The notes below the pieces were generated by a model, which was not told the DNA's origin, ran no database searches, and saw nothing but the letters and a program-made list of their open reading frames with translations. Source: Mesorhizobium sp. NZP2298 (GTDB lineage Bacteria; Pseudomonadota; Alphaproteobacteria; Rhizobiales; Rhizobiaceae). Taken from it: a stretch of DNA of 64,000 bases. Location of the stretch: contig NZ_CP033365.1 in the NCBI RefSeq assembly GCF_013170825.1, positions 4,290,001 through 4,354,000 of the forward strand, given 5' to 3'. A program made the position numbers and the translations under genes. Positions 1 to 64,000 of the stretch are shown one piece after another. Each line of letters starts with the position of its first letter. Position 1 is the first letter of the stretch.

Positions 1-586
<586 letters not shown>

Positions 587-648
587 GTCATTCCCCTTTG
601 ACGGTCTGTGGCGCGATCAAACCAGAATGGCCCGCCATTTTTTTGCCA

Positions 649-677
649 TTGACAAAAAAAATCTAACTCGCATTCTG
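649..677 (+). promoter_or_regulatory. Candidate sigma-70-type promoter for livJ
   Basis: In the 161-base divergent gap between livF and livJ there is a perfect TTGACA at 649-654. Seventeen bases later comes ATTCTG at 672-677, a weak match to a -10 box. The placement 70 bases upstream of the livJ start is sensible. The -35 match is seen directly; promoter activity is inferred. Confidence 0.4.
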
Positions 678-747
678 TCTTCTGTCCACAGAGGACTATG
701 TGCAAATAATTAAGGCGGTGCATTGGTCATCGCCAAGGGGAACGACG

Positions 748-1944
748 ATGAAATCTGTTGCTGTGGCCGCTTCGGCCGCAATCGCCTTTCTATTGCCTAT
801 GGCCGGCGTGCGCGCCGAAGAGCCGATCAAGATCGGGTTCGCCATCGCGGAATCCGGCTGGCTTTCGAACTACGACAGCGCGCCTTTCAAAGCGGCGGTC
901 ATGAAGATCGAGGAGATCAACAAGGCTGGCGGGCTGCTGGGACGTCAGATCGAATATTCTGTCATGGACACCAAGACGGACCAGGCTCGCGCTGCAACTG
1001 TCGGCGCGCAGCTCGTCGATGGCGGCGTCGACATGCTGGTCGTCTCCTGTGACTACGATTTTGGCGCCCCGTCGGCGCTCGCCGCCAAGCAGGCTGGCAA
1101 GATCGCCTTCAGCCTGTGCGCCGCCGATCCGAAGATGGGCGTCCAAGGCGTCGGCCCACTCACCTTCACGGCCAACAGCGCGGCGCAGTCGGAAGGCATC
1201 GCGATTGCCGAATATGCCCAGAAGAAGATGAACCTGAAGTCAGTCTACGTGCTCGAAGACCTGACGATCGAATACAACAAGTCGGCCTGCGCCGGGTTCC
1301 GGGCGGCCTGGGTCGCGGGTGGCGGCGAGGAAACGATCCTCGGCAACGACACCTTCAAGAACGACGACCCGTCGATCGCCTCGCAGATCACCCGCCTCAA
1401 GGGGCTTGCAAAACAGCCGGACGCGGTCTTCGTCTGCTCGTTCACGCCGGGTGGCGCTTCCGCCGTGCGCCAGCTGCGCGCCGCCGGCATCGACCAGCCG
1501 ATCCTCGCCAACACTGCGATGGTCGACAATTATTGGCTCAACGCCGTACCGGGCCTGAAGGATTTTTACCTGCCCGCCTTCATGTCGCTTTACGGCGATG
1601 ACCCGCGGCCGGAGATGAACAAGTTCCTTGAAAGCCACAAGGCGCGTTACGGCGAGCCGCCGGTCTCCTCCTACTCGGTTCTGGGCTACAGCCTCATCGA
1701 GCAGTGGGCGTACGCAGTCGAGCAAGCGAAGACGACTGAATCCGAAGCCGTGGTCGGCGTCATGAACTCCTTCAAGGACCAGCCGTTCACGGCCGGCCCG
1801 ACCTCGTTTACCGATCAGCTGCATATCCAGGTCGACCGCCCCTGGCTGATCATGAAGGTCGAGAACGGCTCCTTCCATGCCGTCGAGGTCTACCGGAACT
1901 CGTTCAAGCCGGACATGAAGCTCCTGTTCCGCGTCGGTCAGTAA
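748..1944 (+). CDS. ABC transporter periplasmic substrate-binding protein (LivJ type)
   Basis: This 398-residue protein is the periplasmic receptor of the LIV-type transporter. The start at 748 is chosen because AAGGGG precedes it at a good distance and because it gives a clean signal peptide (MKSVAVAASAAIAFLLP, cleavage near GVRAEE). The mature protein has the type 1 periplasmic-binding fold pattern: IKIGFAIAESG at the start, then INKAGGLLGRQIEY, the mark of Leu/Ile/Val and amide-binding receptors. It heads the livJ-livG-livH-livM series. The following hydrolase and GABA catabolism genes suggest a small amide or lactam ligand, but no ligand-binding residue allows a firm assignment. Confidence 0.9.
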   Translation: MKSVAVAASAAIAFLLPMAGVRAEEPIKIGFAIAESGWLSNYDSAPFKAAVMKIEEINKAGGLLGRQIEYSVMDTKTDQARAATVGAQLVDGGVDMLVVSCDYDFGAPSALAAKQAGKIAFSLCAADPKMGVQGVGPLTFTANSAAQSEGIAIAEYAQKKMNLKSVYVLEDLTIEYNKSACAGFRAAWVAGGGEETILGNDTFKNDDPSIASQITRLKGLAKQPDAVFVCSFTPGGASAVRQLRAAGIDQPILANTAMVDNYWLNAVPGLKDFYLPAFMSLYGDDPRPEMNKFLESHKARYGEPPVSSYSVLGYSLIEQWAYAVEQAKTTESEAVVGVMNSFKDQPFTAGPTSFTDQLHIQVDRPWLIMKVENGSFHAVEVYRNSFKPDMKLLFRVGQ

Positions 1945-1957
1945 CCGACTGCGATCC

Positions 1958-1983
1958 GCCGGCCGCATGGTGGTGCGGCTGGC
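1958..1983 (+). other. Intercistronic hairpin after the livJ receptor gene
   Basis: A 10-base arm (GCCGGCCGCA) and a near-complementary arm with one mismatch surround a TGGTGG loop, 14 bases after the livJ stop. There is no T-run, so it is more likely an RNA-stabilising or partial-termination structure that would favour receptor over ATPase expression, a common arrangement in ABC uptake operons. Confidence 0.5.
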
Positions 1984-2039
1984 AGAACCAAATCTCCTGG
2001 AAAATTCACAGCCGAGCTTACGGATAGGTCTCGCCCGAT

Positions 2040-2810
2040 ATGTCACGCCCATCGAAAAGATCGGGATCGAAAGAACGGCTGGAAGCCCGCGGTGTTGCCG
2101 TCGCCTTTGGCGGCATCCGGGCGCTCAACGGGGTCGACCTCGAACTCAGCCGCGGCGAAGTCCTCGGCCTCATCGGCCCGAACGGCGCCGGCAAGACGAC
2201 GATGGTCAATGTGCTGAGCGGCTTCCAGCGGCCGACGAGCGGCAGCATCCGCCTCGATGGCATCGACGTGTCGCGGCTGACTGCCCGCAAGATCGCCCAG
2301 GCCGGCATCGGCCGAAGCTTTCAGGCGGCCCGGCTGTTCCGGACAATGACGGTGGAGCAGAACCTCTCCGTTGCGGCGATCGGCGGCGGGCTGTCTCGTC
2401 GGGAGGCCCGGGAGCGGGCGCTCGACATCCTCGACTGGATGGGCCTCGCGGAGAAGGCCGATCACCGTTGCGACAGTCTTTCCTATGGCGACGAGCGGCG
2501 CGTCGGCATTGCCCGGGCACTCGCCTTGCAGCCGTCCTTCGCGCTGCTCGACGAGCCGGCTTCCGGCATGAACGACGCTGAGTGCGAGGCGCTGATGGAA
2601 GTCATCGCCGAGCTGCCGGCCCGCTTCGGCTGCGGCGTGCTGCTGATCGAACACAACATGAAGGTGATCATGGGGGTGTGCCAGCGCATCCATGTGCTCG
2701 ATGGCGGGCAGAGCCTCGCCGAAGGCTCGCCGCAGGATATCCGGATGAACCCCGCCGTTCGCCGCGCCTATCTGGGCGAAAAAGCGGCCGACAGCACACT
2801 CGCGATCTAG
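2040..2810 (+). CDS. livG: Branched-chain amino acid-type ABC transporter ATPase LivG
   Basis: This 256-residue ATPase is the LivG partner. Walker A is GPNGAGKTT near residue 43, followed by the GIGRSFQAARLF Q-loop region typical of LivG. The ABC signature is altered to LSYGDERRVGIARAL and Walker B is FALLDEPASGMN. The C-terminal IEHNMKVIMGVCQRIHVLDGG segment is diagnostic for LivG. It lies 95 bases after livJ and 11 bases before livH. No strong ribosome-binding site precedes ATG 2040, so the exact start is less certain than the identity. Confidence 0.94.
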   Translation: MSRPSKRSGSKERLEARGVAVAFGGIRALNGVDLELSRGEVLGLIGPNGAGKTTMVNVLSGFQRPTSGSIRLDGIDVSRLTARKIAQAGIGRSFQAARLFRTMTVEQNLSVAAIGGGLSRREARERALDILDWMGLAEKADHRCDSLSYGDERRVGIARALALQPSFALLDEPASGMNDAECEALMEVIAELPARFGCGVLLIEHNMKVIMGVCQRIHVLDGGQSLAEGSPQDIRMNPAVRRAYLGEKAADSTLAI

Positions 2811-2821
2811 GACCGGACGCC

Positions 2822-3736
2822 ATGGCCAACATCGTTCAAGTTCTCGTCGATGCCATCGCGCTGGGCAGCCTGTATGCCCTTGTCGCGTTGGCGATCGGCC
2901 TCGTCTTCGGCGTCATGCGGCTCGTCAATTTCGCGCAGGCCGACTATATCACCATCGGCGCCTATGCGCTGGTCGTGCCCACGGCGAGCGTCACGCCGCC
3001 GTTGCTGCTCGGTGCGCTTCCCGCCGCCCTCATGATCGGCGGCGTGCTTTTCGTGGTTGTCGTGCTGGCGCTGCTGACGGAGCGCGTCGCCTTCCGACCG
3101 CTGCGCAATTCCAACCCGTCGACGCTGCTCATCTCGTCCTTCGCCGTCAGCTATTTCCTGCAGAACCTCGTCATGCTCATCCATACCGGCCGGCCTAAAT
3201 CGGTCGGGATCGGGCAGGGTCTCGCAAACGCGGTGGAAATCGGTAGCGTGCGCGTTCCGGGCGTGCAGCTCCTGACCATGGGCGTCACCGCCGGCCTGCT
3301 CGTCGCGCTGGTTCTCTTCCTCAAGAAGACACCGCTCGGCATCCAGATGCGGGCAGCGGCGGAGAACTTCCAGATGGCCCGGCTGCTCGGTATGCCGGCG
3401 AACCGGGTGATCGCGCTCGCCTTTGCCATTTCGGGCCTGCTCAGCGGTGTGGTCTCCCTGCTGCTCACGATCCAGACGGGCACGCTCGACCTGCGCATGG
3501 GCCTGATGCCCGTCGTCTACGGCTTCTTCGCTACCGTCATCGGCGGCATGGGCTCGCTGCCGGGGGCAGCACTCGGCGGGTTCCTCGTGGGTGTCGCCAG
3601 TGTGCTCCTGCAAACCTACCTGCCGGCCGATCTGCGCCCCTTCCGCGATGCCGGTGTGTTCACGCTCGTCATCCTGATCCTCCTCGTCCGCCCGCAAGGC
3701 CTGATCGTCACCAGCGCCGCTAAGGAACGTGTGTAA
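2822..3736 (+). CDS. livH: Branched-chain amino acid-type ABC transporter permease LivH
   Basis: This 304-residue inner-membrane permease begins with a helix containing GSLYALVALAIGLVFGVMRLVNFAQAD, the conserved LivH N-terminus, and has about eight hydrophobic segments. The cytoplasmic coupling region reads RAAAENFQMARLLGM, followed by the conserved FAISGLLSG helix, and the GGMGSLPGAALGGFLVG segment near the C-terminus is also family-typical. The start at 2822 follows the livG stop by 11 bases and the stop codon overlaps the livM start by one base (TAATG), so translation is probably coupled. Confidence 0.94.
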   Translation: MANIVQVLVDAIALGSLYALVALAIGLVFGVMRLVNFAQADYITIGAYALVVPTASVTPPLLLGALPAALMIGGVLFVVVVLALLTERVAFRPLRNSNPSTLLISSFAVSYFLQNLVMLIHTGRPKSVGIGQGLANAVEIGSVRVPGVQLLTMGVTAGLLVALVLFLKKTPLGIQMRAAAENFQMARLLGMPANRVIALAFAISGLLSGVVSLLLTIQTGTLDLRMGLMPVVYGFFATVIGGMGSLPGAALGGFLVGVASVLLQTYLPADLRPFRDAGVFTLVILILLVRPQGLIVTSAAKERV

Positions 3737-4797
3737 TGAAGAGCAAGACCATGCCATCCCTTGCCGCGATCGGCCGCTTCTGGTTTCCGGTGCTGGCGCT
3801 TGTCGTGCCGCTCGCGCTCATCGTCGTGGTCACCGGCCACTTCGGCGGTCTCTCCCTGCAGCGCACCGTCATCGAAATGCTGATCAGCATCGTGATCGTC
3901 GTCGGGCTTTACGTCTTCGTCGGGAATTCCGGCATTATTTCCTTCGGCCATGCCACCTTCATGGCGATCGCAGCCTATGCCTCGGCCTGGCAGACCTGCT
4001 GCGAGATGCTGAAGCCGATCACCATGTCTGGCCTGCCGCATTTCCTGCGCGACCAGAGCATCCCGCTGCTGCCTTCCGCCGTCGTCTCGGTGCTGCTCGC
4101 CGGCGCCGCCGCTTTCCTCACCGGCCTCGTCATCATGCGGCTCACGGGCCTTGCTGCGTCGATCTCCACGCTTGCCGTGCTCTTCATCCTGAACGTGGTC
4201 TATTCCAACTGGGACAGCGTCACCATGGGCTCTGCCTCGATCGTCGGCCTGCCGACCTATGTGACGGCCTGGCTTGCGCTCATCTGCGCCGTTCTCGCGA
4301 TCGTCATCGCCTATCTCTACCAGATTTCCGCCTTCGGCCTTGCTATCCGGGCGACGCGGGAAGACGAGGTCGCGGCCGCCGCGTCGGGCATCTCGCTCTA
4401 CTGGTCGCGGCTCATCGCCTTCACGCTCTCGGGCTTTCTGGTCGGCCTCGGCGGCGTGTTGCAGGCGCATTACCTCGGCACCGTGTCGATCAACAATTTC
4501 TTCCTGAGCTTCACCTTCCTCGCGCTCGCCATGCTCATCGTCGGCGGCATGGGCAGCCTTGCCGGCGCGGTGGTCGGCGTCGTCGTCATCACGGTGATGA
4601 TCGATATCTTCCGTCGCCTCGAAAGCGGGATCTCGATCGGCGGCGAGCAGTGGTCGCTGCCGGCGGGAACGCAGGAGCTTATCATCGCGGGCTTTATGCT
4701 GTTGATACTGGTCTTCCGCAAAGACGGGATCATGGCAGGGCGAGAAATAGGCTTGCCGCAGCAGCTACAGCGCGAGAAGGGGCTCATCAATGGCTAA
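3736..4797 (+). CDS. livM: Branched-chain amino acid-type ABC transporter permease LivM
   Basis: This 353-residue permease is the LivM partner of LivH. It carries the LivM landmarks GNSGIISFGHATFMAIAAYA near the N-terminal third, the coupling segment RATREDEVAAAASGI, and GGMGSLAGAVVGVVVI near the end. About nine membrane segments are apparent. It starts on the last base of the livH stop and overlaps the following GntR gene by eight bases, so the transporter and regulator are one transcription unit. Confidence 0.94.
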   Translation: MKSKTMPSLAAIGRFWFPVLALVVPLALIVVVTGHFGGLSLQRTVIEMLISIVIVVGLYVFVGNSGIISFGHATFMAIAAYASAWQTCCEMLKPITMSGLPHFLRDQSIPLLPSAVVSVLLAGAAAFLTGLVIMRLTGLAASISTLAVLFILNVVYSNWDSVTMGSASIVGLPTYVTAWLALICAVLAIVIAYLYQISAFGLAIRATREDEVAAAASGISLYWSRLIAFTLSGFLVGLGGVLQAHYLGTVSINNFFLSFTFLALAMLIVGGMGSLAGAVVGVVVITVMIDIFRRLESGISIGGEQWSLPAGTQELIIAGFMLLILVFRKDGIMAGREIGLPQQLQREKGLING

Positions 4798-5491
4798 CAA
4801 TCTCTTCAATACAGACGAGCCAATCGGCATCATCGACCACCGGATGCTGTCCGACCAGGTCTCGACGTTACTCGTGCGCGAACTGATCTTCGGCCGGCTC
4901 CAGCCCGGCCAGCGTATCAACGAAGCGGAACTGGCCCGCCAGCTCGGGATCAGCCGCAATCCCATCCGCGAGGCGATACGCCGGTTGGAGGAGCGTGGCC
5001 TGCTCGTCGCGGTTCCCCGCAAGGGCACCTTCGTTCGCACTTTCCTGCACAGCGATATCGATGAGATCTTCTCCTTCCGCGTGGTCGTCGAGCGTTTCGC
5101 GATGGAACAGGCGCTGCCGCAGATGACGGATGCCGACATCGACCGCATCGCCGGTTTCGTCGATGCCATGGTCGCGGCCGCCAATGCCAATGACGAGATC
5201 GCGCTTGTCGAGAACGACCTCGCCTTCCACCTCGAGATCTGCCGGCTGTCGAAGAACCGCCAGACGCTGCACGCCTTCACCAACATCCAGGCGGAAGTAC
5301 AGATGCTGATCACGATGGCGGAACGCCAGTTCGAGAGCCAGATGGCGGCGGCCGTCGATCACTGGCCGGTCGTCGAGGCGCTTCGCACCCGCAATCCCCA
5401 AAAGGCGATGGACGCCATCCGCGATCATATCCGCGATTCCTGGCGTCACCTGCTTGAAGCTTACGACCGGGAAAAACCCCGCTCGTCCTGA
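4790..5491 (+). CDS. GntR-family transcriptional regulator with FCD domain
   Basis: This 233-residue protein has an N-terminal winged helix (residues about 25-85) with the GntR pattern ELARQLGISRNPIREAIRRLEERGLL, followed by a helical FCD ligand-binding domain of the FadR/VanR subgroup. The LAFHLEICRLSKN stretch supplies one of the metal-binding histidines of FCD domains. Its coding frame overlaps the end of livM, and the hydantoinase genes begin 26 bases downstream. Regulators of this class placed inside an operon usually repress it and respond to the substrate or an intermediate, so local control of this catabolic cluster is the natural inference. No operator could be identified with confidence. 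Confidence 0.88.
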   Translation: MANNLFNTDEPIGIIDHRMLSDQVSTLLVRELIFGRLQPGQRINEAELARQLGISRNPIREAIRRLEERGLLVAVPRKGTFVRTFLHSDIDEIFSFRVVVERFAMEQALPQMTDADIDRIAGFVDAMVAAANANDEIALVENDLAFHLEICRLSKNRQTLHAFTNIQAEVQMLITMAERQFESQMAAAVDHWPVVEALRTRNPQKAMDAIRDHIRDSWRHLLEAYDREKPRSS

Positions 5492-5517
5492 TCCTATCCA
5501 TGAGAAATGAGGACATA

Positions 5518-7548
5518 ATGCCTGACACGAAAATCATCGGCATCGACATCGGGGGAACGTTCACCGACTTCGTTTCCTACGATGCGGCGACCGGTACCAT
5601 CGAAAACTGGAAGAACCTGACAACACCCTCCGAACCGATCGAAGGCGTGCTCCAGGGGCTCGCGCAGGTAGAGGATGTCACAAGCGTCGACAAGATCCGT
5701 CTCGGCACGACGATCGCCACCAACGCGCTGCTGACGAGGCGCGGCGCGAAGGTCGCCTATGTCACGACCACCGGTTTTCGTGATGTTCCCTTCATCCAGC
5801 GCGGCGATCGCCGCAGTCACTACGACATTACCTGGATCAAGACCAAGCCGTTGATGAAGCGCGCCGACACCTATGAGATCGGCGGGCGTTTCAGCGCCAA
5901 GGGCGAGCTTGTCACGGCGCTCGATGAGGCGGCCGTGCGCGAGGTGGCCGCAACGATCAAGGCCGACGGCACGATTGAGGCAATCGCTGTCTGCACGCTG
6001 TTCTCCTATATCGATCCGAGCCACGAGCAGCGCATCCGCGACATCCTTGCGGAAGAATTGCCCGGCATGCCGATCTCGATCTCTTACGAGGTGCTGCCGA
6101 AATGGAAGGAATACGACCGCGCCTCGACCACGATTGCCGACGCCTATCTGAAGCCCATCGTCTCCGACAATTTCCACCGCATGCAGAAGCGCCTCGATGG
6201 CATCGGCATCGGCGACAGGATCGGCGTGATCAAGTCGAACGGCGGTGAATCGACGCTGAAAGGTGCTGCAGAAGCGCCGGTGCAGATGACGCTCTCCGGC
6301 CCGACCGGTGCGGTCGTCGCCACCCGCGTCCTCTCCGAACTCACCGGCATCAAGAACCTCGTCACCTTCGACATGGGTGGAACCTCGACCGATTGTTCGA
6401 CCGTCGTGGACGGCATGGAGCATGTGACGACGAGCTTCGAGATCGAATGGGGCTTGCCGATCCAGATCCCGATGATCGACATCCACACGATCGGCGCCGG
6501 CGGCGGCTCCATCGCCTGGATCGACAAGGGCGGCATGTTGCGCATGGGCCCGCAATCGGCCGGCGCTGCCCCGGGGCCCGCCTGCTACGGCCGTGGCGGC
6601 GAGAATGCCACGGTGACGGACGCCAATGTCGTGCTCGGCCGCATCAACCCCGACTACTTCCTCGGCGGCAAGATGAAGCTCGACGCCGGGGCGGCGCATC
6701 GCGCGGTCAAGACAATCGCCGACCAGCTCGGCCTCGATGTCGATGCTGCTGCCTTCGCCATGGTGCAGATCGCCAACAACAACATGCTGGGCGCACTGCG
6801 TGCCGTTCTCCTCCAGCGCGGCCTTGATCCGCGCGATTTCTCGCTCGTCGCCTCGGGCGGGGCGGGACCGGTGCATATCTGCGACCTGATGGATATTTCC
6901 GGCATTCCGCAAGGCATCGTGCCGAACTATCCCGGCCAGTTCTCCGCCTTCGGCTTCATCATGACCGATGCGCGTGTTGACCGGCATCGCACGGTGCAGC
7001 AGATCTCGAAATACTTCGACGGTGCCCGCGCCACGGCGGCGATGACGGAACTGGTGGATGGCGCCATCGCCGAGCTGGTCTCCCAGGGCTACCAGCAGAA
7101 GGTGGAGATCTACCGCTCCATCGAGGCCCGCTACTTCGGCCAGAACCACGAGCTGGAACTGAGCTTCCCGGCCAACCAGTTCACTGAGGAGACCATAGCA
7201 AGCCTCTGGGAACGCTTCCACGAGGAGCACCAGAACCGCTTCGGCTTCTCCATTCCGGGTGAGACCATCGAGACGGTCAATCTCAAGGTCGTCGCCGTCG
7301 CCGTCTCCGAAAAGCCGAAGATGCGGGAGCTCGAAAAGGGCGAAGGCACGCCGGCGTCCTCGGGCAGCCGCAAGGTACGCTTCGAGGACGGCTGGCACGA
7401 GGTGAAGACCTACGACCGCGGCACGTTCAAGCAGGGGCAGACCGTCGCCGGTCCCGCCATTGTGGAGGAAAGCGCCTCCGTCACCATTTTGCAGCCGAAA
7501 CAGACGCTCCGCGTCGACCGGCTCGGCAATCTGATCATTTCGGCCTGA
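5518..7548 (+). CDS. Hydantoinase/oxoprolinase A-type subunit (ATP-dependent cyclic-amide hydrolase)
   Basis: This 676-residue protein belongs to the HyuA/oxoprolinase A family, the ATP-binding subunit of enzymes that open hydantoins, 5-oxoproline or lactams, or that carboxylate ketones. The actin-like phosphate loops are both present: GIDIGGTFTDFV at residues about 8-19 and DMGGTSTDCS near residue 285. The start at 5518 is chosen over 5500 because AGGA sits six bases upstream and the ATP loop then lies at the usual distance from the N-terminus. It is followed 11 bases later by the B subunit. The exact substrate is not readable from sequence. The GABA aminotransferase and succinate-semialdehyde dehydrogenase downstream favour a gamma-lactam such as 2-pyrrolidinone (inference). 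Confidence 0.9.
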   Translation: MPDTKIIGIDIGGTFTDFVSYDAATGTIENWKNLTTPSEPIEGVLQGLAQVEDVTSVDKIRLGTTIATNALLTRRGAKVAYVTTTGFRDVPFIQRGDRRSHYDITWIKTKPLMKRADTYEIGGRFSAKGELVTALDEAAVREVAATIKADGTIEAIAVCTLFSYIDPSHEQRIRDILAEELPGMPISISYEVLPKWKEYDRASTTIADAYLKPIVSDNFHRMQKRLDGIGIGDRIGVIKSNGGESTLKGAAEAPVQMTLSGPTGAVVATRVLSELTGIKNLVTFDMGGTSTDCSTVVDGMEHVTTSFEIEWGLPIQIPMIDIHTIGAGGGSIAWIDKGGMLRMGPQSAGAAPGPACYGRGGENATVTDANVVLGRINPDYFLGGKMKLDAGAAHRAVKTIADQLGLDVDAAAFAMVQIANNNMLGALRAVLLQRGLDPRDFSLVASGGAGPVHICDLMDISGIPQGIVPNYPGQFSAFGFIMTDARVDRHRTVQQISKYFDGARATAAMTELVDGAIAELVSQGYQQKVEIYRSIEARYFGQNHELELSFPANQFTEETIASLWERFHEEHQNRFGFSIPGETIETVNLKVVAVAVSEKPKMRELEKGEGTPASSGSRKVRFEDGWHEVKTYDRGTFKQGQTVAGPAIVEESASVTILQPKQTLRVDRLGNLIISA

Positions 7549-7559
7549 GGAGTACCATC

Positions 7560-9257
7560 ATGGACTTCGTTACGATGAACATTCTGGAATCCAGCATGGT
7601 CTCTCTCTGCAAGGAGATGGGGATCGTGTTGATGAAGACGTCCTATTCGACGATCTTCAACGAGGCGCTCGACTTCACTTGCGGGCTTGCCGACATGAAC
7701 GGCGACATGATCGCGGTCGCCGACTATTGCCCGGCGCAGATCGGCGGCATGCCGTTGCTCGTCAAATCCTGCCTCAAGGAAATCCCGATCGACGAGATCG
7801 AGGAGGGCGACGTCATCCTGCACAACGACCCCTATCGCGGGGGCCTGCACACGCCGGAGCACACCTTCTTCAAGCCGATCTTCGTCGATGGCGAGATCAT
7901 GGGCTTTGCTGTCGCCATCGGCCATATCGCCGAAGTCGGCGGCATGGCGCCTGGCGGCTTCTGCGGCGAGGCGACGGAAATTTTCCAGGAGGGCCTTCGC
8001 ATTCCGCCGGTCAAGATCAAGAAGCGCGGCAAGGACAATATCGAGGTCTGGAAGCTGCTTCTCGCCAACGTGCGTACGCCGCGCGTCAACTATGGTGATC
8101 TGCGCGCCCTCATCGCCGCCGTCGACCTCGGCGAAAAGCAGATGACGCAAATCTACCAGAAGTACGGCAAGGAGAAAATCAAGGAGACGGTCAACGACTT
8201 GCTGCTCTATTCGGAGCGCCGCATGCGTGCCGAACTGGAGGCGATCCCGGACGGCATCTATGCCTTCTCCGACAAGATTGAGAGCGACGGTATCGACGCC
8301 GACCGCACTTATACGGTCGCTGTCGAAGTGCATAAGCGCGGCGGCGAGATCATCGTCGACTATCACGGTTCCTCGCCGCAGGCCTCCGGCCCGATCAACG
8401 CAACGCTCGGCGTTGCCACATCGGCGGCCTACAACGCCGTGCTACACATGACCGACCCGACGATCCCGCGCAATTCCGGCTGCTTCCGGCCGATCCGCGT
8501 CATGGCGCCGCCCGGCACCATCGTCAACGTGGACTTCCCCGCGCCGGAAGTCGGCGGCAACACCGAAACCCATCCACGCATCGTCGGCACGATCCTCGGC
8601 GCCATGGCCCCGGCGATCCCGAACCGGGTGATGGCGGCGGAGGGTGCCACCCACTGCAACTTCGTCTTCGGCGGCGTCGATGCCGACACAGGCGAGTATT
8701 TCGCCTGTTACGACCTCGAAGCGGTCGGCTGGGGCGGCCGCGCCTTTGCCGATGGCAATGACGGCGTCGACTCGATCAACGGCAATTGCCGCATCACGCC
8801 GGTCGAAGTCTACGAGACGCGCTTCCCCTGGCGCATCGAAAGCCTCGCCTTCAACGTCGATGCCGGCGGTGCCGGCGAATATCGTGGTGGGGTCGGCTAT
8901 TCCAAGCAGATGCTGTGCCTCAACGACGAAATCATCTGCTCGCAGATGACTGACCGGCACTTGCTGGCCCCCTGGGGCCTGAATGGCGGCACGGAAGGCG
9001 GCCTCGGCGCGACGCTGGTCATGAAGTCCGGGCGGAGCGACTGGCAGACGATGCGCGAAGCCTATGGCAAGGCCTCGACCAGCCGCTACTCCAACGTCTC
9101 CATTCGCCGCGGCGATCGCGTGCGGCTCGTCACCCCTGGCGGCGGCGGCTACGGCGAGCCTGCAAAGCGCGATCCGGCGGCGGTCGCGGAGGATGTCCGC
9201 GAGGGCTACGTCTCGAAGGCGGCCGCTCACAAACACTACGGCTATCAGGAGGCCTGA
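7560..9257 (+). CDS. Hydantoinase B-type subunit
   Basis: This 565-residue protein is the HyuB/oxoprolinase B partner. Family features visible are the N-terminal LESSMVSLCKEMGIVLMKTSYSTIFNEALDF region, the metal-site-like segments HNDPYRGGLHTPEH and GHIAEVGGMAPGG, and the C-terminal glycine-rich TPGGGGYG. Length is normal for the family. It lies 11 bases after the A subunit with AGGAG just upstream, and four bases before a small cysteine protein. A and B subunits of this family assemble into one enzyme in the cytoplasm. Confidence 0.9.
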   Translation: MDFVTMNILESSMVSLCKEMGIVLMKTSYSTIFNEALDFTCGLADMNGDMIAVADYCPAQIGGMPLLVKSCLKEIPIDEIEEGDVILHNDPYRGGLHTPEHTFFKPIFVDGEIMGFAVAIGHIAEVGGMAPGGFCGEATEIFQEGLRIPPVKIKKRGKDNIEVWKLLLANVRTPRVNYGDLRALIAAVDLGEKQMTQIYQKYGKEKIKETVNDLLLYSERRMRAELEAIPDGIYAFSDKIESDGIDADRTYTVAVEVHKRGGEIIVDYHGSSPQASGPINATLGVATSAAYNAVLHMTDPTIPRNSGCFRPIRVMAPPGTIVNVDFPAPEVGGNTETHPRIVGTILGAMAPAIPNRVMAAEGATHCNFVFGGVDADTGEYFACYDLEAVGWGGRAFADGNDGVDSINGNCRITPVEVYETRFPWRIESLAFNVDAGGAGEYRGGVGYSKQMLCLNDEIICSQMTDRHLLAPWGLNGGTEGGLGATLVMKSGRSDWQTMREAYGKASTSRYSNVSIRRGDRVRLVTPGGGGYGEPAKRDPAAVAEDVREGYVSKAAAHKHYGYQEA

Positions 9258-9261
9258 GACC

Positions 9262-9453
9262 ATGAAGTTTTCGCTGAACGGGCTTTACATTGAAAGCTAC
9301 ACCAAATGCGCCAATTGCGGCGTGCTGATCTACGAGGCCTCGGCCGAGGATTCCGCCCGCAGGAAGACGCATGACGGGAGCATCTATTGCTCTCAGGAAT
9401 GCGTCGACTGGAAGATCGACCGGGACGCCCGCCGCGCCAAGGCCGCAGTCTAG
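9262..9453 (+). CDS. 63-residue four-cysteine (zinc-ribbon-like) protein in the hydantoinase operon
   Basis: This very small protein (63 residues) starts at ATG 9262, four bases after the hydantoinase B stop. It contains CANC (residues 14-17) and, 31 residues further on, CSQEC, a spacing that could hold a zinc ion or other metal. The rest is hydrophilic with a basic C-terminus. It does not look like a regulator or an enzyme. Its tight placement suggests a third subunit or assembly factor. Some relatives of this enzyme class, acetone and acetophenone carboxylases, do carry small zinc-binding subunits, but homology to those is not shown here. Coding is supported by codon use, the tight spacing and the motif. 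Confidence 0.72.
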   Translation: MKFSLNGLYIESYTKCANCGVLIYEASAEDSARRKTHDGSIYCSQECVDWKIDRDARRAKAAV

Positions 9454-9465
9454 CAATCGATGCGC

Positions 9466-9492
9466 CGGCCCCGTCCGTCAGGGATGGGGCCG
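9466..9492 (+). terminator. Hairpin between the small cysteine protein gene and the aminotransferase gene
   Basis: An 11-base arm beginning CGGCCCCGTCC pairs with GGATGGGGCCG with one G-T wobble around a short loop. No T-run follows, so it may attenuate or stabilise the transcript rather than terminate fully. Confidence 0.45.
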
Positions 9493-9550
9493 ACAACTTC
9501 AAGCGCCGCGACAAGCGCCGCGCCATAACAAACTGTCCAAGGAGATACCC

Positions 9551-10855
9551 ATGTCCACGAACGCTGCCTTCACGGCGCGGCGCGCAGCCGCCATTCCGGC
9601 CGGCCTGTCGAAACATCTCGACGTCTATATCGAGAAGGCGGAGAACGCCGAACTGTGGGACGTCGAAGGCAAGCGCTACATCGATTTTGCCGCTGGCATC
9701 GCCGTCAACAACACCGGCCATCGCCATCCGAAGGTGGTCGAGCGCGTGCGCAACCAGCTCGACAAGGTCACGCACACCTCGTTCCAGACCACGCCCTATA
9801 TCGACTATGTCACTGTCTGCGAGAAGCTGAACAAGCTGGTGCCGGGTGACTTCCCGAAGAAGACTTTTCTCGTCTCCACCGGCGCCGAGGCCGTGGAGAA
9901 CGCCGCCAAGATTGCCCGCGCCGCGACCGGCCGCTCGGCCTTTGTCGCCTTCTCCGGTGCCTTCCATGGCCGCACGCTGATGGCGATGACGCTGACCGGC
10001 AAGACCAATCCTTACAAGGCCGGCTTCGGCCCGCTGGTGCCGGATGTCTTCCACCTGCCGTTCCCGATCCCCTATCACGGCATTTCCGAGCAGGAATCCC
10101 TGACCGCCCTCGACCGCTTCTTCCGCTCCGAGGTCGATCCGACGCGCGTCGCCGGCATTTTCGTCGAACCGGTGCAGGGCGAGGGCGGTTTCTACCCGGC
10201 GCCCGTCACGTTCCTGCGCACGCTGCGCGAGATTTGCGACAGGCACGGCATCCTGTTGATCGCCGACGAGATCCAGACGGGCTTTGCCCGAACCGGAAAA
10301 ATGTTCGCGATGGAACATGCCGGCGTTGCCGCCGATATCGTCGTCATGGCCAAGGGCCTTGGCGGCGGCTTCCCGATCGCCGCCGTCACCGGCCGCGCCG
10401 ATGTCATGGACAAGATCCCGATGGGCGGCGTCGGCTCCACCTTTGCCGGTAACCCGCTATCCTGCGCCGCGTCGATCGCGGTGCTTGAGATCATCGAGGA
10501 CGAGAAACTGATCGACCGCGCCAACGAGGTCGGCCGCCGGCTGAAGGCGGTCTTCGAGGGCTGGCAGGAGGGCAACGAATTTTCCTGCATCGGCGAGGTC
10601 CGCGGCGTTGGTGCCATGGTGGCGATCGAATTCGTGCGTGACCGCGAGACGCGCCAGCCCTGGCCTGAACTGGTGAAAGCCATCACGCACACCGCTGCCG
10701 AAAAGGGCCTGCTGCTGCTCTCCTGCGGCGTGCATGGCAATGTCGTGCGTGTGCTGACGCCGCTGACCATTCCCTTCGACCATCTCGACGAAGGCATTGC
10801 CATCCTCAAGGACAGCCTGCGGGCGGCACTGGAAAAGGTGGAGCGCGGACAATGA
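9551..10855 (+). CDS. gabT: 4-aminobutyrate-type class III aminotransferase
   Basis: This 434-residue PLP enzyme moves the amino group of GABA or a similar omega-amino acid to 2-oxoglutarate. It matches GabT along its length: STGAEAVENAAKIAR for cofactor phosphate binding, FHGRT, EPVQGEGGF, IADEIQTGFARTG, and the Schiff-base lysine in MAKGLGGGFP at residue 268, the same number as in the E. coli enzyme. AAGGAGA precedes ATG 9551. Its stop overlaps the next start (ATGA), so it is coupled to the semialdehyde dehydrogenase. In this operon it would take the product of lactam opening; related substrates such as 5-aminovalerate are possible. Confidence 0.92.
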   Translation: MSTNAAFTARRAAAIPAGLSKHLDVYIEKAENAELWDVEGKRYIDFAAGIAVNNTGHRHPKVVERVRNQLDKVTHTSFQTTPYIDYVTVCEKLNKLVPGDFPKKTFLVSTGAEAVENAAKIARAATGRSAFVAFSGAFHGRTLMAMTLTGKTNPYKAGFGPLVPDVFHLPFPIPYHGISEQESLTALDRFFRSEVDPTRVAGIFVEPVQGEGGFYPAPVTFLRTLREICDRHGILLIADEIQTGFARTGKMFAMEHAGVAADIVVMAKGLGGGFPIAAVTGRADVMDKIPMGGVGSTFAGNPLSCAASIAVLEIIEDEKLIDRANEVGRRLKAVFEGWQEGNEFSCIGEVRGVGAMVAIEFVRDRETRQPWPELVKAITHTAAEKGLLLLSCGVHGNVVRVLTPLTIPFDHLDEGIAILKDSLRAALEKVERGQ

Positions 10856-12306
10856 CGCTCGCGCTGCTTCACGACAAGGCCTTCATCGATGGCGCCTGGG
10901 CCGGGGCGGACACGGGCTCGACCTTCGAGGTTTGCAATCCGGCGACGGGCGCGGTTATCGCGCGCGTCGCCGATCTTGCGACCGCCGACGTCGAGCGGGC
11001 GATCCTTGCGGCCGAGCGCGCGCTCGTGGACTGGCGCCAGCGCCCGGCCAAGGAACGGGCCAAGCTACTGCGCGCCTGGTTCGACCTGATCACTGCCCAT
11101 ACCGAGGATCTTGCCCAGATGATCACGGCCGAGCAGGGCAAGCCGCTCTACGAGGCACGCGGCGAGGTCGCCTTCGGCGCCTCCTTCGTCGACTGGTTCT
11201 CGGAAGAAGCCAAACGCGTCTATGGCGACGTCATCCCGTCGGCCGGTCGTGACCGGCGTTTCATCGTGTTGAAACAGCCGATCGGCGTTTGCGCTGCCAT
11301 CACGCCCTGGAATTTCCCGCTGGCGATGATCACCCGCAAGGCGGCGGCCGCACTCGCCGCCGGCTGCACCATGGTCGTCAAACCCTCCGAGGAAACGCCG
11401 CTGACGGCGCTCGCAATGGCCGAGCTTGCCCGGCAGGCCGGCATTCCGGCCGGCGTGCTCAACATCGTGCCGTCGAAGGATGCCGCCGGCATCGGGCGCC
11501 TGCTCTGCGAGCATCCGGTGATCCGAAAACTTTCCTTCACCGGCTCGACAGCAGTCGGCAAGCTCCTGATGCGGCAGTGCGCCGATACGCTCAAGAAACT
11601 GTCGCTGGAACTCGGCGGCAATGCACCGTTCATCGTCTTCGACGACGCCGACCTCGATCTCGCCATCGCCGGTGCTATCGCCTCGAAATTCCGCAATTCC
11701 GGCCAGACCTGCGTCTGCACCAACCGCATCTATGTGCAGGACGGCATCCACGCTGCCTTCGTCGCAAAGCTGACCGAGCAGGTTGCTAGCCTGAAAGTCG
11801 GTGACGGCGCCGCGCCGGAGGTGGTGCAGGGGCCGCTCATCAACGCAAAAGCCGTGGCGAAAGTGGTGGAGCTTGTCGGCGACGCCGTGGATCGCGGCGC
11901 GCGCATCGAGACTGGCGGCAAGCCGCATGCGCTCGGCGGCACCTGGTTCGAACCGACTGTGCTGAGCGGAATGCAGGCGCCGATGCGGCTGGCGCAGGAA
12001 GAAGCCTTCGGTCCGATCGCTCCGGTCTTTCGCTTCAAGGACGAAGCGGAAGTCATCCGCCTCGCCAACGACACGCGCTACGGCCTGATGGCCTATTTTT
12101 ACGCCCGTGATGTCAACCGCATCTGGCACGTCCTCGAAGAATTGCAGTTCGGCATGGTTGGCATCAACGAAGGCCTGATCTCCACCGAGCTTGCCCCGTT
12201 CGGCGGCATCAAGGAAAGCGGTTTTGGCCGCGAAGGCTCCAAGTACGGCATCGAGGAATATGTTGAGCTGAAATATGCCTGCTTCGGCGGGCTGAAGGTG
12301 GGGTGA
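10852..12306 (+). CDS. gabD: NAD(P)-dependent succinate-semialdehyde dehydrogenase
   Basis: This 484-residue aldehyde dehydrogenase oxidises succinate semialdehyde to succinate. It has PWNFPLAMITRK, the FTGST nucleotide-binding motif, the general-base segment LELGGNAPF, and the catalytic cysteine in SGQTCVCTNR (Cys287). These match the GabD subfamily. It overlaps the gabT stop by four bases, so the pair forms a GABA-to-succinate unit. If the aminotransferase acts on 5-aminovalerate the substrate would be glutarate semialdehyde instead; sequence alone does not separate these. Confidence 0.92.
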   Translation: MTLALLHDKAFIDGAWAGADTGSTFEVCNPATGAVIARVADLATADVERAILAAERALVDWRQRPAKERAKLLRAWFDLITAHTEDLAQMITAEQGKPLYEARGEVAFGASFVDWFSEEAKRVYGDVIPSAGRDRRFIVLKQPIGVCAAITPWNFPLAMITRKAAAALAAGCTMVVKPSEETPLTALAMAELARQAGIPAGVLNIVPSKDAAGIGRLLCEHPVIRKLSFTGSTAVGKLLMRQCADTLKKLSLELGGNAPFIVFDDADLDLAIAGAIASKFRNSGQTCVCTNRIYVQDGIHAAFVAKLTEQVASLKVGDGAAPEVVQGPLINAKAVAKVVELVGDAVDRGARIETGGKPHALGGTWFEPTVLSGMQAPMRLAQEEAFGPIAPVFRFKDEAEVIRLANDTRYGLMAYFYARDVNRIWHVLEELQFGMVGINEGLISTELAPFGGIKESGFGREGSKYGIEEYVELKYACFGGLKVG

Positions 12307-12358
12307 GGCATGGCGCTTATTATTCGCCAGACAGGAGCAGGCCCAGAAAGGGACTAAG

Positions 12359-13048
12359 ATGCCAGATCGAAAAGTCGCCCTCGTCGTCGGTGCATCGCGA
12401 GGCCTGGGTCTCGGGCTCGCCCATGCCTTCGTCTCACGCGGATGGGAGGTGATAGCGACCGTACGCAGCGCGCATGGCCGCGGCGCCCTGGAAACCCTTG
12501 CCGGCAATGGGTTGGTTTCCATTGCGCACATGGACATCAACAAACCAGAAGACGTAACGGCCCTTCGGAAGATGCTCTCGGCGCGCGCGCTCGACGTTTT
12601 GTTCGTCAATGCGGGCGTTGCTATTGACCCTTCCATTGCCGCGGAAACCGTCTCGACACAGGACTTCGTGGACGTCATGGTCACGAACGCGCTTTCTCCG
12701 CTGCGCGTCATTGGAGCGCTCCACGATTTGGTCGATCCCGAAGGCGTTGTCGCAGCGATGTCTTCGGACATGGGCAGCATCAACGACAATGCCGGCGGCG
12801 GATGGGAGATCTATCGCGCCAGCAAGGCGGCCCTCAATCAGATGATGAAAAGTTTCGCGATCCGCAAAGGAGACGGGCGAACCTATATCGCCATGTCGCC
12901 GGGATGGGTACGCACGGAGATGGGTGGCAATGGGGCGCCGCTCGACATAGAGACGAGCGCCGCGGGAATTGCCGAGACGCTGATCGCCCGTTCGGGCGCT
13001 GGTGGCATTCATTTCGTCGATTTCCGCAACCAACCCCTTGCTTGGTAG
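12359..13048 (+). CDS. Short-chain dehydrogenase/reductase
   Basis: This 229-residue protein is a classical SDR. The Rossmann motif GASRGLGLG is at residues 11-19, NAG at about 85-87, and the catalytic YxxxK appears as YRASK near residue 156. The substrate-determining loop is short. It lies 52 bases after gabD on the same strand with AGAAAGGG upstream, so it may be the last gene of the catabolic unit, but it has no necessary role in a lactam-to-succinate route. The substrate is unknown. Confidence 0.82.
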   Translation: MPDRKVALVVGASRGLGLGLAHAFVSRGWEVIATVRSAHGRGALETLAGNGLVSIAHMDINKPEDVTALRKMLSARALDVLFVNAGVAIDPSIAAETVSTQDFVDVMVTNALSPLRVIGALHDLVDPEGVVAAMSSDMGSINDNAGGGWEIYRASKAALNQMMKSFAIRKGDGRTYIAMSPGWVRTEMGGNGAPLDIETSAAGIAETLIARSGAGGIHFVDFRNQPLAW

Positions 13049-13609
13049 GCGCTGTGCAGACGGCGTGACGTCGCGCGCAGTTGTTTCCTGCCCACAGTGC
13101 GTCGCTCGGCCTTGCCGATCATCGTACTCGCGTTACCAGGCCTGTTTCTTTCCGGCTGGCGGTCGTCGGGTTAACGACCCGACGTTGCCCGATCCAGGCA
13201 CGGCAGCTTGGCGCTCATGTCGGTCGTCGGCGATTGTCGTGCAGGCTCCTAAAAGCAGACGTCAGAATTCCTTCGAATTGGCAGAGAGTGTGAATGAGGC
13301 TTTCACGTCGATCGTAGAAGAAACTGACGAGGCATCGACTTTCTGGAGCGTGCCCTCGCTGGTGTAGATGTCAGGACGAATCCCCTGTGCCAAAAGCTGG
13401 TGCCCATCCCCTGTGATCCGCCAATCGGCATCCAACATAAGGTATCAGTCACAAAAATCGTCGAAATCAATCGGCATGGAGAATCCGACCTTCACACGGT
13501 CGATGATGACCGTTGTCTCGAATCCCTCGATGGGTTCACGCAAAAGGAATTTCCGAATAAAGGCCTCGTCACTCTTGCGACATTACCCGCGGCAATTTCG
13601 TTGTCCGAT
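13049..13609. other. Gene-poor stretch between the catabolic cluster and copC
   Basis: About 560 bases carry no convincing gene. Short open frames exist in several registers, but they lack ribosome-binding sites, recognisable motifs and the strong third-position GC bias of the neighbours, and base composition is less GC-rich. It may be a boundary between separately acquired segments. Confidence 0.55.
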
Positions 13610-13638
13610 GGAATAAAAGCGCTTCCCGAATGTCCACA
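13610..13638 (+). promoter_or_regulatory. ECF-type promoter upstream of copC
   Basis: GGAATAA at 13610-13616 and TGTCCACA at 13631-13638 are separated by 14 bases. The same two boxes at the same spacing precede the DUF305 gene at 15210. The -10-like box lies about 40 bases before the copC start. The repetition is seen directly; recognition by the ECF factor at 17301 is inference. Confidence 0.6.
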
Positions 13639-13676
13639 TGGGTGGAAATCACTCCATGCATGGAAGGACATATCGA

Positions 13677-14045
13677 ATGAAACATGCTTCTGTTTTCCTC
13701 GCATTCGCGGGGCTCGGTTACCTTTTCGCAGCCGGCCCGGCGTTCGCGCATGCGCATCTCAAGAGCGCCAACCCGGCCGACAAGGCGATTATATCGACCT
13801 CCCCGATGGCGCTGACGCTCGACTTCACAGAGGGACTGAACCTCGCTTTTTCCGGCGCCAATCTGCAGGACGCTTCGGGTTCGCAGGTCCAGCAGGGCAA
13901 GGCGCAACTGTCGAACGGAGACGAAACCCTCACCATTCCTCTGCAATCGGCGCTCAGGCCGGGCGACTATACGGTCAAATGGCATGTTCTTTCGGCCGAC
14001 GGTCACAAGACCGACGGCAGCTACAGCTTCACGGTCGAGCCTTGA
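13677..14045 (+). CDS. copC: Periplasmic copper-binding protein CopC
   Basis: This 122-residue protein is a CopC/YobA-family periplasmic copper carrier. A signal peptide ends at PAFAHAHLKSANP, so the mature chain would begin with the HAH copper-site histidines. The C-terminal segment WHVLSADGHKTDGSYSFTV is the other conserved element, with its histidine completing the site. The start at 13677 is preferred to an upstream ATG because AAGGAC precedes it and the signal peptide then has normal length. The stop overlaps the copD start. Confidence 0.9.
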   Translation: MKHASVFLAFAGLGYLFAAGPAFAHAHLKSANPADKAIISTSPMALTLDFTEGLNLAFSGANLQDASGSQVQQGKAQLSNGDETLTIPLQSALRPGDYTVKWHVLSADGHKTDGSYSFTVEP

Positions 14046-14926
14046 TCGATCCGCAAGGGCTATGGATTTTGGGTCGTGCCGTTATCGACACCGCCCTCAT
14101 GGTGCTCTGGGGGTGTTGCGCGTTCTTTTCTGCCGCTACGCCGCCATCCCTCTGCGCCCTCCTGATCCGGCGCTTTTCAGGGGTCTCCGCAATTTGCACA
14201 ATGATGGTGGCGGCAGGTGTCCTGGTCGTCCTTCCGGCGCAGATCGCTGTCGTAACCGATGATTGGCGCGCGACCGTTGACCCGCGAACGCTCTGGTCGT
14301 TTCTCACGCTGACGACCGGTGGACGGGCATGGGATATGCTCGCCGCAGGTTCGTTACTGCTTGGACTGGCCCGTTGGCTCATGCCACGTCGCCAAACTCT
14401 TGCGGCGGTTTTGGCCGGCTGTTCCTTGGCGAGCCTTTCCCTGACAGGGCACGCAGCAATGAGGACAGGCTTTGAGCGCACTCTTCATACCGGCATCGAC
14501 ATCGTCCATGTTCTTTCCGCCGGAGCATGGTTTGGCGGTCTTGTTGGTTTTGTATTTGTCATGCGGGCGGCACGCGACGTTGCTCATCGTCCTCAAGCAT
14601 TGGTCGCGCTGTCCCGATTCTCTACGCTAGGCCACGTTGCCGTCGCACTGGCGATCTTGAGCGGCGTGGCCAATAGCTTGCTCATCCTCGGTCATTTGCC
14701 GACAGATTGGCGGTCGCCCTATCAGGCAAGGCTCCTCATCAAGATCGGACTTGTCGCGATCATGTCGCTCGCGGCCATCGTAAATCGCTATGTCTTCGTT
14801 CCCCTCTTGCGGAGAAAGCGCCGCGAGGCAGAAACCGCGTTGCTAGCCGGCGCTGCCTTCGAGCTCTTGCTTGGCGCGATCGTTATTGCACTGGTTGCCG
14901 CCTTCGGAACCATGGATCCGTCTTGA
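14042..14926 (+). CDS. copD: Copper resistance membrane protein CopD
   Basis: This membrane protein of about 294 residues has eight or so hydrophobic segments and the CopD-family histidines in LTGHAAM and TGIDIVHVLSAGAWFGGL, and the C-terminal region RLLIKIGLVAIMSLAAIVNRY is also typical. CopD is thought to pass copper across the inner membrane together with CopC. The start is uncertain. TTG at 14042, overlapping the copC stop (TTGA), keeps the first membrane helix intact, whereas the first ATG in frame at 14099 would cut into it. The frame is open further upstream to 13400, but that part is out of phase under copC and not protein-like. Confidence 0.82.
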   Translation: MIDPQGLWILGRAVIDTALMVLWGCCAFFSAATPPSLCALLIRRFSGVSAICTMMVAAGVLVVLPAQIAVVTDDWRATVDPRTLWSFLTLTTGGRAWDMLAAGSLLLGLARWLMPRRQTLAAVLAGCSLASLSLTGHAAMRTGFERTLHTGIDIVHVLSAGAWFGGLVGFVFVMRAARDVAHRPQALVALSRFSTLGHVAVALAILSGVANSLLILGHLPTDWRSPYQARLLIKIGLVAIMSLAAIVNRYVFVPLLRRKRREAETALLAGAAFELLLGAIVIALVAAFGTMDPS

Positions 14927-15209
14927 TCCACGTGCCTCAGGGTTCAAAAACGGCAATCACAAATCTGTTATCGAATAGATTGCTCACCCTGAAGGACAAC
15001 GTCCTTCGAAGTATCACAGGGCGTGCGTCGCAAAAGCCTATCTGATCGCGCGACAGGGGCGTTAGCGCCGACTGAGAGAGAAAGCTTTCGCAAAGGGCTG
15101 CATGGATTCTAGTTGACGGCATCCAAGGCCGCCCGTGTTGCATCTTCATCTTAATACTGCAGGCGACTGGGCCCGGTTCGGCATCGCCAAGAAAAATTTC
15201 AGTTCGCGC
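14927..15209. other. Intergenic stretch between copD and the DUF305 gene
   Basis: No gene with a ribosome-binding site or recognisable motif was found in this stretch, which is less GC-rich than its surroundings. The only clear signal is the promoter-like element at its right end, annotated separately. Confidence 0.5.
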
Positions 15210-15238
15210 GGAATAATCCGCCGTCTGCGGTGTCTACC
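15210..15238 (+). promoter_or_regulatory. ECF-type promoter upstream of the DUF305 gene
   Basis: GGAATAA at 15210-15216, a 14-base spacer and TGTCTACC at 15231-15238 repeat the copC upstream element exactly in spacing. The start codon is 43 bases from the second box, close to the 46-base distance at copC. Confidence 0.6.
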
Positions 15239-15273
15239 CTTCTGAACTCTTCGAGAGAGAACAGGAGATAACG

Positions 15274-15777
15274 ATGACCGCCTTATTTCGCAGTACCTGG
15301 ATTCTGGCAACCACATCGCTGCTCACCGTCGTCTCGGTGTCGGCCTTTGCCCAGGATGTGCCAGCCCACCATCACCAGACCGTATCCGGCCTGACGGACG
15401 AAGCACCGTTTCTACAGGAAAACGACGCAGCCATGGTGAAAATGATGAACGACATGGCGGTCAAGCCGACAGGTGATGTCAATCGCGATTTCGTCGAGAT
15501 GATGCTCCCGCATCACCAGGGAGCGATCGACATGGCCGTCGCGTACCTGCGCTACGGCAATAACGAGCAGCTCAAGCGGATCGCGCAAGAAATCATTGTC
15601 GATCAGCAGCAGGAGATCGCGGCCATGCGCATGGCGCTTGGCGACCCGCTTCCCGCCTCCGACGCGGTTCCGACGCAGGTCGATCCCAAGGATGCGAAGA
15701 CAACACAGAGCCCTCACGAAGAGACGTCATCGAAGGCCCCGGCCATGCAGATGATGATGATGAAGCCCGCCAACTGA
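15274..15777 (+). CDS. Secreted DUF305 protein, His/Met-rich
   Basis: This 167-residue protein has a signal peptide ending near VSAFAQ, then AHHHQ, and the DUF305 core with the hallmark MMLPHHQGAIDMA at residues about 74-86. A run of methionines (MQMMMMKP) lies at the C-terminus. DUF305 proteins are periplasmic ferritin-like helical proteins often found in copper or metal loci; the paired histidines and the methionines are consistent with metal binding. AGGAGA precedes ATG 15274. The beta-propeller gene follows after 13 bases. Precise function is not known. Confidence 0.85.
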   Translation: MTALFRSTWILATTSLLTVVSVSAFAQDVPAHHHQTVSGLTDEAPFLQENDAAMVKMMNDMAVKPTGDVNRDFVEMMLPHHQGAIDMAVAYLRYGNNEQLKRIAQEIIVDQQQEIAAMRMALGDPLPASDAVPTQVDPKDAKTTQSPHEETSSKAPAMQMMMMKPAN

Positions 15778-15790
15778 AAAGGACCGAGAC

Positions 15791-17245
15791 ATGAGAACCA
15801 AACTGAAGATACTTGCTCTTCTGGCAAGCACCATGATTGCCCCCGTGGCAGCTTTTGCCGGCCAGGCGCCCGGCCTCGCCTCCGACCCGGACATTCCGAT
15901 CAGCCACAAGGACCGCGTCTATGCGGCCGAGCAGTTCTCCAACACGGTTTCTGTCTCCGACCCGGTCGACAACAAACTCCTCGGCGTCATCAAGCTCGGC
16001 GATCCACAGCCCGGCAACCTGAGCCCCCTCTACAAGGGTCAGGTGCTGGTCCACGGCATGGGTTTCTCTCCGGATCACAAGACGCTCGCGATCGTGTCGA
16101 TCGGCTCCAATTCGGTTACTTTCATCGATACGGCGACCAATGCCGTGAAGCATACGACCTATGTCGGCCGGTCCCCGCATGAGGCCTTCTTTACGCCCGA
16201 CGGCAAGGAAGTCTGGGTGACGGTCCGCGGCGAAGACTATATCTCCGTGATCGACGCGAGCACTTTCGAAGAAAAGACCCGGATCAAGGTCGCTCCTGGC
16301 CCCGGCATGCAGATCTTCTCGCCGGACGGCAAATACGGCTATATCTGCTCTTCCTTCAATCCGGATGTCGCCATCGTCACCGTCGCAGACCATCAGATCG
16401 TCGGCCATGTGAAGCAGGTTAGCCCCTTCTGCCCGAACATTGCCGCCTCCGCCGACGGCAAACAGGTGTGGTTCACGCTGAAGGATGTCGGCAAGACGCA
16501 GGTCTTCGATGCCGAGGCGCCCTTTGACCTCATCAAGACCATCGACACCGGACCGATCACCAACCACGTCAATCTCGTCGTCAACAAGAACGGCAGTTTT
16601 GCTTACGTGACCGTGGGTGGCCTGAACGAAGTGAAGGTGTATCGCACGGATAATTTCGAGCAGGTCGCGACTATACCGGTCGGAAACCTGCCGCACGGTA
16701 TCTGGCCGTCGGGCGATGGCACGCGAGTGTATGTTGGCCTCGAGAATGCCGACCAGTTCGCCGTCATCGATACGCTGACCAACAAGGTTATCGCCAACAT
16801 CCCGATCGGCCAGGCGCCGCAGGCGGTCGCCTACGTTCCGAACGCGGTGCCCGAAGGCGATGGGATGCAAAACCTCGTGCCGCTCGGCGGGGCGGGAGAC
16901 GCCGCTCACCTGAAGCTCGCGGCCAAGGGTGACAAGGACAAGCAGCAGTCGACGAGCGTCACCCTCTTCAACCAGGGGCTGACGCAGGTTCTGCAGGCTG
17001 CTGTCGCTGGCCTCGATCCGAAGAAGCCTTACGTGCTTGCGCTTTCCGAAAAGCGCGATGGCAGCGGTCAGCTCCAGGGCCTTGCAGCATTCATGACCAA
17101 TCCCGCCGGTTCGGCTATTGTTAACGCGGTCGGTCCGATCCGACAGATCGTCGAAGCCAAGCACAAGGACGAGAAGCGCTATCTCGTCGTTGCCACCTCT
17201 GCCGATGGCAAGCCCGGCGAGATTGTGCAGGTTCAGGCAGAGTAA
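15791..17245 (+). CDS. Periplasmic YVTN-family beta-propeller protein with a C-terminal extra domain
   Basis: This 484-residue protein has a signal peptide (cleavage near AAFAG) and a series of YVTN-type blades, seen as repeats such as NSVTFIDTATNAVKHT, DYISVIDASTFEEKT, NEVKVYRTDNFEQVATIPVG and DQFAVIDTLTNKVIANIPIG up to about residue 350. The last 120 residues form a different domain with the pattern GLTQVLQAAVAGLDPKKPY, which recalls the C-terminal domains of RskA-type anti-sigma factors. It lies 13 bases after the DUF305 gene and just before the ECF sigma gene, so it is probably a periplasmic partner in the same response. Ligand and role are unknown. Confidence 0.82.
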   Translation: MRTKLKILALLASTMIAPVAAFAGQAPGLASDPDIPISHKDRVYAAEQFSNTVSVSDPVDNKLLGVIKLGDPQPGNLSPLYKGQVLVHGMGFSPDHKTLAIVSIGSNSVTFIDTATNAVKHTTYVGRSPHEAFFTPDGKEVWVTVRGEDYISVIDASTFEEKTRIKVAPGPGMQIFSPDGKYGYICSSFNPDVAIVTVADHQIVGHVKQVSPFCPNIAASADGKQVWFTLKDVGKTQVFDAEAPFDLIKTIDTGPITNHVNLVVNKNGSFAYVTVGGLNEVKVYRTDNFEQVATIPVGNLPHGIWPSGDGTRVYVGLENADQFAVIDTLTNKVIANIPIGQAPQAVAYVPNAVPEGDGMQNLVPLGGAGDAAHLKLAAKGDKDKQQSTSVTLFNQGLTQVLQAAVAGLDPKKPYVLALSEKRDGSGQLQGLAAFMTNPAGSAIVNAVGPIRQIVEAKHKDEKRYLVVATSADGKPGEIVQVQAE

Positions 17246-17252
17246 GTGAAAC

Positions 17253-17278
17253 TGGCCCGCCTCGCTTGGGGCGGGCCA
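17253..17278 (+). terminator. Hairpin between the beta-propeller and sigma factor genes
   Basis: A perfect nine-base inverted repeat (TGGCCCGCC and GGCGGGCCA) with an eight-base loop lies eight bases after the propeller stop. It lacks a T-run and may only partly terminate, which would give low read-through into the sigma gene. Confidence 0.55.
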
Positions 17279-17300
17279 ATCCACGGGTAGCAGATGTGTG

Positions 17301-17825
17301 ATGGATGATCTTCTTTTCCAGGTCGAGCCGATGATCCCGGCATTACGACGCTATGCCCGCGGTCTCGTTCACGATGCGGTCGCTGCCGACGATCTCGTGC
17401 AGGACTGCCTTGAACGCGTGATCTCTCATTGGCACCGGCGCCGAAATGATGACGCCCGCACCTGGGTGTTCGCTATCCTGCATAATCTTGCAGTCAGCCG
17501 GCTGCGGCAGGCCGCCCGGCGCGGTCCGCATGTTGCCATAGAAGAGATCGCAGATGATCTCATGGCGCATCCGCCGACACAGGAGGACGACCTTGCAAGA
17601 GCGGACGTCGTCTCGGCGATCCAACAACTGTCGGAAGAACAGCATAGCGTGCTGCTGCTGGTAGCTGTCGAAGACCTTAGCTACGCCCAGGTCGCCGAAG
17701 TATTGGCGATCCCCGTCGGAACCGTGATGTCGCGACTGTCGCGCGCGCGCGAGCGTCTGCGGCAGATATTGGAAAGTCCCGCCAGGGGGGCTAGACCGGG
17801 CTCGCATCTGCGGAGGGTGAAATGA
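17301..17825 (+). CDS. ECF-family RNA polymerase sigma factor
   Basis: This 174-residue protein has the two-domain ECF layout. Sigma region 2 lies at about residues 10-75 (DLVQDCLERVISHWHRR and WVFAILHNLAVSRLR) and region 4 at about 105-160 with the helix-turn-helix DLSYAQVAEVLAIPVGTVMSRLSRAR. ATG 17301 is used; GTG 17298 directly in front is an alternative. Its stop overlaps the start of the membrane protein that follows (ATGA), the normal arrangement for an ECF factor and its anti-sigma. It is the best candidate to read the GGAATAA/TGTCYAC promoters upstream of copC and the DUF305 gene. Confidence 0.93.
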   Translation: MDDLLFQVEPMIPALRRYARGLVHDAVAADDLVQDCLERVISHWHRRRNDDARTWVFAILHNLAVSRLRQAARRGPHVAIEEIADDLMAHPPTQEDDLARADVVSAIQQLSEEQHSVLLLVAVEDLSYAQVAEVLAIPVGTVMSRLSRARERLRQILESPARGARPGSHLRRVK

Positions 17826-18598
17826 CGGATAGGCCAATCACAGAGGACGATCTCCATGCCTATATCGACGGCCGGCTTGACGCTGCCCGAAGCGAGGAGG
17901 TCTCTGCGTATCTCGACAAGCACCCGGATGTCGCCAATCGTTTTGCGTCCTATTCCGTCCAGCGCACTCTTTTGCAGGGCGCCTTTGATCCCGTCGCTGG
18001 CGAGCCAGTCCCATCAAGGCTCAATCTCAATCACATGATTGCCACCAGACGGCAAAACAGGGTCTCCAACTGGCGGTTTTTAGCAGCAGCAGTCGTGCTT
18101 CTGTTCGCTGGCGGATCCGGCGGCTGGTACATGCACGACATGATGGTCCCTCCAACCGAAGGTGTGGTCGCGCTCGCCCGGGAAGCCTCGGACAATTTCG
18201 CCACCTATGCAGGAGACAAGACCAGGCCGGTGGAGCTCCGGGCCGACAATACGGTCGAACTGGTTGGCTGGGCGACTGAAAGGATGGGGCGCAAGCCTGT
18301 CCTGCCAGACCTGTCGAAGTCCGGCTATCGGCTGATGGGCGGTCGCGTCGTTTCCACACCTCATGGGGCCGGCCTGATGCTGATGTACGACAATGACCAC
18401 GGCACGCGCCTTGTCATGTTGACAAGACCAATGACCGTGGACCAGACGCGAACGATGACGCCCCATACCCAAGGCAAGGTTGACGGCTGGGCTTGGGCGT
18501 CGAACGGTATGGGTTACAGTCTTGTAGGCTCATTGCCCTCTGAAGCACTGCACCCACTCGCTGATGATATCCGCAGGCAGGTGCAGGGCGAGGCCTAA
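17822..18598 (+). CDS. Membrane anti-sigma factor
   Basis: This 258-residue protein has an N-terminal cytoplasmic part of about 80 residues, with DLHAYIDGRLDAARSEEVSAYL typical of zinc-finger-like or ChrR/FecR-type anti-sigma domains, a single membrane helix (FLAAAVVLLFAGGSGG, about residues 82-97) and a periplasmic domain. The classical HxxxCxxC zinc motif is absent. It overlaps the sigma gene by four bases. The expected role is to hold the sigma factor at the membrane until a periplasmic signal is sensed, possibly with the propeller or DUF305 protein. Confidence 0.87.
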   Translation: MTDRPITEDDLHAYIDGRLDAARSEEVSAYLDKHPDVANRFASYSVQRTLLQGAFDPVAGEPVPSRLNLNHMIATRRQNRVSNWRFLAAAVVLLFAGGSGGWYMHDMMVPPTEGVVALAREASDNFATYAGDKTRPVELRADNTVELVGWATERMGRKPVLPDLSKSGYRLMGGRVVSTPHGAGLMLMYDNDHGTRLVMLTRPMTVDQTRTMTPHTQGKVDGWAWASNGMGYSLVGSLPSEALHPLADDIRRQVQGEA

Positions 18599-18838
18599 CC
18601 GTCAACTGCCCTGAACCACCCCCGGTGGACGGGACAGACGCTGGACGGGTTGGGGGGCAGGGGCCCGAGATTGATGCCGCAAGCGAGCCGATGTGCCGAA
18701 AATCGTTTCGCGCGGACTGGCGCCGCGCTGCGGCACAGGAGCGGGCGGAGATTCCAAGCATCATCTTTAATTTGAACGGAACGACTGCTTCATGATCCAT
18801 TCGACTGGAAGGACCGACCGGTCTCGGCCCCAACGCGG

Positions 18839-19365
18839 TCGGTCAAACTCGGCAAGGACCGGCGCGGCGAAGATCGTTTCACCACCCGGCAGATGATCGA
18901 AACCGAACAGCGCCTTCACCGGGCGGCGGAGCGGATCGATTTGGACGAGCGACACGCGGTGAGTAGCGTACATCGCGAGGCAGCGCTGGCGCGGGCTGCG
19001 CAATGCGGGCTTGTCCTGTCAGGCGAGCAGACCGAAGCGCTGGATCACATCACCGATGGCCGCGGTCTTGGTGTCATTGTCGGCTTTGCCGGAACCGGCA
19101 AGAGCGCCATGCTGGGCGTTGCGCGCCAGGCATGGGCAGTGGCGGGGTACGAGGTCCGAGGCGCGGCACTCTCCGGCATCGCGGCCGAGAATCTCGAAAG
19201 CGGTTCCGGCATCTCGTCACGCACCATCGCCAGTATGGAGCATGGCTGGGGACAGGGCAGGGATCTGCTCACCGCCCGCGATGTCCTGATGATCAACGAG
19301 GCTGGCATGGTCGGCACGCGCCAGTTGGAGCGCGTGCTCTCCCGTGCGGCGGACGTTGGGTACCG
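18839..19365 (+). pseudogene. traA: Fragment of a Ti-type conjugative relaxase TraA (helicase part)
   Basis: Only about 175 codons of the normally more than 1000-residue TraA remain. The readable part runs from SVKLGKDRRGEDRFTTRQM through ETEQRLHRAAERI, the helicase Walker A GFAGTGKSAML, EVRGAALSGIAAENLE, ASMEHGWGQGRDL and the Walker B-like VLMINEAGMVG, and stops abruptly after LERVLSRAADVG. In intact TraA the Walker B reads IDEAGMVG; here the aspartate is Asn. The relaxase domain and everything downstream are missing, so it cannot be functional. It marks a former conjugative or integrative element. Confidence 0.85.
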
Positions 19366-19488
19366 AACGACAAAGTTACGGTCAACGGCTGGTTCGCTGG
19401 CCCAGGCAATGTCGTCGAGGCCATCAAATCCGGTGACGGCAGGGTGCTGCATTCGTCCGATGTCGCAACCCTGGTCGCCGCCATGGCA
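19366..19488 (+). pseudogene. Short fragment resembling the C-terminus of an RTX/haemolysin-type protein
   Basis: About 41 codons read NDKVTVNGWFAG, then VVEAIKSGDGRVL and TLVAAMA. The pattern of a WF followed by xxVExIxxxDGxxL is that of C-terminal segments of haemolysin-type calcium-binding proteins. It is joined directly to the TraA fragment on one side and to the integrase remnant on the other, with no start of its own. The match is by pattern only. Confidence 0.4.
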
Positions 19489-20007
19489 GGTGGGTGGGCC
19501 GCCTGTCGCGCTCACACCCCTTGCCGACAAGACCGAGGCGCTTAAGTGCCATACGCGCGAAATCTACGGGTTCGACCTTCACCGGTAGACCGTGGACGGC
19601 CGCAGCATGAGACAGGACAAGTTTTATGAAGCCGATGTCTATGCCTAGCGTCATCGGTCCAGCGCCTTGGGCGGCCCGATCACGACCGAAGCGAATGAGC
19701 CGTTCTCGATCGAGTGCAAAAATGTTGCATTTGCCAAGATGCCTTTGCAGCATATCAAGGGCTGAGGCCTTGGAGCGGCGAGGGGACTTGCCTACATCGC
19801 ACATGTCGTCGATATGAAGATCGATGAGTTCGCCGAAGGTCTTCAGGCGCGCTATACGGGACTTGGTCGGCGTCTCACCACGATCGACTTGGCGCTCGGT
19901 TTCGGTCGCCCAGCGGCGTGCGTCGTCTCGGTCTCGCTGACATAGCGACCTTTGCGACGGACTTGGACACGCCAGGAACCGGACGAGAGCTTTGTGTAGA
20001 TGGCCAT
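19489..20007 (-). pseudogene. Frameshifted and truncated tyrosine-type integrase
   Basis: Reading leftward from ATG 20007, the frame gives MAIYTKLSSGSWRVQVRRK and then RYVSETE, a normal N-terminal AP2-like DNA-binding segment. Near 19935 the frame shifts to DDARRWATETERQVDRGETP, and continues through a core-binding domain (FGELIDLHIDDM, LGLVGKGCERDRRPT). It then ends where the other fragments begin, before any of the catalytic Arg-His-Arg-Tyr residues. Both the frameshift and the loss of the catalytic domain show it is dead. Its N-terminus points to dusA, about 110 bases away, matching elements that insert at dusA. Confidence 0.82.
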
Positions 20008-20118
20008 TTTTTCGTGTGCGCTCCGTGTGCACTGACAGAACGAAACGTGGCGAAAAGGGTCGTATTCTGGCGTAAAGAGGCGTATCCGCGATTGCGACTA
20101 ACGAATTGATGTAAAAAA

Positions 20119-21117
20119 ATGGCGAAAAATCAAGAACATAGCGTGGCCGTGGCCCCGATGGTGGATTGGACGGACCGGCATTGCCGGTTCTTCCATCGCC
20201 AGCTGACGAACCGTGCGCTGCTTTACACCGAAATGGTGGTGGCAGACGCGGTCCTCCACGGCGCGCGCGATCGGTTGCTTGGCTTCGATGCGGTGGAACA
20301 TCCGGTCGCCTTGCAGCTCGGCGGTTCCGATCCCGCGAAACTTGCCGAGGCCGCGCGCATTGGCGAGGCCTTCGGCTATGACGAAATCAATCTCAATGTC
20401 GGCTGCCCGTCCGACCGCGTCCAGTCGGGGACGTTCGGGGCCTGCCTGATGAAAGTGCCCAACCTTGTCGCCGAGTGCGTCGAGGCGATGAAAGCGGCGG
20501 TGACCATCCCCGTCACCGTCAAATGCCGCATCGGTGTCGACGAACAGGACCCGGAGCCGGCGCTCGATGCACTGGCGAACGGGGTTTTCAATGCCGGCGC
20601 CGACGCCTTGTGGGTGCATGCGCGCAAGGCGTGGCTGGAAGGGTTGAGCCCCAAGGAAAACCGCGATATTCCGCCGCTCGACTATAACAGGGTCTATCGG
20701 CTTAAGGTTGAAAAACCGAGCAAATTCATCGGGATCAATGGGGGTATTCAGTCACTTGAAGAGGCGCGGGCGCATCTAGAACAGGTTGACGGCGCCATGC
20801 TTGGCCGCGCCGCCTACCACACGCCAGGCATTCTGGCCGGCGTCGACGCCGGCTTCTACGGCGCAAAGCCCGAGGCGTTCGATTTCGCAGCGCTTATCGA
20901 CGCGATGGCGGGTTATGCAGCGCGCCACATCGAACAGGGCGGACGGCTCGGCCATGTCACCCGCCATATGGTCGGGCTGTTCCATGGGTTGCCCGGTGCA
21001 CGCCGTTACCGCCAGATCCTGTCGACCGATGCAAACCGGCCCGGTGCCGGGCCTGATGTGCTGAAGACGGCGTTTGCGGCCGTCGAATTTGGCGCAGGGA
21101 CCGCCGAAGCGGCCTGA
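20119..21117 (+). CDS. dusA: tRNA-dihydrouridine synthase A
   Basis: This 332-residue FMN enzyme reduces uridines in the D-loop of tRNA. It begins with VAPMVDWTDRHCRFFHR, the conserved DusA N-terminus, followed by QLGGSDPAKLAEAA, the INLNVGCPSDRVQSG segment, the catalytic cysteine in GTFGACLM, and VKCRIGVD. Length is normal. Although a mobile-element remnant lies against its 5' end, the reading frame and N-terminal motifs are complete, so insertion either left or rebuilt an intact start. Confidence 0.95.
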   Translation: MAKNQEHSVAVAPMVDWTDRHCRFFHRQLTNRALLYTEMVVADAVLHGARDRLLGFDAVEHPVALQLGGSDPAKLAEAARIGEAFGYDEINLNVGCPSDRVQSGTFGACLMKVPNLVAECVEAMKAAVTIPVTVKCRIGVDEQDPEPALDALANGVFNAGADALWVHARKAWLEGLSPKENRDIPPLDYNRVYRLKVEKPSKFIGINGGIQSLEEARAHLEQVDGAMLGRAAYHTPGILAGVDAGFYGAKPEAFDFAALIDAMAGYAARHIEQGGRLGHVTRHMVGLFHGLPGARRYRQILSTDANRPGAGPDVLKTAFAAVEFGAGTAEAA

Positions 21118-21118
21118 C

Positions 21119-21204
21119 CTGGAGCAATTCCAGGAAAAGTGTGGAACGGTTTTCCGTCCGTGAATTGCGTCAAGTTCACCGTCTCCGTGAAACGGTGGAT
21201 TGCT
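21119..21204 (+). repeat. Rhizobial palindromic intergenic repeat, copy 1 (shortened)
   Basis: The segment contains AATTCCAGGAAAAGTGT, CGGTTTTCCGTCCG, AATTGCGTCAA and CCGTGAAACGGTG in order. The same blocks appear on the opposite strand at 28034-28134. This copy lacks the central part with CAAAGAGTTAGAGCATT. It fills the space between dusA and the protease gene, whose stop codon abuts it. Confidence 0.8.
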
Positions 21205-21912
21205 TTAATCCCTGAGAATCATGCGGTCGCCGCGCACGTCGAAGCCCGACAGCGAGCCGATGAAGTTCATGCCGAGCAGGCTCTGGCTCAGCATGCCAGG
21301 AGCCGCGACCATCACCGACATGTTCTTGCGCACGATGCCGCCGATCGCCACCGCGTCGGTCTTGACCGCCGCGGCGCGCGCCATGCCGTTGGCTGTCGAA
21401 ACCGGTATGGTGTAGTTGAGCGCGGCGGGGTTGAAGCCGGCGGCTTGCGCGTCTTCGGACGTCAGCACCGTGCTGGTCGCGCCGGTATCGACCACGGCCC
21501 GCACCGGGTTGCCGTTGACCAGGATGCGCGCCTCGAAATGGCCGTTGTCGGCCTTGTCGAGGGTCACGGTGGCGTGGCCGTCTTCGACGCCAAGCGCCAG
21601 CGGACTGCCGGGGACGAGGCCGGCTGTCACCCGGCTGGCTACGTCCTGCAGTTCGTAGCGATACTGGTAGCCGGTGATCAGAGCGAGCACGATTGCCGCC
21701 CAGGCGCCAAGGTTGCGGGCCATCGCGCCCAGCGGGCGGCCTGACCGCAGCAGGCCGGCACCGATCAGCGCGCCGAAGGCGCCAAGCCAGATCAGCCGGC
21801 CGAAATCATAATTTTCCACGCCAAGCGTGCTGCCGGCGGAGTCGTTGAGCATGAGCAGGACCGCTCCCACGCCGATCACCGCCATCATAATCCAGAACAG
21901 CCGGCTGCTCAT
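21205..21912 (-). CDS. Membrane-anchored retropepsin-like aspartic protease (TIGR02281 type)
   Basis: This 235-residue protein has three N-terminal membrane helices within residues 1-80 and a C-terminal clan AA protease domain. The catalytic motif is VVDTGATST with Asp142, and the conserved GMNFIGSLSGFDVRGDRMIL lies at the C-terminus. Such proteins act as dimers because each chain supplies a single catalytic aspartate. It is convergent with dusA and 10 bases downstream of the DUF1289 gene, so both are probably cotranscribed leftward. Its substrate is unknown. Confidence 0.9.
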   Translation of the reverse strand: MSSRLFWIMMAVIGVGAVLLMLNDSAGSTLGVENYDFGRLIWLGAFGALIGAGLLRSGRPLGAMARNLGAWAAIVLALITGYQYRYELQDVASRVTAGLVPGSPLALGVEDGHATVTLDKADNGHFEARILVNGNPVRAVVDTGATSTVLTSEDAQAAGFNPAALNYTIPVSTANGMARAAAVKTDAVAIGGIVRKNMSVMVAAPGMLSQSLLGMNFIGSLSGFDVRGDRMILRD

Positions 21913-21922
21913 CCGTGCCTCG

Positions 21923-22153
21923 CTAGAGTGCGTCGCGTTCGCGCGCCATGCGGGTGCGGCGCGTTTCCCGGCGCGGCCGGCGCTCGACCGTTTCCAGCCG
22001 GGCCGGCAGTTCGGCCATCACATTGCGGCGCGTTTCGGGCGTCATCCCCATCCAGGCGCCGATTTCCTCGCGCGTGCGGCCGCAACCGAAACAGAAGCCG
22101 GTTTTCATGTCGATCGAACAGACGAGGATGCAGGGGGATTCGATGGCCGTCAT
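21923..22153 (-). CDS. DUF1289 small cysteine-rich protein
   Basis: This 76-residue protein starts at ATG 22153, giving MTAIESPCILVCSIDM and then FCFGCGRTREEIGAWMGM. The four cysteines in CxxxC and CxGC form are the DUF1289 pattern and could bind a metal or an iron-sulfur cluster. The basic C-terminus is typical. The frame is open further upstream but that part is not conserved-looking. Function is not established. Confidence 0.85.
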   Translation of the reverse strand: MTAIESPCILVCSIDMKTGFCFGCGRTREEIGAWMGMTPETRRNVMAELPARLETVERRPRRETRRTRMARERDAL

Positions 22154-22350
22154 GACTTTCTCACGAGCGACCCGTTTGGATTCCGCTCTTCCATCTCCAC
22201 ATGGTGCAACGGCAAAGCCAATGCAAGCCCTCGCGATCGCGCCCTCCCAGGCCATCTTTGCGGCAATCAAGGCGGATGTTTGGGAGAGGTTGTGCCGATC
22301 ACGCAACGCGGCTATGCCGCTCACCAAATCCAGGAATGATTGCTCACGAC

Positions 22351-23349
22351 ATGACCAGCGCGCTACCTTTCGACGATTTTCGCAACCTGCTCGACAATTT
22401 GCCGGCAGCCGACCTCAAGGCGGAAGCGCGCGTGCATGCGCTGTTCGCCAAGGCGGACAAGCCAGCGCATTCGCTCGGCCGCATCGAGGAGATCGCCGCG
22501 TGGCTTGCGGCCTGGAGCGGCAGGGCTCCGCCCGCCGTGACAAGGCCGCTGATGGCGGTCTTCGCCGGCAATCATGGCGTGGTCAGGCATAGCATTTCGC
22601 CACGCCCGGTGGCGGCGACAGCCAATGCGGTCGAGCTTTGCGCGGCTGGTGGTGCGGCGATCAACCAGATCTGCATCGCCAACGATCTCGGGCTGAAGGT
22701 GTTCGATCTTGCGCTGCACATCCCGACCGGCGACATCACCGATGATGCCGCGCTTGACGAGCGCGGTTGCGCGGCGACCATGGCCTTCGGCATGGAAGCG
22801 ATCGCCGGCGGCACCGACCTGCTTTGCCTCGGCGATCTCGGTGTCGGCAATTCCACCGTCGCCGCCGCGCTGTTTGCGGCACTATTCGGGGGCAGGGGTG
22901 CCGATTGGGTCGGCCCGGGATCCGGCGCCGATGCGGCTATGCAGGCGCGCAAGGCGGAGGTGGTCGATGCGGCGCTGGCGTTTCACAGCGACCATCTAGA
23001 GGACCCGCTGGAAGCGTTGCGCCGGGTCGGCGGCCGCGAGTTCGCGGCGATAGCCGGCGCCATCCTCGCCGCGCGGATGCAAAAGATCCCGGTGCTGCTC
23101 GACGGCTTTGCGGCAACGGCCGCCGCGGCGGTGCTCTATGCCGCGAACCCCGCAGTGCTAGACCATTGTCTTCTCGCCAGCTTGTCGCCGGAGTCCGCGC
23201 ATGCAAGAGCCGCCGAGCTGCTTGGCTTCCGCCCACTGCTCGACCTGGGCATAAGCCACGGCGAGGGGTCGGGGGCGGCACTTGGCGCAGGTCTGGTCAA
23301 GGCGGCGGCGCTGACCAGTTCGGGCATGGCGGCAGCTGTTCGGGGCTAA
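22351..23349 (+). CDS. cobT: Nicotinate-nucleotide-dimethylbenzimidazole phosphoribosyltransferase
   Basis: This 332-residue enzyme makes alpha-ribazole phosphate for the lower ligand of cobalamin. Landmarks are SLGRIEEIAAWLA, MAVFAGNHGVV, the LCLGDLGVGNSTVAAAL segment, and the GISHGEGSGAALG loop with the catalytic glutamate. ATG 22351 (MTSALPFDDF) is taken as the start; ATG 22336 in the same frame is possible. No cobalamin riboswitch was recognised in the 197 bases upstream. No other cobalamin gene is nearby. Confidence 0.93.
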   Translation: MTSALPFDDFRNLLDNLPAADLKAEARVHALFAKADKPAHSLGRIEEIAAWLAAWSGRAPPAVTRPLMAVFAGNHGVVRHSISPRPVAATANAVELCAAGGAAINQICIANDLGLKVFDLALHIPTGDITDDAALDERGCAATMAFGMEAIAGGTDLLCLGDLGVGNSTVAAALFAALFGGRGADWVGPGSGADAAMQARKAEVVDAALAFHSDHLEDPLEALRRVGGREFAAIAGAILAARMQKIPVLLDGFAATAAAAVLYAANPAVLDHCLLASLSPESAHARAAELLGFRPLLDLGISHGEGSGAALGAGLVKAAALTSSGMAAAVRG

Positions 23350-23361
23350 GCCCTCGGCGTA

Positions 23362-23889
23362 TCAACGCCTGAGATTGGGGATACGATAGACGACCGAGGT
23401 ATATTTCGGATTGGATCGTGTCTCGATGACCGACCCGCCAAGGCCTTCCGCGATTCTCCTGCTCGCCACGTTCTTTTCGGCAACGGGGTATTGGAAGCAA
23501 TCCGGATCGAGTCGCTCGGAAGCCCACTCAACAACAGCGCCAATGGCCTCACGGCCAATACCGTCTCCTTGAGCGTCTTCCCTTATCCAAATACCAAGCT
23601 CAGGAGATACCGTCTTTGCCGCGTGAAGGCCGACAAGCCCCAGGCAGCGATCGTCCGCCACCGAACGCGCGACGAAATGCAAATCCGACCCACTACGGAT
23701 CAGCGTCAGCCAGGATCGCCATACTTGCGCGAAGGCCGCCGGTGATCGAGGTGGTTCCCATTGCATGAAGCGGGTGATTGCGGGCGTGATGGCGGCAAAG
23801 ACCTCGTCCGCATCGTCAGGCGTAACCAGCTTCAGGCAAAGCCGCTCCGATCTGATTTCAATGCCGCGGGCATCCCAATCTGCGGTCAT
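23362..23889 (-). CDS. GNAT-family N-acetyltransferase (RimJ/RimL-like)
   Basis: This 175-residue protein has the GNAT layout of the RimJ/RimL branch: RLCLKLVTPDDADEVFAAI at the N-terminus, GLVGLHAAKTVSPELGIWI in the core beta strands, and the acetyl-CoA loop REDAQGDGIGREAIGAVVEWA. It is convergent with cobT. Targets in this group range from ribosomal protein N-termini to small amines; the sequence does not decide. Confidence 0.82.
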   Translation of the reverse strand: MTADWDARGIEIRSERLCLKLVTPDDADEVFAAITPAITRFMQWEPPRSPAAFAQVWRSWLTLIRSGSDLHFVARSVADDRCLGLVGLHAAKTVSPELGIWIREDAQGDGIGREAIGAVVEWASERLDPDCFQYPVAEKNVASRRIAEGLGGSVIETRSNPKYTSVVYRIPNLRR

Positions 23890-23942
23890 TGCGGTCTGCG
23901 TTCCTCTTCCGGGCCGGGCGCGTGCTGCTCGGCAGGGGGTAT

Positions 23943-25475
23943 CTATCGCCGACGGGCCGCTACTGCCGCGGTCGGCAACGCCGGCAGCTCTTCCATCACC
24001 CGGCTCAGCGGGAAGATGGCAATCGCCTCGGTGCCTTCGCGCAGCTTGGAATGGAGCTCGAATTGGCCGCCATGCATGGCAAGCAGCCCTTGCACGATCG
24101 GCAGGCCAAGTCCGGTGCCCTGCTCGGCACTCTTGATGGCGATCGAGCCTTGGCCGAAGGCTGAAAGCACGATCGGAATCTCGTCCTCGGGAATGCCGGG
24201 GCCATTGTCCTTGATCGAAATGTATTGCCCGCCGCCCGCCGTCCAGCCGACGCGGACGCGGATTTCGCCGCCGGTGGCGGTGAATTTAATGGCGTTGGAC
24301 AAAAGGTTGAGCGCGATCTGGCGCACGGCGCGCTCGTCGGCGAACAGACGCGGCAATGTCTGTTCGAAATCCTGGATGACCCGGATGTCCTTGTTGCGCG
24401 CCTTCAACTCCATCATATGGCAGCAATCCTCGACGATGTTCAGCAACATCACCGGCTCTTCGTTGAGCTGGTAGCGGCCGGCCTCGATACGCGACAGGTC
24501 GAGGATCTCGTTGATCAAGTCGAGCAGATGCTGGCCGGAGTCGTGCACGTCATGGGCGTAGTCGCGATAAGTGGGGTTGCTCATCGGCCCCAGCACTTCG
24601 TTCGCCATCACCTCGGAAAAGCCGAGAATGGCGTTGAGCGGCGTGCGCAATTCATGGCTCATCGAAGCGAGGAAGCGCGACTTCGCCAGATTGGCATCCT
24701 CAGCCCGCCGCCGCGCCTCGTCCGACATCGATTTCGCCGTCTCGAGTTCGGCGATCAGTGCGTCCTTTTCGGAGCGGAACGACAACAGCATCAGGGAGGA
24801 GCGGTTGATGTGGTGGGCGACATAGGCAAAGAAGGGCAGCGACAAGACAAGCAGCCCGGCCATGATCGCCTCGACGGGCATCCACAGCCTGGTGCCAACA
24901 TAGGCATAGAGCGCCACTGGCATGGCAAAGGTCGCCAGCAGCACGCCGCTCAGGGATGAGGCCATGACCGCGGTCCCTGCCATGGCAAACAGCAGCACCA
25001 CGGCCTTGACCACCTGGAACTGGTCGACATCGCAGGCGCCGCAGCCAAGCCAGACGAACCAGGCCCAGCCGAGACCGCAAAGGAAATGGCCGGCCAGGAA
25101 TTCCCGCCTCGCTTGCAAGGGGTTGAGCTCGGAAGCTTCCGTCCGCTCGACGCGCCGCGCCATGAAGACGACGATCGTATAGGAGATGAGCGTGAACAGC
25201 GCCCAGAACCCGATCTCGTTGCCGACGCCGGCGAGCCGGCCGGCTGCTGCGATCGCCAGGACGAGCAACGGGATGACCACGGCACCGCTTGTCATGGCGC
25301 GCGCGTGTAGTTTCAGCAGTTCGCGGTCGAAATCGAGATTGCCGGCCTGCTGCGAAAGACGGTCGCGCGTCTTGCGCACCGCGCGCGCGACATCGCTGTT
25401 GCGATGCCGTTTCCTGCGGTCCACAATGAACTTGTCCGCTGTGTTCGAGCGTTGCAAGGGCATCAAAAACTTCAA
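23943..25475 (-). CDS. Membrane sensor histidine kinase (PleC/DivJ-like catalytic region)
   Basis: This 510-residue kinase has about five or six membrane helices between residues 60 and 225, a short coiled linker (SEKDALIAELETAKSMSDEARRRAEDAN), and the phosphoacceptor motif SMSHELRTPLNAILGFSEVM with His274. The ATP-binding domain shows NLLSNAIKFT, IKDNGPGIP and GTGLGLPIVQGL. The HELRTPLNAI form followed by GFSEVM is shared with alphaproteobacterial kinases of the PleC/DivJ/PdhS group. No response regulator gene is adjacent, so its partner is elsewhere. There is no HAMP or PAS domain. Confidence 0.88.
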   Translation of the reverse strand: MKFLMPLQRSNTADKFIVDRRKRHRNSDVARAVRKTRDRLSQQAGNLDFDRELLKLHARAMTSGAVVIPLLVLAIAAAGRLAGVGNEIGFWALFTLISYTIVVFMARRVERTEASELNPLQARREFLAGHFLCGLGWAWFVWLGCGACDVDQFQVVKAVVLLFAMAGTAVMASSLSGVLLATFAMPVALYAYVGTRLWMPVEAIMAGLLVLSLPFFAYVAHHINRSSLMLLSFRSEKDALIAELETAKSMSDEARRRAEDANLAKSRFLASMSHELRTPLNAILGFSEVMANEVLGPMSNPTYRDYAHDVHDSGQHLLDLINEILDLSRIEAGRYQLNEEPVMLLNIVEDCCHMMELKARNKDIRVIQDFEQTLPRLFADERAVRQIALNLLSNAIKFTATGGEIRVRVGWTAGGGQYISIKDNGPGIPEDEIPIVLSAFGQGSIAIKSAEQGTGLGLPIVQGLLAMHGGQFELHSKLREGTEAIAIFPLSRVMEELPALPTAAVAARRR

Positions 25476-25539
25476 TTTATACGTGCAGCGGTTTCAAGGT
25501 GTTAAGCTACGTTCGAATGATTAACCAACCGTTTGCCAT

Positions 25540-26160
25540 ATGAGCCGTTCCTGGTCGCCAAGATCGCGCCGACGGTACGCACCGGTGACCAGGAGCCCGT
25601 GGCGGCGGCTTCTGGATTATGGGCTTACGACAATCATTCTGGGGTTGCTGATCCTGCTGGCGGCACGTCTCGATCGGGTGGAAACGCGCCAGACGCAGGG
25701 TGCTGCGATCATCAATGACGGCGATTCCATCACACTTGGCGCCGAGCGCATCCGCATGCGCGGCATAGATGCCCCGGAATACACCCAGACCTGCCGCAGG
25801 AACGGTGTGGATTATGCCTGTGGCACGCTTGCGCGCCAGTCGCTGGTGCGCCTAATCGCCGGCAGGCCGGTCACCTGCAGCGGCTGGCAGCGGGATCGCT
25901 ATGGCCGACTGCTTGGCGACTGCAAGGCCGGCGGCACGGATCTCAACCGCGCCCAGGTCGCGGCGGGCTGGGCCGTTGCCTTCGGCGACTACGAAGGTGA
26001 GGAAGCGACTGCCCGCGCGGCAAAGGTCGGTATCTGGGCGGGTACATTCGACCGGCCGCAGGACTGGCGCGACAGTCATCACGGCGAGGTGGTGGAGCGA
26101 AAACACGGCACGCTGGCGTCGATCGGCGACGCCGTGCGGGAGATTTTTCGCTTCTGGTGA
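25540..26160 (+). CDS. Membrane-anchored thermonuclease (SNase-like) family protein
   Basis: This 206-residue protein has one N-terminal membrane helix (YGLTTIILGLLILLAA) followed by an SNase OB-fold. Catalytic features are NDGDSITLGAERIRMRGIDAPEY, where Asp and Arg match the calcium site and first active-site Arg, and DRYGRLLGDC with the second Arg. The C-terminal LNRAQVAAGWAVAF is also typical. The anchor would hold the nuclease outside the inner membrane. Confidence 0.87.
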   Translation: MSRSWSPRSRRRYAPVTRSPWRRLLDYGLTTIILGLLILLAARLDRVETRQTQGAAIINDGDSITLGAERIRMRGIDAPEYTQTCRRNGVDYACGTLARQSLVRLIAGRPVTCSGWQRDRYGRLLGDCKAGGTDLNRAQVAAGWAVAFGDYEGEEATARAAKVGIWAGTFDRPQDWRDSHHGEVVERKHGTLASIGDAVREIFRFW

Positions 26161-26194
26161 AGTGCCTTGGCTGGGAGGGAAAAGGGAGGATCGA

Positions 26195-26806
26195 ATGAAG
26201 CTTTACGACGGCGGCCGGGCGCCCAATCCGCGGCGGGTTCGCGTTTTCCTTGCAGAGAAGGGGATCGCGGTTCCAATCGTGTCCGTCGACATGGGCGCGC
26301 TGGAGCACAAGAGCCAAACAGTGAGTTCGCGCAACCCTTTGCAACGCCTGCCGGTGCTGGAACTTGACGACGGCACGATCATCACGGAATCCGTCGCCAT
26401 CTGCCGCTATTTCGAGGAGTTGCAGCCCGAACCGGCCCTGTTCGGACACGGCGCGCTCGGCAAGGCGCAGGTCGAGATGTGGCAGAGGCGGATGGAGCTC
26501 AATCTGCTGAGCAGCGTCGCGCAGGCCTTTCGCCATATCCATCCTGCCATGAAGGAATGGGAAATCCCGCAGGTTCCGGAATGGGGCGAGGCCAACAAGC
26601 CGAAGGCGGTCGAGTTCCTGAGGATCCTCGACCGCGAGTTGGCGAGCCGTGAGTTCGCCGCCGGCGACAGCTATTCGATTGCCGATATAACCGGCCTGAT
26701 CGCGATCGACTTCATGAAGCCGGCCCGCATCAAGGTGCCGGAGGAATGCACCAATGTGTTGCGCTGGCATCAGGCGGTCTCCAGCCGCCCGAGTGCCGCC
26801 GCTTGA
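26195..26806 (+). CDS. Glutathione S-transferase family protein
   Basis: This 203-residue protein has a thioredoxin-like N-terminal domain (MKLYDGGRAPNPRRVRVFLAEKG) with NPLQRLPVLELDDGTIITES, the glutathione gamma-glutamyl binding segment, and a helical C-terminal domain with FAAGDSYSIADITGL. The start is fixed by AAGGGAGGA seven bases upstream. The uracil-DNA glycosylase-like gene follows after two bases. Substrate is unknown. Confidence 0.88.
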   Translation: MKLYDGGRAPNPRRVRVFLAEKGIAVPIVSVDMGALEHKSQTVSSRNPLQRLPVLELDDGTIITESVAICRYFEELQPEPALFGHGALGKAQVEMWQRRMELNLLSSVAQAFRHIHPAMKEWEIPQVPEWGEANKPKAVEFLRILDRELASREFAAGDSYSIADITGLIAIDFMKPARIKVPEECTNVLRWHQAVSSRPSAAA

Positions 26807-26808
26807 GT

Positions 26809-27420
26809 ATGAAACTGGACAGTTTTGCAGCAGAGGTCCGAGCCTGCCGCATCTGTGTCGAAAACCCTATCGGCAAGCCGCTGCCACATGAGCCGCGACC
26901 GGTATTGCGTCCCTCGTCCAGCGCCCGCATCCTGATCGCCAGCCAGGCGCCGGGAACCAAGGTGCACCTATCAGGCATGCCGTTCACCGATGCTTCCGGC
27001 GACCGCCTGCGCAACTGGCTTGGTGTGACCAGCGACGAATTCTACGACATCGAGAAATTCGCCATCGTGCCGATGGGGTTCTGCTTTCCCGGCCAGGATG
27101 CCAAGGGCGGCGACCTGCCGCCCAGGCGCGAATGCGCGCCGGCTTGGCGCGCGCCCTTGATGGCCCTGATGCCGCGAATAGACCTCGTGCTGACGATCGG
27201 CATCTATGCGCAGTCCTGGCATATGGGCGCCGCGCGCCGCCCCTCGCTGACGGAAACGGTGATGGACTGGCGTGCCATCTGGGAGAGTTCCAGCGGAGCG
27301 AAAGTGCTGCCGCTGCCGCATCCATCCTGGCGCAACAGCGGCTGGCTGAAGCAGAATCCATGGTTTGAAATGGATTTGCTGCCTTTCCTTCGGTCGGAAA
27401 TCCGCTATCGCATTGGCTAG
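26809..27420 (+). CDS. Uracil-DNA glycosylase superfamily protein
   Basis: This 203-residue protein starts at ATG 26809, two bases after the GST stop. It has CRICVENP at the N-terminus, ILIASQAPGTKVHLSGMPFTDASGDRLRNWLG as motif 1 region, and LPLPHPSWRNSGWLKQNPWF as the motif 2 region, which place it in the bacterial uracil-DNA glycosylase-like group rather than in classical Ung. Only one of the cysteine pairs of the iron-sulfur UdgA/B groups is present. It may remove damaged bases or have a divergent role. Confidence 0.82.
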   Translation: MKLDSFAAEVRACRICVENPIGKPLPHEPRPVLRPSSSARILIASQAPGTKVHLSGMPFTDASGDRLRNWLGVTSDEFYDIEKFAIVPMGFCFPGQDAKGGDLPPRRECAPAWRAPLMALMPRIDLVLTIGIYAQSWHMGAARRPSLTETVMDWRAIWESSSGAKVLPLPHPSWRNSGWLKQNPWFEMDLLPFLRSEIRYRIG

Positions 27421-27528
27421 GCGTTCAGCAAGAAATCACTCGCTTTAACGGCGATTGGCAGAATTTCTTTCTTGTGGAAGCCTCGAATAAGAGGGATTAT
27501 AGACAAACTATTCCCCTAGGAGCCTCTA

Positions 27529-28020
27529 ATGGACCGCCTTGACCGAAAGATCCTACGTCTCCTGCAGGAGGACGCGACGCTCGCGGTGGCCGATGTCGCC
27601 AAGAAAGTCGGCCTGTCGACCACGCCCTGCTGGCGCCGCATCCAGAAGCTCGAGGAGGAGGGCGTCATCAAGCGGCGCGTGGCCATTCTCGACCATGAGA
27701 AGGTCAATGTGCGGGTCACTGTCTTCGTCTCGATCCGCACCAATTCACATAGCCATGAGTGGCTGCGGCGGTTTTCCGAGGTCATCCAGGAATTTCCCGA
27801 GGTGGTCGAGTTCTACCGCATGAGCGGGGACGTCGATTATCTCTTGCGCGTCGTGGTGCCCGACATCGCCGCCTATGATGCCTTCTACAAGCGGCTGATC
27901 GCCAAGATCGAGATCCGTGACGTGTCGTCGTCCTTCGCCATGGAGCAGATCAAGTACACCACCGAAATCCCGCTCGACTATATGGTGCTGGACAAGGAAC
28001 CGGGTGCCAACGCTGCCTGA
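27529..28020 (+). CDS. Lrp/AsnC-family transcriptional regulator
   Basis: This 163-residue protein has an N-terminal helix-turn-helix (MDRLDRKILRLLQEDATLAVADVAKKVGLSTTPCWRRIQKLE, positions 1-42 in two helices) and a C-terminal RAM ligand-binding domain with the conserved MSGDVDYLLRVVVPD segment. The 108-base gap upstream is AT-rich and contains CAAGAAAT near 27429 and ATTTCTTTCTTG near 27462 in inverted orientation, which might be an autoregulatory site. No divergent target gene is adjacent. Confidence 0.9.
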   Translation: MDRLDRKILRLLQEDATLAVADVAKKVGLSTTPCWRRIQKLEEEGVIKRRVAILDHEKVNVRVTVFVSIRTNSHSHEWLRRFSEVIQEFPEVVEFYRMSGDVDYLLRVVVPDIAAYDAFYKRLIAKIEIRDVSSSFAMEQIKYTTEIPLDYMVLDKEPGANAA

Positions 28021-28033
28021 GCGCCAACCCGTT

Positions 28034-28134
28034 AGAGCATTTCACCGTTTCACGGAAACGGCGAAATGCTCTAACTCTTTGTTTTGACGCAATTCCGGAC
28101 GGAAAACCGTTCACACTTTTCCTGGAATGCTCTA
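28034..28134 (-). repeat. Rhizobial palindromic intergenic repeat, copy 2 (full length)
   Basis: This copy is the reverse complement of the element at 21119. It has two modules: a long palindrome at 28034-28073 with arms beginning AGAGCATTTC, and a second dyad with GGACGGAAAACCG. Its right end overlaps the TAG stop codon of the DUF3299 gene. It sits between convergent genes and may help end transcription from both sides. Confidence 0.82.
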
Positions 28135-28698
28135 GTTCTTCTTTTTGTTGAGAAAACTCCAGGGCGAATTCACCGGCAGGGTGATGGTGTCAGGCACAGT
28201 GTCGACACCGACGACCTCCGCCTTGCGCACGGTATAGCCGGACTGGATGACGCTGACGCCATCCAGAATGAACAGTTGGCTTTTCTCCATGTCCGGCTTC
28301 AGGGCGCCGGTGACGGCGACCGACTGGTAGGCTTGCGACATCTTGTAGGGGTGGGCTGGCGTGACCAGCACGATCTGGTTGGGCGGTGGCGTCGGCATGT
28401 GACTGCACGCGCCCGTCCATGGCACCAGCAGGAACTGATAGACGAGATCGCCGTCGCGATCGACCGGCAATGCATATCCGGCTAATTGTACGGTCTTGTC
28501 CTGCAGATCGACGGAGAGCGTCTCGCCATGATCGGGCAATTTTGCCGCGATCATCGGCAGGCCGGCGTCTTCGGCAACGGCCTGGGTCGCCGGGCGCAAA
28601 TCCTTCCAGAAAATTTGCATCGTCTCGGCCGAGGCGCCGGCAGCGGGGAGAGACAGCGCGGCCGCGAGCGCCAGGATTGATTTGAAATGGATGCTCAT
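28132..28698 (-). CDS. Secreted DUF3299 protein
   Basis: This 188-residue protein starts at ATG 28698 with a signal peptide (MSIHFKSILALAAALSLPAA, cleavage near ASAET). The mature part contains IFWKDLRPA, LAGYALPVD, YQFLLVPWTGACSHMPTPPPNQ and the VTGALKPD segment, the DUF3299 pattern, with a Cys and His next to each other that may bind a metal. The frame is open upstream to 28986, but that stretch overlaps the GNAT gene and is not protein-like. The function of the family is not known. Confidence 0.85.
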   Translation of the reverse strand: MSIHFKSILALAAALSLPAAGASAETMQIFWKDLRPATQAVAEDAGLPMIAAKLPDHGETLSVDLQDKTVQLAGYALPVDRDGDLVYQFLLVPWTGACSHMPTPPPNQIVLVTPAHPYKMSQAYQSVAVTGALKPDMEKSQLFILDGVSVIQSGYTVRKAEVVGVDTVPDTITLPVNSPWSFLNKKKN

Positions 28699-28742
28699 GC
28701 CGCTTCCTTTACGGGCGAGTAAAGACGCCGTGCCCAATGACG

Positions 28743-29321
28743 TCAATGCTCGAGCCGCATCACATGTCGGCGAGAACCGGCCATGCCGGCCTCGCGGAAG
28801 CCACACGATGCAAACATGTCGCGAAAACCCATGAAACGGTAACTCGGCGACGCCTCGGCCACCGGATAGGCCTGAATGACACGCGCGCCCTTGGCGAAGG
28901 CATGATCGATGGCGGCATCGAGCAATGCCGAAGCAAGGCCGCCGCCGCGCAAAACCCTCGGCACATAGAAGCAGACGATCGACCATACGCCGCTCTCGCG
29001 ATCATCCTGCTGCTTTGAAAGCTTGCGATAGGTCTCGCGTGGCGCGACCGAGCACCAGCCGATGGTCTTGCCGTCGAGCATCGGCGACGATGCCGACCGG
29101 GTGCTGGCATCGAGGAGTGCCATCATCCGCCGCTTCTTCTCGTCGCTCTGGACGTGCCCGCGGCCGGACTGCCGCCAGGCCATGCACCAGCAGTATTTTG
29201 GCGACCCCGGCTGCTCGAACAGAGCCTCGAAGCTGACAAGGGTCGCCCGCGCCACCTCGGTGAAGCGGATGTTGGCGAGGTCAAACGTTTCTGGCGGCGA
29301 TCCGCGCGAGCGTTTTGGCAT
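28743..29321 (-). CDS. GNAT-family N-acetyltransferase
   Basis: This 192-residue protein has a GNAT core: GWCSVAPRETYRKL for beta strands 2-3, VWSIVCFYVPRVLRGGGLASALLDAAIDHAF containing the acetyl-CoA loop RGGGLA, and FMGFRDMFASCGFREAG near the end. The N-terminal CWCMAWRQSG element is found in a subset of bacterial GNATs. It overlaps the upstream alkD-like gene by 41 bases on the same strand, so the two are probably cotranscribed. Substrate unknown. Confidence 0.82.
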   Translation of the reverse strand: MPKRSRGSPPETFDLANIRFTEVARATLVSFEALFEQPGSPKYCWCMAWRQSGRGHVQSDEKKRRMMALLDASTRSASSPMLDGKTIGWCSVAPRETYRKLSKQQDDRESGVWSIVCFYVPRVLRGGGLASALLDAAIDHAFAKGARVIQAYPVAEASPSYRFMGFRDMFASCGFREAGMAGSRRHVMRLEH

Positions 29322-29985
29322 CGGTCAGTTCCTTCACGGCATCCTTACCGATCCAGCGTGCCGTCTTGTCGGGCGATCGAGCGAGCCGTTCAGCGACAGC
29401 AAGGGCAGCGCCATGCATGGCCATCGATCGCTTGCCGATGGAACGAAGCGCCCAGTTCACGGCTTTCTTCACGAAATTACGGTCGTCGGTGGCATGCGCC
29501 TCGATGATCGGCAGGAAGGTGAGAAAAGTCGCCTCCGGCTCTTTCTTCCGGTGGACCACAGACCAGGCCATCATGGCAAAAGCCGTGCGTCGAACGAATT
29601 CCCGTTCGTCGGCCGCGAACTCGCCGATCAGTTCCTTCCAGGCGTCCGTGTCGACGAAGAGGTCAGAGACGCCGTCGACGATATCCCAGGAATCGAAACT
29701 GGCCGCCCATTGCCTTGCGTTCGCGGCAGAAAACCGCTTCGGGTCGGCGGTGACGGAAGCGATGAACTGCGCCTCCATAATGCCTGACTCCCACAGCTCA
29801 AAAGCGCGCTCATGGTTGCGTTTGATCTTCCGAGCGATCTGCCGCTGGACGCCATGTGGAATTCCAAGCGCGCGTTCGATCTTGATACCGTAGCGCAGCA
29901 TGCCAAGGCGATTTTCCTCCGAGCCGATCAAGCGCAGATGCGCGACGATTTCGTCGGCACTGGATTGGGGCGAAAGCTCGGCCAT
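29281..29985 (-). CDS. DNA alkylation repair protein (AlkD-like HEAT-repeat glycosylase)
   Basis: This 234-residue protein is almost entirely helical and has the AlkD family features: EENRLGMLRYGIKIERALGIP at the N-terminus, HERAFELWESGIMEAQFIAS, SWDIVDGVSDLF, and RTAFAMMAWSVVHRK. These helical HEAT-like repeats wrap DNA and remove alkylated bases without base flipping. It precedes the GNAT gene and follows the dehydrogenase gene by eight bases, all leftward. Confidence 0.85.
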   Translation of the reverse strand: MAELSPQSSADEIVAHLRLIGSEENRLGMLRYGIKIERALGIPHGVQRQIARKIKRNHERAFELWESGIMEAQFIASVTADPKRFSAANARQWAASFDSWDIVDGVSDLFVDTDAWKELIGEFAADEREFVRRTAFAMMAWSVVHRKKEPEATFLTFLPIIEAHATDDRNFVKKAVNWALRSIGKRSMAMHGAALAVAERLARSPDKTARWIGKDAVKELTDAKTLARIAARNV

Positions 29986-29993
29986 CGCAAATC

Positions 29994-30863
29994 CTACTTC
30001 TCCAGCCGCGCCAGCAGCGAGGACGTGTCCCAGCGCTTGCCGCCCATGGCCTGCACGTCCTTGTAGAACTGGTCGACAAGCGCGGTCACCGGCAGCTTGG
30101 CGCCGTTGCGATCAGCCTCCTCCAGGCAGATGCCGAGATCCTTGCGCATCCAGTCGACGGCAAAACCGAAATCATATTTTCCCGCATTCATGGTCTTGTG
30201 CCGGTTTTCCATCTGCCAGGATCCGGCCGCACCCTTGGAAATCACCTCGATCACCTTCTCGATATCGAGCCCGGCCTTCTTGCCGAAATGGATGCCTTCC
30301 GACAGGCCCTGCACCAGCCCGGCGATGCAGATCTGGTTGATCATCTTGGTCAGTTGGCCGGCGCCCGCCGATCCCATAAGCCCGACCATGCGGGCATAGG
30401 CATCGATCACCGGCCTAGCCCTGTCGAAGGCGGCCTGGTCGCCGCCGACCATGACGGTCAGCACGCCATTCTCGGCACCGGCCTGGCCACCGGAGACCGG
30501 CGCGTCGAGGAACGAGAAGCCGCCGGCTTGCGCGGCCTCCGCCAACTCGCGCGCGACCTCGGCCGAGGCCGTGGTGTTATCGATGAAGACCGAACCTTTC
30601 TTCATCGAGTTGAAGGCACCATCCGGGCCGGTCGTCACCGAGCGCAGATCGTCGTCATTGCCGACGCAGGAAAAGACAAAGTCCTTGTCCTTGGCGGCCT
30701 CCGCCGGCGTCACCGCAAGGCTGCCGCCATGCTGGCCGACCCATTGCTCGGCCTTGGCCCTGGTGCGGTTGTAGACGGTGACGTCGTGGCCGCCCTTGTT
30801 GCTGAGGTGTGCCGCCATGGGGTAGCCCATAACGCCAAGACCGAGAAATGCCACAGATGCCAT
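29994..30863 (-). CDS. 3-hydroxyisobutyrate dehydrogenase family NAD(P)-dependent oxidoreductase
   Basis: This 289-residue protein is a beta-hydroxyacid dehydrogenase. The Rossmann motif is FLGLGVMGYPMAAHL at residues 5-19, the substrate-binding signature is DAPVSGGQAGAENG near residue 118, and the catalytic lysine lies in GQLTKMINQ. Members act on 3-hydroxyisobutyrate, tartronate semialdehyde, or similar acids; the substrate here is not determined. It is eight bases upstream of the alkD-like gene. Confidence 0.88.
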   Translation of the reverse strand: MASVAFLGLGVMGYPMAAHLSNKGGHDVTVYNRTRAKAEQWVGQHGGSLAVTPAEAAKDKDFVFSCVGNDDDLRSVTTGPDGAFNSMKKGSVFIDNTTASAEVARELAEAAQAGGFSFLDAPVSGGQAGAENGVLTVMVGGDQAAFDRARPVIDAYARMVGLMGSAGAGQLTKMINQICIAGLVQGLSEGIHFGKKAGLDIEKVIEVISKGAAGSWQMENRHKTMNAGKYDFGFAVDWMRKDLGICLEEADRNGAKLPVTALVDQFYKDVQAMGGKRWDTSSLLARLEK

Positions 30864-30970
30864 GAGCTTGCCCTTCAGACGAAAACGAAATTGTTGCGAA
30901 AGCTCTAGGCTCTGCGCTCAATTCGTCAAGACGCCTGTGGCACGATCGACTGGTACAGTATGGGAACCCG

Positions 30971-31876
30971 TCAGCGTTTCAGGTGGATGGTGATCCGGCG
31001 CTCGATCCATTCGATGGCATGGCGCAACAGCTCAACCATCACGAGGTATACCAGGGCGACCCAGATATAGGCCTGGATGTCGAAGGAATTGGCGAAGGCG
31101 AGTTTTGCATTGCCCATCAGGTCGTAGACGGTGATGATGGCGACGATCGCCGAAGCCTTGACCATCAGGATCAGCTCATTGCCATAAGGCCGCAAGGCGA
31201 CGATCAGGGCTTGCGGCAAGACGATCTTGCGCAGCGTCTGCAGTTTGTGCAGGCCGAGCGAGGCAGCGCCTTCCCATTGGCCTCTGGGCACGCTTTCGAT
31301 GGCACCACGCAGGATTTCGGCCTGGTAGGCGGCTGTGTTGAGCGCGAAGGCGAAGACGCCGCAGTTGAAGGCGTCCTTGAAGAAATCCCAGAGCGTGAAC
31401 CATCCCATCGTAAAGCCGACTGGGATGCTTACGTGAGGCAGAACTTGGACCCAGTCGCTGACGACCGGTAGATATATGCCAACCGCACTGAGCTCCGGCC
31501 TGAACGAACCCAACCCGTAATAGACCAGAAACGTCTGAACCAGCAGCGGCGTGCCCCGGAAGAAATAGACGTAACAATAGGCAAGACCGGACAGGACTCG
31601 GCTCCTGGACATGCGCCCGTAGGCGACAGGCACCGACAGGACGGCGCCAAGCACCATCGAAATGGCGACCAGCGACAGGGTGACGCCAAGCCCTCTGAGA
31701 TAGGCCGTCGCATATTTGGCGAAGAAGGCTGCGTTCCAGGCAAAGAACAAGTAGCTGACGATGCCGAGGCCAAAGGCGATCCACAGGCAAACAAGCGCGT
31801 AACCGACGATGCGCCGTCGCGGCCAGCCGCGAGCTTGCGGTGGCGGCCGTTCGACCATGGCGGCTGTCGCGCTCAT
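30971..31876 (-). CDS. Polar amino acid ABC transporter permease (HisM type)
   Basis: This 301-residue inner-membrane permease has about six helices with a basic N-terminal extension. The coupling loop region EILRGAIESVPRGQWEGAASLGLHKLQTLRKIVLPQAL is diagnostic of HisM/GlnP-type permeases. It overlaps the upstream permease stop by four bases (ATGA), so the two form a heterodimer. No ATPase gene follows within the window; the next gene to the left is unrelated. Confidence 0.92.
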   Translation of the reverse strand: MSATAAMVERPPPQARGWPRRRIVGYALVCLWIAFGLGIVSYLFFAWNAAFFAKYATAYLRGLGVTLSLVAISMVLGAVLSVPVAYGRMSRSRVLSGLAYCYVYFFRGTPLLVQTFLVYYGLGSFRPELSAVGIYLPVVSDWVQVLPHVSIPVGFTMGWFTLWDFFKDAFNCGVFAFALNTAAYQAEILRGAIESVPRGQWEGAASLGLHKLQTLRKIVLPQALIVALRPYGNELILMVKASAIVAIITVYDLMGNAKLAFANSFDIQAYIWVALVYLVMVELLRHAIEWIERRITIHLKR

Positions 31877-32592
31877 CGTTGTGCCTCGCGTTTGCCGAGC
31901 GAGCGCAAAATGGCGTTGGTGGCGAAGGATGACACGACGGCCAAACCAAGAAAGACCAGTGCCGCCACGCCGTAAAACAGGAACGAGTGCTTAGTGACGC
32001 GAGCGGCCACGCCAGCGTTGCGCAACGTCTCTGCTAGACCGACGACCGACACCAGTGAGGTGTCCTTCAACAGGCTGAGCCAGCAATTCTCAAGACCAGG
32101 AAACGCGATGCGCAGCAGCTGCGGCAAGATCACAAGGCGCATTGTCTGCCCGTAGGAAAGACCAATGGCATAGCCGCCCTCATACTGGCCTTTCGGAATG
32201 GCGCGGAAGGCCGACAGGAAAACCTCGCTTGCATAGGATGAGAAGATCAGGGCAAGCACGATCATGCCGGCCACGAAGCTGTTGACGTCGATGGTGGCGT
32301 CTGGTCGGAAATACCTGACAAGATGCTGCAGCAGGATCGGCATGCCGAAGAAGAACAGGAAGAGCGTCACCAGTTCCGGCAAGCCGCGAAAGACCGTGGT
32401 GTAGATGTTGGCGGCCAGGCGCAGCGAGGGCTCTTCGGATTGCTTGCCGAGCGCAATGAAAAAGCCGATCGTCAAACCAATGGGAAGCGTCGCCAGCGCC
32501 AGCAGAACCGTTACTACGACGCCATAGGCAATATCGTCACTCCAGCCATCGGGTCCCCAACTGAGAAGTGTCCATATGCTTTGGGCTGGCAT
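31873..32592 (-). CDS. Polar amino acid ABC transporter permease (HisQ type)
   Basis: This 239-residue permease is the partner of the HisM-type protein. It has the coupling segment SAFRAIPKGQYEGGYAIGLSYGQTMRLVILPQLLR and five or so helices. It lies 80 bases after the binding-protein gene, with a strong hairpin between them, and overlaps the next permease. The family transports basic or polar amino acids and opines; the substrate cannot be assigned. Confidence 0.92.
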   Translation of the reverse strand: MPAQSIWTLLSWGPDGWSDDIAYGVVVTVLLALATLPIGLTIGFFIALGKQSEEPSLRLAANIYTTVFRGLPELVTLFLFFFGMPILLQHLVRYFRPDATIDVNSFVAGMIVLALIFSSYASEVFLSAFRAIPKGQYEGGYAIGLSYGQTMRLVILPQLLRIAFPGLENCWLSLLKDTSLVSVVGLAETLRNAGVAARVTKHSFLFYGVAALVFLGLAVVSSFATNAILRSLGKREAQR

Positions 32593-32632
32593 TGACGGGT
32601 CTTATCTCCACGGCATTCCCAAGACGAATAGA

Positions 32633-32661
32633 AAGACGGCGGGGAATTTCCCCGCCGTCTT
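32633..32661 (-). terminator. Strong hairpin between the binding protein and permease genes
   Basis: Fourteen-base arms (AAGACGGCGGGGAA and TTCCCCGCCGTCTT) are perfectly complementary, 11 bases after the binding protein stop. It probably acts as a partial terminator or RNA stabiliser so that the receptor is made in excess over the permeases. Confidence 0.75.
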
Positions 32662-32672
32662 GATCCAGTCTA

Positions 32673-33458
32673 TCAGGACTCGGCGCCGTAGACGTCGAAC
32701 TTGAAGTACTTGTCGTTGATTTCCTTGTATTTTCCGCTGGCGCGGATGGCGTCGATGGCCTCATTGAGCTTGTTGACCAAGTCGGTCTCGCCCTTGCGCA
32801 CGGCAATGCCGGCGCCCGGTCCGAAGATCTCGACCGGTTGCGGCGAGGGCTGGCCGAGAATCTTGCAGCAGGCGCCATCAGGCGAGTCCAGCCACTGCTG
32901 CAGCACGACGATATCGTCCTCGATCGCGTCGAGACGACCATTGGCAAGATCCGCCTGCTCCTCGGGGCTGCTCGGATAGCCCTTCACGGTGCTGTCGGTG
33001 TAGGTCTTCGAGGCATAGTTGAAATGCGTGGTCGTGGTGGCGACACCGATGGTCTTGCCGGCGAGATCTTCCTTGGTCACGCCCTTCAGCGTGCTGTCTT
33101 TCGGCACTGCGAGAGCCGACGGCGTGTTGTAGTATTTGTGGGTGAAGTCGACCTTCTCCTTGCGCTCCGGGGTGATCGACATAGACGCGACGATGGCGTC
33201 GAACTTGCCGGCCTGAAGTGCGGGGATGATGCCGTCCCAATCCTGGGCGACGAAGGTGCACTTGACCTTCATCTGGTCGCAAAGCGCCTGGGCGATATCG
33301 ATGTCGAAGCCGACGAGCTTGCCGTCGGAGGTGAGGTTGTTGAACGGGGGATAGGCGCCTTCGGTGCCGATCCGCAGGGTCTTTTCCTGGGCCTGGGCTA
33401 CGCCGAGCGTCAGCAGCGCGGCCGATGCGGCGAGCGCGATACGCAGTGCAATACGCAT
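32673..33458 (-). CDS. Polar amino acid ABC transporter substrate-binding protein (family 3)
   Basis: This 261-residue periplasmic receptor starts at ATG 33458 with a signal peptide ending near GVAQAQ. The mature N-terminus KTLRIGTEGAYPPFN is the hallmark of the family 3 receptors, followed by LVGFDIDIAQALCDQMKVKCTFV and the DWDGIIPALQAGKFDAI motif. It belongs to the HisJ/ArgT/opine-type group. It heads the transporter operon whose ATPase is missing locally. Confidence 0.92.
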   Translation of the reverse strand: MRIALRIALAASAALLTLGVAQAQEKTLRIGTEGAYPPFNNLTSDGKLVGFDIDIAQALCDQMKVKCTFVAQDWDGIIPALQAGKFDAIVASMSITPERKEKVDFTHKYYNTPSALAVPKDSTLKGVTKEDLAGKTIGVATTTTHFNYASKTYTDSTVKGYPSSPEEQADLANGRLDAIEDDIVVLQQWLDSPDGACCKILGQPSPQPVEIFGPGAGIAVRKGETDLVNKLNEAIDAIRASGKYKEINDKYFKFDVYGAES

Positions 33459-33616
33459 GATATTCCTCTCTTTATGGTCCCGGCCGTCGTTCCGAAACGG
33501 CTCTGTGGGGCGGTGCTTTTGACCGCCCGCTGAAGCGATACTCCCACTCTTTCCAAGAAAAAAGCAACTGCAAAACCACCGAAATCGGCAACGGGGTTCT
33601 GCCGTTACGTTACATC

Positions 33617-34120
33617 TCAAGCAACGAGCCCGGTGGTGTGCTCGATGAAGTCGACTATCGATTTTACGTCGTCGAGGTGGAATACCGGCAGGCTCTTGTC
33701 CGTGACGGTGAAATCCGCGGCGACGGCGACAATATTGGGATCGCCAGCCGAAAGCGGCGTCCGGTCCTTTGCCGCCAGCCGCCGTGTTTCGATCTTACGG
33801 TGGGACTCGCGCTTGTAGCCTTCGACCAGCACGATGTCGCATGGGGCGAGCCGCGAAAGGATGCCCTCCAGCGGTGGCTCGTCCTCGCCGCGCAATTCGT
33901 GCATCAGCGCCCAACGGTTGCCGGACACGATCGCGACCTCGGTGGCGCCGGCCTGCCGATGGCGGAAACTGTCGGCGCCAGGCTTGTCGATGTCGAAGTC
34001 ATGATGGGCATGTTTGACCGTCGAGACCTTCCAGCCGCGCCGCACAAGCTCGGCGACCAGCTTTTCGGTCAGTGTGGTCTTGCCGGAGTTTTTCCAGCCG
34101 ATGATGCCGAAGATGTTCAT
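33617..34120 (-). CDS. mobB: Molybdopterin-guanine dinucleotide biosynthesis adapter MobB
   Basis: This 167-residue GTP-binding protein assists formation of the guanine dinucleotide form of the molybdenum cofactor. Walker A is GWKNSGKTTLTEKLV at residues 8-22, followed by STVKHAHHDFDIDKPGADSFRHRQAGA, which is the MobB signature, and VEGYKRESHRKIE. Its start overlaps the mobA stop by four bases (ATGA), so the two are coupled. Confidence 0.93.
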   Translation of the reverse strand: MNIFGIIGWKNSGKTTLTEKLVAELVRRGWKVSTVKHAHHDFDIDKPGADSFRHRQAGATEVAIVSGNRWALMHELRGEDEPPLEGILSRLAPCDIVLVEGYKRESHRKIETRRLAAKDRTPLSAGDPNIVAVAADFTVTDKSLPVFHLDDVKSIVDFIEHTTGLVA

Positions 34121-34743
34121 GATGTCATGCTCTGCAACAGGCGTCTGGCCTCGGCAAGATCGTCCGGCACGTTGATGTTGAAGAAAGGATCGAGCCCTGT
34201 GGATTGCTGGATCGGGAATTCCACCTCGACATGGCCGTGGCGCTCGATGAAGGCCAGTACCCGCCGGCTATCCTCGTCGACCAGGAAATGCCGCAAGGCG
34301 TCGCGACAATCGATTGGCCACAGCGCGAAGGTCGGGTGGAGCCTGCCGGCGGAGGAGGCGATAGCGATCGAACCGGGGCTTCGACCGGACGCCGCGGCAA
34401 GGCGGTCGACGAGATCAAGCGGCAGGAAGGGCGTGTCGCCGGCAGCGGTGACGACAACCTTGCAAGGTGTGCTGGCAGCGGCCCATTCGAGGCCGGTCAG
34501 AATTCCGGCAAGCGGGCCGGCAAAGCCCTCGACGGTGTCGGCGAGCACGGCCAGTCCGAAACGGGAAAAACGTGCCGGATCGCCATTGGCACTGAGCGCC
34601 AGGGTTTCAATCTGCGGGCCAAGGCGCGACAGGACCTGGTCAAGCACGCAGCCGGCGCCAAGCGGCAACAGGCTCTTGTCGCCGCCTCCCATGCGCCTTG
34701 ACTGGCCGCCGGCCAGAATGATCCCCGCGACATCCCGTTTCAT
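34117..34743 (-). CDS. mobA: Molybdenum cofactor guanylyltransferase MobA
   Basis: This 208-residue nucleotidyltransferase attaches GMP to molybdopterin. The N-terminal loop ILAGGQSRRMGGGDKSLLPL binds GTP, and FAGPLAGILTGLEWA and TAAGDTPFLPLDLV are the other typical elements, with Asp of the latter likely coordinating magnesium. C-terminal FNINVPDDLAEA completes the family pattern. It is translated before mobB. Confidence 0.93.
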   Translation of the reverse strand: MKRDVAGIILAGGQSRRMGGGDKSLLPLGAGCVLDQVLSRLGPQIETLALSANGDPARFSRFGLAVLADTVEGFAGPLAGILTGLEWAAASTPCKVVVTAAGDTPFLPLDLVDRLAAASGRSPGSIAIASSAGRLHPTFALWPIDCRDALRHFLVDEDSRRVLAFIERHGHVEVEFPIQQSTGLDPFFNINVPDDLAEARRLLQSMTS

Positions 34744-34793
34744 GCCGCCCAGCCTCTACGCCAGCCGCCGGAAATCGCAAGCAGCTTCAAGGG

Positions 34794-35777
34794 CTAGATT
34801 CCATCCGGCGCCATGGTCGGCCCGGTGCTTTCGGCGACGATCCTTCGCCGGCCGACCAGCCGTTCGCGGTAAAGCGTATAGAGACCCGAGCCGACGACTG
34901 TCGCTGCGCCGACGATCATCGGCGTGTCCGGAAAATCGCCGAAGACGATCAGGCCAAGCAGTATGGACCAGAGGAGCGCGGTGTAACGGAATGGCGCGAC
35001 GAAGGAGATCTCGCCCGAGCGCATCGCCATGATGATGAACTGATAGCCGACGAGCACGAGCACCGCAGCCAGCGCCAGCAGTGTCGTGCTCTTGACGGTC
35101 ATCGGTGTCCAGCCACCCATCGGCGACAACAGCAACGCGCCGACAACGGTCATTGCCAGAGCGGTGGCGGTCGAGACCAGCATCGTCGGTATGGCTTGAG
35201 GGATACGCTTGGTGGCGAGATCACGCACGGTGCAGCATGCAACGCTGACCAGTGCCACAAGGGAATAGACGCTGAAGCCGTCGAAGCCCGGCCGCACGAT
35301 GATCAGCACGCCGGCAAAACCGATGGCGATCGCCATCCAGCGTCGCCAGCCGACCGCTTCTCCGAAAAACAGCGCGGCACCCATCGTCACCGCCAGCGGC
35401 AGCGCCTGAAGAACGGCCGAGACGCTGCCGATCGGCAAATGGGCCAGCGCCACGAGGAATGACACGGTGGCACCCGCTTCGCCCAGGACGCGGATTGCCA
35501 CCAATGGCTGCAGCATCAGGCGCGGCTGCAAAAGCGCGCCACGTTGCCAGGCCAGCAGGCCTACGAAGAGCGAGGCAAAAGCCCCCCTGATCAGCATGAC
35601 CTGCGCCATGTTCATCGATTGCGAAGAGTATTTGGTGATGGCGTCGTTGAGCGTGAAGCCAACCATCGCCACCATCATGAACAACGCGCCGCGAAGATTT
35701 GGAGAAAGGGGCAAGACATCTACCGGTTGCTTTGGCAAGCAAGCCTGTAACAGCCCGCCGCGAAACAGCAATGGCAA
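34794..35777 (-). CDS. EamA/DMT-family membrane transporter
   Basis: This 327-residue protein has ten hydrophobic helices in two related halves, the drug/metabolite transporter layout. The first half starts at RGALFMMVAMVGFTLNDAITKY and the second near FSVYSLVALVSVACCTVRDLATKR. The N-terminal 25 residues before the first helix are long for the family, so a start at one of the internal codons is possible. Its substrate is unknown. Confidence 0.82.
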   Translation of the reverse strand: MPLLFRGGLLQACLPKQPVDVLPLSPNLRGALFMMVAMVGFTLNDAITKYSSQSMNMAQVMLIRGAFASLFVGLLAWQRGALLQPRLMLQPLVAIRVLGEAGATVSFLVALAHLPIGSVSAVLQALPLAVTMGAALFFGEAVGWRRWMAIAIGFAGVLIIVRPGFDGFSVYSLVALVSVACCTVRDLATKRIPQAIPTMLVSTATALAMTVVGALLLSPMGGWTPMTVKSTTLLALAAVLVLVGYQFIIMAMRSGEISFVAPFRYTALLWSILLGLIVFGDFPDTPMIVGAATVVGSGLYTLYRERLVGRRRIVAESTGPTMAPDGI

Positions 35778-35896
35778 AGGGCTGTGCCAGAACAGGGAGA
35801 ATCCGTCGTCGCCGGGGTGAAATCACATCCTGGCTTCGTCACGGATCGTGTCGGGAGGTCGCTTCGCCTCCCGGAAACCGACCGGCCCGGACGATG

Positions 35897-36256
35897 CTAT
35901 TTCTTCGGCGTCAGCACTTCGGTGCCGTTGCCTTCCTTGCCGGCGATCGTCCACAGGCCATGCAGCGAGCCGTCCTCCTCGACCTTGTAGACAACGAGGC
36001 CGATATCCTTGTCCATGACATAGCCGGCGGAGAATGCGTCGTCGTTGCGCATGCAGATGCCGTCCGAGGAGGAGCCGCCTGTCTCCCAGTGGATCGTGCA
36101 GGTCGTTCCGCTGGTCAGCGTGATGGTGGCTTCGCCGCCATAGGCCGAGCCATCGAAGTTGGTGCCGGCGACGGTGTAAGTGCCGCCGATCGACTGCGCT
36201 GCCGCGGGCAGGGCGGTCAGCCCAAGCAGAGCCAACGAAAGCAGAAATTTGTGCAT
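35897..36256 (-). CDS. Small secreted hypothetical protein
   Basis: This 119-residue protein starts at ATG 36256 with a clear signal peptide (MHKFLLSLALLGLTALPAAA). The mature part begins SIGGTYTVAGTNFDGSAYGG and looks like a small beta barrel with two cysteines. GSLHGLWTIAG near the end resembles lines in other rhizobial secreted proteins. No function can be assigned. Confidence 0.75.
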   Translation of the reverse strand: MHKFLLSLALLGLTALPAAAQSIGGTYTVAGTNFDGSAYGGEATITLTSGTTCTIHWETGGSSSDGICMRNDDAFSAGYVMDKDIGLVVYKVEEDGSLHGLWTIAGKEGNGTEVLTPKK

Positions 36257-36391
36257 GATGTATTCCCCCAAGAGCGACAACCGCTACGAAACGAACGCTA
36301 GGCGGGAAACCGTCACCAGTAAATCAGACGGACATTACAGGCAGAGATTTGTTCGCGGTGTGGCTAAAATGCTCGTGGGGCGCCGCAGTGT

Positions 36392-36865
36392 TCATGGCCC
36401 CTCGAGGCTGCCGGCAATGGTACCAACGAGCGGGTCGTATTTCGACTTCAGGGCCGGCGGGTAATCGATCCAGACCGTGCGAATGACGCCATCCCTGCCG
36501 AACAGCCGCCGCTCGTAAAAGATCTTTCCATCCTTCATCCCCGACAGCACCGCCCAGTCCTTTCCGGTCTTGCTGTAGGTGACGGTATAGCCGGGTTCCT
36601 TGCTCGCTTTTTCGTCAGCAACGAAACCCTTCGGGGTGTCATCGTCGATGTTGAGAATGCCCGAGCAAGTCAGGCTGGCGCCATCCGCGCTCAGCCATAC
36701 CTGACCATCGCCATTTTCCGGCTCGGGCTGACGATCGGTGAAGATCTCGTCGGGAAAGGTGCAGACGGTGCCGAAGCGCTCGTTCACATAGGTGAAGGGC
36801 GCTGCGATGACGCTGCTTGCTGCAATCGCCGCGAAAGCCGCAATCACCGAAAAAAGCCGCCGCAT
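36392..36865 (-). CDS. Secreted hypothetical protein
   Basis: This 157-residue protein starts at ATG 36865 (MRRLFSVIAAFAAIAAS) and has a signal peptide with cleavage near VIAAP. The mature chain contains YVNERFGTVCTFPDEIF, two cysteines about 35 residues apart that could form a disulfide, and YERRLFGRDGVIRTVWIDYP. It resembles small periplasmic proteins common in rhizobia. No function can be assigned. Confidence 0.75.
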   Translation of the reverse strand: MRRLFSVIAAFAAIAASSVIAAPFTYVNERFGTVCTFPDEIFTDRQPEPENGDGQVWLSADGASLTCSGILNIDDDTPKGFVADEKASKEPGYTVTYSKTGKDWAVLSGMKDGKIFYERRLFGRDGVIRTVWIDYPPALKSKYDPLVGTIAGSLEGP

Positions 36866-36920
36866 CTGCTGCCCCAAAGCCAATGACCGGGAGCAATCCT
36901 TGCACAGATCGACGGGAAGG

Positions 36921-37916
36921 TCAGCCGCCCGTTACGCTCATATGCCGGGACACTGACGGGCGGCTGGTGCGGCGGTCGATGATGAAATCGTGGCCTTTCG
37001 GCTTGCGGCCGATGGCTTCGTCGATGGCGTCGGCGACAAGTTCGTCGCCTTCGGATGCCCGCAAGGGCGCACGCAGATCGGCGGCATCCTCCTGGCCGAG
37101 GCACATGTAGAGCGTGCCGGTGCAGGTCAACCTGACCCGGTTGCAGCTTTCGCAGAAATTATGCGTCATCGGTGTGATGAAACCGAGCTTTCCGCCGGTC
37201 TCGGCGACGTGGACGTAGCGGGCCGGGCCGCCGGTCTTGAACGGAATGTCGGTCAGCGTGAACTGGCGCTCCAGCGAAGCGCGCAGCAGCGACAGCGGCA
37301 AATACTGGTCGGTGCGGTCGGCGTCGATCTCGCCCATCGGCATGGTTTCGATGACGGTCAGGTCCATGCCGCGGCCGTGCGCCCAGCGCATCATGTCGGG
37401 CAATTCGGCGTCGTTGAAGTCCTTCAGCGCGACCGCGTTGAGCTTGACCTTCAGCCCGGCCGCCTGAGCGGCATCGATGCCTTGCATGACCTTGTCGAGA
37501 TGGCCCCAGCGAGTGATCTGGTGGAATTTGTCGGCGTCGAGCGTGTCGAGCGAGACGTTGATGCGCTTGACGCCGCAATCGGCGAGCTCGGCGGCGAAGC
37601 GCGACAGCTGCGAGCCGTTGGTGGTCAGCGTCAGTTCTTCCAGCGCGCCGCTGTCGAGGTGGCGCGAGAGCTGGCGTACCAGATGCATGATGTTCTTGCG
37701 CACCAGCGGCTCGCCGCCGGTGAGGCGCAGCCGTTTGACGCCCTTTTCGATGAAGACGGTGCAGAGCCGGTCCAGCTCTTCCAGCGATAACAGGTCCTTC
37801 TTCGGCAGGAAGGCCATGTCCTCGGCCATGCAATAGGTGCAACGGAAATCGCAGCGGTCGGTGACCGACACTCTGAGATAGCTGATCGTGCGACCGAAGG
37901 GGTCGATCATGTTCAT
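36921..37916 (-). CDS. moaA: GTP 3',8-cyclase MoaA
   Basis: This 331-residue radical SAM enzyme starts molybdenum cofactor synthesis from GTP. The SAM cluster cysteines are in [10 protein letters not shown] (Cys22, Cys26, Cys29), [13 protein letters not shown] follows, and the second cluster is in [20 protein letters not shown]. The conserved C-terminal Gly-Gly is present. It stands alone rather than beside other moa genes, with mobA and mobB a few kilobases away. A possible ModE-like dyad lies just upstream. Confidence 0.95.
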
Positions 37917-37946
37917 GTTCGAGCGTTTCCGTGGCCGTTATCGGCG

Positions 37947-37972
37947 TCGTTATATACAGCTATGTGATACGA
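37947..37972. promoter_or_regulatory. Possible ModE-like operator upstream of moaA
   Basis: TCGTTATATA at 37947-37956 and TGTGATACGA at 37963-37972 are separated by six bases. The left arm matches the ModE half-site well and the right arm matches six of ten positions of its complement. It lies 31 bases upstream of the moaA start codon. Confidence 0.35.
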
Positions 37973-38111
37973 TCCAGCCCGCCAATCAAGATACCGCTTC
38001 TCGATCTTTGGTAACATCCCGGAGCCGACACGGTGTGTCGGTCGTCTATCAGGACTTTTCCCCTTTCGCGAAGCGGCGTAGGGAAGGGCAATCGATACGG
38101 GATGAAACTGC

Positions 38112-38465
38112 ATGACCGCGCCAAAAGAACTCAGGGTCTCCAAGGACCGCAAGCTGCTATCGGTCACCTTTCCCAATCACCAGCCATTCGAATTGCCGGC
38201 GGAGCTGTTGCGCGTCGCCTCGCCATCGGCCGAGGTACAGGGGCATTCTCCGGAGCAGCGGGTGACGGTTCCCGGCAAGCGCAACGTGGCCATCCTGAAG
38301 ATCGAGCCGGTCGGCAACTATGCGGTGCGCATCACCTTCGATGATTTCCACGACACCGGTATTTTCACCTGGAACTACCTGCATACGCTCGGCCATGAGA
38401 GGGATGAGCGCTGGAATGCCTATCTTGCCGAGCTTGCGGAAAAAGGGCTGAGCCGGGATCGCTAA
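38112..38465 (+). CDS. DUF971 protein (gamma-butyrobetaine hydroxylase N-terminal-like)
   Basis: This 117-residue protein consists of a single DUF971 domain, with VSKDRKLLSVTFPNHQPFELPAELLRV at the start and YAVRITFDDFHDTGIFTWNYLHTLG near the end. The same domain is the N-terminus of gamma-butyrobetaine hydroxylase, but here the oxygenase part is absent. Stand-alone members are often near iron-sulfur or cofactor genes; this one is divergent from moaA. Its function is not established. Confidence 0.85.
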   Translation: MTAPKELRVSKDRKLLSVTFPNHQPFELPAELLRVASPSAEVQGHSPEQRVTVPGKRNVAILKIEPVGNYAVRITFDDFHDTGIFTWNYLHTLGHERDERWNAYLAELAEKGLSRDR

Positions 38466-38528
38466 GCTGGCGTCGTGAAGGCGTCACACATCTGGAGTAG
38501 CGCCGGCAAAGGTTCGGAGACGAAAAAG

Positions 38529-39140
38529 ATGTCGCTCATCACCACGGTCGAACAGCTCGAAGCGCTCTATGGCTTTCCCGGCGAAGCCTCGCTGGTCAAG
38601 GAACTCGACCACGTCATTCCCGAATACGCAGCCTTCATCGAGGCTTCGCCCTTTATTGCGCTTGCCACCAGCGGCCCGGAGGGGCTGGACTGTTCACCGC
38701 GCGGCGATCTCGCCGGCTTCGTGCGCATCGTTGATCCGAAGACACTGATGATGCCAGACCGGCGCGGCAACAACCGCGCCGATTCGCTGAAAAACATCAT
38801 CAGGGATCCTCGCGTCGGGCTGCTGTTCCTGGTGCCGGGCTCCGGTACGACACTGCGCATCAACGGCCGCGCGCACCTCACGACCGATGCCGCCCTTTGC
38901 GCGTCGTTCATGGTCGACGGCAAGGCGGCGCGTTCGGTGACCGTCATCGACGTCGATTCGGTCTATTTCCAATGCGCCCGCGCCATCGTGCGGTCGGAAC
39001 TTTGGAATCCGGCAAAACATGTCGACCCGAAGTCACTGCCGACACCAGGAAAAATCCTGGAAATCACCAGCCGGAAGAACATCGACGGCGAAACCTATGA
39101 CAAGGACTGGCCCGAGCGGGCGAAGAAGACGATGTGGTAG
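38529..39140 (+). CDS. Pyridoxamine 5'-phosphate oxidase-like flavoprotein
   Basis: This 203-residue protein has the split-barrel fold of FMN-binding PPOX proteins. The ATG at 38529 is used; an upstream in-frame ATG at 38475 adds a segment unlike the family. FIALATSGPEGLDCSPRGDLAGFVRIVD and MMPDRRGNNRADSLKNII match the subgroup that binds FMN or F420-like cofactors, with RGNNRADS probably contacting the phosphate. Substrate unknown. Confidence 0.85.
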   Translation: MSLITTVEQLEALYGFPGEASLVKELDHVIPEYAAFIEASPFIALATSGPEGLDCSPRGDLAGFVRIVDPKTLMMPDRRGNNRADSLKNIIRDPRVGLLFLVPGSGTTLRINGRAHLTTDAALCASFMVDGKAARSVTVIDVDSVYFQCARAIVRSELWNPAKHVDPKSLPTPGKILEITSRKNIDGETYDKDWPERAKKTMW

Positions 39141-39192
39141 CCGGTGCACCTACTCAGGTGAGGCTGGCCTGAATCTCGGCACACCTTGGGTG

Positions 39193-39645
39193 CTAGGCCT
39201 CCTTCAGTACCTCATAGATCTTGCGCATCTGGTCGCCGATCATGTCGCATTGTTCCGGCGTCGACTGGCTCATCGCCTTTTCGATCAGCGCCATATGCAC
39301 CTTCAGCGCCTGCATCAGCAGCGCCTCGCCGGCCTCGGTCAGGGCCAGCCGCAGGATGCGCTTGTCCTTCTCGTCGCCTTCGCGGCGCAGCAGGCCGCGC
39401 GTTTCCAGCTGCGGCAGGAGCATGGTGATGTTGGAGCGACCGACCAGCAGCTTGCGGGCAAGGTCGTGCTGCGACATGCCGGGGTGACGGTAGAGGTTCA
39501 TCAGCACGTCGAGCTGCGCCGGCTTGAGATCCAAAGGGGCGAGTTTCACCGCCAGCGTGCGCTCCAGCACATGGCAGGCGCGCGCCACCGCGACCCAGTT
39601 GCGAAAACGCGGGTTGTCCCAGGGCAGCTCTTGTTTATTGTTCAT
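39193..39645 (-). CDS. MarR-family transcriptional regulator
   Basis: This 150-residue regulator has the winged helix of MarR proteins: YRHPGMSQHDLARKLLVGRSNITMLLPQLETRGLLRREGDEKDKRILRLALTEAG, in which the recognition helix and wing can be seen. It is divergent from an alpha/beta hydrolase gene 47 bases away. Two copies of a 14-base palindrome lie in the gap, one over its own start codon, so autorepression and control of the hydrolase are likely. Confidence 0.92.
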   Translation of the reverse strand: MNNKQELPWDNPRFRNWVAVARACHVLERTLAVKLAPLDLKPAQLDVLMNLYRHPGMSQHDLARKLLVGRSNITMLLPQLETRGLLRREGDEKDKRILRLALTEAGEALLMQALKVHMALIEKAMSQSTPEQCDMIGDQMRKIYEVLKEA

Positions 39646-39673
39646 CTTTGAACTATTATGTTCATGCTTGAAC
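39640..39673. promoter_or_regulatory. Paired MarR-type operators between the regulator and hydrolase genes
   Basis: GTTCATCTTTGAAC at 39640-39653 and GTTCATGCTTGAAC at 39660-39673 are near-perfect palindromes whose centres are 20 bases apart, two turns of the helix. The left one covers the regulator start codon. The symmetry is seen directly; binding by the adjacent MarR protein is inference. Confidence 0.7.
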
Positions 39674-39692
39674 GTATGGATGGATTCTCACT

Positions 39693-40604
39693 ATGGCATC
39701 ATTCGGGCTGAAGGTCATCCGAGGTGTGTTTGGTGCGGCCGAACATATTGCGCCGCGCATCACCGGGCGCGCGGCCTTCGAACTGTTCTGCCGTACGCCG
39801 AGCGCCAGGGCGCTGACCGACGGGGAGCGCCGCGCCATCAGCCGCGCCGCCGAATTCATGACCGAGGCGCGCCATCATCGGCTGAAGACGGCGACCGGCT
39901 GCGTGGCGGTGCACGAATTCCGGCCGGAACCGGGCAGGGCGGCTCCTGGCACAGTGCTTGTCGTTCATGGCTGGCGTTCGCGCACCGAATACATGCGCGC
40001 ATTGATCGAAGGCTATCGCGCCGCCGGCTACAGGGTCGTTTCGTTGGATCTGCCGGGCCATGGCCATTCGCAGGGCCGGCACCTCAACATGGTCAACGCG
40101 GTTGACGCGGTGCGGGTCGCCGGCGAATGGTTCGGTCCGTTCGTGGCGGCGGTGGGTCATTCCTTCGGCGGCGCCGTCGCCGCCAATGCCATCGCCGGTT
40201 CGGTCAAGAACATTCCGCCGCTGGCGGCCGGGCGTCTTGTACTGATCGCGGCGCCAAGTTCCTTGCCGGCGATCTTTGCCGACTTCAGCCGCATGCTCAA
40301 TGTCGGCCCCCGCTCGCAGGTTGCCATGGCGGACCGTGTCGAACACCTGTCCGGCCGGCCACTGCATGAATTCACCGGCGACCGCCAGCTCGCACAGGCG
40401 CCCGTGCCGACGCTTATAATCCACGCGCCTGATGACCGCGAGGTGCCGGCCGAGCATGCGAGACGCTATGCCGGTGCCGGCGGTCATGTGCGGCTGCACT
40501 GGGCCGACGGGCTCGGCCACCGCCGCATTCTTGCGGACAAGGGCGTGGTCGAACGCGCCGTTGCCTTCGTCGCGGGGAACCACGAGCCGTCATTACTGCA
40601 TTGA
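39693..40604 (+). CDS. Alpha/beta hydrolase
   Basis: This 303-residue protein has an alpha/beta hydrolase core. LVVHGWRSRTEYM supplies the oxyanion region, VVSLDLPGHGHSQG follows, and the nucleophile serine lies in GHSFGG near residue 153. Asp in HAPDDREVP and His in DGLGHRRIL complete a plausible triad. It is divergent from the MarR gene with shared operators, so it may detoxify an ester or aromatic compound that the regulator senses. Confidence 0.87.
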   Translation: MASFGLKVIRGVFGAAEHIAPRITGRAAFELFCRTPSARALTDGERRAISRAAEFMTEARHHRLKTATGCVAVHEFRPEPGRAAPGTVLVVHGWRSRTEYMRALIEGYRAAGYRVVSLDLPGHGHSQGRHLNMVNAVDAVRVAGEWFGPFVAAVGHSFGGAVAANAIAGSVKNIPPLAAGRLVLIAAPSSLPAIFADFSRMLNVGPRSQVAMADRVEHLSGRPLHEFTGDRQLAQAPVPTLIIHAPDDREVPAEHARRYAGAGGHVRLHWADGLGHRRILADKGVVERAVAFVAGNHEPSLLH

Positions 40605-40621
40605 GCCGCGGTTCTCGTTCC

Positions 40622-40668
40622 ATGCATGTCGTTGCCTCAAACCCGGGAGCACTTTTGAGCGACATGCA
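40622..40668. repeat. Second type of palindromic intergenic repeat, copy 1
   Basis: ATGCATGTCG at the left and CGACATGCA at the right form the outer arms, with CTCAAA and TTTTGAG inside and a short loop between. A related copy occurs at 47602. It lies between convergent genes and could help terminate both. Confidence 0.7.
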
Positions 40669-40673
40669 CCGGG

Positions 40674-41069
40674 CTACTTCTTCTTCTCGCCGGGCTCGAC
40701 CGGTAGTCCGGCCGCCTTCCAGGCGGTGTAGCCGCCAAGGATGTGCTTGACCGGCGTCAATCCCATATCCTGCGCGGTCTTGGTGGCGAGCGCCGAGCGC
40801 CAGCCTCCGGCACAAAAGAACACAAAGCTCTTTCCCGAGGCGAAAAACGGCTTGTGATAAGGGCTTTCAGGATCGATCCAGAATTCCAGCATGCCACGGG
40901 TGACGTGTTTGGCACCGGGTATTTTCCCATCACGCTCGACCTCGCGAGGGTCTCGCAGGTCGACGAAGATCGTGCCCTCATCTTCAAGCAATCCCGCCGC
41001 TTCTTCAGGCGAAACCACTTCGATCTCGGCATTGGCCTCGTCGAGCAGTTCGCGATAACCCTTTTTCAC
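40674..41069 (-). CDS. Rhodanese-like sulfurtransferase domain protein
   Basis: This 131-residue protein is a single rhodanese domain. IEVVSPEEAAGLLEDEGTIFVDLRDPREVERDGKIPGA is the N-terminal half and FFCAGGWRSALATK holds the active cysteine in a six-residue loop. The start is taken as GTG 41069 because GGGAGGGG lies just upstream; an ATG at 41126 in frame would add 19 residues unlike the family. Substrate unknown. Confidence 0.83.
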   Translation of the reverse strand: MKKGYRELLDEANAEIEVVSPEEAAGLLEDEGTIFVDLRDPREVERDGKIPGAKHVTRGMLEFWIDPESPYHKPFFASGKSFVFFCAGGWRSALATKTAQDMGLTPVKHILGGYTAWKAAGLPVEPGEKKK

Positions 41070-41129
41070 CGTCGTCCCCTCCCGGCCTTGCTGGCAGGTC
41101 CGAATTTCGAGCACACCAGCCTGCATTTG

Positions 41130-41744
41130 TCACGCTGCCTCGGTTCCGGCCAACGTCTTCCACGCCGCCATCGCCCCGGCCACGGTCGCCAGCAGGGCGG
41201 CGCGCGATGCACCATCCCGCGCCTGGATCGACATGCCATGCTGAACCGTGGCGAAGAAGGTCGCCACGGCACGACAATCGAATTTCGCCGGCAATTCGCC
41301 CTCCGCCACGCCGCGCTCGAGGCGCTTGCGCAGGGCTGTGAGGTTTCCGGCGCGACGCCGGCGCAAATCCGCGCAGATGGCGCCGCTGCTTGAGTCCTCG
41401 TGCAGTGCACCCAGTGCAATCAGGCAGCCCTGCGGGCGATCGGTCTGCGAATAAGCCTTGGCTGTCTGCCGCAGGAAGTTCTCGATCGCCTTGCATGCCG
41501 TCGATTCCTGGTCCAACGCGGCCCAGATCTCTGTTCCTTCGGCTTGCGTGTAATATTCGGTCGCTTCGAGGAACAGCGCCTCCTTGCTGCCAAAGGCGGC
41601 ATAGAGGCTGGGTGAATTGATGCCCATCGCCGCGGTCAGCTCGGCAATCGAAGTGCCCTCGTAGCCTTTGGCCCAAAAGAGTTCCATCGCGCGCCGCAGG
41701 GCCGCGGTTCGATCGAAGGTACGGGGACGGCCTCTTTCCGACAT
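41130..41744 (-). CDS. TetR-family transcriptional regulator
   Basis: This 204-residue regulator has the TetR helix-turn-helix at residues 10-55: ALRRAMELFWAKGYEGTSIAELTAAMGINSPSLYAAFGSKEALF. The start at 41744 is used, since the frame is open upstream but that part includes operator sequence and the divergent gene. It is divergent from an SDR gene with two related 24-base elements in the gap, so it most likely represses both. Confidence 0.92.
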   Translation of the reverse strand: MSERGRPRTFDRTAALRRAMELFWAKGYEGTSIAELTAAMGINSPSLYAAFGSKEALFLEATEYYTQAEGTEIWAALDQESTACKAIENFLRQTAKAYSQTDRPQGCLIALGALHEDSSSGAICADLRRRRAGNLTALRKRLERGVAEGELPAKFDCRAVATFFATVQHGMSIQARDGASRAALLATVAGAMAAWKTLAGTEAA

Positions 41745-41752
41745 GGCGCCTT

Positions 41753-41831
41753 TTCTGTGTTGATCGATACATAAATCAGTTGACGCGACCGGGCAAGGCT
41801 GCCAGACATTTATGTATTGGTCGATACAGAA
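41753..41831. promoter_or_regulatory. Inverted pair of TetR-type operator elements
   Basis: An element with core ATTTATGTATYGRTC followed by a matching ACAGAA end occurs at 41808-41831 on the plus strand and at 41753-41776 on the minus strand. Each copy is itself partly palindromic around GATCGATAC or GGTCGATAC. They flank the divergent promoters, next to both start codons. Confidence 0.65.
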
Positions 41832-41843
41832 ATGGAGAAGCAG

Positions 41844-42590
41844 ATGTCTTCCAGCAATTTGAGTGGCAAGGCCGCCCTCGTCACGGGTGGCAGTCGCGGC
41901 ATAGGGGCGGCGATTGCACGGCGCCTGGCCGCCGATGGCGCGGCTGTCGCACTGACTTATGTACACGGCGAGGAGCAGGCTCTATCCGTTGTTGCCGATA
42001 TAGAGGCCAAGGACGGCCGTGCCATTGCGATCAGGGCCGACAACCGGGATGCCGCGGCGATAGACAGAGCCGTCGATCGGGCCGTTGGCGCCTTCGGCCG
42101 CCTCGACATCCTGGTCAACAGTGCCGGCATCTGGCGCACGGCACCCATCGATACGCTGTCGCTTGCCGATTTCGATGAGACCATGTCGGTCAATCTGAGA
42201 GCCCCGTTCATCGCCTCGAAAGCCGCGGCGGCTCATATGGGCGAGGGAGGCAGGATCATCTCGATCGGCAGCAATCTCGCCGAACGCGTCACCGACACGA
42301 GCCTGGGCGCCTATTCCGCCAGCAAGGCGGCACTGGTCGGGTTGACCAGGGCCCTGGCGCGCGACCTCGGTCCGCGCGGCATCACCGCCAATGTCGTCCA
42401 CCCCGGCTCGACCGACACCGACATGAACCCGGCGGACGGACCGCATGCCGACCACCAGCGCCAGAAGATGGCGACGCCGCGATTCGGCAAGGCCGACGAT
42501 ATCGCCGGCATGGTTGCCTGGCTCGCCGGCCCGGAAGGACGTTTCGTAACCGGCGCCGCATTGACCATCGATGGCGGCGCCAACGCCTGA
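41844..42590 (+). CDS. Short-chain dehydrogenase/reductase under TetR control
   Basis: This 248-residue SDR has TGGSRGIGAAIARRL at residues about 14-28, the NSAG motif near residue 92, and catalytic YSASK near residue 158; the C-terminal GAALTIDGGANA is typical of the 3-oxoacyl-ACP reductase-like group. ATG 41844 has GGAG six bases upstream and is preferred to ATG 41832. It is divergent from tetR. The substrate is likely a carbonyl compound sensed by the regulator. Confidence 0.9.
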   Translation: MSSSNLSGKAALVTGGSRGIGAAIARRLAADGAAVALTYVHGEEQALSVVADIEAKDGRAIAIRADNRDAAAIDRAVDRAVGAFGRLDILVNSAGIWRTAPIDTLSLADFDETMSVNLRAPFIASKAAAAHMGEGGRIISIGSNLAERVTDTSLGAYSASKAALVGLTRALARDLGPRGITANVVHPGSTDTDMNPADGPHADHQRQKMATPRFGKADDIAGMVAWLAGPEGRFVTGAALTIDGGANA

Positions 42591-42607
42591 TTTTCATGGA
42601 GTCCTTG

Positions 42608-42637
42608 GGCGGGAGCGAAAACACCCGCGCTCCCGCC
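42608..42637 (+). terminator. Terminator-like hairpin after the SDR gene
   Basis: GGCGGGAGCG and CGCTCCCGCC are perfect ten-base arms around a ten-base loop, 18 bases after the SDR stop. No T-run is visible. Confidence 0.6.
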
Positions 42638-42800
42638 GTCACGATGTTGTGAAACCGTTCTGCAACACGCTTTCCGAAATTTATGAAAGCTTAACGAAAT
42701 CGGTATGAATCGGTATAGTCGCGCCTTACATCCGCCATGCGGTGAGCGAGACGGTTTAACGTGCGGAACGGGAACCGGTTGCAGCCGGAGCGGGTGATCC

Positions 42801-44687
42801 ATGAAATTCCTCGGTAAAAAAGCAACCGCGATGCCGCTGATTGCGATCGCGGCAACGCTCGCCCTGGGCGCGCCTCAAGCCGGTGCGCAGGGGCTTTTCG
42901 ACATGCTGTTCGGCGGCGGTGTCAGGCACGAGCCACAAGGGGAATTTCCGCCTCCGCCAAAGCACAAACCCAAGCCGAAAGCTCCTGCTGGCGGCGGCGG
43001 TGGCGTAAAGATCAGCAGCCCGTCCTATTACACCTACAAGGCTGACAGGCTGGTGCGCGTCGACTTCTCGACGCTGTCGGCGGCGCCCCAGCCGGCAACG
43101 CCGCAGGACGCGGCGTTCGTTCCGTCCGCCACTGGAGCTGCTTTCCACGACGCCATTGCCGATCTCAGCGACTACGAACTCTATGCCGAGCCCGACATCG
43201 CCAAGGCGCTGATTGCCTACTATTCGGCCAATCCGGACTTCATCTGGGTGAGCGGAACCAGCCTCAACAATCGCGCCCAGGATGCGGTTCGGGTGCTCGG
43301 CGAGGCCGCGAGCTATGGCTTGACGCCAGCCGACTATACGGTCGACGTGCCGGCCGTGAATTCGGCCTCGGTGGGGGACGCCGCCAAGTTGAAGGAACTG
43401 GTGCGCTTCGAAATGGCGCTTTCGGCGCGCGTCTTGCGCTACGCCCATGATGCCCAGAGCGGCCGTGTCGAGCCCAACAGGATGACCGGCTATTATGATT
43501 TCCCGGCCAAGCCGCTCGACATGGTCGGCGTACTGAAGACCTTGGCGCATACCCAGGAAGTGCGCACTTACCTCGAATCGCGGCATCCGCAGAATGCGGA
43601 ATATCAAGCGCTGCGCGTCGAGCTGGAATCGCTGCAGGCAAGTGCCGAGAACGAGATCGTCGTCGATCCCAAGCTGCTGCTGAAGCCGGGGCAGACCAGC
43701 CCCGAACTGCCGAAGCTGCTGTCGCTGATCGCGCGCAATCTCGATGACGACATGGGCGGCACCTATGGCGAGCTCCTGTCGCGGCTGGCGACCAGCGAGG
43801 TCTACGTCCCTGAACTGGTGCCGCTGATCAAGGCGGTGCAGATGAAGGAAGGCATGAAGGGCGACGGCGTCATCGGTCCGCGCACCGTCGCCTTGCTGGC
43901 CGGCACGTCGAAGGCCGACAGGCTACTCAAGGTGCAGGTGGCGCTGGAGGAACTGCGCTGGCTGCCTTCCGATCTCGGCAGCCCGCGTGTCTTCATCAAC
44001 CAGCCCGCATTCACCGCCAGCTACATCGACAATGGCGAGGAAAAGCTGAAGATGCGCGCCGTGGTCGGCCGGGTCACCAATCAGACGGCGTTCTTCTACG
44101 ACCAGATCAAGCAGGTCGATTTCCATCCCTATTGGGGCGTGCCGCAGTCGATCATCGTCAACGAGATGCTGCCCAGATTGCGCAGTGATCCCGGTTATCT
44201 CGACCGGGCGGGCTACGAGGTGACGGATTCGCGCGGCAAGCGCATTCCGTCGTCGGCGGTCAATTGGGGGGCTTATGGCGCCAACATTCCCTACAGCGTG
44301 CGCCAGCAGCCGAGCGAGGCCAATGCTCTGGGTGAACTGAAGATCCTGTTCCCCAACAAGCACGCGATCTACATGCACGACACGCCGCAGAAATCGTTCT
44401 TCAAGCAGGACATGCGCGCGCTCAGCCATGGCTGCGTGCGCCTGCAGGACCCGCGCGGCATGGCGGCCGCGGTGCTTGGCACCTCGGTCGACTATGTCGC
44501 CGAGAAGCTGAAGCACGGACATTCGACGGAGAATGTGACGCGCAAGATCCCGGTCTATGTCGCCTATTTCACCGCGTGGCCCGACATGTCGGGCAAGGTC
44601 GAGTATTTCAACGATGTCTACGATCGCGATTCGCGGCTGAAACAGGCTCTGGACGCGACCGAAGCGGTGCGTTCGCCCTCTAGCTGA
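42801..44687 (+). CDS. L,D-transpeptidase (YcbB/LdtD type)
   Basis: This 628-residue periplasmic enzyme makes 3-3 cross-links in peptidoglycan. It has a signal peptide (cleavage near AGAQ), a Pro-Lys-rich linker (PPPPKHKPKPKAPAGGGG), an N-terminal scaffold domain, a peptidoglycan-binding module containing GMKGDGVIGPRTVALL at about residues 350-366, and a YkuD catalytic domain with SHGCVRLQDP, where Cys545 is the nucleophile. Length and order of domains match YcbB rather than the short Ldt enzymes. The hairpin upstream separates it from the SDR gene. Confidence 0.93.
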   Translation: MKFLGKKATAMPLIAIAATLALGAPQAGAQGLFDMLFGGGVRHEPQGEFPPPPKHKPKPKAPAGGGGGVKISSPSYYTYKADRLVRVDFSTLSAAPQPATPQDAAFVPSATGAAFHDAIADLSDYELYAEPDIAKALIAYYSANPDFIWVSGTSLNNRAQDAVRVLGEAASYGLTPADYTVDVPAVNSASVGDAAKLKELVRFEMALSARVLRYAHDAQSGRVEPNRMTGYYDFPAKPLDMVGVLKTLAHTQEVRTYLESRHPQNAEYQALRVELESLQASAENEIVVDPKLLLKPGQTSPELPKLLSLIARNLDDDMGGTYGELLSRLATSEVYVPELVPLIKAVQMKEGMKGDGVIGPRTVALLAGTSKADRLLKVQVALEELRWLPSDLGSPRVFINQPAFTASYIDNGEEKLKMRAVVGRVTNQTAFFYDQIKQVDFHPYWGVPQSIIVNEMLPRLRSDPGYLDRAGYEVTDSRGKRIPSSAVNWGAYGANIPYSVRQQPSEANALGELKILFPNKHAIYMHDTPQKSFFKQDMRALSHGCVRLQDPRGMAAAVLGTSVDYVAEKLKHGHSTENVTRKIPVYVAYFTAWPDMSGKVEYFNDVYDRDSRLKQALDATEAVRSPSS

Positions 44688-44691
44688 TCGT

Positions 44692-45174
44692 TCAGAGCTG
44701 CGACAACGGGCGACGGAAGCCCGCTTCCCGCCCGGCGATCAGCCAGTAGACCAAGCCAGCGACAAGGCCGGCGGCGGCGATGATGCCGATATCGGCCCAT
44801 CGCTCCGGATCCATGTCCTCGGCGGAACTCGGCCAGATCAGGAAGAAGCCGGCGGCGGCGGCAGCGGCGCCGAAGGCCATGTGCATCAGGACATTGCGCA
44901 ACGAGAAGAACTCCGCGATCAGCGCGAAGATCAGCGTCTGCAGCGCGGTCACGACAATCGTCAGGAAATAGATGAACATGCCAAGTGGCGGCACCACCAG
45001 GGCGGCGATCGGCGTAACCCCCATGACGTCGAAATACGCCGGCGCGCTGGGCAGGGAACTGAGCGCGGCGTAGATCGCCACCACGGCGAACAGGCCGACC
45101 AGTATCGCGACGAGATAGCCGGCAAGCATCATCAGGATGCGCTTCATCACGTGCTTCGCCGTCGCCATGCCCAT
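44692..45174 (-). CDS. Four-helix membrane protein of unknown function
   Basis: This 160-residue protein has four or five hydrophobic helices (residues about 13-33, 50-70, 78-90, 95-112 and 130-148) with short loops, and short charged ends. A cytoplasmic or periplasmic loop reads WPSSAEDMDPERWADIG. ATG 45174 gives MGMATAKHVMKR; ATG codons at 45168 and 45147 are alternatives. It is convergent with the transpeptidase gene, five bases from its stop. No family was recognised. Confidence 0.7.
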   Translation of the reverse strand: MGMATAKHVMKRILMMLAGYLVAILVGLFAVVAIYAALSSLPSAPAYFDVMGVTPIAALVVPPLGMFIYFLTIVVTALQTLIFALIAEFFSLRNVLMHMAFGAAAAAAGFFLIWPSSAEDMDPERWADIGIIAAAGLVAGLVYWLIAGREAGFRRPLSQL

Positions 45175-45267
45175 CCCCCATACGGCGCATCAACCGGTTC
45201 AGTCAGCCATCAAAGACGATCCGGCGCAAGGGCAAGCGCCTCGCCGGCGTGCCAGGCTTTCTTCGAA

Positions 45268-46008
45268 TCATGCGCCGCCACACAGATGCTCGGAGTCCGG
45301 CAAGGCCCAGGAACCTTTCGCAACCAGATCGATCGAATAATAGACCCGACCGCGGTCGTCGTCCTTGGGGCAGTCCCTGGGAATCGCGATCAGGCACATC
45401 ACGACGGGTTCGCCGACCTTCGATGCGGCGAGGCCAGGCTCGCGATCATAGGAGACGGCCCCGCCGCCATTGGTGAATGTCGCGGCGCTGCCCGCGTCGG
45501 GGCTGGCTGTTTCCAGCGGATCGTCGCCGAGCCGCGTGGTCAGCGTCCTGATGTGCGTGGTCGCGCATTGCCCGACCGCGGAGGGCAGGGGCTGATCCTG
45601 GTTGCCGGGATTGCGCAACGCGACGTCCAGCGCCTTCTTGCCGATCAGCGCGATGTTGTAATCCTGCACCCATGATGGCGCGTTGCCATAAGTCTGCAAG
45701 GCATTGTTGAGTGCGCTGACAATGCAGGCGGTGTCGCTCCTGCAAGCATTGCGGTCGGCGATCAGTCTGCGGGCGATCTTGCGCTTGTCGCCGCCGAATG
45801 CCGGCTCGAATCCCTTGTAGGCCTTGGCGACCAGCAGATCGATGGCCGACAGCCGCGGGTCGGCGCAGATCGCCTTCTCCGCCGGCAAGCTTGCCTTGGC
45901 ACAGTCGAAGGACGGCCCGTCGGCCCGCGCCGAGGGAGCGGCAAGGGTGCTGCCGGCCAGTATGATGGCGAGGACGAGCAAGACATCGGTTTGAACGGAA
46001 AATCGCAC
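45268..46008 (-). CDS. Secreted protein with LprI-like N-terminal region
   Basis: This 246-residue protein is best started at GTG 46008, which gives a signal peptide ending near SARADG and has a G-rich site upstream. The mature N-terminus SFDCAKASLPAEKAICADPRLSAIDLLVAKAYK follows the LprI/lysozyme-inhibitor-like pattern with paired cysteines, and RNACRSDTACI adds another pair. The C-terminal half, with VGQCATTHI and VVMCLIAIPRDCPKDD, is unassigned. It may be a periplasmic inhibitor or binding protein. Confidence 0.72.
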   Translation of the reverse strand: MRFSVQTDVLLVLAIILAGSTLAAPSARADGPSFDCAKASLPAEKAICADPRLSAIDLLVAKAYKGFEPAFGGDKRKIARRLIADRNACRSDTACIVSALNNALQTYGNAPSWVQDYNIALIGKKALDVALRNPGNQDQPLPSAVGQCATTHIRTLTTRLGDDPLETASPDAGSAATFTNGGGAVSYDREPGLAASKVGEPVVMCLIAIPRDCPKDDDRGRVYYSIDLVAKGSWALPDSEHLCGGA

Positions 46009-46165
46009 GACTGCCCCCAAGCCAACAGCATTGCCCAAGGCGACGCCGCACCCTGGCGTGCATATCACACTCCAAGCATGGACAATTTGCGGCACTCCGA
46101 TTGGCCATGAAGGCGCGCGGAGAAAACGGCAGGCCCGTCGAATTGAGAGTGTCCGGCGGCGGCTC

Positions 46166-46423
46166 CTACTTAGGCTCGGCCGTCACCGGATCGTAGGTGA
46201 TTTCCACCTTCGCCTTGTCCGACGTGTAATAGGTGACGGTGTAGGCGCCATTGTCCCAGTCGACTTCCTTCACATAGCGGAAGCCGTCGCGCTGCTCGAC
46301 CTTGGCGATGATCTCCGAAAGCTTCTTGGCATTGGGCGGCGGCAGCGGCTTGTCATCCGCGGCCAGAGCCGGACCGGCAGCGAGAAGAACGGCAACGCTG
46401 GTTGCCACGAGAAATCTGGACAT
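46166..46423 (-). CDS. Small secreted PepSY-domain protein
   Basis: This 85-residue protein has a signal peptide (MSRFLVATSVAVLLAAGPAL, cleavage near AADD) and a PepSY-like module: KLSEIIAKVEQRDGFRYVKEVDWDNGAYTVTYYTSDKAKVEITYDPVT. Such single-domain PepSY proteins occur in the periplasm and may inhibit or chaperone proteases. It is not linked to other genes in an obvious way. Confidence 0.8.
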   Translation of the reverse strand: MSRFLVATSVAVLLAAGPALAADDKPLPPPNAKKLSEIIAKVEQRDGFRYVKEVDWDNGAYTVTYYTSDKAKVEITYDPVTAEPK

Positions 46424-46572
46424 GGTTTTCCCTCAAGTTTCGACCCAAGGAAACTCGCTGGCGTGCGAGTTGGTTCCAGATGAGCCGCAATGCTTGGCAG
46501 GTCGTGCTTGCAGGTTGCAATTTGCCAGAGCGTCGAAGCAGGGGCTGAGACTAAAAAACATTCCGGGGAAAA

Positions 46573-46647
46573 TGGTGGGCGATGCAGGGATTGAACCTGC
46601 GACCCCACCCGTGTGAAGGGTGTGCTCTCCCGCTGAGCTAATCGCCC
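46573..46647 (-). tRNA. tRNA-Val (anticodon CAC)
   Basis: Read on the minus strand, a complete cloverleaf is present: seven-base acceptor arms GGGCGAT and ATCGCCC, a GCTC/GAGC D-stem, anticodon stem CACCC/GGGTG with loop TTCACAC, and T-arm GCAGG-TTCAATC-CCTGC, followed by encoded ACCA. The anticodon CAC decodes GUG valine codons. Confidence 0.95.
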
Positions 46648-46786
46648 GCTCGTTGCCCGAAGGCCAAGCGAGCCGCGATATAAGGGAGGCCAACCGGTTA
46701 AGTCAAGGCGGTGTCTGGCATTCTCACACCGATCGGATTCCTCGCCCTTTCGAGTCTGTTCCGACAGGATGCCGGTCGCTGTCCGT

Positions 46787-47470
46787 TCAACGTCCAGCGG
46801 CGCTGATCAGCCTTTCCGCCAGACCCACGGTCAGCGCGTCGAAATGCGAAATTATCGCCGAGGGCTCGAATTCGCGGACGTGGCGGTCGGTGTAGCCGAA
46901 ATCAACGGCCACCACTGGGATGCCGGCGGCCTTGGCGGTGTCGATGTCGGTTTGCGAATCGCCGACCATCAACGCGCGGTGGGGATCGCCGCCGGCCAGC
47001 CTGATGGTTTCGGTCAGGTGACGCGGATCGGGCTTGCGAAAGGCGAATGTGTCTTGTCCGGCGATGGCAGCGAAATGCTTGGTCAGGCCGAGCGCTTCGA
47101 TCAGCGCCAGCGAGTTGGCCTCGTATTTGTTGGTGCAGATGGCCAGGAGATAGCCCGCCATCTCGAAGCGAGCGATCGCCTCGATGACACCAGGGTACGG
47201 GCGGGACTTGCCGGGAATATTGTCGGTATAATGATCGAGGAACAGTTTCAGCAGCCGGTCATGCTCGGTGACATCAAGCGAGCGCTGCTGCGCGGCATGC
47301 GCCCGCTCTATCATCACGCGGCCGCCATGGCCGACGAAGCGCTTGAAGCCGGCCTCGTCGACTTCCGCGAGCTCGCTGGCGGCCAGGCTGTGGTTGAGGC
47401 TGTCGAGCAGGTCCGGCGCTGTATCGATCAGCGTACCGTCGAGGTCGAACACGATTGTCGGGCGAATCAT
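46787..47470 (-). CDS. gph: Phosphoglycolate phosphatase (HAD family)
   Basis: This 227-residue HAD hydrolase starts at ATG 47470 with the motif I FDLDGTLIDTAPDL at residues 8-21. Motif II is ICTNK, the lysine of motif III is in FRKPDPRHL, and motif IV is VGDSQTDIDTAKAAG. The cap domain type and order match Gph, which removes 2-phosphoglycolate formed by DNA repair or oxygenation. The frame is open far upstream, but only this part is protein-like. It is divergent from rpiA. Confidence 0.92.
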   Translation of the reverse strand: MIRPTIVFDLDGTLIDTAPDLLDSLNHSLAASELAEVDEAGFKRFVGHGGRVMIERAHAAQQRSLDVTEHDRLLKLFLDHYTDNIPGKSRPYPGVIEAIARFEMAGYLLAICTNKYEANSLALIEALGLTKHFAAIAGQDTFAFRKPDPRHLTETIRLAGGDPHRALMVGDSQTDIDTAKAAGIPVVAVDFGYTDRHVREFEPSAIISHFDALTVGLAERLISAAGR

Positions 47471-47601
47471 TGTCTGTCCCACACAGGTTTGTACAGCTGG
47501 CAGGCGATAAAGGCTGGCGCGCGTCAAGGCAAGCAGGGCGGTGGTATGGCCGCCAGGGGCTTTGACCAGACCGGCAAAAATGCTAGGAGCCCAAAACACT
47601 A

Positions 47602-47655
47602 AAGCGCGTCGCATGTGGTTCCCAAAGCCGAGGTTGCTTTGGGCGACATGCATCA
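47602..47655. repeat. Second type of palindromic intergenic repeat, copy 2
   Basis: GCGTCGCATGTGG at the left and CTTTGGGCGACATGCA at the right, with CCCAAAGCCGAGG inside, correspond to the copy at 40622. The repeat contains an ATG in the rpiA frame at 47648, which makes that codon an unlikely true start. Confidence 0.65.
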
Positions 47656-47677
47656 GGTTTCGGGGCGGCAAAGCAGC

Positions 47678-48409
47678 ATGGATGCGAGGCAATTGAAGGT
47701 CGAGGCCGCGCGGGCGGCTCTTGCCCATGTCAGCGATGGCATGCGGCTCGGCATCGGCACCGGCACCACTGCCGAAGAGTTCGTACGATTGCTCGCCGAC
47801 AAGGTCGCGACAGGCATGACCGTCATCGGTGTCCCCACGTCGGAGCGCACCGCTGCATTGTGCCGCGAGCTTGGCGTGCCACTGTCGACATTGGAGGAAA
47901 CGCCCGAGCTCGACCTCACCATCGACGGCGCCGACGAGGTCGACCCGGAACTGACCCTGATCAAGGGCGGCGGCGGCGCGCTGCTGCGCGAGAAGATCGT
48001 GGCCGCGGCCTCGCAGCGCATGATCGTCATCGCCGACCAGTCGAAGATGGTCGAGACGCTCGGCCGGTTTCCACTGCCTATCGAAGTCAACCAATTCGGC
48101 CTGCGCGCCACCGAGATCGCGGTAGCGGCGGCGGCTGCAAATCTCGGCCTTTCCGGTCCGATTACATTGAGGATGACGGGAGGCCAGGCTTTTGTTACAG
48201 ACGGCGGCCATTTTATCCTCGATGCATCTTTTGGCCGCATTCCGGATACAAGAGCGCTTTCGAATGCTCTCCACGCCATTCCGGGCGTGGTCGAGCATGG
48301 TCTTTTCATCGGGCTGGCGTCAGCGGCCATCATCGCCGGTGGCGACGGCATCCAAACCGTCCATGCCGCCCGAAAACCAGGGAGTTCTACCGATCATGAT
48401 GTTGCATAA
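47678..48409 (+). CDS. rpiA: Ribose-5-phosphate isomerase A
   Basis: This 243-residue enzyme interconverts ribose 5-phosphate and ribulose 5-phosphate. The family motifs are [58 protein letters not shown] with the catalytic residues, and [17 protein letters not shown] 47678 is used, since upstream in-frame ATGs lie in the repeat. The next gene overlaps its end by 14 bases. Confidence 0.94.
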
Positions 48410-48998
48410 CCGGGTTCGCGGCCTTTGCGTCGTTCTGGCGGCCTCGGCCGTTTTCGCCTTCTCCTCGCCGGCGTTTTCGCAGGACGTCACCGAGTCGCAC
48501 CTGAAGGCCGCCCGGGCGGCGGTCGCGGCGATCCATGCTACCGACCCGTTCGACAACATCCTGCCGCAGGCGGCGGCCGCGCTCGAGTCGCAGCTCATCC
48601 AGAAGAACCCGGACATGCAGGAGCTGATCGGCAAGACGATCAACGAGAAAGCGCTGGCGATGGCCTCGCGCCGCGCCGATCTCGAAAAGGAAGCGGCCCT
48701 TGCCTATGCGAAGGTGTTTTCCGAAAAAGATCTCAATGACATCGCGGCCTTCTACGGCTCCGAGGCCGGCAAGAAGCTGCTCGACAACGGTCCGGCAGTG
48801 ACGCGTGATTTGGTCAAGGCAGCCGACATCTGGCAGAACGGCCTTGCCCGCGATCTCGCCCAGCAGGTCGGCGAAACGCTGGCCGCGGCCGCCAAGGCCA
48901 AGGCGCCGGCTGCGCAGGCGCCCGCTGACGGGGCTGCTCCGGCGGATGGCGCCGCGCCCGCCGATGGTTCGGCTCCTGCCGACGGTACGCAGAACTGA
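48396..48998 (+). CDS. Secreted DUF2059 protein with Ala-Pro-rich tail
   Basis: This 200-residue protein starts at ATG 48396, overlapping the end of rpiA. A signal peptide (cleavage near AFSQ) precedes a DUF2059 helical domain with [49 protein letters not shown]. The last 25 residues repeat the unit APADGA four times. The tail may be a flexible spacer to the cell wall. DUF2059 proteins have no settled function. Confidence 0.85.
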
Positions 48999-49034
48999 TC
49001 CTGCGTTTCAAATACGGCCTTGCGGCCATCTGTG

Positions 49035-49060
49035 AAGCCCGGCTTGTCCGGGCTTTTCTT
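49035..49060 (+). terminator. Rho-independent terminator after the DUF2059 gene
   Basis: AAGCCCGG and CCGGGCTT pair around a CTTGT loop and are followed by TTCTTTT. The structure lies 37 bases after the stop and before gor. Confidence 0.85.
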
Positions 49061-49117
49061 TTGGCCTTTGGCGGCCTACCTGTCACTCACATTTTCCGAC
49101 GTTCAAGGAGCTGCCTC

Positions 49118-50506
49118 ATGGCCGGTTATGATTACGATCTCTTCGTCATCGGCGGCGGCTCCGGCGGGGTAAGGGCGGCGCGCGTTGCGGCGGCACTCGG
49201 CAAGCGCATCGGCATCGCCGAGGAATACCGCTTCGGCGGCACCTGCGTCATCAGGGGCTGTGTGCCGAAGAAGCTCTATGTCTACGCCTCGCAATTTCCG
49301 GAGCATTTTGCCGACGCGGCCGGCTATGGCTGGACGGTGCCGGAGGCCAGTTTCAATTGGCAGACGCTGGTCGCCAACAAGGATCGCGAGATCAGCCGGC
49401 TGGAGGCGATCTACAAGAAGAATGTCGAGGGCGCCGGCGGGGAGACCTTTCATTCGCGGGCGATGATCGTCGACCCGCACGTGATCCATCTTCTGGGCGA
49501 GGATCGCACAGTCACCGCCGACCAGATCCTGGTCGCCACCGGTGGCCGCCCAGCGGCGCATCCGGCACTGCCCGGCCACGAACACTGCATCTTCTCCAAT
49601 GAGGCTTTCGATCTCAAGGCGTTGCCTAAGGCGATCATGATCGAAGGCGGCGGCTACATCGCTGTCGAATTCGCCAACATCTTCCACGGCCTCGGCGTCG
49701 ACACGACCCTGGTCTATCGCGGCAAGGAGATCCTCAGCCGCTTCGACATGGATCTGCGTCACACCTTGCACGAGACGATGGAAAAGAAGGGGATAAAGAT
49801 ACTCTGCCATTCGGTGACCGAACACGTGCGCAAGCGGCCGGATGGCCGGCTCGACGCCCTCCTGACCAGTGGCAAGACGCTGACGGTGGACCAGGTCATG
49901 CTGGCTATCGGGCGCATCCCCAACACCGAGAATATGGGCCTGGAAGGCGTCGGCATCGAGATGACCTCGACCGGCGCGATCAAGGTCGATGATTATTCCC
50001 GCACCAACATTGACAATATCTGGGCGATCGGCGACGTCACCAACCGCGTGCAGCTGACGCCGGTGGCGATCCATGAAGCAATGTGCTTCGTGGAGACGGC
50101 ATTCAAGAACAACCCGACCGCGCCCGACCACGAAACCATCGCGACCGCCGTCTTCTCGCAACCGGAAATCGGTACGGTGGGCTTGTCGGAAGACGAGGCC
50201 GTCAAGCGTTTCGCAGATATCGAGATCTACCGCGCCAGCTTCCGGCCGATGCGGCATACGCTGTCGGGCCGCGACGAAAAGATGCTGATGAAGCTGGTGG
50301 TCGACGGCACTTCCCGCAAAGTGCTTGGCGCCCACATTCTGGGGCCGGATGCCGGCGAGATGGCACAACTGCTCGGCATCCCGCTGAAAGCCGGCCTGAC
50401 CAAGGATGATTTCGACCGCACAATGGCCGTGCACCCGACCGCGGCGGAAGAGCTTGTCACCATGTACAAGCCGACATACCGCGTGAAGGATGGCCAGCGG
50501 GTCTGA
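49118..50506 (+). CDS. gor: Glutathione-disulfide reductase
   Basis: This 462-residue flavoenzyme reduces oxidised glutathione with NADPH. The FAD motif GGGSGGVRAARVAA is at residues 12-25, and the redox pair is in GGTCVIRGCVPKK (Cys43 and Cys48). The dimer-interface HPTAAEE with the catalytic His/Glu is near the C-terminus. NADPH binding is suggested by IEGGGYIAVEFANIF and VYRGKEILSRFD with the Arg residues typical of NADPH use. AAGGAG precedes ATG 49118. Confidence 0.94.
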   Translation: MAGYDYDLFVIGGGSGGVRAARVAAALGKRIGIAEEYRFGGTCVIRGCVPKKLYVYASQFPEHFADAAGYGWTVPEASFNWQTLVANKDREISRLEAIYKKNVEGAGGETFHSRAMIVDPHVIHLLGEDRTVTADQILVATGGRPAAHPALPGHEHCIFSNEAFDLKALPKAIMIEGGGYIAVEFANIFHGLGVDTTLVYRGKEILSRFDMDLRHTLHETMEKKGIKILCHSVTEHVRKRPDGRLDALLTSGKTLTVDQVMLAIGRIPNTENMGLEGVGIEMTSTGAIKVDDYSRTNIDNIWAIGDVTNRVQLTPVAIHEAMCFVETAFKNNPTAPDHETIATAVFSQPEIGTVGLSEDEAVKRFADIEIYRASFRPMRHTLSGRDEKMLMKLVVDGTSRKVLGAHILGPDAGEMAQLLGIPLKAGLTKDDFDRTMAVHPTAAEELVTMYKPTYRVKDGQRV

Positions 50507-50601
50507 CTTCGCCTGCCGGCAGCGCCCACCGTCAGGCGTCTCCCCGATGCACTGCGCGATGCCATCCACGGCGGCAGCCCGAAACAACTCCAGGAGAGCG
50601 A

Positions 50602-50632
50602 ACCCCCGCCGCCGGCCACGGCTGGCGGGGTG
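50602..50632. terminator. Terminator-like hairpin between gor and mgtE
   Basis: CCCCGCC and GGCGGGG are perfect arms around a GC-rich loop with further partial pairing. It lies six bases beyond the mgtE stop and 96 bases after the gor stop, so it can serve both convergent genes. Confidence 0.55.
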
Positions 50633-50637
50633 GAGTG

Positions 50638-52002
50638 CTACAGCAGGGTGCCGCGCAGGATGACGAGCGCCACCGAGAAATAAATCACCAGCCCGGTGAC
50701 ATCGACCAGCGTCGCGACAAATGGCGCCGATGCGCTGGCGGGATCAAACCCGATCCGTTTCAGGGCGAACGGCAGCATCGACCCCGAGAGGGAACCAAAG
50801 GTAACGATGCCGACCAGCGCCGTCCCAACCGTCGCTGCAATCAGCGGCCAGTGCGGGCCGTAATCGTAGAAACCGAAATACTGCCACAGCGTGATACGGC
50901 AGACACCGACAACGCCAAGGATCGATCCCAGCACGAGGCCGGTCGGCAGTTCGCGCAGCGCAACCCGCCACCAGTCGCCGAGGCCTATCTCGCGCAGTGC
51001 CAGCGCGCGGATGACCAGCGAGGTCGCCTGCGAGCCGGAATTGCCGCCGGAACTCATGATCAGCGGGATGAAAAGGGTGAGCACGATCGCCTTCTCCAAC
51101 TCGCTTTCGTAGCTCTGCATGGCATTGGCGGTGAGCATCTCGCTGAGGAACAGGGCACAGAGCCAGCCGGCCCGCTTCTGGATCATGGCGAAGAAGCTCA
51201 TCTTCATGTAGGGCTCGTCGAGCGCCTCCATGCCGCCGAAGCGGTGCACGTCCTCCGTCGTCTCCTCGATCATCGTATCGATGATGTCGTCGATGGTGAC
51301 GATGCCGAGGATCTTGCCGTGGTCGACAACCGGGACGGCGAGCAGGTCGTATTTGGAGATCGTCTGCGCCAGGTTTTCGCGATCGGTCAGCGGTGTGACC
51401 GTGACCGGCATGCGGTCCGGCGCCACCGACAGGATCGGATCGTCCGGCTCACCGGTGATGAGCCGGCGCAAGCCGGTCGACCGCACCAGGAGGTGCGTCT
51501 GCGGATCGACGATATAGATCGCGTAGACGGTTTCGCGCGTCCGCTCGACCTTGCGGATGTAATCAAGCGTGCGCCCGACGGTCCAGTCCGAGGGAACGCT
51601 GACGAACTCCGTCGTCATGATCGATGCGGCGCTGCCTTCGGGATAGCCCAGAATGGAAAGCAAGGTCGCGCGCAATGGCGGCGCCAGCGCACCGAGCAGT
51701 TCGGAGCGTGCCGGCTCGTCGAGCTCGCGCAGGATGTCGGCCGCCCGGTCGACCGACATGGCGGTGAGCAGCTTGCTTGCCTTGGGGCGGGGCAGGGCCT
51801 CCGCGAGCTCAGGCGCACTCTCGAGTTCGGGTTGATCGAAAATCTCGACCAGACGCTCGAAGGGTACGGCGCAAAGCAGCTCCGTCGCGGTTTCGCGCGA
51901 TTCATGATTGAGTGCCTCGACCACGTCGGCGACATGGTCGTTTGCAAGGATACGGGCGATGGCGACGGCCTCGTCGTCCGCTACAGGGAAGAAATCGTTC
52001 AT
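50638..52002 (-). CDS. mgtE: Magnesium transporter MgtE
   Basis: This 454-residue protein has the MgtE domain order: an N-terminal helical superfamily domain (to about residue 130, with DRAADILRELDEPARSELLGALA), two CBS domains (VGRTLDYIRKV and YDLLAVPVVDHGKILGIVTIDDIIDTM), a plug helix and five membrane helices. The pore region reads PLIMSSGGNSGSQATSLVIRALAL. It moves magnesium into the cytoplasm and is gated by intracellular magnesium. No M-box-like riboswitch was recognised upstream; nothing was identified in 52003-52274. Confidence 0.93.
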   Translation of the reverse strand: MNDFFPVADDEAVAIARILANDHVADVVEALNHESRETATELLCAVPFERLVEIFDQPELESAPELAEALPRPKASKLLTAMSVDRAADILRELDEPARSELLGALAPPLRATLLSILGYPEGSAASIMTTEFVSVPSDWTVGRTLDYIRKVERTRETVYAIYIVDPQTHLLVRSTGLRRLITGEPDDPILSVAPDRMPVTVTPLTDRENLAQTISKYDLLAVPVVDHGKILGIVTIDDIIDTMIEETTEDVHRFGGMEALDEPYMKMSFFAMIQKRAGWLCALFLSEMLTANAMQSYESELEKAIVLTLFIPLIMSSGGNSGSQATSLVIRALALREIGLGDWWRVALRELPTGLVLGSILGVVGVCRITLWQYFGFYDYGPHWPLIAATVGTALVGIVTFGSLSGSMLPFALKRIGFDPASASAPFVATLVDVTGLVIYFSVALVILRGTLL

Positions 52003-52274
52003 GGCTCACTCCTTGCCGTCCGGCCAGGACATGAACCATTCAGGTCACGTCTAGGCGGACGGCGGTTGCGTTCGACTAATACTGTCGCCAGGCATGGCGC
52101 GGTGACCTTTCTGCTTGCGGGTTCGCGTTTGACTATCAGCAAGCCGGCGCAACATAGGAGCGAGCCTTGCCGAGTCAATCGTGGTGACGATGAAAAACGG
52201 TGCCTGATGGCTCCGATCGCGACACTGTGATCGCCGACTGCCGTTTTGTCCGGCAAGTCGAAGTGAACGCATCG

Positions 52275-54272
52275 TTATTTCTGTTTCAGCCGGCGCGAGA
52301 AACGCAACCATTTGTCTTCGACCGGCCGTGGCTGGGCCAGGATCGTGGTGAGTTCGACGGGCAGGGTCGGAGCCAGCGGCTTCTTGGTGGCGACGCCGTC
52401 GGCGATCAAGACGATTGAGTGATAGAACTCGGTGCCGGCAGCCGATCTGGGCGCTACCGCCTCATGCATGACGCTGATCACCGTGACATCGGGGCAATTG
52501 TCCTTGATCGCCTGGTGGAAGGCAATCTTGCCCTCCGGGTCGAGCGCGCCGGTCGCCTCGTCGAGGAACAGGAGGCCCGGCTGCTGCAGGATGATGCGGG
52601 CCACCACCAGCTTCTGTTTCTGACCGCCCGACAGGACCTGATCCCAGCTTTTGCCCTCGCGGTTTTCATTGGCCATGTGTTCGATGAAGTCACCAAGGCC
52701 AGCCTTGTGCAGCGCCGACGCGACCTGAGCATCGCCATGGTCGTGTTCGGAGCCCGGCAGACAGACCAACTGTTTCAGCGACACCTGCTGCAGCTTGACC
52801 TCCTGGGCGGCATAGAAACTCTTCACCCCGTCGGGGAAGACGATGGTGCCGCGGCCATAGGGCCAGAGGCCGTTGATCGCCTTTATCAGCGAGGTCTTGC
52901 CGCAGCCGGATTCGCCTTTCAGGAACGTCCACTCGCCGCGCCGGAAACGCAGGTTCGCGGCGACGAGGAACGGCGTCGCATCCTCGCCCTGATGCGCCAG
53001 TTCGAGTTTCTGGATGGTCAGGCCGAAAACCGGGTTCTGGCTAGCATAGTGGAAATCGGAGCGGCCGGTCTGGCTGTAGAATTCCTGCGGGTGCTGGACG
53101 TTCTCGATGGCTTTCGCCAATTCGGTCACACGCTGGCTGTTGGCACGCAGCGTGGCGATAGCAGGCATGACATGGATGAACCACGAACACTGGCTGATAA
53201 GTTGGGCGACCATTTCGGAGCCGGTGATGTAGCCCTTGTAGTCCAAGCGGCTGTGGATGAAGGGCACGAGCCCCGGAGCATAGGCCACGATACGGGCGCC
53301 GACGAAATTGTAGATCAGCTCGAACGACATATAACTGGTGTTGACGACATTCAGCCGGCCCCACGTGCGATCGATATCGACGTAGAGACGATCGTGCATC
53401 ATCTTCTGCACGTCCTCACCGTGCGAGGCGGCGACATGGAAGCTGCGGCGCAGGAATGTCGTCAGCTCGCCGCGATAGCTGCCCTCGGCTTTCTGCATGC
53501 GGATATTAAGTCGTTCCAGAAGGCTGCCGAGCTTCACGGCGATCCAGGTGTTGAGTGGCACGTAAGTGGCAACAGCCAGAAGCGCGAGGACAGCGCTGCC
53601 ATAGCTGCCCAGGAACTCCAGGCCTTTTACCTCCACCGACGACTGAATCAGGTTCTGACCGATAAAATAGAGCGAAGTTGCCAGACCCAGCACGCCCATT
53701 GCGAGGCCTATGGCACCACCGGTCATGTCCTTGATCGATTCCTGGATGCGCTGGTCGATGTTGTCGGGCGTGACGGCGCCGCCGGCCACGGACCCATGCT
53801 GGGCATGGAAATGAGTATGATTGCCGTCGAGCAAGGCCTGGTTGAACTGGCCGTTCAGCCAGCCACGCCATTTGCGGTGCAAGGTCGCCGAGACGAGGTT
53901 GCGTACGCCGGTAAAGCCGACGTCCTTGAGAATGACCAGCAACACCAATATGCCGGCATTGGTCAGGATGGTCTCAAGCGGGCGGGTATTGGCGGCATCG
54001 TGGAGAAAGGCAATCGAATTGACCAATTCGCCGGAAGCCATGGCAAACCAAACGCTGGCCTTGCTGGATAGAGCGGTCAACAGCGCGATGACGAGGGTCA
54101 GCGTCCAGGCTTCTTTCCACCGATCCGACAACCAGTAGGCCCGCATCAGTCCCCAGAAACTGCGCATCGAGGATACCGGCGTCAAATGCGACGGCCCTGC
54201 GGCGCCGCTGTGTAGTCCATCCGGTACTGACTCCTGCGATCGTCTGCCGATCCGAATCACGATCCCGCCCAA
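52275..54272 (-). CDS. ABC transporter with fused membrane and ATPase domains (YddA/SbmA-like family)
   Basis: This 665-residue protein has an SbmA/BacA-like membrane domain (RAYWLSDRWKEAWTLTLVIALLTAL, LVSATLHRKWRGWLNGQF) in the first 400 residues, and a C-terminal ATPase with Walker A GESGCGKTS, signature LSGGQKQKLVVARI and Walker B LLFLDEATGALDP. The ABC_membrane_2 type is shared with proteins that move vitamin B12, antimicrobial peptides or fatty acyl-CoA. The N-terminal extension to ATG 54272 is not conserved-looking; ATG 54167 is an alternative start. Substrate unknown. Confidence 0.87.
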   Translation of the reverse strand: MGGIVIRIGRRSQESVPDGLHSGAAGPSHLTPVSSMRSFWGLMRAYWLSDRWKEAWTLTLVIALLTALSSKASVWFAMASGELVNSIAFLHDAANTRPLETILTNAGILVLLVILKDVGFTGVRNLVSATLHRKWRGWLNGQFNQALLDGNHTHFHAQHGSVAGGAVTPDNIDQRIQESIKDMTGGAIGLAMGVLGLATSLYFIGQNLIQSSVEVKGLEFLGSYGSAVLALLAVATYVPLNTWIAVKLGSLLERLNIRMQKAEGSYRGELTTFLRRSFHVAASHGEDVQKMMHDRLYVDIDRTWGRLNVVNTSYMSFELIYNFVGARIVAYAPGLVPFIHSRLDYKGYITGSEMVAQLISQCSWFIHVMPAIATLRANSQRVTELAKAIENVQHPQEFYSQTGRSDFHYASQNPVFGLTIQKLELAHQGEDATPFLVAANLRFRRGEWTFLKGESGCGKTSLIKAINGLWPYGRGTIVFPDGVKSFYAAQEVKLQQVSLKQLVCLPGSEHDHGDAQVASALHKAGLGDFIEHMANENREGKSWDQVLSGGQKQKLVVARIILQQPGLLFLDEATGALDPEGKIAFHQAIKDNCPDVTVISVMHEAVAPRSAAGTEFYHSIVLIADGVATKKPLAPTLPVELTTILAQPRPVEDKWLRFSRRLKQK

Positions 54273-54660
54273 ACCTTTTTTGTTTTGTTACGGATGGTAA
54301 CACCAATTGATCATTTTCCATTAATTTTTGTAGAGGGATGGCGGGATAAAGGAGCCGGCCGTGTCGGCAAGGCAACAGCGCGGGGTTGCCCATGCGTCGC
54401 GCGCAAGCCTGCGGAAAGGCGATTTTATGTAATGATATCATTTATTTATCGGCTTGATAACAGGATACACATACCTTCCCCTAGGGAAGGTATTCACACG
54501 ATTTCGTGACCTGTTTTGACGTGTTGGGTTTGCCGATTTTTCATTGCGGGCTAACCAAAATTCCGGAAAATAGGTCGCCATAATGTGTCAACGGCCCTGT
54601 CCCAAAGGCCGAGCAATGACCTGAAAAAGTCTTTGCGGCAGGCGAAAGGAATCACAGGCC
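54273..54660. other. AT-rich intergenic region with a ten-base dyad
   Basis: This 388-base gap between two leftward genes is markedly AT-rich for the window. It includes the perfect dyad ATACCTTCCC / GGGAAGGTAT at 54471-54493 separated by CTA. A small open frame on the plus strand at 54285-54509 covers the dyad but has no ribosome-binding site or motif. No RNA gene was recognised. Confidence 0.55.
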
Positions 54661-55341
54661 TCAGCCGACCGTGTCCAGTTCGCCGCGGGCCTTGGCAGCC
54701 GCCACCTGGCGGATGGCATCAGCCAGCGTGTCGACGTCCTGCGCGCCCATCACGACATATTTGCCTTCAAGCAGAAAACACGGCACGCCTGATATGCCCA
54801 TGCGCGATGCCGTGGCGATCTCGGTGCGCACCGCTTCGATATCGGCGTCGGTCGGCAAGAGCGTTGCCACCACGGATGCGTCCATGCCGGCCTCGCGGGC
54901 GGCTTCGACCAACACGGCATGGTCGCCGATGTTGACGCCCTCCTCGAAATTCAGCTGGAACAGGCGGCGGACCAGCCTGTTCTGCACGGCTTCACCGGCG
55001 GCGCCAGCCCAGCGGATCAGTCGGTGCGCATCCAGCGTGTTTGGCGCCACCTTGATGGCATCGAAGGCAAAGGAAATGCCCTCGGCGTCGCCAAGCGGTT
55101 CGATGCGGGCATGAATCTCGCGAATGCGCTCGTCGCTGCCGAACTTGGCCAGCATATACTCCCGGCGGTCCTTGCCCTGCGGCGGAATGGTCGGATCGAG
55201 CTGGAACGGCCGCCAGCGTATGTGCACCTCGATATCGCCGGCCGCGGCAACCGCCTTGTCCAGCCGCTTCTGGCCGATGAAGCACCACGGACAGACGACG
55301 TCCGACACCACATCAACGGTTATGGCGTTCGCTTCGCTCAT
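54661..55341 (-). CDS. DsbA-family oxidoreductase (FrnE/2-hydroxychromene isomerase-like)
   Basis: This 226-residue protein starts at ATG 55341 and has no signal peptide, so it is cytoplasmic. The thioredoxin-fold active site is VVCPWCFIG with Cys17 and Cys20. The insertion pattern with PFQLDPTIPPQGKDRREYM and the cis-Pro loop ISGVPCFLL are typical of FrnE-like proteins. It may act in thiol-disulfide exchange. It lies 16 bases before the next gene's end, with both genes leftward. Confidence 0.9.
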   Translation of the reverse strand: MSEANAITVDVVSDVVCPWCFIGQKRLDKAVAAAGDIEVHIRWRPFQLDPTIPPQGKDRREYMLAKFGSDERIREIHARIEPLGDAEGISFAFDAIKVAPNTLDAHRLIRWAGAAGEAVQNRLVRRLFQLNFEEGVNIGDHAVLVEAAREAGMDASVVATLLPTDADIEAVRTEIATASRMGISGVPCFLLEGKYVVMGAQDVDTLADAIRQVAAAKARGELDTVG

Positions 55342-55357
55342 CTCGATCTCCGGATTT

Positions 55358-57175
55358 TCAGTTCGGCTTGCGCCACCATGTCGGCAGCTGATAACCGAAT
55401 ATGGGCGTCTTCTGCGGATGTTCCAGATAATTCCAGTACGCAAGCCACTGCTGCGTGTTGTACTGCATCGGCACCATGTAATTGCCCGAGATCAGCAGTC
55501 GGTCGAGAACGCGAACGGCGGCGACATAATCCTCCTTGGTATGTGCGTTCAGCATGGCGTCGATCGCGGCGTCGATTGCCGGATCGGCGACACCGGCAAG
55601 ATTGAACGATCCTTCGGTCTTGGCCGCAGCGGACGACCAACGCCCGATCTGCTCGATGCCCGGGGACAAGGAATTGTTGAAGCCGCTCGAGCCGACCAGC
55701 ACCTCGAAGTCGAAACGCTGCTTGCGCGACTGGATCTGGTCGCCGTCCAGGCTGCGGATGCTGACGTTGATGCCGATCTTTTCCAGTGTGCGCTGGTAGA
55801 TGCCGGCCAGGCGTTCTTCGTCCTGCGAAGCGGTCAGTATCTCGAATCCGAAAGGTTTGCCGTCGGGATCGAGCATTGTGCCGTCCTGCACGTGGTAACC
55901 GATGCTTTTCAGGAGATCGAAAGCGGCCTTCAGCACCTTGCGGTCCTGGCCTGAACCATCGGTCACCGGCGGTTTCCAGGTGCCGTCCATGATTTCGGCC
56001 GGCACGCGGCCGGGGTAGGGGGCCAGCAGCGCCCTTTCCCTGTCGTCGGCCGGATGGCCAAGCGCGGAGAGTTCGGAATTCTGCCAATAGCTCATCGTGC
56101 GCGTGTATTTCCCGCCGAACAGGTTCTTGTTGGCCCACTCGAAATCGTAAAGCATGCCGAGCGCGCGCCGAACCACCGGGTTGGAGAACTTCGGCAGCCT
56201 CGTATTGAACAGGAAACCGGTCACGACAGGCGGAATGCCGGTGTCGAAGGTTTCGGAAACCACCTCGCCCCTGTGGAAGGCGGGAAAGTCGAGATCGCGC
56301 TCGCGCTTCACCGGATCACTGTCGTCGTCGATGGCGCAAAGGCCCTTCTTGAAGGCTTCGAGCTTGGCGTTGGCGTTGAGGAAATATTCGATGGTGATCT
56401 GGTCGTAATTGTCGAAGCCGCGCTTGGCGGGTACGTCCTTGCCCCAGTAGTCCGGATTGCGCTTGAAGACGATGCGCTGGCCGGGCGTCACCTGGGCGAT
56501 CGTGTATGGTCCGCTGCCGATCAACGGCTTCAGCGTCGTCCTGTCGAATGTGTCCATGTCAAAGGCATGCTTGGGGATGATCGGCGTCAGCGCGATGATC
56601 AAGGGAAATTCGCGATCGGCCTTGTCGTTGAAAGTGAAGCGCACGCTGTGGTCGCCGGTCTTTTCGAGCTTGGCGATCCTGGCCATGCGGTCGCTGTAGG
56701 GCGGGCGGCCCTTTTGCGTATAGACATCATAGGTGAACAGCACGTCTTCTGGCGTCACCGGCTGTCCGTCCGACCATTTGGCCTTCGGGTTGAGATGGAA
56801 TTCGATGCTCTTGCGCTCCGGGTCCATGTCTGCGGTGTCGGCGAGCAGCCCATAGAGCGTGAAAGCCTCATCCGCGCTGCGTTGCATCAGCGGTTCGAAG
56901 ACCAGATTGCCGAAGATCGTGTCCATCATGCCGCGCGCGGTCGTACGCAGGCTTTTCAGGATGAACGGGTTGAGGTTATCGAAGCTGCCGACGACGCAAT
57001 AGGTGATGCTGCCGCCCTTCGGCGCGTCGGGATTGACGTAGCCGAAATGCGCGTAGTCCGGCGGCAGGGCCGGTTCGCCCTGCATGGCAATCGCGTATTT
57101 TGGCTCCGACAGTGCCGGCTGCGACAGGGTGAGAAACGATATCGCGGTGATCAGCCAAACAAGAACGCGGCCCAT
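55358..57175 (-). CDS. Family 5 extracellular solute-binding protein (YejA-like peptide receptor)
   Basis: This 605-residue periplasmic receptor starts at ATG 57175 with a signal peptide (cleavage near ALSEP). YVNPDAPKGGSITYCVVGSFDNLNPFILK and WSDGQPVTPEDVLFTYDVY mark it as the YejA/microcin C group of the peptide/nickel family. No permease or ATPase gene is next to it, so it is an orphan receptor or the first gene lost from its operon. Peptides are the likely ligand. Confidence 0.92.
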   Translation of the reverse strand: MGRVLVWLITAISFLTLSQPALSEPKYAIAMQGEPALPPDYAHFGYVNPDAPKGGSITYCVVGSFDNLNPFILKSLRTTARGMMDTIFGNLVFEPLMQRSADEAFTLYGLLADTADMDPERKSIEFHLNPKAKWSDGQPVTPEDVLFTYDVYTQKGRPPYSDRMARIAKLEKTGDHSVRFTFNDKADREFPLIIALTPIIPKHAFDMDTFDRTTLKPLIGSGPYTIAQVTPGQRIVFKRNPDYWGKDVPAKRGFDNYDQITIEYFLNANAKLEAFKKGLCAIDDDSDPVKRERDLDFPAFHRGEVVSETFDTGIPPVVTGFLFNTRLPKFSNPVVRRALGMLYDFEWANKNLFGGKYTRTMSYWQNSELSALGHPADDRERALLAPYPGRVPAEIMDGTWKPPVTDGSGQDRKVLKAAFDLLKSIGYHVQDGTMLDPDGKPFGFEILTASQDEERLAGIYQRTLEKIGINVSIRSLDGDQIQSRKQRFDFEVLVGSSGFNNSLSPGIEQIGRWSSAAAKTEGSFNLAGVADPAIDAAIDAMLNAHTKEDYVAAVRVLDRLLISGNYMVPMQYNTQQWLAYWNYLEHPQKTPIFGYQLPTWWRKPN

Positions 57176-57408
57176 GACCGTCTCCTTAACAGGTCGGCTT
57201 GATGATTCGGTGCGCACCCTAGCATGAGGCAGTTGCGTACCGGCCAATGGTGTCATCAAGAATTACAAGTGAGCGGGCTGGATTCGGCACCGCTTGCAGT
57301 GTAACACGCCGTCCGAAGTCATTCTGTTGCCTCATTTCGGCAACAGGTAGCTGGACCACACGGCGCAGAGAAGCCGGTTCCGGGATCATTTGAGAGGAAA
57401 TGCACGAC

Positions 57409-58038
57409 ATGACGAGCCTGAACAGCAACGCGTACCGCCTGTCGGTCATGGCCGCTGGCGTGATCGGCTTTCTGGGCGCAGGACTTCCCGCGGCTTCCGC
57501 GCAGCAACAGCAGCAGATACCTCAGGGCTGGTTCAAGGCCTGCACCAAGCAGGAAGACGTCGATATCTGCAACGTCCAGAACATCGTCACCGCCGGCAAC
57601 GGCCAGCTCGTCACCGGTGTCAGCCTGATCGAACTCAAGGGCAAGGTTAACCGCAAGGTGTTCCAGGTCACGGTGCCGACCGGCCGCCTCGTGCCTCCCG
57701 GCATCGGCCTGCAGATCGACACCGGCAAGGCGCAGAAGCTCGACTATGTCATCTGCTTCCCGGATCGTTGCGTGGCGGAAGTGCCACTGACCGACCAGCT
57801 CGTCGCCTCGTTCAAGAAAGGTCAGGGTATCACGCTGACCTCGATCAATTTCCAGAACCAGGCCAACCCGATCAAGATCGCGCTGCAGGGCTTCAGCGGC
57901 GCCTATGACGGCCCGCCGCTGCAGCAGTCGGACATCGAGGACCGGCAGAAGAAGCTCCAGGACTTCGTGGCCAAGAACAACCAGGACTTCGCCAAGAAGC
58001 TCAAGGACGAGCAGGACAAGGCGAAGACCGCCAACTGA
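57409..58038 (+). CDS. Invasion-associated locus B (IalB) family protein
   Basis: This 209-residue secreted protein is preferred to start at ATG 57409, with AGGA ten bases upstream; ATG 57400 is too near that site. A signal peptide ends near AASAQ. The IalB core follows: GWFKACTKQEDVDICNVQ with paired cysteines, QVTVPTGRLVPPGIGLQID, LDYVICFPDRCVAEVPL and a C-terminal Lys-rich coiled region. In Bartonella IalB aids erythrocyte entry; in rhizobia the role is not known and is probably envelope-related. Confidence 0.9.
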   Translation: MTSLNSNAYRLSVMAAGVIGFLGAGLPAASAQQQQQIPQGWFKACTKQEDVDICNVQNIVTAGNGQLVTGVSLIELKGKVNRKVFQVTVPTGRLVPPGIGLQIDTGKAQKLDYVICFPDRCVAEVPLTDQLVASFKKGQGITLTSINFQNQANPIKIALQGFSGAYDGPPLQQSDIEDRQKKLQDFVAKNNQDFAKKLKDEQDKAKTAN

Positions 58039-58071
58039 TCACCGGTATCCGGCCAAGACCGATGTCAAAGA

Positions 58072-58098
58072 AAAAGCGGGGCCTTGCCCCGCTTTTTT
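58072..58098 (+). terminator. Rho-independent terminator after the IalB gene
   Basis: AAAAGCGGGG and CCCCGCTTTT pair around CCTTG and run into a six-T tract. It lies 34 bases after the stop and can also serve hspQ from the other side. Confidence 0.92.
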
Positions 58099-58129
58099 CG
58101 TTCCTGGCCATGGCTGGAGTGCCGGGAGG

Positions 58130-58453
58130 TCAGTGCTTGGACTGCCGTTTCGGCTCGTAGCGTCCATCCGGCTTCTTGTCGAACATCTCCTTGATCTGCG
58201 GATGGCGAACGGGCTCGCCCGACCGATCCTCAAGCAGATTCTGCTCGGACACATAGGCTATGTATTCGGTTTCCGAATTCTCGGCGAGCAGATGGTAAAA
58301 TGGCTGATCCTTGCGAGGCCGCACGTCGGCGGGGATGGCTTCGTACCATTCGTCGGTGTTGGCGAATTGCGGATCGACGTCGAAAATGATGCCCCGAAAC
58401 GGAAACAGCCGGTGGCGAACCACCTGTCCGATCGCGAATTTGGCCGTTTTCAT
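58130..58453 (-). CDS. hspQ: Heat shock protein HspQ
   Basis: This 107-residue protein starts at ATG 58453. KFAIGQVVRHRLFPFRGIIFDVDPQF and PFYHLLAENSETEYIAYVSEQNLLED are the HspQ (YccV-like) hallmarks. HspQ is a small beta-rich protein that modulates Lon and unstable DnaA in enterics. The open frame continues upstream to 58969 but crosses into the UbiH-family gene and is not protein-like there. Confidence 0.92.
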   Translation of the reverse strand: MKTAKFAIGQVVRHRLFPFRGIIFDVDPQFANTDEWYEAIPADVRPRKDQPFYHLLAENSETEYIAYVSEQNLLEDRSGEPVRHPQIKEMFDKKPDGRYEPKRQSKH

Positions 58454-58601
58454 CGTACTCACCACTGAATTCCTTGACTTTATTTGGCGCAGACTCCGAG
58501 TCAATTCAATCCCGAAGCGTTTGAGCGTCTTCAAGCTACGCAGAATTCGGCGCAAAGGTTTTGATTGACGTCGCGATGTCGCGATAAAGTCCGCAAGATC
58601 G

Positions 58602-59816
58602 CTACCGCTGCCGCACCGGCTTTCGCAGGCCACCCGCAAGTGCTGCAAAGCCGCTGCCTGGACGAAGCCCTTCGCGCATGAAGAAGGCACGGAGCGGCGC
58701 AAAACCACCGAGCACGCCCAGACCAGCGCCCCGCGCGATCTGCGCCGGCAACATGTCGGAAAGCAGCGACATGTTGAGGAGATTGACTGCACCGCTGCGC
58801 GCCAGAATATCGGGGCGACGCTTGAAATCGTAGGCGGCAAGGGCCTTGGCGCCGCCGGGGTCCTCACGATTTTCGCTCGCAATACCAACCAGATCGTCAA
58901 TATCCCTGATACCAAGGTTGAGGCCTTGCGCACCGATCGGCGGAAACACATGCGCGGCTTCGCCGACAAGTGCCACCCTCTCTCGCGCGAAGCGCAGGGG
59001 CGTCACGGTCGAAAGCGGATAGATCTGCCGGCCCGGCTCCACGGTGACCCGACCCAGCATTGACTGCATCTGCTCCTCGACCCGCATTGACAGCGTCGCG
59101 TCATCCAGGGCGGCAAGCGCCTTGGCTGTCTCGGGCTTAACCACCCAGACGAGACTTGAGCGATTGCCCGGCAGCGGAACCTGTGTGAATGGTCCTGTCT
59201 CGGTGTGGAACTCCGTCGAGGTGAAGGCATGGTCTCGGCTATGCCCGAAATTGAGCACGAGCGCGGCTTGCGGGTAGGAGCGCGCGGCAGTCGAGATATC
59301 CGCTGCCTCGCGGGCGGGCGATTGGCGTCCATCGGCGGCGACCGCCAGCGACGCGCCAACCTCACTGCCGTCGGCGAGGTCGGCGTGAGCCTTGTCGGCA
59401 CCGAGATGCCAGGCCTTGACCATCGACCTGCGCCATTCGATCCCGGAATGCGAGGCCACCTTGGCGGCAAGCGCCGGGCCAAGGACGCTGTTGGGCAGGT
59501 TCAGCCCAAACTGCTCCTCGTCGATCTCGGCGGCGCGGAAGGTGACGACGGGACTGCGGATCAGCCGGCTGGTCGCATCGACGATGCGCATGACCTTCAA
59601 CGGCGCGGCCTTGGGTTTGATGTCTTCGAGGAGATCAAGCCGCTCAAGCACTTTCAGGGCAGGGTTCATCAGCGCCGTGGTGCGGCCATCGGGGGCCGAT
59701 GCCTCGGGCCCGACAAGGGTCACCGCAAAGCCCGCATCGGCGAAAGCGAGCGCCGCGATCAGCCCTGCGGGACCCGTGCCGGCAATCAGTATGCGCGCTG
59801 TTTCCTGATGCTCCAA
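58602..59816 (-). CDS. UbiH/UbiF-family FAD-dependent monooxygenase
   Basis: This 404-residue protein has the FAD motif ILIAGTGPAGLIAALAFADAG at residues 10-30, a DG-type motif in AVAADGRQSPAREAA, and the second FAD motif RVALVGEAAHVFPPIGAQGLNLGIRDIDDLV. This pattern matches ubiquinone-ring hydroxylases UbiH, UbiF and UbiI. Which ring position it hydroxylates is not clear from sequence. Confidence 0.9.
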   Translation of the reverse strand: MEHQETARILIAGTGPAGLIAALAFADAGFAVTLVGPEASAPDGRTTALMNPALKVLERLDLLEDIKPKAAPLKVMRIVDATSRLIRSPVVTFRAAEIDEEQFGLNLPNSVLGPALAAKVASHSGIEWRRSMVKAWHLGADKAHADLADGSEVGASLAVAADGRQSPAREAADISTAARSYPQAALVLNFGHSRDHAFTSTEFHTETGPFTQVPLPGNRSSLVWVVKPETAKALAALDDATLSMRVEEQMQSMLGRVTVEPGRQIYPLSTVTPLRFARERVALVGEAAHVFPPIGAQGLNLGIRDIDDLVGIASENREDPGGAKALAAYDFKRRPDILARSGAVNLLNMSLLSDMLPAQIARGAGLGVLGGFAPLRAFFMREGLRPGSGFAALAGGLRKPVRQR

Positions 59817-59886
59817 GGTCGGCTTCCGGCTTGCGATTTGAGGCGGGCCACCAGACCTGCCAGTCGATAGGCATATAGGTCAGATC

Positions 59887-60834
59887 ATGCGGCTTGATCA
59901 ACGCGGCGATTCGGCCCATTCGGGTGTCATGACCGGCCACCAGGACGATTTCAGCCATCTCGACCGCACCGGCCGCGCCATGGCACATGTCGCGCGCAAC
60001 CCGCGTTTGACGGTCAACATTGTCGTTGGCGCCGGCATCGCATTCGCATGGCTGTTGCTGGGGGCGATGGCGATTCGCGGCGCCGAGGTCCGAGGCAGCG
60101 CGCCCGGCGACACCCTCCTGCACGGCCTGCCACGGCTGCCGCTGCCCGATTTCCTGGAGCGGTTCTTCGCGCTCTGCCTGTCGCCGGCGCCACTGGACGC
60201 AAGCATCGGCTTGCGTGCCGTTGCGCTCGTCATGATGTGGTTCCTGATGGCGATCGCCGTGATGCTGCCATCCGCGGCCCCGATGATCCGGACCTATTGC
60301 GAGATCGCCGATACAGCCCGGATCAAGGGCGAGCCGGTCGTCCATCCTCTGGTGCTGGTTGCCGGCTATCTCGGCGTCTGGCTCGCTGCCTCGATGCTGT
60401 TTTCGGCAATGACGCTCAGCGTGCACACATTCGCCGCGTCCAGCGAAATCTACGATCCGGTGCTTGGGATTGCCGGCGCGCTCGCATTGCTGGTTGCCGG
60501 CCTCTATCAGTTCAGCGGCCTCAAGGAGGCCTGCCTGAAGAAATGCCGCAACCCGTTCTCGATCCTGTTTTCAAACTGGAGCGCCAAGGCCAGCAGTGTC
60601 TTCCGGCTCGGTGTAGCGCAAGGCATCTGGTGTTTCGGCTGCTGCTGGGCGCTCATGCTGGTGATGTTCGCCGTCGGCGTGATGAACATCTTCTGGATGG
60701 CGCTGATCGGCGTGTTCACCCTGATTGAAAAACAGATGAAGGGCAGTCTTCCAACCCGACTGGCCGGTGCGATACTGCTTGTCTGGGCAGCCGCGCTGCT
60801 AGTAGTCTCGCTTTCAGTGGGGGAAATTCGATGA
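59887..60834 (+). CDS. DUF2182 membrane protein
   Basis: This protein of about 315 residues has seven or so helices and the cysteine-containing DUF2182 elements LKEACLKKCRNP and GIWCFGCCWALMLVMFAVGVMN. ATG 59929 (MTGHQDDFS) is an alternative start. These cysteines suggest metal binding in the membrane. Its stop overlaps the next gene start (ATGA). DUF2182 and DUF1326 genes are often found as a pair; their joint role is not known. Confidence 0.85.
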   Translation: MRLDQRGDSAHSGVMTGHQDDFSHLDRTGRAMAHVARNPRLTVNIVVGAGIAFAWLLLGAMAIRGAEVRGSAPGDTLLHGLPRLPLPDFLERFFALCLSPAPLDASIGLRAVALVMMWFLMAIAVMLPSAAPMIRTYCEIADTARIKGEPVVHPLVLVAGYLGVWLAASMLFSAMTLSVHTFAASSEIYDPVLGIAGALALLVAGLYQFSGLKEACLKKCRNPFSILFSNWSAKASSVFRLGVAQGIWCFGCCWALMLVMFAVGVMNIFWMALIGVFTLIEKQMKGSLPTRLAGAILLVWAAALLVVSLSVGEIR

Positions 60835-61445
60835 CAGATCAGGGCTGGGCAATGAAAGGAGAGCTCGTACTCTCCTGCAATTGCACGGTTTTTTGCCCTT
60901 GCGTGCTATCGCTCGGCAGTCATCCTCCAACCGAGGGCTATTGCCAGACCTGGGCGGGTTTCCGTATCGATGCCGGTCATTTCGGGGAGGTCGACCTGTC
61001 AGGCCTTAACCTTGGGCTGATCATGGAAATCCCCGGCTACATGAGCCGAGGCAACTGGACCGCCGGCCTGTTCATCGACAAACGCGCCTCGATCTATGCG
61101 GTCAAGGCCTTGACGAAGATCTTCACCGGCAAGGCGGGCGGGACCACGTCGCTGCTGTCGATCCTCGTCGGAAAATTCCTGGGTGTCGAACAGGTGCCGA
61201 TCACCTACGAGACGCGGGACAAGACGCGTATCTTCCAGATACCGAAGATCATCGATGGCGCGGTGACGCCAATCGCCGGCAAGGATCGCGAGAAGGATAC
61301 GGTGATCACGAATTCCGAATACTGGATCGCGCCGGAGATCATCGTGGCGAGGTCCGACAAGAGCAAGATGCGCGCCTTTGGCCGCAACTGGAATTTTGCT
61401 GGCCGCTCGGCCGAGATCTGCAAGCTGGATTGGCGGGGCCCGTGA
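60831..61445 (+). CDS. DUF1326 protein with CNCxxxCPC motif
   Basis: This 204-residue soluble protein begins MKGELVLSCNCTVFCPCV within its first 25 residues, giving a CxCxxxCxC cluster (residues 16-24) that looks like a metal site. Later PGYMSRGNWTAGLFIDKRAS and FAGRSAEICKLDW also belong to DUF1326. It overlaps the DUF2182 gene and its stop overlaps the pcs start (GTGA), so all three are translated in a chain. Confidence 0.87.
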   Translation: MTDQGWAMKGELVLSCNCTVFCPCVLSLGSHPPTEGYCQTWAGFRIDAGHFGEVDLSGLNLGLIMEIPGYMSRGNWTAGLFIDKRASIYAVKALTKIFTGKAGGTTSLLSILVGKFLGVEQVPITYETRDKTRIFQIPKIIDGAVTPIAGKDREKDTVITNSEYWIAPEIIVARSDKSKMRAFGRNWNFAGRSAEICKLDWRGP

Positions 61446-62260
61446 GCAAGAACACAACGGCCAGAAAGGCCGCCAAGAAGATCGCGGACCGGATTCCGCG
61501 ACCGAAGAAGAAGGTCACCTGGCCGCAGGCAAGGGCATTCTCCGTCCACCTGCTGACCGCGTCTGGCTCGTTCCTTGCGTTCCTGTCACTGGTGGCGGCG
61601 AGCGAGGAGCGCTGGACGGCAATGTTCTGGTGGCTCGGACTGGCGCTGTTCGTCGACGGCATCGACGGGCCGATCGCCAGGAAGCTCGAGGTCAAGGAAA
61701 TCCTGCCGACCTGGTCGGGCGAACTCCTCGACAACATCATCGACTATGTGACCTATGTGCTGATCCCGGCCTTCGCGCTCTACCAGCGCGGCTTCATGGG
61801 CGAGGGACTGTCGTTCCTTTCGGCTGCGATCATCGTCGTTTCCAGCGCGATCTACTATGCCGACACCGGCATGAAGACGAAGGAGAATTTCTTCAAGGGA
61901 TTCCCCGTGGTCTGGAACATGGTGGTGTTCACATTGTTCGTCATCGAACCGGGACAATGGGTGTCGTTCGCTGTCGTGGTGGTGGCTGGCATCCTGACCT
62001 TCATCCCGATCAATTTCATCCATCCGGTGCGGGTGGTGCGGCTGCGGCGAATCAATCTCACAATGACCCTTTTGTGGTGCGCCTTCGGCGCGCTTGCGCT
62101 TGCGCAGGCGGCTCTCGCGGCCTTCTACGATCAGATCGGTGTGCTGGGCGAACAGGTCGGCACTTTCACCAAGATCGGCATTACCGTTACCGGGCTTTAT
62201 CTGGCCTGCATTGGCGGCATCATGCAGTTCTTTCCAAATCTCGGTGCCAAGAAGGCCTGA
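61442..62260 (+). CDS. pcs: Phosphatidylcholine synthase
   Basis: This 272-residue membrane enzyme condenses choline with CDP-diacylglycerol to make phosphatidylcholine, a lipid route typical of rhizobia and relatives. The CDP-alcohol phosphotransferase motif is spread over DGIDGPIARKLEVK and GELLDNIIDYVTY, with all acidic residues in place. About eight helices are present. The start is GTG 61442, overlapping the DUF1326 stop. The basic N-terminus (KKIADRIPRPKKK) is as expected for Pcs. Confidence 0.93.
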   Translation: MSKNTTARKAAKKIADRIPRPKKKVTWPQARAFSVHLLTASGSFLAFLSLVAASEERWTAMFWWLGLALFVDGIDGPIARKLEVKEILPTWSGELLDNIIDYVTYVLIPAFALYQRGFMGEGLSFLSAAIIVVSSAIYYADTGMKTKENFFKGFPVVWNMVVFTLFVIEPGQWVSFAVVVVAGILTFIPINFIHPVRVVRLRRINLTMTLLWCAFGALALAQAALAAFYDQIGVLGEQVGTFTKIGITVTGLYLACIGGIMQFFPNLGAKKA

Positions 62261-62282
62261 CCCGCCAGAGGAATCCCAATCC

Positions 62283-63260
62283 ATGTCCAAAGCGATCCGT
62301 ATCCACGCCCACGGCGGTCCGGAAGTTCTGACCTATGAGGACGTCGATCCCGGCCAGCCGGGTTCCGGGCAGATCCTGGTCAGGAATAGGGCCATCGGCC
62401 TCAACTTCATCGACGTCTATTATCGCTCCGGTCTCTATCCGCCGCCCGGAGGTTTTCCGCTCATTCCGGGCAGCGAGGCCGCCGGCGTGGTGCTGGAGGT
62501 AGGGCAGGACGTCGATTGGCTGAAGCCGGGCGACCGGATCGCCTATGCCGTGACGACAGGAGCTTATGCCGAAGAACGCGTCATCGATGCGAGCCGGGTC
62601 GTCAAGGTTCCGGACGGCATCAGCGATGAACAGGCCGCCGCGATGATGCTGAAGGGCATGACGGCCGAATATCTGCTGCGCCGGACCTTCAAGGTGAAAG
62701 CGGGCGACACGATCCTGTTCCATGCCGCGGCCGGCGGCGTCGGGCTCATTCTCGGCCAATGGGCGAAACATCTCGGTGCGACCGTCATCGGCACGGCGAG
62801 TTCAACCGACAAGATCGAACTCGCCAAGGCGCACGGCTTCGACCATGTCATCAACTACAAGGAGCAGGATTTCGTCGCCGGCGTCGCCGCCATCACCGAC
62901 GGCCGGAAATGCGACGTCGTCTACGATTCGGTGGGCAACGACACGTTCCCGGCTTCGCTCGACTGCCTGAGGCCGCTCGGCATGTTCGTCAGCTTTGGCC
63001 AGTCGTCGGGACCAATCCCGCCATTTTCCATGTCGCTCTTGGCGCAGAAGGGGTCGTTGTTCGCCACAAGGCCGACGCTGTTCGTCTACAACGCAAAACG
63101 CGAGGACCTCGATGCCTCCGCGGCCGCGCTGTTCGAGGTGGTGCTCAGCGGCACCGTCAACATTAAGATCAACCAGCGCTATGCGCTGAAGGATGCCGGC
63201 AAGGCACACTCGGATCTCGAGGGCCGCAGGACAACGGGGACGACTATTCTCGTTCCTTAG
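62283..63260 (+). CDS. NADPH:quinone oxidoreductase (zeta-crystallin-like MDR)
   Basis: This 325-residue zinc-free medium-chain dehydrogenase begins IRIHAHGGPEVLTYEDVDPG and includes NFIDVYYRSGLYPPP, the nucleotide-binding AAAGGVGLILGQWAKHLGA near residue 149, and the SLLAQKGSLFATRPTLF region. This is the QorA-type pattern. It uses NADPH to reduce quinones. ATG 62283 is 22 bases after the pcs stop with AGAGGAA upstream, so it can be cotranscribed. Confidence 0.9.
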   Translation: MSKAIRIHAHGGPEVLTYEDVDPGQPGSGQILVRNRAIGLNFIDVYYRSGLYPPPGGFPLIPGSEAAGVVLEVGQDVDWLKPGDRIAYAVTTGAYAEERVIDASRVVKVPDGISDEQAAAMMLKGMTAEYLLRRTFKVKAGDTILFHAAAGGVGLILGQWAKHLGATVIGTASSTDKIELAKAHGFDHVINYKEQDFVAGVAAITDGRKCDVVYDSVGNDTFPASLDCLRPLGMFVSFGQSSGPIPPFSMSLLAQKGSLFATRPTLFVYNAKREDLDASAAALFEVVLSGTVNIKINQRYALKDAGKAHSDLEGRRTTGTTILVP

Positions 63261-63405
63261 TCCCGCCTGCCTTGTTATCCCTTGAATTTCCGCTGAAATT
63301 CTTGAAGCTCTTTCAAGACGCGTGCCGCTTTCCGTTGAGAGCCGGCGGCGCCTACCATGCTTGCGGGAACACAGAACATATCTGGCGAACCAGATGGGAG
63401 GCACT

Positions 63406-64000
63406 GTGAGTGCAGATCATGATGGGACGAACCTGCTTGAGGTTCGTGGCCTGACCAAGATATTCGGCACGCTGACCGCGTGCGATCATGTCGATCTCAA
63501 CATCGCCAAGGGTGAAATCCACGCGCTGCTTGGCGAGAACGGCGCCGGCAAATCGACGCTGGTCAAGATGCTGTTCGGCTCGCTGGAGCCCAATTCCGGC
63601 GAGATTTTCTGGAACGGCCAGGCGGTGCGCATCACCAGCCCGGGTGCCGCAAAGAAGCTCGGCATCGGCATGGTGTTCCAGCATTTTTCGCTGTTCGAGG
63701 CGCTGACCGCAGCCGAGAACATCGCGCTGTCGCTCGATGACGGCGCGCCGATCAGCAGCATCGCCGCGAAGGCAAGGGCGCTGTCCTACAGCTACGGCCT
63801 GCCGCTCGATCCGGACTCGCTGGTCGGCGACCTGTCGGTCGGCGAACGCCAGCGTATCGAGATCATCCGTTGCCTGCTGCAGACGCCGCAGCTCATCATC
63901 CTTGACGAGCCGACCTCGGTGCTGACGCCGCAGGAAGCCGACAAGCTGTTCGAGACGCTGGAGCGGCTGCGCGCGGAAGGCAAATCGATCCTCTACATTT
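63406..64000 (+). CDS. Nucleoside-type ABC transporter ATPase (3' end beyond window)
   Basis: The first 198 codons are present. The start is GTG 63406, with GGGAGG upstream; ATG 63394 in frame is an alternative. Walker A is GENGAGKSTLVKML, the Q-loop region MVFQHFSLFEALTAAENIALSL is typical of the general nucleoside (YufO/NupA-type) group, the signature is altered to LSVGERQRIEIIR, and Walker B is LIILDEPTSVLTP. As in sugar and nucleoside transporters it should be a tandem ATPase of about 500 residues. Confidence 0.9.
   Translation, partial: MSADHDGTNLLEVRGLTKIFGTLTACDHVDLNIAKGEIHALLGENGAGKSTLVKMLFGSLEPNSGEIFWNGQAVRITSPGAAKKLGIGMVFQHFSLFEALTAAENIALSLDDGAPISSIAAKARALSYSYGLPLDPDSLVGDLSVGERQRIEIIRCLLQTPQLIILDEPTSVLTPQEADKLFETLERLRAEGKSILYI

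Follow-up and report, generated by a model that had tools for sequence, protein, structure and literature searches.

The closest described systems are the ring-opening enzymes CapAB and OplAB of Pseudomonas, which belong to the same alpha/beta enzyme family as the two central proteins of the locus studied here. The caprolactam cluster described for P. jessenii comprises capAB, an omega-aminotransferase, a 6-oxohexanoate (semialdehyde) dehydrogenase, LhgO, CsiD and CsiR (PMC6061476). CapB is described as having a hydrophobic pocket, Asp102 as a metal ligand and a vicinal pair, Cys410-Cys411 (PMC8453981). The acetone and acetophenone carboxylases (Acx and Apc) share the alpha/beta core and add a small gamma subunit, which, according to Weidenweber et al., has four conserved cysteines and contacts beta, while hydantoinases and oxoprolinases are without gamma (PMC5214803). 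Roth et al. describe five- and six-membered lactams as very stable and were aware of no enzyme efficient at cleaving gamma-butyrolactam (PMC11033972).

We analysed a window of 64,000 nucleotides of Mesorhizobium DNA. A frame check found all of the named genes as intact open frames, in the expected place and order. The features are as follows, with the supporting evidence in parentheses.

2..586, minus strand: LivF-type ABC ATPase, divergent, cut by the window edge (Pfam ABC_tran; whole gene at L037:9859-10587)
682..691, plus strand: CTGTCCACAG, probable GntR operator (its first base 33 bases downstream of the start of a TTGAC box)
748..1944, plus strand: LIV-type substrate-binding protein, SBP (Peripla_BP_6)
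2040..2810, plus strand: LivG-type ABC ATPase (ABC_tran and BCA_ABC_TP_C)
2822..3736, plus strand: LivH-type permease, ATG at 2822 (BPD_transp_2, match frame given from 2816; codon check)
3736..4797, plus strand: LivM-type permease (BPD_transp_2)
4790..5491, plus strand: GntR/FCD regulator (GntR and FCD)
5500..7548, plus strand: HyuA, ATP-binding subunit (Hydant_A_N/Hydantoinase_A/Hydant_A_C; ATP motifs; best PDB match 7hk5)
7560..9257, plus strand: HyuB, metal-site subunit (Hydantoinase_B; PDB matches; active-site columns)
9262..9453, plus strand: CysS, 63-aa four-cysteine protein, treble-clef-like, proposed third subunit (conservation, fusion, model)
9551..10855, plus strand: GabT-type omega-aminotransferase (Aminotran_3; TIGR00700 over cut-off)
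10852..12306, plus strand: GabD-type semialdehyde dehydrogenase (TIGR01780 over cut-off)
12359..13048, plus strand: SDR oxidoreductase, possible accessory member after GabD (adh_short; relatives at 9/28 related loci)
L037:8624-9835, minus strand: LhgO, L-2-hydroxyglutarate oxidase, beyond the window edge and behind LivF (NF008726)

From SBP to GabD, the gaps between adjacent genes are 4-97 bases wherever the genes do not overlap, so a single operon is likely. The original prediction had read transporter, GntR regulator, HyuA, HyuB, a small cysteine protein, GabT and GabD in that order, and Pfam and NCBIfam agree. Its limits of 748..12306 enclose the genes it named but miss the divergent LivF, LhgO behind it and the SDR gene after GabD. 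The arrangement recurs in other genomes. A scan for close HyuB relatives gave 28 related loci, near-identical strains among them, and 18 of these have the nine-gene order LivF, SBP, LivG, LivH, LivM, GntR, HyuA, HyuB, CysS (17 at a 50% identity floor, the CysS of L027 being at 47%), which places the gene order above chance. The full order including GabT and GabD at 89% identity or more was found at nine loci, all from Mesorhizobium, Shinella or one Rhizobium MAG. In one candidate scan 8000 were scored, and the best 120 of 3717 were listed.

HyuA and HyuB both matched N-methylhydantoinase and caprolactamase above the carboxylases in the PDB, with carboxylase chains lowest. Their best solved relative by sequence is N-methylhydantoinase 7hk5 (444 bits for HyuA, 343 for HyuB). 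Unlike the window proteins, it is a single 1288-residue chain, and it carries Asp and Gln, respectively, where HyuB has Glu100 and H122. HyuA retains its ATP motifs. The 1000-bit cut-off of the caprolactamase models NF050156/NF050157 was missed by both HyuA (530) and HyuB (319). In a tree of HyuB only, the window protein falls in a 43-row clade (100/99) that is separate from both the acetone-carboxylase row and the caprolactamase rows. Sixteen duplicate or cut rows were left out of this tree (L069 was restored under another name), and the identical pairs L046/L014, L047/L036 and L048/L030 were retained. Rows L002-L005 have long branches and unsure placement; they include the 1229-aa fused paralogue L004, which we take from its frame to be oxoprolinase-like. 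In this tree HyuB does not group with the acetone-carboxylase row; a firm place inside a carboxylase or 5-oxoprolinase clade was what the original prediction had named as speaking against itself.

These placements also bear on a ketone-type carboxylase, a reading suggested by the four-cysteine third subunit of the acetone and acetophenone carboxylases. We consider it highly improbable. The acetone-carboxylase-type row of the same genome (L008) lies outside and far from the HyuB clade in a tree without an Apc row, and the lengths of HyuA and HyuB (682 and 565) are closer to CapA 696/CapB 581 than to the larger Acx subunits (717/776). CysS itself gave no match to the Acx gamma family (PF08882, Acetone_carb_G) at E up to 10. 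Its cysteines are spaced CxxC..CxxxC, compared with CxxC..CxxC (Cys22, 25, 75, 78) in Apc gamma.

HyuB retains the metal ligands D38, H97 and H122. The fourth ligand is Glu100, in the place of CapB Asp102, the Asp ligand of the family, and it is Glu in 43/43 clade rows. The HyuB pocket is polar, unlike that of CapB, with E35, H338, T364 and N367 in all 43 rows and D385 in 42 of them; this mapping relies on about 31% identity to CapB, and other paralogues share E or N at two of these sites. No Cys was found in the HyuB clade at the two positions aligned with the vicinal pair of CapB.

That some polar residues are common to other paralogues would also fit a hydantoinase producing N-carbamoyl amino acids from 5-substituted or N-methylhydantoins, as would the best PDB match and an archaeal relative near creatininase-family and M20 genes, which would suit hydantoins. 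However, neither the window operon nor the feature tables of L053-L057, which are incomplete, showed a carbamoylase, and the usual next gene encodes an aminotransferase. GabT (at least 69% identical) directly follows CysS at 17/28 loci, and another class-III aminotransferase is present at two more (L023, directly after CysS; L036, after a GabD relative). Hydantoins, which the original prediction had offered as one kind of substrate, are weakly supported, and we regard a hydantoinase as improbable.

The core of the operon is the trio HyuA, HyuB and CysS, not a pathway to succinate. CysS starts 2-12 bases past HyuB in all 28 loci and is its most constant partner. Among 394 family genomes searched, eight carry CysS, and in four of these it is fused to the HyuB N-terminus. 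Fusions also occur on one Allorhizobium plasmid, on six A. vitis plasmids by annotation, and in four database proteins. Of 919 plasmid records with any HyuB match, CysS is present in the 19 top-ranked (at least 56.6% identity) and in no others; eight records lie at 60-80%, seven of them among the 60 listed rows. In the plasmid records and the tree, CysS presence marks one HyuB clade. This clade ranges over alpha-, beta- and gammaproteobacteria, with a relative in a haloarchaeon.

The four cysteines of CysS are invariant in 45/45 alignment rows (the window sequence and 44 of 56 homologues), and the predicted model (pLDDT 86) is treble-clef-like. CysS matched no Pfam or NCBIfam family above threshold. 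At E 10 there were only sub-threshold Pfam matches, including the acetyl-CoA carboxylase zinc ribbon at E 0.002-0.02, and its profile gave only chance-level matches to PDB sequences (best E 0.29). Acetone carboxylase gamma was absent among the 50 rows listed in the structure comparison (VIA-align). That list holds treble-clef proteins (L24e-type large-subunit ribosomal proteins, YacG, the TRASH domain) at low Z and with 12-17% identity in the two best rows, perhaps sharing only a common arrangement, and we claim no shared function. L24e is the name that we assume for the ribosomal chains. Taken with the fusions, the constant place of CysS suggests that it is a third subunit of the ring-opening enzyme. 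Such a tiny zinc-type part seems new for the hydrolase relatives of this enzyme.

Two unrelated genera, represented by Shinella kummerowiae and Pseudomonas fluorescens PS833, have genuine caprolactamase genes beside the trio, with CapBA over the curated cut-off at loci L024 and L029. The adjoining AraC genes presumably correspond to P. putida OplR. A 445-aa membrane protein of L029/L031 has no Pfam or NCBIfam match, and we labelled it NCS1-like on our own assumption. CapB co-occurs with 12/28 trio loci, compared with 25/394 family genomes. We downgraded this enrichment as strong evidence because six of the 12 are Shinella and kin and because the family sample has CapB in 1/8 CysS genomes and 24/386 others.

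GabT scored 537 bits against the GABA transaminase model TIGR00700 (cut-off 507) and GabD 695 bits against the SSADH model TIGR01780 (cut-off 646). These scores do not by themselves fix the substrate. They would fit the opening of a plain lactam, 2-pyrrolidinone or valerolactam, to GABA or 5-aminovalerate, from which GabT and GabD would make succinate or glutarate. Roth et al. saw either no product or a consumption of about 4% when OplAB was given gamma-butyrolactam (PMC11033972), so a genome that already holds CapB could use a second lactamase for this substrate. The polar pocket argues against a plain lactam, LhgO is left unexplained, and GabD (at least 89% identical) occurs at only 9/28 loci, with a 43% relative at one more. 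We therefore consider this reading rather unlikely, although 2-pyrrolidinone, the simplest substrate first proposed, remains a candidate.

LhgO is a clear family member (598 bits against the NF008726 cut-off of 299) and is present at 9/28 loci. Other hydroxy-acid-type genes encode a related FAD oxidase (4/28), an FMN hydroxy-acid-dehydrogenase-type protein (1/28) and an HD-domain oxygenase-like protein (5/28). None of these three kinds reaches an NCBIfam cut-off, and neither does a YdiJ-like protein of L036. Nine loci have no such genes; two of these, L019 and L020, are cut upstream. PhnZ, TmpB and MIOX enzymes work at a position adjacent to a hydroxyl, and 3-hydroxy-2-piperidone would yield 2-hydroxyglutarate through GabT and GabD. 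Alternatively, LhgO could be a by-product scavenger. We rejected the idea that L-2-hydroxyglutarate comes from glutarate by way of CsiD: searches for CsiD came up empty in the genome of the window and at 26/28 loci, and it is present at the other two. Six stretches around LhgO in other Mesorhizobium genomes gave no substrate hint; L067 has the whole operon, L063 a LivF remnant beside LhgO, and L062 LhgO with a 33% GabD relative. The view of the operon as self-contained to succinate is weakly supported: it fits the GabT and GabD scores, GabD is scarce among the loci, and LhgO points to 2-hydroxyglutarate.

CTGTCCACAG is a probable GntR operator. The exact 10-mer was found in 24 of 25 LivF/SBP intergenic regions, while none of 500 shuffled 10-mers exceeded 1/25. 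This count leaves out loci L019, L020, L023, L029, L031, L032, L033 and L056, which lack LivF or SBP or have one of them below 60% identity. Across the 28 loci, it is present in 22 of the 23 with a gntR gene and in none of the five without, and in two Pseudomonas loci without LIV genes it lies upstream of hyuA and of gntR. The window has one exact copy, with no enrichment overall (3 matches at up to one mismatch, 2.5 expected). The reversed-pattern control of one pattern search also gave one match.

Based on gene order, protein families, conservation, the conserved site, the HyuB-CysS fusion and LhgO adjacency, all read from sequence, we propose with a probability of roughly one in two that this is a GntR-controlled operon that breaks down a polar lactam, perhaps a hydroxylated one. 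The LIV-type transporter would import the polar cyclic amide, and GntR would repress both divergent units from 682-691 until substrate or product is present. HyuA would bind ATP and activate the ring carbonyl, the HyuB metal site would hydrolyse the activated ring to an omega-amino acid, and CysS, as a treble-clef zinc-type protein, would dock on HyuB. GabT would then take off the amine and GabD oxidise the semialdehyde. Since LhgO, outside the window in the same regulatory region, may handle an alpha-hydroxy acid, the end product would probably be 2-oxoglutarate, reached through 2-hydroxyglutarate (a hydroxylated delta-lactam being one possible source), instead of or besides succinate. The predicted combination of importer, regulator, ATP-dependent ring opener, omega-aminotransferase and semialdehyde dehydrogenase thus makes a coherent cyclic-amide route, and caprolactamase genes do occur beside the trio. 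The gene set is partly precedented by the P. jessenii cluster; the window operon differs in its extra CysS and its LIV transporter, and no CsiD was found in its own genome.

In the literature searched, with subscription journals thinly covered and absence therefore unproven, we found no characterised member of the HyuB clade and no small zinc partner of a hydantoinase. The presence of CysS at every related locus and its fusions to HyuB speak against hydrolases of the HyuA/HyuB family always being without a gamma subunit; if CysS is a subunit, it would be an exception to that statement (PMC5214803). The natural CysS-HyuB fusions offer a simple test of the role of the small part. Given how stable lactams are, and that Roth et al. 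knew of no good gamma-butyrolactam enzyme (PMC11033972), a distinct HyuB clade that brings a third component of its own offers candidate lactam-opening enzymes.

All genes of the original prediction at 748-12306 in the window (G000:C1:4290001-4354000, within a single-contig genome of 7.34 Mb) are there, intact and of the families stated. We confirmed this set and order from open frames and family profiles. Two further members lie beyond that span:

LivF: divergent, truncated by the window edge
LhgO (L-2-hydroxyglutarate oxidase): behind LivF, beyond the window edge; 598 bits against a cut-off of 299

At E 1e-60 this genome gave LhgO as its sole match among the 15 scored candidates (of 45). A single tRNA gene was found in the window, tRNA-Val (cac), at 46573-46647 on the minus strand. 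At 18893-20032, a P-loop-bearing frame with an integrase-like frame opposite, both recognized by eye, is perhaps a mobile-element remnant.

A single search of genome contigs for near relatives of HyuB yielded 28 loci, some near-identical, spanning alpha-, beta- and gammaproteobacteria. The four-cysteine protein CysS (63 aa) starts 2-12 bases past HyuB in every one. The order LivF, SBP (LIV-type substrate-binding protein), LivG, LivH, LivM, GntR, HyuA, HyuB, CysS occurs in 18 of the 28. LIV lies immediately ahead of HyuA, with no GntR in between, in L028, L030 and L035; L019 and L020 are truncated by contig ends; L023 has its LIV set at another place; and L029, L031, L032 and L033 have no LIV genes within the stretch examined. 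GabT (at least 69% identical) is next in 17/28 loci, with a different class-III aminotransferase in L023 and L036. GabD (at least 89% identical) is found in 9/28, and L036 has a 43% relative. Since GabT and GabD are patchy and HyuB-CysS is constant across the loci, the full predicted order is a Mesorhizobium/Shinella variant of a broader system built around HyuA-HyuB-CysS.

Among the matches listed, the Firmicutes Compostibacillus and Peribacillus have HyuB relatives of 66-67% identity (P0173, P0177-P0179, P0182, P0183, P0185). In the haloarchaeon Halalkalicoccus jeotgali, a 49-aa CxxC..CxxxC frame overlapping the HyuA start (L058:7756-7905) is probably a CysS relative; it was absent from the tblastn matches. 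The HyuB paralogue L008 has a gene for acetone carboxylase gamma as its neighbour (PF08882 above cut-off; G000:C1:276687-279169), so the Mesorhizobium genome has both branches of the enzyme family.

The 10-base site CTGTCCACAG (window 682-691) is exact in 24 of 25 LivF/SBP intergenic regions; the 25 comprise the window's own region, those of 21 of the 28 loci and those of three further loci (L053, L054, L067). None of 500 shuffles of its letters occurred in more than 1/25 regions. A TTGAC box starts 27-35 bases ahead of a site in 22/24 regions. L030, which has no gntR gene, carries two one-mismatch sites instead. Two P. fluorescens loci without LIV have CTGTCCACAG before hyuA and again before gntR; in strain PS833 (L029), the first lies between divergent capB and hyuA. 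Across the 28 loci, the exact site is present in 22/23 with gntR (the exception is L023) and 0/5 without, two of these being cut (Fisher p = 6e-5, only a guide because related genomes are not independent). A 20-base form has one zero-mismatch copy in the Mesorhizobium genome, where the reversed pattern, used as a control, likewise matched once when up to 3 mismatches were allowed. From these patterns we infer that GntR binds CTGTCCACAG. One intergenic region serves both LivF-LhgO and the main operon, so LhgO probably belongs to the same regulon. In the genus sample, LhgO is present in all 4 CysS genomes versus 12/115 others.

Marjanovic et al. (PMC8453981) give the metal ligands of the caprolactamase subunit CapB as Asp41, His99, Asp102 and His124, term the last three fully conserved, and describe the caprolactam pocket as very hydrophobic. 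HyuB and CapB are about 31% identical, so single positions may be misaligned. The counterparts of Asp41, His99 and His124 are retained in the HyuB clade and that of Asp102 is Glu in 43/43 rows. All 7 HyuB paralogues in the Mesorhizobium genome have Asp there. The places that form the hydrophobic pocket in CapB are E35, H338, T364, N367 (43/43) and D385 (42/43) here. Other paralogues share Glu and Asn at two of the places, so this polarity is not unique to the clade.

Genuine caprolactamase operons directly adjoin HyuA-HyuB-CysS in two unrelated genera. In Shinella kummerowiae (L024), the operon is followed by an AraC-type regulator and CapB-CapA, and in P. fluorescens PS833, AraC-CapA-CapB is divergent from hyuA:

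L024:14898-19974: caprolactamase operon; AraC-type regulator, CapA, CapB over cut-off
L029:2550-7503: caprolactamase operon; AraC-type regulator, CapA, CapB over cut-off

Each of the four Cap subunits scores above its 1000-bit cut-off. Genome-wide, CapB occurs in 12/28 locus genomes (6 of the 12 being Shinella and kin) versus 25/394 family genomes; within the family sample, though, the figures are 1/8 CysS genomes versus 24/386 others. The P. jessenii cluster described in PMC6061476 unites capAB, an omega-aminotransferase, a dehydrogenase, LhgO, CsiD and CsiR. The operon is likely a cyclic-amide pathway, as originally proposed; hydantoin as its substrate and succinate as its end find little support.

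Adjoining the divergent end of the operon, or downstream of CysS, LhgO is present in 9 of the 28 loci, a lesser LhgO-like FAD oxidase in 4, an FMN hydroxy-acid-dehydrogenase-type protein in one and an HD-domain oxygenase-like protein in five. L036 has an additional YdiJ-like gene below cut-off. Nine of the 28 lack any hydroxy-acid gene, two of them cut upstream. Because CsiD was not found in the Mesorhizobium genome and was found in only 2/28 locus genomes, we hypothesize that an alpha-hydroxy group already in the substrate would account for LhgO. Ring opening of a hydroxylated delta-lactam would give 5-amino-2-hydroxyvalerate, which would pass through 2-hydroxyglutarate semialdehyde and 2-hydroxyglutarate to 2-oxoglutarate.

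Allorhizobium and R. ruizarguesonis relatives lie beside LacI regulators, sugar-type transporters, and an aminotransferase or SDR, and altronate-dehydratase-type genes are near the R. ruizarguesonis relative and the locus L052; these neighbourhoods would suit substrates that are polar and hydroxylated. Around the archaeal relative, the neighbours (creatininase family, M20, amine oxidase) point elsewhere. The HD-domain oxygenase-like protein and a class II aldolase occupy the GabT/LhgO places at L031:11831-15699, L029:11906-15697, and L027:1618-2268 and 11906-12748; in two Pseudomonas loci they come with a membrane protein without a Pfam hit. At L063:8911-10675, a LivF remnant (77% identical across 0.7 of its length) adjoins LhgO in a genome with no CysS match (G500). 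A 152-aa frame is repeated on both sides (2364-2822, 14378-14836) and the stretch has masked bases; L063 is perhaps a decayed copy of the operon locus.

Four points are new: CysS as a component, Glu as a ligand, the conservation of the CTGTCCACAG site and the link to LhgO; the rest matches a known kind of system. CysS as a third component is the part that would surprise a specialist.
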